A DNA stretch of 25,023 nt from a virus: positions 1 to 25,023 of the IMG/VR virus record IMGVR_UViG_3300043399_000208, one strand, 5' to 3'. Positions 1 to 25,023 of this stretch are shown here, in pieces; within the stretch, counting starts at the first letter, position 1; each line of letters starts with the position of its first letter. The position numbers and the translations under genes are program-made. Below the pieces are notes generated by a model. That model saw only the letters and a program-made list of their open reading frames with translations. It had not been told where the DNA came from and made no database searches.

Positions 1-238
1 TAGGAGGATTCATTTCCCTGTAGCGTTCGATGTTCTCACTCATCTGTCTATGTGCCCCGCGCAAAACAGGTGTGGTATCTCCCGCACGCTTGCCACGCAG
101 ATAATCTCCAAGGGTCTTATTAAAAAGATCCATCCACATAGGATTCACATTATGAGTATAGTTCCAATGATCACATCCATGAATGATTGCAGGATCTTCT
201 CCACCCGCATCAATTTCTAGCCATACATCAAGACTCAT
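1..238 (-). CDS. Partial phage hypothetical protein
   Basis: The ATG at 238 overlaps the upstream stop as ATGA, and AGGGAG lies just before it. The frame stays open to the window edge, so only the first 79 residues are visible. They begin MSLDVWLEIDAGGEDPAI and contain a HGCDHWNYTHNVNPMW stretch rich in His, Trp and Asn. No catalytic family is recognised. The protein is soluble, with no signal peptide or membrane segment. Coupling to the gene at 235-591 makes it the last visible member of the long minus-strand run. Confidence 0.75.
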   Translation of the reverse strand, partial: MSLDVWLEIDAGGEDPAIIHGCDHWNYTHNVNPMWMDLFNKTLGDYLRGKRAGDTTPVLRGAHRQMSENIERYREMNPP

Positions 239-591
239 TCCGTTTCTCCCTTGATTGCGGCGATGATCTTGTTGATTGCGGTGCCGAACTGATGCCCTGA
301 CACCCATGCATCGTTGTCGATGCCTGACCAGTCGTATGCACGCTCCACCCGCTGCATGGCAGCGGCGAGGGCGTCACGCTGACCCTGCGCGTAGCCACGC
401 TGCTCTGCGTGACGAACGCGACTCGGCCAGAAGTCGTCGCCATCCTGCGCTTCCGCTCGGGCTGCTGCGATAGCATCCACATGATCATAAAACTTCACTA
501 CCGCAATTTCACCCAATTGACAGGGATCGCTTAAATGAGCAGTTCCATAAACAGAAACTCCACTTTCTTTGATTTCTTTATCACTTGGCAT
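235..591 (-). CDS. Hypothetical protein with a GC-rich, Ala-rich C-terminal two-thirds
   Basis: The 118-residue frame starts at an ATG preceded by a perfect GGAGG five bases upstream. The first 40 codons have the AT-leaning composition of the neighbours. From about codon 41 the DNA turns strikingly GC-rich, roughly plus-strand 290-470, and encodes an Ala/Arg/Gln-rich helical segment (AAARAEAQDG, RGYAQGQRDALAAAMQRVE). This looks like a mosaic junction with DNA from a higher-GC phage. No function is recognised. It overlaps both neighbouring genes by a few bases. Confidence 0.75.
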   Translation of the reverse strand: MPSDKEIKESGVSVYGTAHLSDPCQLGEIAVVKFYDHVDAIAAARAEAQDGDDFWPSRVRHAEQRGYAQGQRDALAAAMQRVERAYDWSGIDNDAWVSGHQFGTAINKIIAAIKGETE

Positions 592-796
592 TATTCCTCC
601 ATGCTAGAGCGTTCTTTCCATAGACCCATCCGTAGGCCAATGCACTAAGTATAAAGCCATACTGTGCTGTTGTCAAGGCAAACGCTATCCATAATATTTG
701 AACTCCTAAGCCTACCGCCCAGCCCCACCAGATCTGCTTGCCTGCAATATACAATCCAAAGATTCCAATAGCGGCAAGTACGAATGACCAGATCAT
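581..796 (-). CDS. Three-helix PnuC-like membrane protein, copy 1
   Basis: This 71-residue protein is almost entirely hydrophobic, with about three transmembrane helices. It carries the pattern AGKxxWWGWAxG, then LW, QYGFI and a terminal WR. The same pattern recurs in the protein at 3761-3979, so the two are paralogues. It resembles the three-helix repeat unit of PnuC nicotinamide-riboside transporters, which are normally about seven helices and over 200 residues. The resemblance is from memory, and transport of an NAD precursor is only a hypothesis. The ATG at 796 overlaps the preceding stop. Confidence 0.7.
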   Translation of the reverse strand: MIWSFVLAAIGIFGLYIAGKQIWWGWAVGLGVQILWIAFALTTAQYGFILSALAYGWVYGKNALAWRNNAK

Positions 797-969
797 GGAA
801 CATGCTTTCTAATTTTAGAAACAATGTCTACAAGCATTGCTGTGTATGGAGTATTTGCATCATTAGCGATCTGAATCTCTAAAGATTCTGCAACCTCATC
901 TAGAATTACTTCCCATTCTTCGCGGGTAAAATAAATTGCTAACCCATTATTATCCTCAATGAATGGCAT
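793..969 (-). CDS. Small hypothetical protein (FTREEW type)
   Basis: This 58-residue frame starts at the ATG at 969, which shares bases with the upstream TAA (TAATG). It ends at a TGA overlapping the next start. The N-terminal AIYFTREEWEVILDEV resembles IPFSVEEWKEIVGIL in the protein at 1756-1956, which suggests small paralogues. It is acidic and soluble, and its function is unknown. Support comes from perfect coupling to both neighbours and coding-like composition. Confidence 0.65.
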   Translation of the reverse strand: MPFIEDNNGLAIYFTREEWEVILDEVAESLEIQIANDANTPYTAMLVDIVSKIRKHVP

Positions 970-1220
970 TAGACTTCCTCATATGTCTCTTCAAAGATAT
1001 CCTTGGCACAAGGATAAAACTCTCCTCGTACCCCGCGAATTACATAATCACCTTCCCTAGCAAGCATATCGCCCTCTAGGGTTTCGATTACAAGATTGTT
1101 CTCTCCTGCCCAATAAGCACGGGTATCTGTATTATGAATCCAATCAACCACATTCTGAATAGATTCGTTGGTTAACTGCATAGCCTCAACAGCAATAGGC
1201 TTCTTTACATATCTCTTCAC
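969..1220 (-). CDS. PGDYG-type phage protein
   Basis: This 83-residue protein starts at GTG, overlapping the RNA ligase stop as GTGA, with GGAGGG ten bases upstream. It has the pattern of small phage proteins with a PGDYG-type domain: KKPIAVEAMQ at the start, a central WAGE strand, REGDYVIRGVRGEFYPC and a DIFEETYE end. These are common in phages of Gram-positive hosts, and their function is unknown. Family recognition is from conserved wording, not a search. Confidence 0.8.
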   Translation of the reverse strand: MKRYVKKPIAVEAMQLTNESIQNVVDWIHNTDTRAYWAGENNLVIETLEGDMLAREGDYVIRGVRGEFYPCAKDIFEETYEEV

Positions 1221-1759
1221 TCAAAATCCCTCCGCTTGATCTTTGCTCGTTGTGAACCATACCAGAATACAATACCCTCATGGCCTTTGTCAAGGTCATT
1301 AAGCAGAAAATCCCTAATGCCCTCGTAGGAACGGTCTTCAATAACTACCTGATCCCAACCATGGGGCACTAGAACATGCTGTGTGAAGCCCTCAGGATTA
1401 CCGTTAATCTTAGGGCCACACAGTTCATACGTTCCTTCACCACGATAGGGGTATTCTGAATCATATGCTTCCAGAAAATACTTGTAGAAAGATGAAGTCT
1501 CAAGGGGAACCCACCCAATAGTCTTTCCAGTTACCTCGTCATAGTTAACTAGAATAAAATCATCTGGGGTGTTGCCGCCAGCCTTAATTTCACGACGGGA
1601 AAACCAATTTTCTCCATCAAAGATTACGCATGTTCCATCATATTTAATAGTAGCAATTCCTTTACCATCAAATACCCATTGACATTCAGGGTTAATCTGA
1701 TTGATTACATACTTACGATCTTGCTCATCACGGAGGAAGATCGTAGGAATCTTCTTCAT
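1217..1759 (-). CDS. RNA ligase (DUF5565-like nucleotidyltransferase)
   Basis: This 180-residue enzyme of the covalent nucleotidyltransferase superfamily would seal RNA 5'-phosphate and 3'-hydroxyl ends through an AMP-lysine intermediate. Motif I is IKYDGT with the candidate nucleotidyl lysine K39. A motif III-like GTYELCGPKI lies near residues 109-118. Motif IV is EGIVFW at 161-166 and motif V is AKIKRR at 172-177. The length suits compact RNA ligase 1 types and is too short for a DNA ligase with an OB fold. The ATG overlaps the upstream stop (ATGA), with GGAG six bases before it. Since the phage also carries tRNAs, tRNA repair is a plausible job, but that is inference. Confidence 0.82.
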   Translation of the reverse strand: MKKIPTIFLRDEQDRKYVINQINPECQWVFDGKGIATIKYDGTCVIFDGENWFSRREIKAGGNTPDDFILVNYDEVTGKTIGWVPLETSSFYKYFLEAYDSEYPYRGEGTYELCGPKINGNPEGFTQHVLVPHGWDQVVIEDRSYEGIRDFLLNDLDKGHEGIVFWYGSQRAKIKRRDFE

Positions 1760-1956
1760 TCTACTCCAATACCTTTCTCAATACGATCAATAATATTTAG
1801 TGGCATTTCTACATCTATATCATCACCAACATAGTCTAGTTGAAAGCGCACATGGCTGTCAAGGATTCCTACAATTTCTTTCCATTCCTCTACACTAAAT
1901 GGAATAGCAATTGTTCCATCCCACCACGGGGGCGATGTATCAATCGGTTGAGGCAT
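1756..1956 (-). CDS. Small hypothetical protein (FSVEEW type)
   Basis: This 66-residue acidic protein begins with a Pro/Trp-rich stretch (DTSPPWWDG) followed by IPFSVEEWKEI. That second stretch resembles the start of the protein at 793-969. The C-terminus forms a probable helix ending RIEKGIGVE. The start overlaps the end of the upstream gene by 17 bases, with AAGAGAAG as a purine-rich ribosome site. No function is recognised. Confidence 0.7.
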   Translation of the reverse strand: MPQPIDTSPPWWDGTIAIPFSVEEWKEIVGILDSHVRFQLDYVGDDIDVEMPLNIIDRIEKGIGVE

Positions 1957-2422
1957 ACTTCTTCTCTTCCCATTCTTCTAGTGGATAGTTCTGATCAATT
2001 GCACAGGTAGCACAAAGAGTCCTTACCCAATAGTGACGAGTCCTTGACCTTCCATATTCCCCGCAACTTTCGCAGATATATTCTGACCTATGCTCCGCTT
2101 GGTTGGCAATGTCCTCCATAATCCCATGAACGGTATTACGAACATCTTCATTCATTGCCTGCCAACTCTCATCCTCAAAAGGAATTCCCCAATAGAATCG
2201 TAGAGTACCAAACTTCTCCTTGACCTGATGAATCTCATACTGAGGCCACATCAACTTCATCTTTCGATTGGTTTCTGCAAGAAGTTTGTACCAGCCCTTG
2301 CCACAAGAAATCCACTTACCCCAGCCAATAGGAATACGATCTAGAATTTCCTTAAGATCCTCCTCGTACTCCCCTGCATTCTCTGGAACGTGTGGGGTAT
2401 CACGAAACTCATTAAACTCCAT
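1940..2422 (-). CDS. Conserved phage protein with C-terminal zinc finger
   Basis: This 160-residue protein starts at the ATG at 2422. The codon before it is TTG, and AAGG sits four bases upstream of the ATG. The middle carries KEKFGTLRFYW, a signature seen in many phage hypotheticals. The C-terminal third has CESCGEYGRS followed by CATC, a likely four-cysteine zinc site. It could bind nucleic acid, but its role is unknown. Confidence 0.78.
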   Translation of the reverse strand: MEFNEFRDTPHVPENAGEYEEDLKEILDRIPIGWGKWISCGKGWYKLLAETNRKMKLMWPQYEIHQVKEKFGTLRFYWGIPFEDESWQAMNEDVRNTVHGIMEDIANQAEHRSEYICESCGEYGRSRTRHYWVRTLCATCAIDQNYPLEEWEEKKYASTD

Positions 2423-2651
2423 CAACCTTATCCTTGTCTATCGTTACGAAATACAGTACCTTAGACGCTTCAATGTGTACGCTTGCATAGCGATTATATT
2501 GGATGAATGGAATGATCCACCATCCTTGGTAGCGAATAGGATCATTATTAACATCATTAACAACAAAGAACTTATTTGGCTCTGTATATACCCACATATC
2601 TACAGTCTCATCTTCATCAAGATACAGCGGCATTTCTGAATAATCACTCAT
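2412..2651 (-). CDS. Acidic hypothetical protein
   Basis: The frame is open further upstream, but that part coincides with another gene. The likely start is the ATG at 2651 (MSDYSEMPLYLDEDET), 79 residues in all, with an AAGG about nine bases upstream. It has a strongly acidic N-terminus and a beta-rich C-terminus (YQGWWIIPFIQ, VLYFVTIDKDK). The family is not recognised. It overlaps the following gene by 11 bases. Confidence 0.7.
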   Translation of the reverse strand: MSDYSEMPLYLDEDETVDMWVYTEPNKFFVVNDVNNDPIRYQGWWIIPFIQYNRYASVHIEASKVLYFVTIDKDKVDGV

Positions 2652-2802
2652 GAATTTGTACCTTAAACCCTTCAAGTCGATAGAACAAAAATGCGGTATC
2701 CACGAATGCCCATGAACCAGAGGCAGTTGCCTCTTTGTCATGATTAAAAAATACATCAAAGAAATCTCCACGACGCTTAAGCGTAACAAAGGTATTGCTC
2801 AT
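2644..2802 (-). CDS. Small hypothetical protein
   Basis: This 52-residue frame has its ATG at 2802, overlapping the upstream TGA (ATGA), with AAGGAG just upstream. It reads MSNTFVTLKRRGDFFDVFFN and ends in a short beta-rich part (FLFYRLEGFKVQIHE). The domain is not recognised. Tight coupling on both sides is the evidence for translation. Confidence 0.68.
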   Translation of the reverse strand: MSNTFVTLKRRGDFFDVFFNHDKEATASGSWAFVDTAFLFYRLEGFKVQIHE

Positions 2803-2990
2803 GCTAACTCCTTGAGTTTCTCAATGGCTGCTGACCAACCATCGTGATATCCTTCTTCATATGTCTTGCTTCCCTTGCCCCGCTCTTTATAGTATTCTTT
2901 CACAGTTTCGATAAGATTGCAATAGGCACAATGTTTTCTATCAATAAGTTGTGGGTTTGGACTTGGACATAAGCCGTCATGGCCCTTCAT
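2799..2990 (-). CDS. Small Cys-containing hypothetical protein
   Basis: The start chosen is the ATG at 2990 (MKGHDGLCPSP), because GGGAG lies seven bases upstream. An ATG at 3002 is also in frame. The 63-residue protein has one early Cys, a KHCAYC pair and the helix YEEGYHDGWSAAIEKLKEL. The C-terminal pattern resembles other short phage proteins that end in a GYxDGWxAA helix. Zinc binding is possible but would need another ligand. Confidence 0.7.
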   Translation of the reverse strand: MKGHDGLCPSPNPQLIDRKHCAYCNLIETVKEYYKERGKGSKTYEEGYHDGWSAAIEKLKELA

Positions 2991-3216
2991 CGTTTCTCCC
3001 ATCAGTAAATACTGAATTTTCTAGAATTGGATATCTTTTAGCGTCTTCTAATGCCAACGATAGACTCTTGATTAAATTTTCTGGGGTATCCGAAACAAAG
3101 TCTATTGGTTCTGCTGTTCTCACATATGGCTTATCGTCCTCATAGTATACCTCGTACAAGCCATATTCGCAATCCTCCCACTCGTTTGGGACATGAACAA
3201 TTCTATAGTTCCACAT
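2977..3216 (-). CDS. Conserved hypothetical protein (MWNYRIV type)
   Basis: The likely start is the ATG at 3216, with GGTGAAGAAG directly upstream. An ATG at 3231 is the alternative. The 79-residue protein begins MWNYRIVHVPNEWEDCEYGLYEVYYED, a pattern common in phage and bacterial hypotheticals of this size. It continues with a helix containing DTPENLIKSLSLALEDA. It is soluble and of unknown function. It overlaps both neighbours. Confidence 0.72.
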   Translation of the reverse strand: MWNYRIVHVPNEWEDCEYGLYEVYYEDDKPYVRTAEPIDFVSDTPENLIKSLSLALEDAKRYPILENSVFTDGRNDEGP

Positions 3217-3379
3217 CTTCTTCACCGTCATTCCACTTTCTTATAAGTTCCCATACCTTACTTACGAGTTCTGACTTATCATCTGCTACCCCAACATGAT
3301 CACCAACATGATATGACCACATATCGATAAGTTCATCATATGAAATAAGAATTGGCAAAAACTCTTCTTCGTCGCTCAT
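3203..3379 (-). CDS. Small acidic hypothetical protein
   Basis: This 58-residue frame starts at the ATG at 3379 (MSDEEEFLPILISYDEL), overlapping the upstream TGA. It ends with WNDGEEDVEL. It is acidic, with one helix around SELVSKVWELIRKW. No family is recognised. The case for a gene rests on overlap coupling and the continuous gene train. Confidence 0.62.
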   Translation of the reverse strand: MSDEEEFLPILISYDELIDMWSYHVGDHVGVADDKSELVSKVWELIRKWNDGEEDVEL

Positions 3380-3495
3380 GTGTTTTCTATCAATCTGATA
3401 GAGTATTCACCATCTTGCTCACCAATAATATTAAAAATTTCGTCTAGAGTCTTTGCATAAAATGTTCTATTGCTAAAACTTAATTCGTACATCAT
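3376..3495 (-). CDS. 39-residue microprotein
   Basis: The ATG at 3495 overlaps the upstream TGA (ATGA), with CAGG six bases ahead. It reads MMYELSFSNRTFYAKTLDE and has a predicted beta-helix-beta feel. No family is recognised. The position exactly fills the space between its neighbours. Confidence 0.55.
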   Translation of the reverse strand: MMYELSFSNRTFYAKTLDEIFNIIGEQDGEYSIRLIENT

Positions 3496-3599
3496 GGCAC
3501 CTGGCTTTTTTCCTCAATATATTTGCACACCATGCAATCTTCACGATCAGTCTTTGCCTGCATAACTGGATCGGCATCACAAGAAAGGTAGTGTCTCAT
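3492..3599 (-). CDS. 35-residue Cys microprotein
   Basis: It starts at the ATG at 3599, just past the stop of the gene at 3604-3771, and ends in an ATGA overlap. It has Cys7 and a CMVC pair with His3 (MRHYLSCDADP, DREDCMVCKYIEEK), so a small zinc site is conceivable. There is no strong ribosome site, so translation would depend on coupling. Confidence 0.5.
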   Translation of the reverse strand: MRHYLSCDADPVMQAKTDREDCMVCKYIEEKSQVP

Positions 3600-3603
3600 G
3601 AGA

Positions 3604-3771
3604 CTATTCTACCTCATTTGCATCCTCATACCCTCGCTCATACCACATGCTAGCAAACTTACGCAGGGATAATGGAGCAACGATACTTTCTATTACTTCA
3701 TCTTCTAACATTTCTAAAATAAATGCTTTATCGTCTTCATCTAGATAAGCAATGTCTCTTTCAATCTCCAT
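3604..3771 (-). CDS. Small acidic hypothetical protein
   Basis: It starts at the ATG at 3771, directly after a perfect GGAGG that lies inside the end of the upstream membrane-protein gene. The 55 residues are acidic and helical (DEDDKAFILEMLEDEVIESIV). They end with the FASMWYERGYEDANEVE pattern typical of small phage proteins. The function is unknown. Confidence 0.72.
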   Translation of the reverse strand: MEIERDIAYLDEDDKAFILEMLEDEVIESIVAPLSLRKFASMWYERGYEDANEVE

Positions 3772-3979
3772 CTTTCCTCCATGAGTGTGTATTACGAAAG
3801 TATATAACAATGTACACGATTGATGCAACAATGAATCCATATTGTTTGGTTATGATTGAGTAAAATACCCAAAGGGTTTCGGTAAGGATTCCTATTGGCC
3901 AAGCCCACCACTTCTTTTTCCCTGCAAAGAAGATGGTCGTGACCCCTAAAAGAGCAAGAAGCCACGACCACCATCCCAT
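3761..3979 (-). CDS. Three-helix PnuC-like membrane protein, copy 2
   Basis: This 72-residue hydrophobic protein is paralogous to the one at 581-796. Shared features are AGKxxWW, a central LW, the block QYGFI and a terminal WR. About three transmembrane helices are visible, equal to one structural repeat of a PnuC vitamin transporter. The gene follows hsp20, its ATG three bases beyond that stop. Self-assembly into a transporter is a hypothesis. An alternative is a generic small inner-membrane protein. Confidence 0.72.
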   Translation of the reverse strand: MGWWSWLLALLGVTTIFFAGKKKWWAWPIGILTETLWVFYSIITKQYGFIVASIVYIVIYFRNTHSWRKDGD

Positions 3980-3981
3980 GA

Positions 3982-4413
3982 TTATGCTTCGATTGCAATT
4001 CGCTTAGGCTTCGCCTCTTCTGGAACATCACGCTTAAGAACAATCTGAAGCATTCCGTTCTTCATACGAGCCGATGCAACATGAACATGCTCTGCAAGAG
4101 CGAAGGTGCGAGAGAAACTCTTCGTTGTGATTCCTCTGTGCAGATAGTTCTTTTCTTCGGTATCATCAATCCTACCAACAATGGTGAGTGAACTATTGTG
4201 TTCTGAAATCTCAATGTTTTCCTCTGAGAATCCAGCAACCGCAACCTCAATACCGAATGTATTCTCATCAACCTTGATGACATTGTAGAATGGGAATCCA
4301 GAATTATGTTTTGGAAATGACTGGAGATTATTGATATTCTTTCCGAATCCGATCATCATAAGATCGTCCCACATTTTATCTACTGTGTTATATGTAACTG
4401 TATTACCTTTCAT
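3982..4413 (-). CDS. Hsp20 / IbpA-type small heat-shock chaperone
   Basis: This 143-residue small heat-shock protein would hold unfolded proteins in an ATP-independent way in the cytoplasm. The alpha-crystallin domain spans roughly residues 40-135. It shows FPFYNVIKV, EVAVAGFSEENIEI, LTIVGRIDD, YLHRGITTKSFSRTFALAEHV, NGMLQIVLKRDVPEE and a terminal KPKRIAIE. The arrangement is closest to the IbpA/class A type. AAGGAG lies seven bases before the ATG. A TGCTATAAT promoter element sits about 55 bases upstream, so it is probably also expressed independently. Phage Hsp20 proteins are known from cyanophages. Confidence 0.92.
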   Translation of the reverse strand: MKGNTVTYNTVDKMWDDLMMIGFGKNINNLQSFPKHNSGFPFYNVIKVDENTFGIEVAVAGFSEENIEISEHNSSLTIVGRIDDTEEKNYLHRGITTKSFSRTFALAEHVHVASARMKNGMLQIVLKRDVPEEAKPKRIAIEA

Positions 4414-4431
4414 TTTCTTCTCCTTTTCAGC

Positions 4432-4445
4432 GAGTAAATTTGCTC
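4432..4445. other. Near-perfect palindrome in the hsp20 leader
   Basis: GAGTAAATTTGCTC is a 14-base inverted repeat with one mismatched pair, between the -10 element and the ribosome site of hsp20. Its place suggests an operator or an RNA structure. It does not match the CIRCE or HAIR consensus that I know. Confidence 0.3.
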
Positions 4446-4459
4446 CCTTACGGCGAGCA

Positions 4460-4612
4460 TTAGTTATTATAGCACTTGCTTACAATTGCAATTGCCTCAT
4501 CTACAGAAGATGCCTGCCTAATTTCTTCAGCAATTGTTTTCCGCCAATACTCTTCTGTGTTCGATCTTTCCATAATTTGCGATATAGAATATACTCCGCT
4601 TGGCAAATGCAT
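4460..4612 (-). CDS. Small hypothetical protein (YWRxxIAEEI type, copy 1)
   Basis: The start is placed at the ATG at 4612, one base after the stop of the upstream gene (TAGTATG), so re-initiation is likely. Other in-frame ATGs lie at 4621 and 4573. It has about 50 residues with EEYWRKTIAEEIRQASSVDEAI. The core matches ERYWREKIAEEVADLIERV in the gene at 4949-5095. No function is recognised. Confidence 0.62.
   Translation of the reverse strand: MHLPSGVYSISQIMERSNTEEYWRKTIAEEIRQASSVDEAIAIVSKCYNN
4466..4474 (-). promoter_or_regulatory. Extended -10 promoter for hsp20
   Basis: The minus strand reads TGCTATAAT, a perfect extended -10 element, at the end of the preceding gene and about 55 bases before the hsp20 ATG. 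No good -35 hexamer is seen at standard spacing, which fits an extended -10 promoter. The identical nine bases occur before dps (12020-12028) and terS (20067-20075). Confidence 0.55.
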
Positions 4613-4613
4613 A

Positions 4614-4817
4614 CTAAGCATTATTCTTGAGCCACTTTCTTGCACACTTCTTTGAACAAAAGATTCCTTCGTCCTTCTTTAAAGAAATGTGAATCCATTC
4701 AGCGGGTATTCCATATATCGCTCTGAATGCCATGCCATGTGGACCAAAATCAATAACTTCCAATTTTCCACATCGACGGCAAATGTATGTTTCAGAGTTC
4801 AAATTTTTCAGAAACAT
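4614..4817 (-). CDS. Small zinc-finger-like protein
   Basis: The start is taken at the ATG at 4817 (MFLKNLNSETYICRRCGK); 4841 is also possible. It has about 67 residues with a CRRC pair near the N-terminus and CSKKC near the C-terminus. These are the four ligands of a probable zinc finger. Basic residues (KKCARKWLKNNA) suggest nucleic-acid contact. It overlaps the upstream gene by 26 bases. Confidence 0.65.
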   Translation of the reverse strand: MFLKNLNSETYICRRCGKLEVIDFGPHGMAFRAIYGIPAEWIHISLKKDEGIFCSKKCARKWLKNNA

Positions 4818-4965
4818 GCCTATGGTTCCCATCTTCATCAATGTAACGAATAATCAACATGCTGTCAGCAATAAAGATGCTGGTAATAGTATTAAGAACT
4901 GGATCTAATTTTACAAGGTCGCACAGCGCATAGACTGGAGCCATCATTTCACTCCAATGAATCAT
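4792..4965 (-). CDS. 57-residue hypothetical protein
   Basis: It starts at the ATG at 4965, behind an excellent AAGGAG site, and overlaps the end of the upstream gene by 17 bases. It reads MIHWSEMMAPVYALCDLVKL and ends with a beta-rich part (SMLIIRYIDEDGNHRH). No domain is recognised. The ribosome site makes it credible despite its size. Confidence 0.68.
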   Translation of the reverse strand: MIHWSEMMAPVYALCDLVKLDPVLNTITSIFIADSMLIIRYIDEDGNHRHVSEKFEL

Positions 4966-5095
4966 GCTTGTTCTCCTTTAAATACATATAGACCCCATGA
5001 GCATTGATACTTGGAACACGTTCAATAAGATCTGCAACTTCTTCTGCGATCTTCTCTCTCCAATACCGTTCAAATTGAGGTACGTCAGCCTTCAT
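4949..5095 (-). CDS. Small hypothetical protein (YWRxxIAEEI type, copy 2)
   Basis: The open frame continues upstream into the fmdB gene and tmRNA, but the real start is most likely the ATG at 5095. That is one base after the fmdB stop and behind AAGGAAAA. The 48 residues read MKADVPQFERYWREKIAEEV and onward, and share the YWR-x2-IAEE core with the gene at 4460-4612. The function is unknown. Confidence 0.65.
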   Translation of the reverse strand: MKADVPQFERYWREKIAEEVADLIERVPSINAHGVYMYLKENKHDSLE

Positions 5096-5096
5096 T

Positions 5097-5276
5097 TTAT
5101 TTTCCTTTGCTATCTGTAGAATAGAATCCGCTTCCCTTAAAGGATATTCCAACCTTGCCGAATACCCTATGGTAAACAGATCCACATTGTGGACAAGACT
5201 CAATTCTATCATGCATTGAGTGCTTATGATCTCTTGTCTCAAGGCATTGATAGCATTTATATGTATAAGTTGGCAT
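5097..5276 (-). CDS. FmdB-family zinc ribbon protein
   Basis: This 59-residue protein begins MPTYTYKCYQC and has a second pair, CPQCGS, around residue 32. It then has VYHRVFGKVGISFKGSGFYSTD, the typical FmdB-family layout of CxxC, ESCPxCG and the conserved FKGSGFYxTD tail. FmdB-like zinc ribbons are suspected regulators, but their biochemical role is unsettled. GGAGG lies seven bases before the ATG, and the gene immediately follows the tmRNA. Confidence 0.85.
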   Translation of the reverse strand: MPTYTYKCYQCLETRDHKHSMHDRIESCPQCGSVYHRVFGKVGISFKGSGFYSTDSKGK

Positions 5277-5287
5277 ATATTCCTCCG

Positions 5288-5525
5288 TGGAGCAGGCGAG
5301 AATCGAACTCGCGTCCCATTGCTTTCCAATATCAGCGTCTTTGTTACATATATCTTACATTATCGTACTTAATGTACATTATATATTACATTGCCACTTT
5401 CTGTTCCCGTGGAGTGGCCCCACGGCACTCATGCTGCGAGTGCGTATGCGTTTTGTGTAGCGCCGTTTATTTTTTGTTTGTCGTGCTGCTGATACTTTCC
5501 TACAAGGTCGAAACCTTTCTGGCCC
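5288..5525 (-). ncRNA. ssrA: tmRNA (ssrA), compact phage form
   Basis: The 5' end GGGCCAG pairs with the 3' end CTGCTCC in six of seven acceptor positions. The 5' domain has GGTTTCGACC, the tmRNA-typical D-domain sequence. The 3' domain has GGGACGCGAG, TTCGATT and CTCGC, a canonical T-arm with discriminator A. Between them an open tag frame ends in TAC GCA CTC GCA GCA TGA, giving YALAA. It is probably GATQNAYALAA if resumption is at GGC, as judged from the ATAAAC just upstream. A CCGTGG/CCACGG hairpin follows the tag. At about 238 bases it is much shorter than the usual 350 or so, so some pseudoknots must be missing. CCA is not encoded. Confidence 0.92.
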
Positions 5526-5530
5526 TCTAT

Positions 5531-5824
5531 TTAGTTGTTGTACGACTCTAGTCGCTCAATAAGTATATCAGTTAATTGATTCTTACTATCTGTTCTGACA
5601 TTCAGAACCTTCTTCACAAGTGCCCACGCACCAAGGTTGCGAGGGAATCTTTCGATAGTGCCAAATGCGACTGGTACATCTCTCCTATCGTCATACTGAT
5701 AAGCAAATCCATAATTACCATAATCACTATTGCCAAAGCCATCATTAGCAATAAGCATTGTGCCTACCTTATATGCCTGCGATTCCTCGCCAAAGGGCAC
5801 AATCTCAACCGTTACCCGAATCAC
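5531..5824 (-). CDS. Conserved phage hypothetical protein
   Basis: This 97-residue protein starts at GTG, overlapping the upstream stop as GTGA, with AAAGGA nine bases upstream. It begins IRVTVEIVPFGEE, contains a Gly/Asp/Tyr-rich middle (NDGFGNSDYGNYGFAYQYDD) and ends in a helix with VLNVRTDSKNQLTDILIERL. Similar proteins are frequent in phages, with unknown function. It is the last protein gene before the tmRNA. Confidence 0.75.
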   Translation of the reverse strand: MIRVTVEIVPFGEESQAYKVGTMLIANDGFGNSDYGNYGFAYQYDDRRDVPVAFGTIERFPRNLGAWALVKKVLNVRTDSKNQLTDILIERLESYNN

Positions 5825-6045
5825 TTGCGAAGATCCTTTGACTCCATCATAGCCTGCTTACGATACGCACCCTCGCGCTTGATGGCCCATTCCATTGACT
5901 TGCCAATGGTTTCAGCAACCGTAGAAAACGATACGCAGATATCACCTGGGTGAGCCTTCTCACCCTTCTTAAAATAGTTCTGCTCATCAAGGATGTCAAC
6001 TACCATTGCTGCAAACTCTTCTGTTGTCATATAAAGATTACTCAT
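5821..6045 (-). CDS. Small hypothetical protein
   Basis: The start is the ATG at 6045 (MSNLYMTTEEFAAMVVDILDEQ), with GAAGGA six bases upstream. The open frame upstream belongs to another gene. The 74 residues are helical at both ends, with GDICVSFSTVAETIGKSMEWAIKREG in the middle. No family is recognised. It overlaps the next gene by four bases. Confidence 0.7.
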   Translation of the reverse strand: MSNLYMTTEEFAAMVVDILDEQNYFKKGEKAHPGDICVSFSTVAETIGKSMEWAIKREGAYRKQAMMESKDLRK

Positions 6046-6238
6046 TGCTTTCCTTCTTTGGTCTGCCCCGCTTTTTCGGGGGATTCTTGTGACATTCACA
6101 TCCACATTTTCCATGAGGAAATTGATACGGACAGTTATCGTGATAGTCTGTCATGCACCATCCAGATGGAAAATCGTTTTGTTTTTCTGGAGTATACGGA
6201 TATGTTTGTATATCCTCTTTTTTAGATCTGCGTGCCAT
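6038..6238 (-). CDS. Cys/His-cluster miniprotein
   Basis: It starts at the ATG at 6238, sharing bases with the upstream TAA. The 66 residues have a basic N-terminus (MARRSKKED), a CxxxxHxxC block, then CxCxCH and a basic AT-hook-like tail (KKRGRPKK). The same C-x4-H-x2-C ... C-x-C-x-CH spacing ends the glycosyltransferase at 14219-15277. Metal binding is likely, and the RGRP core suggests minor-groove DNA contact. Its function is unknown. Confidence 0.72.
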   Translation of the reverse strand: MARRSKKEDIQTYPYTPEKQNDFPSGWCMTDYHDNCPYQFPHGKCGCECHKNPPKKRGRPKKESNE

Positions 6239-6375
6239 TAGCAACCATTGCCACAAATTGCATACGCAGCAATAAAGAATAGAATCATTCCAAAAACAAA
6301 CATAATTGCACAACCTCCTGCGACTGCGCCACCAATGTACTCAGCCTTTTGATTGCGCTCAGTCCAGTTATCCAT
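6238..6375 (-). CDS. 45-residue single-pass membrane protein
   Basis: The ATG at 6375 is preceded by a perfect AAGGAG, and the TAA overlaps the next ATG. A charged N-terminus (MDNWTERNQKAEY) is followed by one hydrophobic helix (GCAIMFVFGMILFFIAAYAI) and a short CGNGC tail. It is the first gene after a strong promoter. It could be a small membrane-active phage protein, with no firm family. Confidence 0.72.
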   Translation of the reverse strand: MDNWTERNQKAEYIGGAVAGGCAIMFVFGMILFFIAAYAICGNGC

Positions 6376-6404
6376 GATTATCTCCTTAGTAATAGACGAT
6401 TACT

Positions 6405-6434
6405 ATGATAAGGGGTAAAGTGTTTTTTTGTCAA
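6405..6434 (-). promoter_or_regulatory. Strong sigma-70-type promoter
   Basis: The minus strand has TTGACA, an 18-base spacer and TATCAT, ending about 30 bases before the ATG at 6375. It should drive the 6375-to-5531 genes and possibly the tmRNA beyond. Confidence 0.75.
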
Positions 6435-6437
6435 GGG

Positions 6438-6977
6438 CTATTGAAAAAATGGTGAGTTCTGCCAGAACTTCTGGGACTCTGCCTGATTTACAATCTTTCG
6501 TGACCAAGCAAATCCAGCATCCCCACCCCAGGCATCCCACATGATTCTTCCATTAGATGGATTAGATGTATTGTTGAAGTCTTTGCCCTTCTTATCAACT
6601 TCATGGCGGGAAAAGAATGAATACATTCTCTTGACTGTTGACAATGACATTGCCCTGCCAGCAACAATGTCTGTTGCCCTACCCCAACCTACAGGGGTTC
6701 CAGCACCAGTAGCCTTGCCCTCTTCCTTCCACTTCAAGGCTCTACGGGCAGCAGCCTTCATGCCAGCATTTGGAGTATAGGTTTTTTCTGCCTTAGTTAC
6801 AGATGGATTGCATGTATCGCATTCGCTGCATGAAATATCTTCAGCCTCGCATTCTGGACACCCACATCCTTCATACGCCTTTGTTGTTGCGGGAACACAA
6901 TTAGGAACCATCTTACCGTCCTTCTCTTTCATTCCCCGCTGAACATAGCCTTCCCAGCATGGTCCTTGCTTTTCCAT
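6438..6977 (-). CDS. Phage protein with CWEGY N-terminus, Cys cluster and conserved helical domain
   Basis: It starts at the ATG at 6977, because the frame further upstream is inside two tRNAs; 179 residues. The N-terminus has CWEGYVQRGMKEKDGKMVPNCVP, a motif I have seen at the start or end of varied phage proteins. A linker then holds seven cysteines (CGCPEC, CSECDTC), likely zinc ligands. The C-terminal two-thirds (AGMKAAARRALKWKEEG, SLSTVKRMYSFFSRHEVDKK, NGRIMWDAWGGDAGFAW) is a conserved phage helical domain of unknown function, often found fused to other phage proteins. It lies at the end of the tRNA transcript. Confidence 0.78.
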   Translation of the reverse strand: MEKQGPCWEGYVQRGMKEKDGKMVPNCVPATTKAYEGCGCPECEAEDISCSECDTCNPSVTKAEKTYTPNAGMKAAARRALKWKEEGKATGAGTPVGWGRATDIVAGRAMSLSTVKRMYSFFSRHEVDKKGKDFNNTSNPSNGRIMWDAWGGDAGFAWSRKIVNQAESQKFWQNSPFFQ

Positions 6978-7000
6978 ATTTATATTATACCTTACTTTTG

Positions 7001-7081
7001 TGCCCGAAGAGGGATTCGAACCCTCACGCCTTTCAGCAACGCATTTTGAGTGCGTCGTGTCTGCCATTCCACCACACGGGC
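7001..7081 (-). tRNA. tRNA-Leu(CAA)
   Basis: This 81-base class II tRNA has a long variable arm, anticodon loop CTCAAAA (anticodon CAA) and canonical T-loop TTCGAAT. The acceptor is GCCCGTG with TTCGGGC, with a mismatch at pair 6 and a G-U at pair 7. Discriminator A. CCA is not encoded. Confidence 0.93.
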
Positions 7082-7082
7082 T

Positions 7083-7157
7083 TGGCTCCCCGCCAAAGAG
7101 TCGAACTTCGATTCCTGGAACCAGAATCCAGTGTCTTGCCAATTAGACGAACGGGGA
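7083..7157 (-). tRNA. tRNA-Gln(CUG)
   Basis: This 75-base gene has acceptor TCCCCGT/GCGGGGA, D-loop AATTGGCA, anticodon loop TTCTGGT (anticodon CTG) and T-loop TTCGACT. Discriminator G, followed by an encoded CCA. It lies one base from tRNA-Leu. Confidence 0.92.
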
Positions 7158-7162
7158 ATATG

Positions 7163-7675
7163 CTAGCCGTGCTGCCTTCGATATTCGTACATAATAATAC
7201 CAGAAGCCACGCTAACGTTCAATGACCTTACGCTACCAAACATGGGGATGGAGAGAATATAATCTGCTGAATCAAGGATGGTATCTGGAATTCCCTCCTT
7301 CTCTTCACCATAAACAAAGATTGAATTCTTTGGGATATTAAAATAATCAAGATTACGATGACGATAATCATTCACCATATTTTCTACACAGATAATTGGT
7401 CCTTCTGGCTTATGCTCAAGAAAAAAATCCCAGTTAGCGGCATAGTGAATATCTTCATAATGATATGTTCCTACTGCCCCGCGCTTATCCCATTGCTTAC
7501 GGCCAACAAACCAAATATTCTTACCTGCAAATGCATTATGATTACGAACACCCACAGACTTATTAAAATCGTGAGTAAGATTAAGAAATACAGATGTGAA
7601 GTTAGCACGCTTTGTACTAATATTATATTTGATTTCATCCAGAGTCATAAACTTAAACTCATCAATGACGTTCAT
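7163..7675 (-). CDS. SpoU/TrmH-family RNA 2'-O-methyltransferase
   Basis: This 170-residue SPOUT enzyme would transfer a methyl group from S-adenosylmethionine to a ribose 2'-hydroxyl, most likely in tRNA. Motif 1 is NLTHDFNKSVGVRN (residues 32-45) with the conserved Arg44. Motif 2 is GEEKEGIP (123-130). Motif 3 is IPMFGSVRSLNVSVASG (143-159), the knot that binds the cofactor. It lacks an RNA-binding N-terminal extension, like minimal TrmL/TrmH proteins. Motif 3 wording is closer to TrmH (Gm18) than to TrmL. AAAGGA lies seven bases before the ATG. The gene sits between tRNA-Glu and tRNA-Gln in the same transcript, so modification of the phage tRNAs is a fair inference. Confidence 0.88.
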   Translation of the reverse strand: MNVIDEFKFMTLDEIKYNISTKRANFTSVFLNLTHDFNKSVGVRNHNAFAGKNIWFVGRKQWDKRGAVGTYHYEDIHYAANWDFFLEHKPEGPIICVENMVNDYRHRNLDYFNIPKNSIFVYGEEKEGIPDTILDSADYILSIPMFGSVRSLNVSVASGIIMYEYRRQHG

Positions 7676-7697
7676 ATATATCCTTTGTTAGTAGGAG

Positions 7698-7769
7698 TAG
7701 CCCGTGAGGGTACTGCCCCCTCTTCTGCGCCTTGAAAGGGCGCGATCCTAACTTTTAGACGAACGGGCC
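7698..7769 (-). tRNA. tRNA-Glu(UUC) with non-canonical D-loop and T-loop
   Basis: Acceptor GGCCCGT/ACGGGCT, anticodon stem GCGCC/GGCGC and loop CTTTCAA (anticodon TTC) are well formed. The T-stem GAGGG/CCCTC encloses the loop GGCAGTA instead of TTCRANT. The D-loop AAAAGTTA lacks the usual GG pair. It matches the abnormal pattern of the tRNA-Gly at 9038-9111. Discriminator A. CCA is not encoded. Confidence 0.85.
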
Positions 7770-7774
7770 TTGCG

Positions 7775-7847
7775 AGCCTCAAGACGGAATCGAACCGCCG
7801 ACATTCTCATTACAAGTGAGACACTCTACCAACTGAGTTATTGAGGC
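7775..7847 (-). tRNA. tRNA-Thr(UGU)
   Basis: Acceptor GCCTCAA/TTGAGGC is perfect. The D-loop AGTTGGTA is canonical, the anticodon loop CTTGTAA gives UGU and the T-loop is TTCGATT. Discriminator U. The 3' sequence is CGCA, so CCA is not encoded. It is the first tRNA of its transcript. Confidence 0.93.
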
Positions 7848-7851
7848 GTAA

Positions 7852-7887
7852 CCAGAGCAATTTGCTTTCGCAGGGATTGTTCTCTGG
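7852..7887 (-). ncRNA. Structured leader hairpin before the tRNA cluster
   Basis: The RNA begins CCAGAG and ends CTCTGG, six pairs. A second helix ACAAT/ATTG follows, and then an inner stem TGC-GAAA-GCA with a GNRA tetraloop. It starts about five bases after the expected transcription start of the promoter at 7899-7927 and ends four bases before tRNA-Thr. It could be a stabilising leader or a protein-binding element. No U-run follows, so it is not a terminator. Confidence 0.5.
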
Positions 7888-7898
7888 CCTTGTCGAAT

Positions 7899-7927
7899 AT
7901 TTTACACTATTGATTTGTTTGTGTCAA
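7899..7927 (-). promoter_or_regulatory. Promoter of the tRNA/methyltransferase transcript
   Basis: TTGACA, an exact 17-base spacer and TAAAAT lie on the minus strand about 50 bases before tRNA-Thr. The likely unit is tRNA-Thr, tRNA-Glu, the methyltransferase, tRNA-Gln, tRNA-Leu and the gene at 6438-6977. The -35 and -10 lie inside or beside the end of the small frame at 7907-7990. Confidence 0.8.
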
Positions 7928-7990
7928 GCAATTAGGCCAGCCATTTTCATCGTACTCAAAATATTTTTTGTGTACGTCACACCACTTCAT
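7907..7990 (-). CDS. Possible 27-residue microprotein
   Basis: The ATG at 7990 overlaps the TGA of the DUF7455-like frame (ATGA). It reads MKWCDVHKKYFEYDENGWP and ends NCLTQTNQ, with a WCDVH start and a second Cys that hint at a small metal site. The coding evidence is only the coupling, and the end of the frame overlaps the promoter. Confidence 0.4.
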   Translation of the reverse strand: MKWCDVHKKYFEYDENGWPNCLTQTNQ

Positions 7991-8214
7991 GCGCTTGACT
8001 GAGAAGGCCTCTCGTTAAGTTTATATGTTTCATCAACAATCTCAAAGGCGTAGGCCCTGATTGCATCCTCATGCTTAAGAAAATGATGGCGTCAGAACAA
8101 AAGATCTCCTGCGGTACCCTCTACCCATATAAAAGCCTGGGAGCCGCAAGCATCACAACGATCATTTGCATTCAGAGTATCGGACTGTTCCTGCACTTCT
8201 ATCATCGTATTCAT
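7987..8214 (-). pseudogene. DUF7455-like zinc protein with an in-frame UGA at a conserved Cys codon
   Basis: The frame from the ATG at 8214 reads NDRCDACGSQAFIWVEGTAG, then GDLLF, then UGA at 8092-8094, then RHHFLKHEDAIRAYAFEIV and DETYKLNERPS to the TGA at 7987-7989. Actinobacterial DUF7455 proteins have RCDxCGAQA followed by LLFCxHH and a DETxRL end, so the UGA (codon 41 of 76) stands exactly where a zinc-binding Cys is expected. The rest of the frame is intact and its stop is coupled to a further ATG. A nonsense mutation, a sequencing error, readthrough or selenocysteine recoding could each explain it. Many other genes here end in TGA, so UGA is normally a stop. Confidence 0.7.
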
Positions 8215-8241
8215 TATTATACCGCCCATTTCTTGTCGTTG

Positions 8242-8670
8242 TTATTGTATATCGTACCAGGACGGTACATGTGGTGTCAAGAGCAATTTCATGTTTGCTT
8301 CCTCTGGTGTTGACGAAGCCTTTTTACGATTGCATTTTATACAGGCTGCTACAACATTTGTCCATACCGTTGTTCCACCGCGAGAGCGAGGAATAACATG
8401 ATCTACTGTTGTAGCGTGCTGTCCACAATAAGCACAACTATGCTTGTCCCGTTGAAAGAGTTTATTCTTTGAGAATCGTGGACTATGCTTTCGCCATGTT
8501 GTTTTGACATACCTTACTAATCTTAAAACAAGTGGTTTTGGAAAGTCGCCAAACATTTCATCTGACGCTTCTTCTATGACTGCAACTTCACGAACAAGCA
8601 TCTTTATGGCATGTTGAACAGAAACTCTTTGAAGTGGCTCATAGCCTGCATTCAATATAAGTACGCTCAT
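8242..8670 (-). CDS. HNH endonuclease, actinobacterial type
   Basis: This 142-residue protein has the N-terminal LILNAGYEPLQRVSVQHAI and a central RLVRYV, the layout of a widespread actinobacterial HNH family. The HNH site comprises C79-x2-C82, VDHVIPRSRGG (His91), NVVAAC and C110-x2-C113-N. The Cys pairs bind zinc, and His91 and the Asn residues form the beta-beta-alpha metal site. It would cut DNA, with unknown specificity. There is no evident ribosome site before the ATG, so the start is less certain than the domain. Confidence 0.88.
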   Translation of the reverse strand: MSVLILNAGYEPLQRVSVQHAIKMLVREVAVIEEASDEMFGDFPKPLVLRLVRYVKTTWRKHSPRFSKNKLFQRDKHSCAYCGQHATTVDHVIPRSRGGTTVWTNVVAACIKCNRKKASSTPEEANMKLLLTPHVPSWYDIQ

Positions 8671-8693
8671 ATCATAACCATTTTATCATTTTG

Positions 8694-8945
8694 TTAGATG
8701 CCAAGGCTTTCCAGAAACTTCTGCTTTGGCATTGCCCCTGTTGCCCGTGCTACATCTTCGCCATTTTCCGTCACAATGAAGGTTGGCACGCCCATTACAC
8801 CCTTTGACTTTGCATAATCTGGCTCAGCATCAATGTCTACCATTTGATACTCTAGATCTGGACGCTCTACAAGAATCTGGCTGATCATTGGCTTCATCAT
8901 CTTGCATGGTCCACACCATTCTGCTGTAAAGTGAATCAACTTCAT
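8694..8945 (-). CDS. Thioredoxin-like disulfide reductase
   Basis: This 83-residue minimal thioredoxin fold has WCGPC (C11, C14) after the first strand and the cis-proline motif GVPTF at 52-56. It is shorter than cellular thioredoxin (about 105), like phage and archaeal versions. It would reduce disulfides in the cytoplasm, perhaps for a ribonucleotide reductase or virion proteins. AAAGGA lies seven bases before the ATG, and tRNA-Arg is directly upstream. Confidence 0.92.
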   Translation of the reverse strand: MKLIHFTAEWCGPCKMMKPMISQILVERPDLEYQMVDIDAEPDYAKSKGVMGVPTFIVTENGEDVARATGAMPKQKFLESLGI

Positions 8946-8964
8946 TTTATTTCCTTTCTGTAAG

Positions 8965-9036
8965 TACCCCCGACAGGATTCGAACCTGCATCATACTGGG
9001 TAGAAACCAGACGTTCATCCATTGAACTACGGAGGC
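8965..9036 (-). tRNA. tRNA-Arg(UCU)
   Basis: Acceptor GCCTCCG pairs with CGGGGGT with two G-U pairs. The D-arm is GTTC/GAAC with GG in the loop, and the anticodon loop TTTCTAC gives UCU. One outer anticodon-stem pair is a T-T mismatch. The T-loop is TTCGAAT. Discriminator A. CCA is not encoded. Confidence 0.9.
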
Positions 9037-9037
9037 T

Positions 9038-9111
9038 TGGAGCGGTAGACGGGTAACGCTCCCGCTTATCTAGTTTGGAAGACTAGCGCATTGCTTTTAT
9101 GCTACTACCGC
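9038..9111 (-). tRNA. tRNA-Gly(UCC) with non-canonical D-loop and T-loop
   Basis: Acceptor GCGGTAG/CTACCGC, D-stem GCAT/ATGC and anticodon stem CTAGT/ACTAG are perfect, and the loop CTTCCAA gives UCC. The T-stem GCGGG/CCCGT encloses AGCGTTA, and the D-loop is AAAAGCA without the GG pair. Discriminator U, then an encoded CCA. The 5' end overlaps the stop codon of the upstream HNH gene. Confidence 0.87.
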
Positions 9112-9440
9112 GTGCTTTGCATTCTTTTCCATGTTCTAACCTTATGACAATTAGAACATATTAATTCGCATTTTTCTATTTCTTTTATTACTTGATCCAT
9201 TGTTCCGTGACTTGTTAACCACGCAACACTTTTTTCTTTACTATGTAGATGATCAAATTCCATCACATAATATGGATATAGCGTATTACAATCCTGGCAC
9301 GGAAATGATTCTTTGATTTCCCGCACATAATTCCTGACTCTTTCTCTATAATTTTTATTTCTTGCTTGATACTTTTCCTTATTATTGAGATAGTGCTGGG
9401 CTTGTGCTTGTTTTTGCTTATCTGGATCTTTATATGGCAT
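9105..9440 (-). CDS. HNH endonuclease (phage homing-like)
   Basis: This 111-residue protein starts with a basic helical region (KDPDKQKQAQAQHYLNNKEKYQ). It then has C48-x2-C51, YVMEFDHLHSKEKS (His64) and CELICSNCHKVRT (C95, C98, H99), the order of small phage HNH nucleases of the VMEFDHL type. Its TAG lies inside the tRNA-Gly acceptor sequence. There is no clear ribosome site. Such proteins are often mobile. Confidence 0.87.
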   Translation of the reverse strand: MPYKDPDKQKQAQAQHYLNNKEKYQARNKNYRERVRNYVREIKESFPCQDCNTLYPYYVMEFDHLHSKEKSVAWLTSHGTMDQVIKEIEKCELICSNCHKVRTWKRMQSTR

Positions 9441-9470
9441 GGTTCAATTGTATCATACAAGAATCATACT

Positions 9471-9762
9471 TTATGTATTTGTTATAGCGATCAACTTCTG
9501 ATCATTATATGAATAAGCATACCAGTAAACTCTGGCTACGTCAAGTTTTGTACAAACATTTTTTGTCTGTGTTTTTAATGATGCTTGCTTTGCTGGTGGA
9601 TACGGATTTCCTTCTCCACCAAGATTATAATTTGTTTCAGTTATCCACAGAGTTTTGCGTGGCGTTGTGGATATAGCATCTTTTACTAATTTGATATCTC
9701 TTTCGAATCCTTCAATTCCCTCGCCCTATTGGGTTCACGATTGCAGTTTTCGTATAAACAAT
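9471..9762 (-). pseudogene. Decayed C-terminal fragment of a glycosidase-like protein
   Basis: The main frame (9471-9725) has no start codon and follows an in-frame TAG. It reads GEGIEGFERDIKLVKDAIS, TLWITETNYNLGGEGNPYP, PPAKQASLKTQTKNVC and ARVYWYAYSYND. The WITExNYNL and VYWYAY patterns resemble the end of a (beta/alpha)8 glycoside hydrolase, WITE carrying the nucleophile Glu. A second frame just upstream adds IVYTKTAIVNPIG, consistent with a one-base frameshift. This looks like a remnant of a larger cell-type gene. Confidence 0.6.
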
Positions 9763-9773
9763 TCATTCATCTA

Positions 9774-10241
9774 TTATGCCTTATATTGGTGACCTGTGAC
9801 GGGCCAGAAATAATTGCAACGATCACAGCATGTGATCCGATTGGCATTTTCAAACTGTTCATAAAAGATAGGGTCTTTGACAAACAGGTTATTACGGTGT
9901 GATTCATGGATACGATCATCGCCCCACCACGGAGGCATAACAAGATTAATGCCATGACCATAATCAAAGCGATGAATGCGCTCAATGGCTTCCCAGTTGA
10001 TGTCAGTCTTGATACCGCGAGTATCACACTCATCCTTAACAGCGTCAAGATATTTGTACAGAGCAATATTAAATCCACGCCACATCTTGACGGCTGGATG
10101 ATTTGACCAGGGAACCCCGTATTGATCTTCGGCAAGAATTTTATATATTTGTCTACCTTCTAGAAGTTGTTTGTTAAGTCGCTTGCTGTCAAGCACAGCA
10201 GCAGATGCAGCAAAATCTGCATACGGAACAAATGTTTGCAT
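9774..10241 (-). CDS. Pyrimidine-dimer DNA glycosylase-like protein (Pyr_excise / MSMEG_6728 type)
   Basis: The start is the ATG at 10241 (MQTFVPYADFAASAAVLDSK), with AGGA six bases ahead, giving 155 residues. The wording MQTFVPYADFxxSAAVLDxxRLxKQ, WSNHPAVKMWRGF and PPWWGDDRIHESHRNNL matches a family widespread in actinobacteria and phages and related to T4 endonuclease V. It would remove UV dimers by base excision. A C-terminal CCDRC pair may bind metal. The assignment is from pattern memory; the activity is inferred. Confidence 0.75.
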   Translation of the reverse strand: MQTFVPYADFAASAAVLDSKRLNKQLLEGRQIYKILAEDQYGVPWSNHPAVKMWRGFNIALYKYLDAVKDECDTRGIKTDINWEAIERIHRFDYGHGINLVMPPWWGDDRIHESHRNNLFVKDPIFYEQFENANRITCCDRCNYFWPVTGHQYKA

Positions 10242-10268
10242 TGTAATCCTAACTATAGAAATGAACAA

Positions 10269-10299
10269 CCCACCGCCAAGTATAGTCGTTGACGGTGGG
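10269..10299 (-). terminator. Rho-independent terminator after the endolysin gene
   Basis: An 11-pair stem (CCCACCGTCAA with TTGGCGGTGGG on the minus strand, one U-G) closes a nine-base loop and is followed by TTGTTCATTT. It lies 15 bases beyond the endolysin stop. Confidence 0.8.
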
Positions 10300-10313
10300 C
10301 TGTGTCAATGGTT

Positions 10314-11018
10314 TTATGCTTCGGTATTGGAAATCTTTAGTTCTTTCCAAATGGCTCTGTGAGTCTTTTGATCATAATCTCTGCGAGTCCAGCCCATGTA
10401 GTCCTGCATACTTCTAATAGCGGCCTTTGGATATCCCTGTCGTCCTTCTGGAAGAACGGTGCCCTGGTAAAACCCAAGTTCTCTAAGCCTGCACGCAAGC
10501 CTCCACGTTGCCTTGTTTGCTGCTCCAGTCTTTGCAGCGTTGGCAAGGATATCATAGTATGGAGTTACTCCATCCCATACACCACGGGTACCATTAACAA
10601 GAATTGGAATATTGAAAATATTAGAATCATTCTCCCCTTGGTTGGTAAATGAGATATGCATGTGGATGGTGTGATCATAGTTGTCACCACGCCATGTCCA
10701 GAAATGATCTCCATGTGTACCAGAAGCAATCTGATTTTCATAGATAACATACTTCAATCTACTAGATCCAGGACGCTTCATTCTTGCATAAGCAATGATT
10801 TGATCTGCTAGCCAAACGTTATCATTCTTTGAACCTCGCAAATCTTCATCAATATCAATGGCATGTACAAGACCACGACTATCTGGATTGTGATCGCTTG
10901 GTCTGGCTTGATGGGCAGTATCGCCAACAATTCCATCGCTGCGCTTATCTCTATCTGGCCAGCGTTTGTTTACCTGATCTCTCAAAGCAACAATGCCAGC
11001 CACTGGTTTCCAACTCAT
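10314..11018 (-). CDS. Endolysin: M15-like peptidase with C-terminal binding region
   Basis: It starts at the ATG at 11018 (MSWKPVAGIVALRDQVNKRW), because AGGGAG lies five bases before it. The longer frame would run through another gene. The 234 residues show SDHNPDSRGLVHAIDID, giving zinc ligands His43 and Asp55 or 57, and a later IHMHISF (His119/121). This is the layout of D-Ala-D-Ala-type metallopeptidases. The C-terminal part (LACRLRELGFYQGTVLPEG, QDYMGW) resembles a peptidoglycan-binding repeat of actinophage lysins. It would cleave wall cross-links at the end of infection. No signal peptide is seen, so a holin or similar is needed. A strong terminator follows. Confidence 0.85.
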   Translation of the reverse strand: MSWKPVAGIVALRDQVNKRWPDRDKRSDGIVGDTAHQARPSDHNPDSRGLVHAIDIDEDLRGSKNDNVWLADQIIAYARMKRPGSSRLKYVIYENQIASGTHGDHFWTWRGDNYDHTIHMHISFTNQGENDSNIFNIPILVNGTRGVWDGVTPYYDILANAAKTGAANKATWRLACRLRELGFYQGTVLPEGRQGYPKAAIRSMQDYMGWTRRDYDQKTHRAIWKELKISNTEA

Positions 11019-11026
11019 ATTTCTCC

Positions 11027-11173
11027 CTAAGTCTCTCTGTGAATGATGCTCAATATCTTTGTTATGTCTGTTTTCCAATTTGATATCAAATGATGTTCTC
11101 CAGCATCACATGGGCAAACTGCCTGATGTGTAATACAAACATAAATGTCTCCATCATCATTAATATCGTCCAA
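11027..11173 (-). CDS. 48-residue Cys/His protein with TTG start
   Basis: No ATG fits. The TTG at 11173 has AAGGA nine bases upstream and gives LDDINDDGDIYVCITHQAVC, then PCDAGEHH, then a helix ending IIHRET. The Cys and His residues could hold a metal. The stop lies just before the endolysin ribosome site, which supports a genuine gene in the endolysin transcript. Confidence 0.5.
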   Translation of the reverse strand: MDDINDDGDIYVCITHQAVCPCDAGEHHLISNWKTDITKILSIIHRET

Positions 11174-11198
11174 GGTTATCAGTCCTTAGATCATTTTA

Positions 11199-11366
11199 TC
11201 ACGGTTTTGAATCTTTTTCCTTTTCAGATAATTCTTTAATCTGTGATTGTAGACGAACAATTTCTGCTGTCATGTTGGCAATCTCAATTTCATACCCTTG
11301 CACAACGCGGGAATGGCGCTGTAGTGTTGCGTTAAGTGTTTGTGTTACTACCTCAACCTCATCCAT
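11199..11366 (-). CDS. Small coiled-coil protein
   Basis: These 55 residues start at the ATG at 11366 with GGATATT upstream. The region EIEIANMTAEIVRLQSQIKE has hydrophobic heptad spacing expected of a coiled coil, followed by a charged tail (LSEKEKDSKP). It overlaps the upstream gene by eight bases. The placement before a lysin recalls small lysis-associated coiled-coil proteins, but that is only context. Confidence 0.62.
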   Translation of the reverse strand: MDEVEVVTQTLNATLQRHSRVVQGYEIEIANMTAEIVRLQSQIKELSEKEKDSKP

Positions 11367-11565
11367 CGATAATATCCAATCTGTGTTTGTAGAATAAACT
11401 TTGGCATATTTGCCTTTCTGCCCATCGATATCCGCATCGATGCAACAAAAACTTTTTTGATTTTATTTCCTTGACCTCATTCGAAAGCATTTCTTCAGAC
11501 CATATTTTTTCAAATACAGTTACATGCCAAATTATACCTTGTCGGTCAAATTTTGCAACATACAT
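11359..11565 (-). CDS. Small hypothetical protein
   Basis: It begins at the ATG at 11565, just after the Dps stop, with AAGGA eight bases ahead; 68 residues. It reads MYVAKFDRQGIIWHVTVFEK, then a basic KEIKSKKFLLHRCGYRWAER segment. The frame is open further upstream only because it crosses dps in another frame. No domain is recognised. Confidence 0.62.
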   Translation of the reverse strand: MYVAKFDRQGIIWHVTVFEKIWSEEMLSNEVKEIKSKKFLLHRCGYRWAERQICQSLFYKHRLDIIDG

Positions 11566-11566
11566 C

Positions 11567-12004
11567 TCAATCCTTAAGCGTTGATCTGAGTTGCCAAGCA
11601 ATCTTCTTGAGTTGTCCATCACGCGCAGCCATATCGTCAGCGATACCCTGCTCATTTGCAGCAGTCGCTGCATTGAAAACACGGTTAACGCTAGCGATTG
11701 TTGCGCTAACAGCAACGAGAAGATCTGCATTCATGTCTTCACAAGATGGTCCGACTTCTGTCTCAGCAATACTGGTAAGTTGTGCAAATCTGCTCATTTT
11801 AAATGGGGCATATGCTCCAAGTTTACGAATGTTTTCTGCAATCATGTCTACTGATCCATAGGCATCTTCATAAATCATTCCATAAAAATCGTGGTATTGG
11901 GGGAAATTCTTACCCTCAACATTCCAGTGATGACCCTGGGCCTTAAAATAAAGGGCGTAGTGATCAGCCAAAACAACCTTAAGAGAATTAATCAATTCTT
12001 CCAT
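11567..12004 (-). CDS. dps: Dps-like ferritin (DNA-protection / iron-storage protein)
   Basis: This 145-residue four-helix ferritin-like protein would form a dodecamer that oxidises and stores iron and may shield DNA. The signature GHHWNVEGKNFPQYHDFYGMIYED and DMIAENIRKLG match Dps helices A and B. Candidate ferroxidase ligands are His26, His38, Asp53 and Glu57. The Asp normally four residues after the second His is Gly42 here, so the centre may be altered. It has AAGGAGG before the ATG and its own strong promoter, divergent from the glycosyltransferase genes. Dps proteins occur in some phages. Confidence 0.9.
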   Translation of the reverse strand: MEELINSLKVVLADHYALYFKAQGHHWNVEGKNFPQYHDFYGMIYEDAYGSVDMIAENIRKLGAYAPFKMSRFAQLTSIAETEVGPSCEDMNADLLVAVSATIASVNRVFNAATAANEQGIADDMAARDGQLKKIAWQLRSTLKD

Positions 12005-12019
12005 TTTTCCTCCTTGTAC

Positions 12020-12047
12020 ATTATAGCATTATGTTACAAAATGTCAA
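12020..12047 (-). promoter_or_regulatory. Strong dps promoter
   Basis: TTGACA, a 16-base spacer and TATAAT, with the extended element TGC directly before the -10. It ends 15 bases before the dps ATG, so the leader is barely longer than the ribosome site. It overlaps the plus-strand promoter at 12034-12061. Confidence 0.82.
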
Positions 12048-12061
12048 TCGTAAGGTATAAT
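12034..12061 (+). promoter_or_regulatory. Plus-strand promoter for the glycosyltransferase pair
   Basis: TTACAA, a 16-base spacer and a perfect TATAAT lie 15 bases before the ATG at 12077. The -35 side shares bases with the opposing dps promoter, so the two may exclude one another. Confidence 0.65.
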
Positions 12062-12076
12062 TCTCTTGGAGAATAT

Positions 12077-12802
12077 ATGTCTGAATTTGGATCTCTTTGG
12101 GTGGGAAAGCCCATGACAAAATTACAAAAGACCTGTCTTTCCTCTTTTGTTTATCATGGTCACACAATAAACCTATTTGTCTATGACATGGACATGGAAG
12201 TTCCCAAGGGTGTTGTTAAAAGAGATGCCAGGGAGGTACTGTCTGAGGAAAATATCTTTCTAGTTCGCAACACCTATGCAGCGTTCTCCGATATCTTTCG
12301 TTATCATATGCTCCATAAACTTGATCTTATTTGGGTTGACGCAGACACGCTGTGTTGTACCGATGACTGGTCTTTCTTTAAAGACGATATTCTTTTTTGT
12401 AGAGAGTATAAAGATTATTACATTGGTGGAGTTCTCAAACTTCCAAAGGGTTCGCCAATCACCAGTTACCTTATAAAAGAAGTTGATGAGATTGACCCAG
12501 ATTCTATGAGTTGGGCAGAGATGGGTCCACTTCTTCTTACTAAAGCAATAAAAAAGTTTGGCTATGAATCTTATTGTCAGGAACTAGAAACACTTTGCAT
12601 GATTTCTCCTAACCAGGCAGAGAAAATGTTTTGGCAGAGAAGATTTGCAATAGATACAATCAAAAGAACTAATAGGGACAACGTTAAATCAGCCTCTTTA
12701 TATAATGGTATGCTTACTGTATTTGGTAATGTAGACACCAACAATCTACCCGCCTGGTCTGCTATCGATTACTTTTATAATAAATATGTGTTAGGAAAAT
12801 AA
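12077..12802 (+). CDS. Glycosyltransferase with DXD motif (GT32/capsule type)
   Basis: The start is the ATG at 12077 (MSEFGSLWVGKPMTKLQKTC), with GGAG seven bases ahead; 241 residues. The segment FSDIFRYHMLHKLDLIWVDADTL carries a D88-A-D90 metal/nucleotide-sugar motif after a SDxxRYxxL helix. This is the order seen in Gly_transf_sug enzymes, with a later MGPLLLTKAIKKFG. It would transfer a sugar from a nucleotide sugar to an unknown acceptor. It is followed one base later by a second glycosyltransferase. Confidence 0.82.
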   Translation: MSEFGSLWVGKPMTKLQKTCLSSFVYHGHTINLFVYDMDMEVPKGVVKRDAREVLSEENIFLVRNTYAAFSDIFRYHMLHKLDLIWVDADTLCCTDDWSFFKDDILFCREYKDYYIGGVLKLPKGSPITSYLIKEVDEIDPDSMSWAEMGPLLLTKAIKKFGYESYCQELETLCMISPNQAEKMFWQRRFAIDTIKRTNRDNVKSASLYNGMLTVFGNVDTNNLPAWSAIDYFYNKYVLGK

Positions 12803-12803
12803 A

Positions 12804-13424
12804 ATGATTATTGATCTTAGGAATATGCCAACTTTATATATTAACTTAAATAAAGATCGAATGAAAAATCAATCGATGAGAAAGTTAATTAAGTCGTTTG
12901 GCTTCACCAATGCAAAAAGATTTGTCGGACATTATGCTCCCAACCATCCTATTGTTGGATGCGCCACATCACACTACAACATTCTTTCTACAAATGCTGG
13001 TCCACTAATTATTTTAGAAGATGATTGTGTTTTATACCACAACACGCCATTCATTGATGTTCCAGATGATGCAGACGCGGTATATCTCGGTCTAAGTTCT
13101 TGGTGTCTTGATGAAGAAAACTGGTGCGGCATAGAGTGGAAACATTCATTTGAAACCACTAACTACCCACGAGTTTTCAAGGTAAAAAATATGCTTGCAA
13201 CACATGCAATTCTTTATATCTCTGATAGATACATTCAACACTGTGCCGATGTTGCCAAGAATTGTTCAGAACAAGAACTTCATGTTGATTGTGGATTTGC
13301 AAACATTCAGTCTGGTTATAATGTGTATGCTGTTGCCGACCCAATCTTTTATCAATCCAGCAATGCAGCATTTACAAAAATTAGTTTTGATTCAATTGTG
13401 ACGAACCGAAAACTATTTGTCTAA
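12804..13424 (+). CDS. GT25-like glycosyltransferase
   Basis: The 206 residues open with LYINLNKDRMKNQSMRKL, matching the YVINLxxRxxR start of family 25. They continue with GCATSHYNIL and LIILEDDC (E72-D73-D74), the GT25 metal motif. GT25 enzymes build lipooligosaccharide in bacteria and galactosylate hydroxylysine in animals. The acceptor here is unknown. AGGAAAA stands before the ATG. The end overlaps the convergent gene at 13421 by four bases. Confidence 0.82.
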   Translation: MIIDLRNMPTLYINLNKDRMKNQSMRKLIKSFGFTNAKRFVGHYAPNHPIVGCATSHYNILSTNAGPLIILEDDCVLYHNTPFIDVPDDADAVYLGLSSWCLDEENWCGIEWKHSFETTNYPRVFKVKNMLATHAILYISDRYIQHCADVAKNCSEQELHVDCGFANIQSGYNVYAVADPIFYQSSNAAFTKISFDSIVTNRKLFV

Positions 13425-14044
13425 GACCAAGACCCACTCCAATGATGCACTCCAAAGGTGTTCATGTTGTGTCCAAAGGTTTCATTTCTTCTATGCTTCT
13501 CACTCCAATGGTATGGATAAAAAGAATCTGGTCGTAGCAAAACAACCTCTGGATTTCCCCGCCAAAGTTTAGTCAATACCGAAGGACTAAACATCTTTAA
13601 ATGTCCTCCGTACTCAATCTGCCCATCTATTGATTCTATTTGAATACTTCCAATGCAGTATGCAATCAAGTCAAGTACCTGTGAGTTTTGTGGTGGAGAT
13701 CCAATGACAGCGGAACCTACCGTATCCCAACTTTCCCATGCAGCAAATGGCTGAGTAAATTCAGATAGCGGTCCAAAGTTTCTAAGAACCTCTATATCTG
13801 TATCGATATATATTCCGCCTGTATTATAAAGAATCTCCATTCTCATCAGGTCTGACTTGAATGCATACTTTGGAGACATATGCAAATATTTTCCAAAAAT
13901 TGGGTACTCGTCAAGGTTAGAGTCATCGTGCGTAATGTGCTCCCAATCTGAGTTTATCTTCTGTGAAGTCTCCCAGCAATATTCTGCAAAATCATTTGGT
14001 GGACCCATATGAACACGATGAACAATTTTTGGAATAGTATGCAT
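13421..14044 (-). CDS. GT32-like glycosyltransferase (OCH1 type)
   Basis: The 207 residues show IPKIVHRVHMGPP, a central KSDLMRMEILYNTGGIYIDTDIE with D81-T-D83, and a terminal FGVHHWSGSW. These are all hallmarks of the Gly_transf_sug/GT32 fold. It would be a retaining sugar transferase using manganese. There is no ribosome site; its ATG lies one base after the upstream TAA, so translation is probably coupled. Confidence 0.88.
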   Translation of the reverse strand: MHTIPKIVHRVHMGPPNDFAEYCWETSQKINSDWEHITHDDSNLDEYPIFGKYLHMSPKYAFKSDLMRMEILYNTGGIYIDTDIEVLRNFGPLSEFTQPFAAWESWDTVGSAVIGSPPQNSQVLDLIAYCIGSIQIESIDGQIEYGGHLKMFSPSVLTKLWRGNPEVVLLRPDSFYPYHWSEKHRRNETFGHNMNTFGVHHWSGSWS

Positions 14045-14045
14045 A

Positions 14046-14216
14046 TTAGCGATACTTCTTTCTAATCTGTGGCTTCAACTTAGCCTTGACAAGCGCCTGA
14101 TATGCAATGCCATACTGCTTTTCGTATGACTCTCCAGCCTTACCGCCAGCCTGCTTCTTAATCTGTGTAGACATTGCGTTGAAATTACTAATTAGACGTT
14201 CTTCTTCTGGTGTCAT
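14046..14216 (-). CDS. Small basic phage protein
   Basis: The start is the ATG at 14216 (MTPEEERLISNFNAMSTQIKK), with AAAGGAG nine bases ahead; the in-frame ATG at 14237 is less likely. The 56 residues end YQALVKAKLKPQIRKKYR, a tail that I recognise from other phage hypotheticals. It has a likely helical hairpin and is basic. Its function is unknown, and it sits between two glycosyltransferase genes. Confidence 0.68.
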   Translation of the reverse strand: MTPEEERLISNFNAMSTQIKKQAGGKAGESYEKQYGIAYQALVKAKLKPQIRKKYR

Positions 14217-14218
14217 TG

Positions 14219-15277
14219 CTACTCCTTTTCGTGACATTTACAAAAACATACATCATCTGATAAACATTTCTTGTGAAAATTATTGATACAGTATCCAGAC
14301 TTTGGAACCATAACGATATCCATATTTTCATCAAACTCAATCTCTTGAGAGATTACTCCAAGGTTTACCTTGTCTGGTAATTCATCCTTATAGAATTCCT
14401 CAAAATTAATTCCGATCATATTTTGATATTCAAGATATCGTTGATAGTCTCCAATACCAAACACACCTTCTTCTACTGCCAGCAAAATATCCTGCTGAAC
14501 CTTCTGAGACTTGAACTCTAGTTCGCCCCAATTTCTCGCTTGACGATGCTCATTCCAAACTTTGGGACGCTCTTCACGCTTATAGAAATGCCACGCTACC
14601 ATCTCGTTTGGGGCATATATTTCCCATCCCCGCGTGTAGGCACGAATGGCAATACATAATTCTTCTCCCATGAATGTAATGCGATCATCATAAGGAATCT
14701 CTTCTACAAACTCTCCAAGAGTAAATAGTAATCCAGCAAGAATTGTATGAGACTTATGCGGTTTTGATCTATCAACCATCTTCTGCCTCTTACCAGCCCA
14801 GAATCCAGACCATGTATTCACTACAGCAGTCCACGATGGCTCGTCCCAAAAGTCTTCATCTCCTATAGGATAGCAAATCTCTCCGTTAGTAAAAATAGTA
14901 TATGGCGCAGGAAACTGGCTCAGAATAACTTTGTCTGTGCCAGCATCCTGCTGTGCCACCTTCATCATACTGAGAAACTTTGTGTCCCATCCCTTTACAA
15001 ATCTCATGTGAGAATCCGTTTGAAAGAAATAGTCTTCTCCATCGTAGTGCTCCATCGCAATCTTTCTTGCCCATCCAGCACCTTTTGATTCAACAGATAG
15101 TTTTTTTACATGAATAATGTTTGGATAGCGAGAAAAATCTTTGTGCTTATTTTTTAGTTCCTGCTCAACAACAACAACACTTAAATCATCTGGATTATCT
15201 GCATTGCTAAACAAACTATCAACAGTATGCACAAGTTCTGTGTCACGATATGAAACAATGGATACAAAGATACTCAT
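14219..15277 (-). CDS. GT60-like glycosyltransferase with Cys/His tail
   Basis: The 352 residues match the GlcNAc-polypeptide transferase type. They show FVSIVSYRDTELVHTVDSLF, GAGWARKIAMEHY, FFQTDSHMRF (D88-S-H90 in place of DXD), LAGLLFTLGEFVEEIPYDD, FMGEELCIAIRAYTRGW and WHFYKREERP. Eukaryotic relatives add GlcNAc to hydroxyproline of Skp1, so a protein acceptor is possible. The final 20 residues form C-x4-H-x2-C-x5-C-x-C-x-CH, the spacing seen in the miniprotein at 6038-6238. The ATG overlaps the upstream TGA, with GGTAGG ahead. Confidence 0.87.
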   Translation of the reverse strand: MSIFVSIVSYRDTELVHTVDSLFSNADNPDDLSVVVVEQELKNKHKDFSRYPNIIHVKKLSVESKGAGWARKIAMEHYDGEDYFFQTDSHMRFVKGWDTKFLSMMKVAQQDAGTDKVILSQFPAPYTIFTNGEICYPIGDEDFWDEPSWTAVVNTWSGFWAGKRQKMVDRSKPHKSHTILAGLLFTLGEFVEEIPYDDRITFMGEELCIAIRAYTRGWEIYAPNEMVAWHFYKREERPKVWNEHRQARNWGELEFKSQKVQQDILLAVEEGVFGIGDYQRYLEYQNMIGINFEEFYKDELPDKVNLGVISQEIEFDENMDIVMVPKSGYCINNFHKKCLSDDVCFCKCHEKE

Positions 15278-15537
15278 CCTACCTTCTGACCCCCTGGTGT
15301 ATCGTATACGGGATCGATGGTAACGTTGACCCCGTATGACTCAATAATCTTCTTTATCTTGCTTAGATATTCAATGCAGTGTAGCCTTTCAAATTCAGAA
15401 AGGTACCTCCAATGACTCTCGTAAAACCTTAGTCCAATATACGGTGGAGTGAAATCATATTCAATCACATCGACTTGGAAGTCGTGCGGCGGCTTTACTG
15501 ACTTTACCGCAGCCCTCATCTGTGGTGTATAAATCAT
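15274..15537 (-). CDS. Hypothetical protein
   Basis: The start is the ATG at 15537 (MIYTPQMRAAVKSVKPPHDF), with GGAGA six bases ahead, overlapping the whiB stop. The 87 residues contain IEYDFTPPYIGLRFYESHW, a helix FERLHCIEYLSKIKKIIES and a Pro/Gly-rich tail. Similar short proteins are common in actinophages, with no known function. Confidence 0.72.
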   Translation of the reverse strand: MIYTPQMRAAVKSVKPPHDFQVDVIEYDFTPPYIGLRFYESHWRYLSEFERLHCIEYLSKIKKIIESYGVNVTIDPVYDTPGGQKVG

Positions 15538-15815
15538 TCTGTCTCCATTGTTAAGGTTTCCCATGTATTAGACCATTCTTCTTTGGTCTTATGAGCATTA
15601 AACTCTTTGTCTATTTTACCATCGCGGAGATATATTCCTCCCCATACGCCCCATTCTTTGTTAGAAACACCGACAGCAAAACATTGTTGATTTACTTTAC
15701 ATCTTTGGCAGATGTGATCTACTGCCTTTGCAACGTGCTGATCTTCTTCATACTTATCAAAGAAGATATTTGAATCCATGCCAAGGCATTCAGCCTCATC
15801 CTTCCACCTGTGCAT
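15534..15815 (-). CDS. WhiB-like iron-sulfur transcription regulator
   Basis: The 93 residues carry the four WhiB cysteines, C10, C36-x2-C39-x5-C45, which hold a [4Fe-4S] cluster, then GVWGG (56-60) and a basic-acidic tail. WhiB proteins are confined to actinobacteria and their phages and bind the principal sigma factor. The phage protein WhiBTM4 represses host septation genes. A similar host-control role is plausible here. The AT-hook-like basic tail of cellular homologues is replaced by FNAHKTKEEW. GGGAGAGA precedes the ATG. Confidence 0.92.
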   Translation of the reverse strand: MHRWKDEAECLGMDSNIFFDKYEEDQHVAKAVDHICQRCKVNQQCFAVGVSNKEWGVWGGIYLRDGKIDKEFNAHKTKEEWSNTWETLTMETE

Positions 15816-16026
15816 AGTCTCTCCCGATAGTATTTGGAAGATACCAGCCTTGCTCAGTAAGAGGAAAGACCTTCTTCTTCATCCACTTGCCATTCCTAAA
15901 TACTCCGTCAACATCATACATAGCGTTGCTATTATTTGAGTATTTAACAATATCCCAACCATTCCACTCCAGATCTTGCCTGTTGCGAACGATTGCTTCC
16001 ATTTCCTCTAGGCTAGTTACTAGCAT
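15796..16026 (-). CDS. Conserved phage hypothetical protein
   Basis: The 76 residues begin MLVTSLEEMEAIVRNRQDLE and contain DVDGVFRNGKWMKKKVFPLT followed by GWYLP. This is a pattern I recognise from many actinophage proteins of this size. GGAGAAA lies before the ATG. It lies between the deaminase and WhiB genes and overlaps both. Its function is unknown. Confidence 0.78.
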   Translation of the reverse strand: MLVTSLEEMEAIVRNRQDLEWNGWDIVKYSNNSNAMYDVDGVFRNGKWMKKKVFPLTEQGWYLPNTIGRDYAQVEG

Positions 16027-16402
16027 AGTTTATTTCTCCTGATTCCATAGTAAAGATAACTCGCTTAATCCCTACCTGCTCAATAAGAGAGGCACACTTT
16101 TGACATGGCTTGCTATCTCTATCTTCACCATTTTTATTTACTCGTGCAACATAAATAATTGCACCTCTTACATTCGATTCCCCAGCCTCACGGATAGCAA
16201 CTTCTTCCGCATGATAGGAACAATTTGTCTTAATGTGTTCTGGAGAAACGATGGTCGGATGATTTCTATTCTTATTCCATCCCGTTCCCAAGACCCGCCC
16301 TCCCTTAACAACGACAGCGCCATGAGTATTTCTGGCATTCGACTTTCCAGCGAGGTATCTGGCGACACTGAGATACGAACGATCACGGTTTGACAATGCC
16401 AT
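16013..16402 (-). CDS. Cytidine/deoxycytidylate deaminase-fold protein
   Basis: The 129 residues contain the zinc-deaminase motifs HAEE (His64, Glu66) and PCQKC (C100, C103). A Ser/Asn-rich N-terminus with THGAVVVKGGRVLGTGWN precedes them, as in dCMP deaminases. It probably deaminates a free cytosine nucleotide or nucleoside to feed dUMP/dTTP synthesis. An RNA substrate cannot be excluded. GGAGGAT lies before the ATG. Confidence 0.87.
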   Translation of the reverse strand: MALSNRDRSYLSVARYLAGKSNARNTHGAVVVKGGRVLGTGWNKNRNHPTIVSPEHIKTNCSYHAEEVAIREAGESNVRGAIIYVARVNKNGEDRDSKPCQKCASLIEQVGIKRVIFTMESGEINYASN

Positions 16403-16411
16403 TACATCCTC

Positions 16412-16756
16412 CTAATAACGGAAGATGCCAACTTCCACTCCCGCCGACTCAGCAGACGACACCAACTTCGACGGTCGCTGATTCGGGGTAGAGAAAAAGG
16501 CAAAGTAATCGAAGGAACTCCAGTTTTCCTCAAGTGCTGATGGAGGAACTCTAAAGAATCGCACCTTGATTCCACGGCGGCGCAATCCCTCTTCTGAAAG
16601 GTTGCAGAACTCTGAAGTGAATGAGTTTACTTGTGCTGGTCCTGCGGTGTAGACGTTAAACTCTCCATCGTTGCAAGATGATAATGCTACGCCCATAGCA
16701 CGCATAAAGACTTGATAATCAAGAAACTCTTTGGTTCCCTGTACTGCAACGTTCAT
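16412..16756 (-). CDS. Rossmann-like hypothetical protein
   Basis: The 114 residues begin MNVAVQGTKEFLDYQVFMRA, a strand-loop-helix start like small SLOG or nucleotide-binding folds. They later have FFRVPPSALEENWSSFDYFA and a C-terminal AESAGVEVGIFRY strand. It is recognised as a frequent actinophage protein but not as an enzyme. The ATG overlaps the upstream TGA, with AAGGA ahead. Confidence 0.7.
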   Translation of the reverse strand: MNVAVQGTKEFLDYQVFMRAMGVALSSCNDGEFNVYTAGPAQVNSFTSEFCNLSEEGLRRRGIKVRFFRVPPSALEENWSSFDYFAFFSTPNQRPSKLVSSAESAGVEVGIFRY

Positions 16757-17070
16757 GATTCCTTTTCCTCTTCTCTTAATTCATCCAAGATTATAAGAAG
16801 TTCGTTAACCTCTTTACTTGATAAAGACATTGTATCAATTGGCTCAGCAGTTGTAAAGTCTGGCTCCCAAGTTACTTCTGACTGATAGAAAATATTTTCG
16901 TGTACCCAGTAAGCCTTATCCTTATATACCGCAACCCTTGTAATGTCTGGTATTTCAAAGTCAAACTCTTCCTGATTTTGCTCAAAATACTTTCTGCTAC
17001 TGTTAAGAATAAATAAAAGAATAATTGATGCTACTACCCAGGGGAGCAGAGCAAGAACTGTAATTAACAT
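16753..17070 (-). CDS. Single-pass membrane protein with acidic tail
   Basis: The start is the ATG at 17070 (MLITVLALLPWVVASIILLF), with a perfect AGGAGG seven bases ahead; 105 residues. One N-terminal membrane helix is followed by a soluble domain with VAVYKDKAYWVHENIFYQSE and an acidic helix LIILDELREEEKES. The function is unknown; it could be an anchored accessory lysis or superinfection protein. Confidence 0.72.
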   Translation of the reverse strand: MLITVLALLPWVVASIILLFILNSSRKYFEQNQEEFDFEIPDITRVAVYKDKAYWVHENIFYQSEVTWEPDFTTAEPIDTMSLSSKEVNELLIILDELREEEKES

Positions 17071-17453
17071 TAGTACCTCCTGGGAAAGAATTGTCCTTGC
17101 CAAGTATTATGTGGAGGAATCTCTCCGTCCTCTGCTTTCTTTTTCTTCTTCTTGCGATTGCTATCTGAACCATTGATAATTTGTTTGTATCGATTTATTG
17201 TATCGACATTGGTAATTCCTGGTGGCTCAGAGTATGCAATTCTGGCTACATCATAAGCAGAGTCTCTTCCCGCTGGTGGCTCAGAAGAGAAGTCATATGC
17301 CCCATCTACCTTGCGTGATTCTGGAACGTTAACGTACAATGCACGCTGCTGTTCCTCTGCTGATCTGCGGGTAGGATGGTGGCCCACCACTCTTCCAGTA
17401 TCAGCATTAATTACTTCCCAACCAGCCTTTGATCTTCTAACGTCCCAAGGCAT
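17070..17453 (-). CDS. Basic hypothetical protein
   Basis: The start is the ATG at 17453 (MPWDVRRSKAGWEVINADTG), with AAGGAG nine bases ahead; the upstream open frame lies in the tRNA-Ile gene. The 127 residues begin with a small domain common in phages (TGRVVGHHPTRRSAEEQQRALY). A linker and a lysine run (NRKKKKKKAEDGE) follow. The N-terminal piece is similar to short stand-alone actinophage proteins near capsid genes. Function is not known. Confidence 0.75.
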   Translation of the reverse strand: MPWDVRRSKAGWEVINADTGRVVGHHPTRRSAEEQQRALYVNVPESRKVDGAYDFSSEPPAGRDSAYDVARIAYSEPPGITNVDTINRYKQIINGSDSNRKKKKKKAEDGEIPPHNTWQGQFFPRRY

Positions 17454-17485
17454 ATTTATCAACTCCTTTATTAAATTATACACGG

Positions 17486-17559
17486 TACGCCACTTGGGAA
17501 TCGGACCCAACTCTAGGATGTATATAAGACACCATCTGACCACCAGCCAGCCGTGGCGC
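17486..17559 (-). tRNA. tRNA-Ile(UAU)
   Basis: Acceptor GCGCCAC/GTGGCGT, anticodon stem GGTGT/ACATC with loop CTTATAT (anticodon TAT, codon AUA) and T-stem TTGGG/CCCAA. The T-loop is TCCGATT, with C instead of U at position 55. Discriminator A followed by CCG, so CCA is not encoded. It stands alone between TerL-side genes and 17453. Confidence 0.82.
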
Positions 17560-17566
17560 ATGATTC

Positions 17567-17743
17567 TTACCTATAGATAAGCGCAAGAATATTGAATGTA
17601 AGCATAATAAGATTTAGTCCAATCGTGATTAGTTGTGTTTTTTGCACATTGAATTGCTTTATCTGCTGAGAAAGCGAATACATATTGAGCAATAGGTTGA
17701 GTGAAAAAATTGATAGCGTTGTGATTAAGAATGCTAGTGTCAT
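17567..17743 (-). CDS. Small two-helix membrane protein
   Basis: The likely start is the ATG at 17743 (MTLAFLITTLSIFSLNLLLN), 14 bases after the terL stop; 58 residues. Two hydrophobic helices are separated by SLSQQIKQFNVQKTQ. Size and topology would suit a holin-like protein, but there is no family match. The ribosome site is weak. Confidence 0.6.
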   Translation of the reverse strand: MTLAFLITTLSIFSLNLLLNMYSLSQQIKQFNVQKTQLITIGLNLIMLTFNILALIYR

Positions 17744-17756
17744 GTCGTAAATTCTA

Positions 17757-19541
17757 TCAGAGGTATCCCAAGCCGTCAAGATATCCACGAACTTCTTCTG
17801 GCATATCTTCTGGCTCCCATCGACGCTCATACTCTTCTTGCTGATTCTTCTTACTAATAGACTTCCAATCATGAATTTCTATTTCCTGATTCGTATTGCG
17901 TGGGGTATGAGCAATTGCACCATAGACTGCCCCTGTAACGGCGTCAGACAAGTCCTTAGAGCCTTTACGGGGGTGGTCTACCTTCTTGTCAGATACGATA
18001 CGCAACTCGCTCATTTCCTCAAATAGGATGTCTAGGTGGGGCATAAGAACACGATCCTCATAATAAAGCATAGCGAGATCCTCATAATGCTTCTTACCTA
18101 CAGAGACAGTATCTGTTTTAATTCCTACCGTCTGCAATTCCTGTTGAATATCAAATGATTGCCAACGGTCAAAGGTAACCATTCCAATAGGAAATCCTTG
18201 TCTGCGGAAGTTAACGATCCAGTCCTTTACTTCTGATAGATTAACTGGCCCTTCTTTTCTTGGTTCCCACCAAACAACTGCGTCTACAATAACAAATGGA
18301 TGAATCTGTGTGTAATCATTGAATGTACGAACCTCTACCCACTTATCCACATGAGCAATGGCTACTGCACATTTGTCATGCTTCTGAGCAAGGTCAGCAT
18401 GGAGAAAGTATCTAACGTCATCCTTCGGCTTCCACCGCTCTTCGATGCGCTTAAAACTATCTATTGGATTTGGCAAACACATGGCTCGCTGCAAAGCATT
18501 ACGATCTTTAAAGAATGCGTCAGAAAAGAATGATGGCATACAAGCAAAACGTTGCATGGCATCTGCATAGTCTGATAAGAAAGAAATCTTAAAGTCTTCT
18601 ATGTTACGGGTTGGATTTGTATCCCATGTTGGTCGCTTAATTGCATATACCCTGGGATATTTGTAGGAAAGAATGTGATCTTCATTCCACTCAATAGAAA
18701 ATGAATTGCCTTCTGCATCATCTGGAAGATCTGGATTAATAATAAATGTATGAGTTTTTATCTCAACATCCTTCTCAGCCACTACCTCGTCATACCGCTT
18801 GGAAATAAAGTCTCCTGGATAACGAGGGAATGATAGAAGTACAACTTTCCCATAATCTGGGAAACGAGAATCTACTGATGCGCGGAAGGCTTTGTAAATA
18901 GCATCACCAGTTTTAGCATTCTCATTGCCACTAGCAGACTCCTGGGCAAAGCCAGAGATCTCGTCAAGAATAGAAAGGATAAGGTTCAATCCCTCATGAC
19001 CTTCTCTTTCTGAGTGACCAGAATAAACCGTTATGTTCTTGTCAAACTCCATAACAGATACTTTTTGATTATACTTACCAGCAAACCACGGGGATCTGTT
19101 AATCTTGGTAACAAAGTTTTTGAAGAATACTGTCTGTGCCTGCTGAGCATTAATGGCAATATTAATAATATCGATGGAGTCGCCTGGTGGCTTACCAAAG
19201 TATCGTGCAGGATCTTTTAAACAAAGCAGTTTATAAACCAGATAAGCACAGCCTATTGTAGAAGTATGGTCTTTGCCAGATCCCTTGCCCAACTGGAGGA
19301 TAACTTCTGATTTAGTATATTTCTTAAAATGTTCACGGCCTTCTTTCTCTCCCATAATACGAATAAGATCTTGTTCTTTATAAATCTGACTCATTGCCTC
19401 AACAAGAGTTCTCTGAATTTCTGATAGTTCTGGCTGATCTAGATATTGTGAATCATGCAAAAATGTATCAAGGTCTACTGGATCTTCCTCAAATGGACTA
19501 TCATCTAGTGCATTAAGAAAGTCTGAGAGATCAAGACTCAT
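17757..19541 (-). CDS. terL: Terminase large subunit (TerL)
   Basis: This 594-residue DNA-packaging motor has an N-terminal ATPase with Walker A GKGSGKDHT (85-93) and Walker B ILDEI (191-195). The C-terminal RNase H-like nuclease has likely acidic residues D383 (HADLAQ), D458 (TFDRW) and D533 (DLSDAVTGA). It translocates DNA into proheads and cuts unit genomes with TerS. The ATG overlaps the terS stop region by 11 bases. The length is near the upper end for phage TerL. Confidence 0.93.
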   Translation of the reverse strand: MSLDLSDFLNALDDSPFEEDPVDLDTFLHDSQYLDQPELSEIQRTLVEAMSQIYKEQDLIRIMGEKEGREHFKKYTKSEVILQLGKGSGKDHTSTIGCAYLVYKLLCLKDPARYFGKPPGDSIDIINIAINAQQAQTVFFKNFVTKINRSPWFAGKYNQKVSVMEFDKNITVYSGHSEREGHEGLNLILSILDEISGFAQESASGNENAKTGDAIYKAFRASVDSRFPDYGKVVLLSFPRYPGDFISKRYDEVVAEKDVEIKTHTFIINPDLPDDAEGNSFSIEWNEDHILSYKYPRVYAIKRPTWDTNPTRNIEDFKISFLSDYADAMQRFACMPSFFSDAFFKDRNALQRAMCLPNPIDSFKRIEERWKPKDDVRYFLHADLAQKHDKCAVAIAHVDKWVEVRTFNDYTQIHPFVIVDAVVWWEPRKEGPVNLSEVKDWIVNFRRQGFPIGMVTFDRWQSFDIQQELQTVGIKTDTVSVGKKHYEDLAMLYYEDRVLMPHLDILFEEMSELRIVSDKKVDHPRKGSKDLSDAVTGAVYGAIAHTPRNTNQEIEIHDWKSISKKNQQEEYERRWEPEDMPEEVRGYLDGLGYL

Positions 19542-20058
19542 GAATTACTACTGCCTCTCCTGTGGGACCAGAAACTTCTGCGAGTCTTTGAAGAATTTCA
19601 TTCTTAATATGTGGATGCTTAGCAGCAACATCCTTAAGAATATTCATAATAAGTTCTTGTTTTCTTTCTGTTTCTAGCAACTGATCTGCAAGTTCTTTAT
19701 TTTCTAAAAGCCCTGCCTTTTGTAGCATATCAATACGCTTGGCTTCAATATCAAGCACAAGTTTAATTGCATTTGTTTTAGCGCCTAGGTTACTATTGAT
19801 AGTTGCCTCATCAATAACCTCATAGGCTTGCTTTATAAGCCGTGAATAATGGGTGTCTGCTGCCGACAACGCTTCGCGTGCCCTGGCTCTAACGGCTTCT
19901 GAATTGCTGGCCATAGTCTTCCATTCTCGTAGAAGGGATGAAACTCTGGCACGAGGGATATCAAGTTCACGAGAGATCTCAGATTCATTTAAACCCTTGA
20001 TATATTCAGAAGCAACCTTGTTCACCTCTTCGATATGAGAAAGAATGTCTGTAGTCAT
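19531..20058 (-). CDS. terS: Terminase small subunit (TerS)
   Basis: The start is the ATG at 20058 (MTTDILSHIEEVNKVASEYI); a TTG three codons upstream lacks a ribosome site. The 175 residues have an N-terminal helix-turn-helix (GLNESEISRELDIPRARVSS, about 22-41), a long helical oligomerisation middle (ALSAADTHYSRLIKQAYEVI) and a TerL-proximal tail. It would recognise packaging DNA and load TerL. Synteny with terL supports the call. A TGCTATAAT -10 lies so close that the mRNA may be leaderless. Confidence 0.85.
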   Translation of the reverse strand: MTTDILSHIEEVNKVASEYIKGLNESEISRELDIPRARVSSLLREWKTMASNSEAVRARAREALSAADTHYSRLIKQAYEVIDEATINSNLGAKTNAIKLVLDIEAKRIDMLQKAGLLENKELADQLLETERKQELIMNILKDVAAKHPHIKNEILQRLAEVSGPTGEAVVIHES

Positions 20059-20066
20059 AATGTCCA

Positions 20067-20075
20067 ATTATAGCA
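20067..20075 (-). promoter_or_regulatory. Extended -10 element for terS
   Basis: TGCTATAAT on the minus strand ends nine bases before the terS ATG, so transcription would begin almost at the start codon. No good -35 is seen. It is identical to the element before hsp20 and dps. Confidence 0.5.
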
Positions 20076-20077
20076 GC

Positions 20078-20128
20078 GGTGGGACAGGAATGTTGCCACC
20101 TACGTTAAATTCGGTTTCCTGCCCCACC
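20078..20128 (-). terminator. Long-stem hairpin after the transglycosylase gene
   Basis: Thirteen pairs (GGTGGGGCAGGAA with TTCCTGTCCCACC, one G-U) enclose a 25-base loop, six bases beyond the stop at 20135. There is no U-run, so it may be a factor-dependent terminator or an RNA-stabilising end. The terS -10 element follows immediately. Confidence 0.55.
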
Positions 20129-20134
20129 ATGATG

Positions 20135-20656
20135 CTATTTACATTTGCTTGGGAACTTTTTGTACCAAGACTTATATTTGGCATAAACTGCCTTTGACGT
20201 ATATAGATCCTTATGCCTACCCCTGCCGTCAATATCCCAGGGATAGAATGTTTTACCATGTTGCGAAATTCGATACGCAATCATGATATTGTAATTGCGT
20301 GTAAGCAATTTCTTGGTGTTCCACCAAGGTTGATCACTCCACGCAGCGCGATTGAACTGAAAGACGCCATAGTCTCCAGTAGAGGAAATCGCGTTAGCCC
20401 TTCCTCCACTCTCACGCATAGCAATGGCCCATGCGATTCGCAGTCCTTTACCCTTAAAACCAGCATGTTTAAGGCTTTTGGCCAGCCAGTTTTTGCAGGT
20501 CTTTGGCTTTCCATCCTTCATTACGACAGGCTGAACAGCCTCCGCCGCAATCGGTGCAGACTTAGCATACACCTGTTCGTTGGTAGCAGCACTCGCCGTT
20601 GATCCAATTAGAATCATTGACAAAGCCATAATACCTCCTACCAGTTTCGTTTTCAT
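20135..20656 (-). CDS. Secreted lysozyme-like transglycosylase
   Basis: The 173 residues start with a signal peptide (MKTKLVGGIMALSMILIGST, then AXA cleavage at ASA). A linker is followed by an SLT/lysozyme-like domain: AWAIAMRESGGRANAISSTG with Glu82 as probable catalytic acid, then GDYGVFQFN (94-102) and an aromatic C-terminus. It would cut glycan strands of peptidoglycan outside the membrane. AAGGAGG precedes the ATG. It may be a signal-exported endolysin, a resuscitation-type factor or a virion-associated lysin that is exported. Confidence 0.83.
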   Translation of the reverse strand: MKTKLVGGIMALSMILIGSTASAATNEQVYAKSAPIAAEAVQPVVMKDGKPKTCKNWLAKSLKHAGFKGKGLRIAWAIAMRESGGRANAISSTGDYGVFQFNRAAWSDQPWWNTKKLLTRNYNIMIAYRISQHGKTFYPWDIDGRGRHKDLYTSKAVYAKYKSWYKKFPSKCK

Positions 20657-20688
20657 CTGTTTCCTCCTTGCGGTGGCAACGAACTTCT

Positions 20689-20717
20689 AGCATATCATGA
20701 TTTTCTATGAATACCAA
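20689..20717 (-). promoter_or_regulatory. Possible promoter of the transglycosylase gene
   Basis: TTGGTA, 17 bases and TATGCT lie about 33 bases before the ATG at 20656. Both hexamers are imperfect. Confidence 0.4.
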
Positions 20718-20748
20718 TATTTTTTATAACTTTAATATGTGACAAGTG

Positions 20749-21033
20749 TCATACTGTATGCTTGCGCTTACGCTTTGGAAGCGGCTTAATGCGATCTGGC
20801 TTGAACGATCTCCATCCAGCAAGGACGCCCTGACGCATTTCGAAGCAGTCTATCCACTCAACACCCGTGTCAGTTCTTACAACATGCTCATGAAACTTGA
20901 ACTTTCCCCCATGCTCCCCCTGAATCTTAATGATTTCATCTTTCTCAATTACCCTGCCGTCTGGCATTGTGTAATACGGAGTACGAGAAAAGAGGTGAGC
21001 GTTTGGACTCACGATCTTTTTTCTAGGAGCCAT
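20749..21033 (-). CDS. Conserved phage hypothetical protein
   Basis: The start is the ATG at 21033 (MAPRKKIVSPNAHLFSRTPY), with GAGAGGA ahead; 94 residues. The middle reads IIKIQGEHGGKFKFHEHVVR, then WIDCFEMRQGVLAGWRSF and a very basic end (KPLPKRKRKH). This is a common actinophage protein. A nucleic-acid role is suggested only by the charge. Confidence 0.75.
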   Translation of the reverse strand: MAPRKKIVSPNAHLFSRTPYYTMPDGRVIEKDEIIKIQGEHGGKFKFHEHVVRTDTGVEWIDCFEMRQGVLAGWRSFKPDRIKPLPKRKRKHTV

Positions 21034-21268
21034 GCTTCTCAATCCTCTCAATCTCACGATTGATATACCAGACAGCCTTTTTAAGATCCTCAATGCGCTT
21101 ACCCTTGAGTTCTGAACGCATAATATATTTGATAGCATTACCAAGGCAGAAGTTCATGTGTTCTGTAATCTCAATTACTTCTATGCCAGAAGGGTGACTC
21201 GTATAATGACGAGGATGATTTACTTGATCATCTGTGGAGCGTACTGCTCCAATATCTGAATTGCCCAC
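21023..21268 (-). CDS. DUF3310 protein
   Basis: It starts at GTG (21268) behind GAGGAC. The 81 residues have the DUF3310 signature VNHPRHYTSHPSGIEVIEIT, then NFCLGNAIKYIMRSELKGK and a C-terminal DLKKAVWYINREIER. The family includes the T7 gene 1.7 nucleotide-kinase region, so a role in nucleotide handling is possible. It overlaps the decayed HNH frame. Confidence 0.88.
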   Translation of the reverse strand: MGNSDIGAVRSTDDQVNHPRHYTSHPSGIEVIEITEHMNFCLGNAIKYIMRSELKGKRIEDLKKAVWYINREIERIEKHGS

Positions 21269-21420
21269 TTTATTTTGTCCTCTACTCTAGTCCCTGCGGG
21301 TTGACTTCTTGACCAAAGTTCTAAGTTCTCTGGCTTATTATCATTTTTGATACCATTGATATTATGAATAACTGTTAACCTACCAAATTTCATGCCTGAT
21401 AAATTTTGTGCTTTTGCCAT
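21220..21420 (-). pseudogene. HNH endonuclease with internal deletion
   Basis: The 66 residues join an N-terminal LSGMKFGRLTVI (the NUMOD-like start of HNH homing enzymes) directly to HNINGIKNDNKPENLELWSR, then TRVEDKIKWAIQILEQYAPQ, the typical HNH C-terminus. The central half with the first His, the CxxC pairs and most of the active site is missing without loss of frame. It is thus a catalytically dead remnant, although still translatable. The DUF3310 start lies inside it. Confidence 0.75.
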
Positions 21421-21454
21421 ATACTTATTGTATTATAGTTTTAAGTATAATGCA

Positions 21455-21604
21455 TTATTTTAATCCAAACTTTTTCAGTTGACGATAAATAATCTGTAAA
21501 CTTACACCACACTCTTTAGCAATCTCTTCAGGAGATTTCTTGTCCATCAAGAATCTCTTGCGGAGAAATGCCTCTGAATGATGAAGTCCTGCGTTCTTAG
21601 CCAT
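21455..21604 (-). CDS. Tiny helix-turn-helix protein
   Basis: The 49 residues start at the ATG at 21604, two bases after the resolvase stop. They read MAKNAGLHHSEAFLRKRFLM, then KKSPEEIAKECGVSLQIIYR, an HTH resembling region 4-type or MarR-like recognition pairs, and end LKKFGLK. It is basic and probably binds DNA. It may be a phage regulator or the DNA-binding part of a lost homing enzyme, since it borders a decayed HNH gene. Confidence 0.7.
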   Translation of the reverse strand: MAKNAGLHHSEAFLRKRFLMDKKSPEEIAKECGVSLQIIYRQLKKFGLK

Positions 21605-21607
21605 ATT

Positions 21608-22174
21608 CTAGAACACCTTGCCCCAGTTGTCAAGACTCCACGCACCAATACATATGGCATCAGCAACATCATCGTCATCAATCTTAATGTTAAATTTATT
21701 ATTAACAAACTTGATGGTTCTTTGCTTTCTGAATAATCTCTCCTGAGACTTATACCAAGACTCTGATTTACCTGGGGTAGCATTACGAATGACTGACTTT
21801 TCTTCTGCGGTCAGTCTTTTGTTTCCCGCCCAGTTCTGCCATTGCATTGGACTGACGGACGCAATGTGATTAATCCCACTCAGGGATGCAGCAGCAACAA
21901 GTGCGCCATGACTCATTGATAGGTTTGCTGCTGTTTTAGGAGAGTTGAGATAAATTGGTTGCTCAATAATCATATGGTGCAAACCATTAAACCCCTGAAA
22001 AAATGCTTTTGTTTTGTACGATGTATCAACAATTTTCTCATAAATATCTGCACCAAAGTATTTAATCTTTCCATATTGCTCTAGCCTATCTTCATGAAAG
22101 TAGGCAAATGCCATACTGTTGGTGCTTGCATCAACTGAGCAGAATGAACTTGGCCTGTTAATCAAATCTTTCAT
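21608..22174 (-). CDS. RuvC-like Holliday-junction resolvase
   Basis: The 188 residues show the RNase H-like acidic quartet: Asp15 in SVDASTNS, Glu73 in MIIEQP, and Asp168-171 with Asp174 in IDDDDVADAICIGAW. It would cut branched DNA before packaging and during recombination. GAGGAA lies before the ATG. It is in the same run as the Cas4-like nuclease and RecA. Confidence 0.82.
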   Translation of the reverse strand: MKDLINRPSSFCSVDASTNSMAFAYFHEDRLEQYGKIKYFGADIYEKIVDTSYKTKAFFQGFNGLHHMIIEQPIYLNSPKTAANLSMSHGALVAAASLSGINHIASVSPMQWQNWAGNKRLTAEEKSVIRNATPGKSESWYKSQERLFRKQRTIKFVNNKFNIKIDDDDVADAICIGAWSLDNWGKVF

Positions 22175-22451
22175 ATTCTATTATTCCTCGCAATTCTTTA
22201 AAGGCACGATTCACTTCTTTCTCATTGATAGCGCAAGTATTACACACCCCACTGGAATTATAAATAGATAAAATAGTGCCACATCCATTTGAGCATCTTC
22301 TTTCTTTTTGAGATAACTTTTGTCTACGCTTCTGTTGATAGCGATCATTTATCTTTTCTTTCGTAGCAAGTTCTCTGCACTCGCTAGAGCAGTAAATTTG
22401 ATAGTTCACATTGGGCTGGAATTCTTTCGAACACCAGTCACAGATTTTCAT
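22158..22451 (-). CDS. Double zinc-finger protein
   Basis: The 97 residues begin MKICDWCSKEF with a second pair CSSEC, then a basic helix (INDRYQQKRRQKLSQKERR). A second cluster follows, CSNGCGTILS with CNTC. Two zinc sites are thus likely, joined by a charged coiled helix. It is commonly seen in actinophages near recombination genes. DNA binding is probable but unproven. The ATG overlaps the upstream TGA. Confidence 0.78.
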   Translation of the reverse strand: MKICDWCSKEFQPNVNYQIYCSSECRELATKEKINDRYQQKRRQKLSQKERRCSNGCGTILSIYNSSGVCNTCAINEKEVNRAFKELRGIIEYERFD

Positions 22452-23215
22452 TCAAGATACTCCAAGGGTTTTATTTTCACTGTGCCACGCTCTGCATTTG
22501 CACATGTAGCAGCAATTGGACAGGTCTTGCATACTTTAGAATTTGCCCTATAGGTTTTCTGAGGTAACTCTTTATCTTCCCATGCTTTGCGAACCTCTCT
22601 CATCCAGGAGAATGCATAGTCTGCCCACGCAATATACTCTGGGGTTGGCTCAACTGTAATAGCATGAAGTTCGTGAGTATTCTTATTCTCATACAGAAGA
22701 ATGCCTAACTTCTTACCAAGAACCTTCATGTAGATAATCAACTGCATAAGGTGATATGACGGTGGCTTGGCGTGCTTGCGATACATGAAAGACTCTTCCT
22801 TCATGGTCTTGATTTCAACTACTGGCTGCTCTTCGCCCCATTGCACAATTGCATCAGCAAAACCGAAGATTGGTGGATCTTGCGTAATAATCTTTTTTTC
22901 TAGATCTACCGCAATGCCAGACTTCTCTATAGCCTTCTGAATTCGACCATGACTCAGCGTTCCGCTATCCATGTTGGCAACGTCGTATGGTGTAGCACTA
23001 TCGACAAACTCAGCCCCGCTGAAGGCCAAATACCAGTACCTTGGACACGCACCATTGCCATAGACTAATGTCGATGGACTAAATGATTTCTTTGTCTTAA
23101 ACTCTGGGTCACGATCAGCGACATATCCAGACTCAATCTTTTCGATAAAAGCCTTTGTGTCAATCGGACCTTCTGCTGGCTTATCCAGCATTGCTTTGAG
23201 AAAATTCTTTGCCAT
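22448..23215 (-). CDS. Cas4/RecB-like PD-(D/E)XK exonuclease with iron-sulfur cysteines
   Basis: The 255 residues show C57 (GACPRYW), H89, D121 (FGFADAIV) and E134-x-K136 (VVEIKTM), the nuclease core. C229-x2-C232-x5-C238 forms the rest of a [4Fe-4S] site with C57. The order equals Cas4 and AddB-type single-strand exonucleases. In a phage it would process DNA ends for RecA-dependent recombination. No CRISPR array is in the window. AAAGGA lies before the ATG. Confidence 0.87.
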   Translation of the reverse strand: MAKNFLKAMLDKPAEGPIDTKAFIEKIESGYVADRDPEFKTKKSFSPSTLVYGNGACPRYWYLAFSGAEFVDSATPYDVANMDSGTLSHGRIQKAIEKSGIAVDLEKKIITQDPPIFGFADAIVQWGEEQPVVEIKTMKEESFMYRKHAKPPSYHLMQLIIYMKVLGKKLGILLYENKNTHELHAITVEPTPEYIAWADYAFSWMREVRKAWEDKELPQKTYRANSKVCKTCPIAATCANAERGTVKIKPLEYLE

Positions 23216-23227
23216 TATTATTATCCT

Positions 23228-23527
23228 TTATTTGAGTATAAACTTGAGTGCTGCTACTACTTTATCTATTTCTGCTGCTGCGGAATAGTATACATTCTTT
23301 TTGGCTCTGTCGCTTTTATCTACGTTAGCCATCCATGTTGCTCGCATCTGCATCTTAGCAGCGATTGCCTGTAGTCGAACAATTTGAAGAACAGCAACGT
23401 CTGCTGGGATATCTGGCTTAAGAATAATCTTAGCAATAAACTCTAGGGCAGATGTAAGTTCTTCATCTTGCATGTACTCTGCAATATCGTACAAACCGCT
23501 CACTTGTTCAAGCGTCGTCTGTGTCAT
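23228..23527 (-). CDS. Conserved phage hypothetical protein
   Basis: The 99 residues are almost wholly helical (LEQVSGLYDIAEYMQDEELT, LQIVRLQAIAAKMQMRATWM). A conserved KKNVYYSAAAEIDKVVAALK end is seen in many actinophage proteins next to Cas4-like or RecA genes. No function is known. Overlap with the upstream gene is 20 bases. Confidence 0.72.
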   Translation of the reverse strand: MTQTTLEQVSGLYDIAEYMQDEELTSALEFIAKIILKPDIPADVAVLQIVRLQAIAAKMQMRATWMANVDKSDRAKKNVYYSAAAEIDKVVAALKFILK

Positions 23528-23804
23528 TGTCTACCAATCTTTCGAATTCTGACCACTCAATTATAGCAAGTCTTGTCTTACCATCAAGAATAAGACAGAT
23601 TGCTGGAGACTTCTTCCTATCTACCTTAAGACAGTCTGTAACTACCTTGGCCCATACGTCTTGAGTGATGCTAAAACTTTTAGAAAATTCCTTGAAATCT
23701 AATAAATAATTTTTCCATGTTGCGTCACCCTTTTGTATTTTTCCCCTGCCGCTATTTTTTTGTAATTTAGCATTAATACGAGAAGCCTCGCCCTTTTCAG
23801 ACAT
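23508..23804 (-). CDS. Hypothetical protein of recombination block
   Basis: The 98 residues start with a basic region (EASRINAKLQKNSGRGKIQK) and end with a strand-rich part (SPAICLILDGKTRLAIIEWS). The last strands resemble a nuclease-like or RNase H-like half, but catalytic residues are not evident. The ATG overlaps the upstream gene. Its position between an HNH gene and the Cas4-like operon suggests DNA metabolism. Confidence 0.65.
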   Translation of the reverse strand: MSEKGEASRINAKLQKNSGRGKIQKGDATWKNYLLDFKEFSKSFSITQDVWAKVVTDCLKVDRKKSPAICLILDGKTRLAIIEWSEFERLVDNDTDDA

Positions 23805-24492
23805 TCCACATTTCCATTCTTGTAAATAGATTTTTTATTTTTTCTTTAAACTCATCTACGGTCATATCCGCCTTCATCCTGTTACATGTCCAGCAGCATG
23901 ATATACAGTTGTTCATGTCATATTCTAAATTTGGATTTATGCGGTCTATTCCTTGATAAACTATGCTGTTGTTATATTTTCTTGATAATGAGTATATGTT
24001 TTTAGGAGGCTCGCCGCAGTAGAAACAGTCTTTATATATTAAATTTAAATATTCTTCTTTAGATAATGTTGTAGTATGTCTTTTAGCGATGGAGGTTTTC
24101 CATTTAGAGAAAAGTCTATCTTCGATGGGGACTAGTCTGTCTTGTCTATAATTGAAACATTGTTTGCACGGTGTGTCTAGGGCTTCTCTGGGGGCCATAG
24201 AGATGTGTTGACAAAATAAGCACTGAACCTGATATATTCTTGTTCTATGGTCGTTATAGCCAATCACCATTCTTTCTTTTCCTTTATATCCTATTGGAAG
24301 TTTTTTTGATCCATAACTTCTAGAACAAGAGCAAGACCTTTCAACTTCTTTTCTGGTAGAGTGCAACTCCTTTTCACAACTTAAACATTTAGAAACATAA
24401 GATTTCCACGGCATATCAGAAAATGATATTATTTCTTTTCCAGAGTCACTTATATATCCTATCTTTAGCCCATCTTTTCTATTGTTTGTCAT
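23797..24492 (-). CDS. HNH homing-type endonuclease with zinc-finger repeats
   Basis: The 231 residues hold two N-terminal four-Cys repeats (C36/C39/C53/C55 and C91/C94/C109/C112), a basic linker and an HNH module. The module comprises KDCFYCGEPP, YQGIDRINPNLEYDMNNCIS and CWTCNRMKADM. The Cys repeats probably read the target site. The gene is more AT-rich than its neighbours and has its own promoter, both typical of a mobile homing gene. It is inserted between recA-side and Cas4-side genes. Confidence 0.87.
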   Translation of the reverse strand: MTNNRKDGLKIGYISDSGKEIISFSDMPWKSYVSKCLSCEKELHSTRKEVERSCSCSRSYGSKKLPIGYKGKERMVIGYNDHRTRIYQVQCLFCQHISMAPREALDTPCKQCFNYRQDRLVPIEDRLFSKWKTSIAKRHTTTLSKEEYLNLIYKDCFYCGEPPKNIYSLSRKYNNSIVYQGIDRINPNLEYDMNNCISCCWTCNRMKADMTVDEFKEKIKNLFTRMEMWNV

Positions 24493-24498
24493 AGATAG

Positions 24499-24504
24499 AT
24501 TATA
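24499..24504 (-). promoter_or_regulatory. -10 element for a leaderless homing endonuclease transcript
   Basis: TATAAT lies six bases before the ATG at 24492, placing the expected start of transcription on the ATG itself. TTGAAA occurs 15 bases upstream. The perfect 14-base palindrome atattttaaaatat (24507-24520) lies in the spacer and could be an operator. Confidence 0.5.
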
Positions 24505-24531
24505 TCATATTTTAAAATATTTCAAAATCTA

Positions 24532-24690
24532 TCAATAGCCTTTAATATCAAGAACTACTTTTGAAACATACTTGCATGACTGACATTGCCAAGTTAAATC
24601 CAACGTATCTTTCCATAAACGAATTTTATTTGTTTCGCTCCCGCACTTCTGACAAACAAAGATTCCGTCATATACATTAAACTTAGCCAT
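24532..24690 (-). CDS. Small zinc-ribbon protein
   Basis: The 52 residues read MAKFNVYDGIFVCQKCGSET and TWQCQSCKYVSKVVLDIKGY, with two CxxC pairs 24 residues apart. A conserved small family in T4-like cyanophages has the same layout (MAKYxVYxxxFxCQ, then TWxC). The ATG overlaps the recA stop, with AAGG ahead. It may bind nucleic acid or RNA polymerase; this is not shown. Confidence 0.75.
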   Translation of the reverse strand: MAKFNVYDGIFVCQKCGSETNKIRLWKDTLDLTWQCQSCKYVSKVVLDIKGY

Positions 24691-25023
24691 TGATAACCTT
24701 CTTCATGAGTGCATCTTGAATATCTAGATTTTCCTTAACTCCTAAGACTAGTTTGTCTCTTCCCTGGAATCGCTCTCCTTCACAGGTGTACCATGCGCCT
24801 CCACGCTCAATAAATCCAAGACCTTCTGCTGTATCAACAAGGTCTGCGATGGAGTCAACGCCAAGGTCGGGGCCACGGAAATAGAAGTCATATTCCCCTG
24901 ACTGGAATGCTGGACTCGTCTTTGAAAACTGAACTTCCCAGCGAACCTTTCGCCCAACCTTTTCCTCAATGATCTTGTCACCGACATAAATCTTCCCCTT
25001 GATAGCCTGATTGTCAGACTCAG
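24683..25023 (-). CDS. recA: RecA-type recombinase, C-terminal part
   Basis: The frame enters from the window edge, so only about the last 112 residues are present. They match the RecA end: RKVRWEVQFSKTSPAFQSGE, then YDFYF, IADLVDTAEGLGFIERGGAW, YTCEGERFQGRDKLV and KENLDIQDALMKKV. The protein would form filaments on single-stranded DNA for strand exchange. The phage-type FRGPDLGVDS replaces the cellular MYGEGISxxG segment. The ATPase core is outside the window. Confidence 0.85.
   Translation of the reverse strand, partial: ESDNQAIKGKIYVGDKIIEEKVGRKVRWEVQFSKTSPAFQSGEYDFYFRGPDLGVDSIADLVDTAEGLGFIERGGAWYTCEGERFQGRDKLVLGVKENLDIQDALMKKVING

Follow-up and report, generated by a model that had tools for sequence, protein, structure and literature searches.

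Alternative D-loop/T-loop elbow in two phage tRNAs, shared with hundreds of other phage tRNAs and with the only His and Phe tRNAs of a marine bacterium

The DNA stretch analyzed here (the window) comprises 25,023 nucleotides of the virus record IMGVR_UViG_3300043399_000208 and belongs to a tailed phage whose large terminase is about 54% identical to those of Streptomyces phages such as Karimac and Naboo. Its minus strand carries an array of tRNA genes, including tRNA-Leu(CAA) and tRNA-Gln(CUG) (7000 to 7157), tRNA-Glu(UUC) (7698 to 7769), tRNA-Thr(UGU) (7774 to 7847), tRNA-Arg(UCU) (8964 to 9036), and tRNA-Gly(UCC) (9041 to 9111), the latter with U73 and followed by an encoded CCA at 9038 to 9040. 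tRNA-Arg lies directly downstream of tRNA-Gly, and this Gly-Arg pair is syntenic in relatives. A SpoU-family RNA 2'-O-methyltransferase (7163 to 7675, minus strand; Pfam E value of 3e-19, with weak NCBIfam matches to RlmB, TrmL, and TrmH, all below the cutoff) is located between tRNA-Gln and tRNA-Glu. We also detected a divergent tmRNA gene (5285 to 5525, minus strand; Rfam RF00023, 49.0 bits against a gathering score of 47) with a canonical GTTCGATTC T-arm, which was not reported by ARAGORN, and a 180-amino-acid ORF (1217 to 1759, minus strand) with a subthreshold match to RNA ligase 1 (RLIG1, E value of 0.002), a possible RNA repair gene. Among the window ORFs checked against Pfam, in what is only a 25-kb fragment, none matched an aminoacyl-tRNA-dependent ligase.

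Two of these tRNAs, Glu and Gly, depart from the others at the elbow. Both are complete cloverleaves with 7/4/5/5-bp stems, in which all helices close with standard or wobble pairs, and 7-base anticodon and T loops; the T-stems and the anticodon loops (CTTTCAA and CTTCCAA) are ordinary, without the change at an anticodon nuclease cleavage site expected of a tRNA that evades such an enzyme. However, tRNA-Glu has the D-loop AAAAGTTA (7749 to 7756, minus strand) and the T-loop GGCAGTA (7711 to 7717, minus strand; G54 G55 C56 A57 G58 U59 A60), while tRNA-Gly has the D-loop AAAAGCA (9092 to 9098, minus strand) and the T-loop AGCGTTA (9054 to 9060, minus strand). In tRNA numbering, G18 has become A, G19 is kept, U54 has become G (Glu) or A (Gly), U55 has become G, C56 is kept, A58 has become G (Glu) or U (Gly), and position 60 is A. 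Thus, the canonical GG and TTC elbow is absent from both, and A18-G55 stands in place of G18-Psi55, combined with G54-G58 in Glu and A54-U58 in Gly. The Leu, Gln, Thr, and Arg tRNAs have TTCGA-type T-loops and GG D-loops. tRNA-Ile(UAU) (17484 to 17559, minus strand) has the T-loop TCCGATT, i.e., C55 in an otherwise canonical loop. The observation made in the preliminary description, that these two tRNAs share matched departures in the D-loop and T-loop while the others remain canonical apart from one base in tRNA-Ile, is therefore confirmed.

Standard tools recovered these genes only in part. ARAGORN found Gly but not Glu, and the Rfam tRNA model gave Gly 51.7 bits (gathering score, 29) and did not list Glu at an E value of ≤1. 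In contrast, a covariance model built from 46 odd-elbow tRNAs of other contigs ranked exactly these two best, Gly with 74.5 bits (E value of 2.5e-23) and Glu with 63.7 bits (E value of 1.2e-19), while the next tRNA of the window reached 37.4. ARAGORN found 1 of 109 tRNAs of the commonest odd form.

To assess whether the association between loops exceeded chance, we wrote a scan that considers only the stems and the anticodon loop, leaving the D- and T-loops free, together with our own rule for assigning positions 18 and 19, and applied it to loci retrieved for reasons unrelated to loop sequence. Within the phage family defined by the terminase and the neighboring SpoU gene, 125 distinct tRNAs gave 117 GG/UC, 7 AG/GC, 1 GG/CC, and no mixed form. 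Family members have the SpoU gene with and without odd tRNAs, so there is no exclusive link between this methyltransferase and the elbow, although TrmH is the Gm18 enzyme. We then ran pattern scans of viral contigs (at least 120 rows in each of three scans, which therefore do not provide frequencies), removed the tRNAs that had matched the patterns, and tabulated the rest. Among the 1,402 whose D-loop could be read in only one way, 1,175 were G18/U55, 221 were A18/G55 (in 81 contigs and all 20 isotypes), none was G18/G55, and 6 were A18/U55, at least two of which have a GG just outside the interval considered for positions 18 and 19. Shuffling D-loops among tRNAs of the same contig gave a mean of 437 concordant 18-55 combinations of 637 (maximum, 468) against 634 observed. 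These counts are not phylogenetically independent, although the within-contig shuffle and the 20 isotypes speak against a single origin. Positions 54 and 58 also varied in a matched way (U-A, 1,431; A-U, 104; G-G, 58), and half-forms with only 54-58 changed exist. A further elbow class, found in contigs such as L145/L467 and often in tRNA-Arg, has GA in the D-loop and TTT in the T-loop, with A19-U56 in place of G19-C56 (46 loop-unselected cases), and 23 loop-unselected tRNAs combine GG in the D-loop with CC at positions 55 and 56. A megablast search of L145, an odd-rich contig, against named phages gave no match.

The odd elbow is conserved while the stems around it change. The tRNA-Glu of the window and the tRNA-Gly of loci L049/L053 share the D-loop AAAAGTTA, the variable region AGAA, and the T-loop GGCAGTA, although every stem differs. 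When we located the tRNA-Gly of Mosig-like Pelagibacter phages by the adjacent clamp gene rather than by their loops, 77 of 77 readable genes had the odd elbow (three loci were too short and one showed no tRNA). They represent 26 distinct sequences; in the 25 with a 4-base variable region, the D-loop is invariant and the T-loop has two states, while the stems vary with compensation, the anticodon stem at all positions. In the Mosig genome (MT647606, 7779 to 7852; 10001 to 10074 of our locus L227), this tRNA-Gly overlaps a gene annotated as a hypothetical protein, as does the tRNA-Glu of Stenotrophomonas phage BUCTxx99, and in this phage group the Gly anticodon alternates between UCC and the unusual ACC. 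In 46 odd tRNAs of many phages, 97.8% of stem cells were paired, against 52.5% after shuffling. Random loop substitutions or broken stems in relatives, which had been set beforehand as grounds for rejection, were not found. Together with the closed stems, the matched loops, the encoded CCA after Gly, and the strong hit with an independent model, this contradicts the idea of decayed genes or a scan artifact, whose only support is that standard tools miss or underscore these tRNAs.

A second alternative is compensated drift, in which elbow mutations and their compensations would accumulate without advantage in partly redundant phage tRNAs. In its favor, the elbow alternates between forms within one phage family (on a terminase tree of 19 relatives, the Gly elbow changes at least twice by well-supported branches and three times by parsimony), and several independent alternatives exist (A18-G55, A19-U56, A54-U58, and G54-G58), as expected when only the fold is selected. 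However, single-change intermediates at 18-55 are almost absent (6 of 1,402), and the state is conserved in the 77 orthologous Gly genes, in nearly all tRNAs of one phage contig, and in nonredundant cellular tRNAs (see below). We consider drift unlikely, although it cannot be discarded.

The most extreme case is a phage contig designated G007 (IMGVR_UViG_3300031524_000008; loci L461 to L464), in which 36 of 37 tRNAs have the odd elbow, the exception being a canonical tRNA with a CUA anticodon (L462, 4653 to 4723, minus strand). This contig carries a nearly full tRNA set, two RNA ligases of the T4 repair kind, and a PARP-like protein, and reading TAG through raises its ORF coverage from 0.81 to 0.87. 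Such a set could suggest evasion, i.e., that the altered elbow hides phage tRNAs from host (or phage-encoded) nucleases or modifiers that read the canonical D-loop/T-loop, so that translation continues when host tRNAs are destroyed. Phage tRNAs do escape tRNA-targeting defenses by sequence changes, albeit in the anticodon loop (PMC10264068), and the distant relative Annadreamy has an RNA ligase and a polynucleotide kinase beside its tRNAs. However, the 23 Annadreamy tRNAs read are all canonical despite these repair genes, most phages leave many tRNAs canonical, SAR11 chromosomes use the same elbow, and no elbow-reading defense nuclease was found in the papers examined. Evasion, also raised in the preliminary description, is thus neither shown nor excluded, and we regard it as possible but not likely. 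In its boldest and comparably doubtful form, phages would convert isoacceptors one by one, in the extreme (G007) the whole set, building a parallel tRNA pool that an elbow-specific defense cannot see.

The elbow is widespread in viruses and not unique to this phage, but it is not restricted to viruses. A first genome scan with one loop form (13 hits in 257 Gb) had led us to consider it a viral feature, a reading that was dropped when one of the hits proved to be a conserved chromosomal tRNA of SAR11. Pattern scans for the AGCGTAA form in 399 genomes of the SAR11 phylum, few of them SAR11, and in 392 genomes of a second phylum gave no match. The single complete-looking contig (1,199,990 bp) of one SAR11 genome, G021, has 33 tRNAs, three of which are odd and are the only ones with their anticodons, Val(GAC), His(GUG), and Phe(GAA); His and Phe are also the only ones for their amino acids. 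tRNA-Val(GAC) was odd in all 30 SAR11-family genomes whose matching locus was read. Odd tRNAs also appeared in an isolate genome of Rhodovibrio sodomensis (tRNA-His inside a cluster of canonical tRNAs, possibly a mobile tRNA array; L216, 2310 to 2379) and in the alphaproteobacterium G960, a bacterial genome outside the SAR11 searches (tRNA-Thr[GGU]; L614, 1502 to 1571), on what may be the chromosome or a mobile element. By comparison, then, this elbow type is compatible with essential decoding on the ribosome. This argues against a general role of these tRNAs as nonribosomal amino acid donors, in which the elbow would lower EF-Tu or ribosome use and the tRNAs would feed a Fem-, PEARL-, or GNAT-type ligase. 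A specialized tRNA-Gly isoacceptor is used for peptidoglycan in Staphylococcus aureus (PMC4810233), and Gly and Glu are among the odd isotypes, but such a role would restrict the elbow to the amino acids used by the ligase, and all 20 isotypes carry it. We consider this explanation very improbable.

Next, we examined the pseudouridine synthase TruB, which makes Psi55 and needs the T-arm motif 53-GUUYRANYC-61 (PMC7912444), absent from the window tRNAs (G-GGCAGTA-C and G-AGCGTTA-C). No TruB match was found in G021 and four other SAR11 genomes (G035, G092, G096, and G164), while all 14 control genomes had one. TruB was found in 78 of 86 Alphaproteobacteria sampled but in only 28 of 99 genomes of the SAR11 family (some of the remaining 71 are incomplete). 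G023, of the same family and with TruB, has canonical His, Phe, and Val(GAC) tRNAs in the 1.148 of 1.160 Mb read. Across the 99 genomes, a match to the odd Val was found in 19 of 71 TruB-negative and 2 of 28 TruB-positive genomes (Fisher P = 0.03, not corrected for phylogeny, with many incomplete genomes and bearing in mind that a missing DNA match does not show a canonical tRNA). The link is thus correlative, and loss of TruB is not a strict requirement, since three TruB-positive genomes (G041, G066, and G960) carry an odd tRNA.

Altogether, we interpret these genes as working translation tRNAs with an alternative, coadapted elbow. The comparisons show that A18-G55 takes the place of the G18-Psi55 contact with G19-C56 kept; that, independently, G54-G58 or A54-U58 takes the place of U54-A58, usually with A60 and a 4-base variable region; that the stems are under ordinary selection; and that the elbow is compatible with ribosomal translation. 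For the window tRNAs themselves, expression, aminoacylation, EF-Tu binding, and decoding are inferred from sequence alone. We also infer that A18 sits beside G55 and that G55-C56-R57 makes the same sharp turn as U55-C56-R57, a GNR turn in place of UNR, as is established for GNRA loops and U-turns. A further inference is that the main advantage, or permissive condition, is independence from elbow modifications. Psi55 and Gm18 cannot be made on these tRNAs, nor m5U54 and m1A58 in the G-G and A-U forms, so that in this view the fold would not wait for host TruB, TrmA, TrmH, or TrmI, and the elbow would be tolerated or favored where modification is absent or too slow, as may happen during fast tRNA synthesis in infection. 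We are highly confident that these are functional elongator tRNAs with a matched alternative elbow, but only tentatively, at somewhat less than even confidence, do we propose modification independence as the reason phages keep it, and our confidence in the explanation as a whole is moderate. Most phages mix odd and canonical tRNAs, which modification independence alone does not explain, and the hosts of most of these phages, although unidentified, probably have TruB. The interpretation given in the preliminary description is therefore only partly supported: its reading of a kept G19-C56 pair with A18-G55 in place of G18-Psi55, coevolved rather than decayed, is strongly supported, whereas its analogy to nonribosomal tRNA-Gly is not supported as a general explanation.

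The G18-Psi55 contact is taught as near-universal and Psi55 as the most universally conserved tRNA modification. Here, the contact is replaced cleanly and repeatedly, in phages and in SAR11, one of the most abundant groups of ocean bacteria, including genomes without the Psi55 enzyme, which provides natural pairs to ask what the elbow modifications do that the bare fold cannot. It also means that phage tRNA counts, codon supply analyses, and defense studies based on ARAGORN-like tools miss many tRNAs. We found no paper reporting A18/G55 tRNAs in a search that did not extend to subscription journals, and the SAR11 tRNA signature paper discusses tRNA-His identity without the words T-loop and TruB.

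Compared with the canonical bacterial elongator tRNA (Rfam RF00005), the window tRNAs retain the cloverleaf, U33, the anticodon loops, G19-C56, G53-C61, U8, and A14, but they replace G18-Psi55 and U54-A58 and offer no site for Psi55, Gm18, m5U54, or m1A58. The staphylococcal nonribosomal isoacceptors are likewise tRNA-Gly with altered loops, but here the change covers all isotypes and occurs in sole cellular tRNAs, and no ligase was found among the ORFs checked in this 25-kb fragment. Phage tRNAs that evade tRNA-targeting defenses (van den Berg et al. 2023, PMC10264068; PMC11555353) also differ from host tRNAs at contact positions, but those differ in the anticodon loop or act as replacements (the text of the first paper mentions neither elbow, D-loop, nor T-loop), while here the anticodon loops are ordinary. 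Finally, engineered suppressor tRNAs with altered D/T-loop contacts from the Steinberg group are reported to show that the L-shape can be held by noncanonical 18-55 and 54-58 combinations; those are laboratory selections, whereas the tRNAs described here are natural, recurrent, and conserved.
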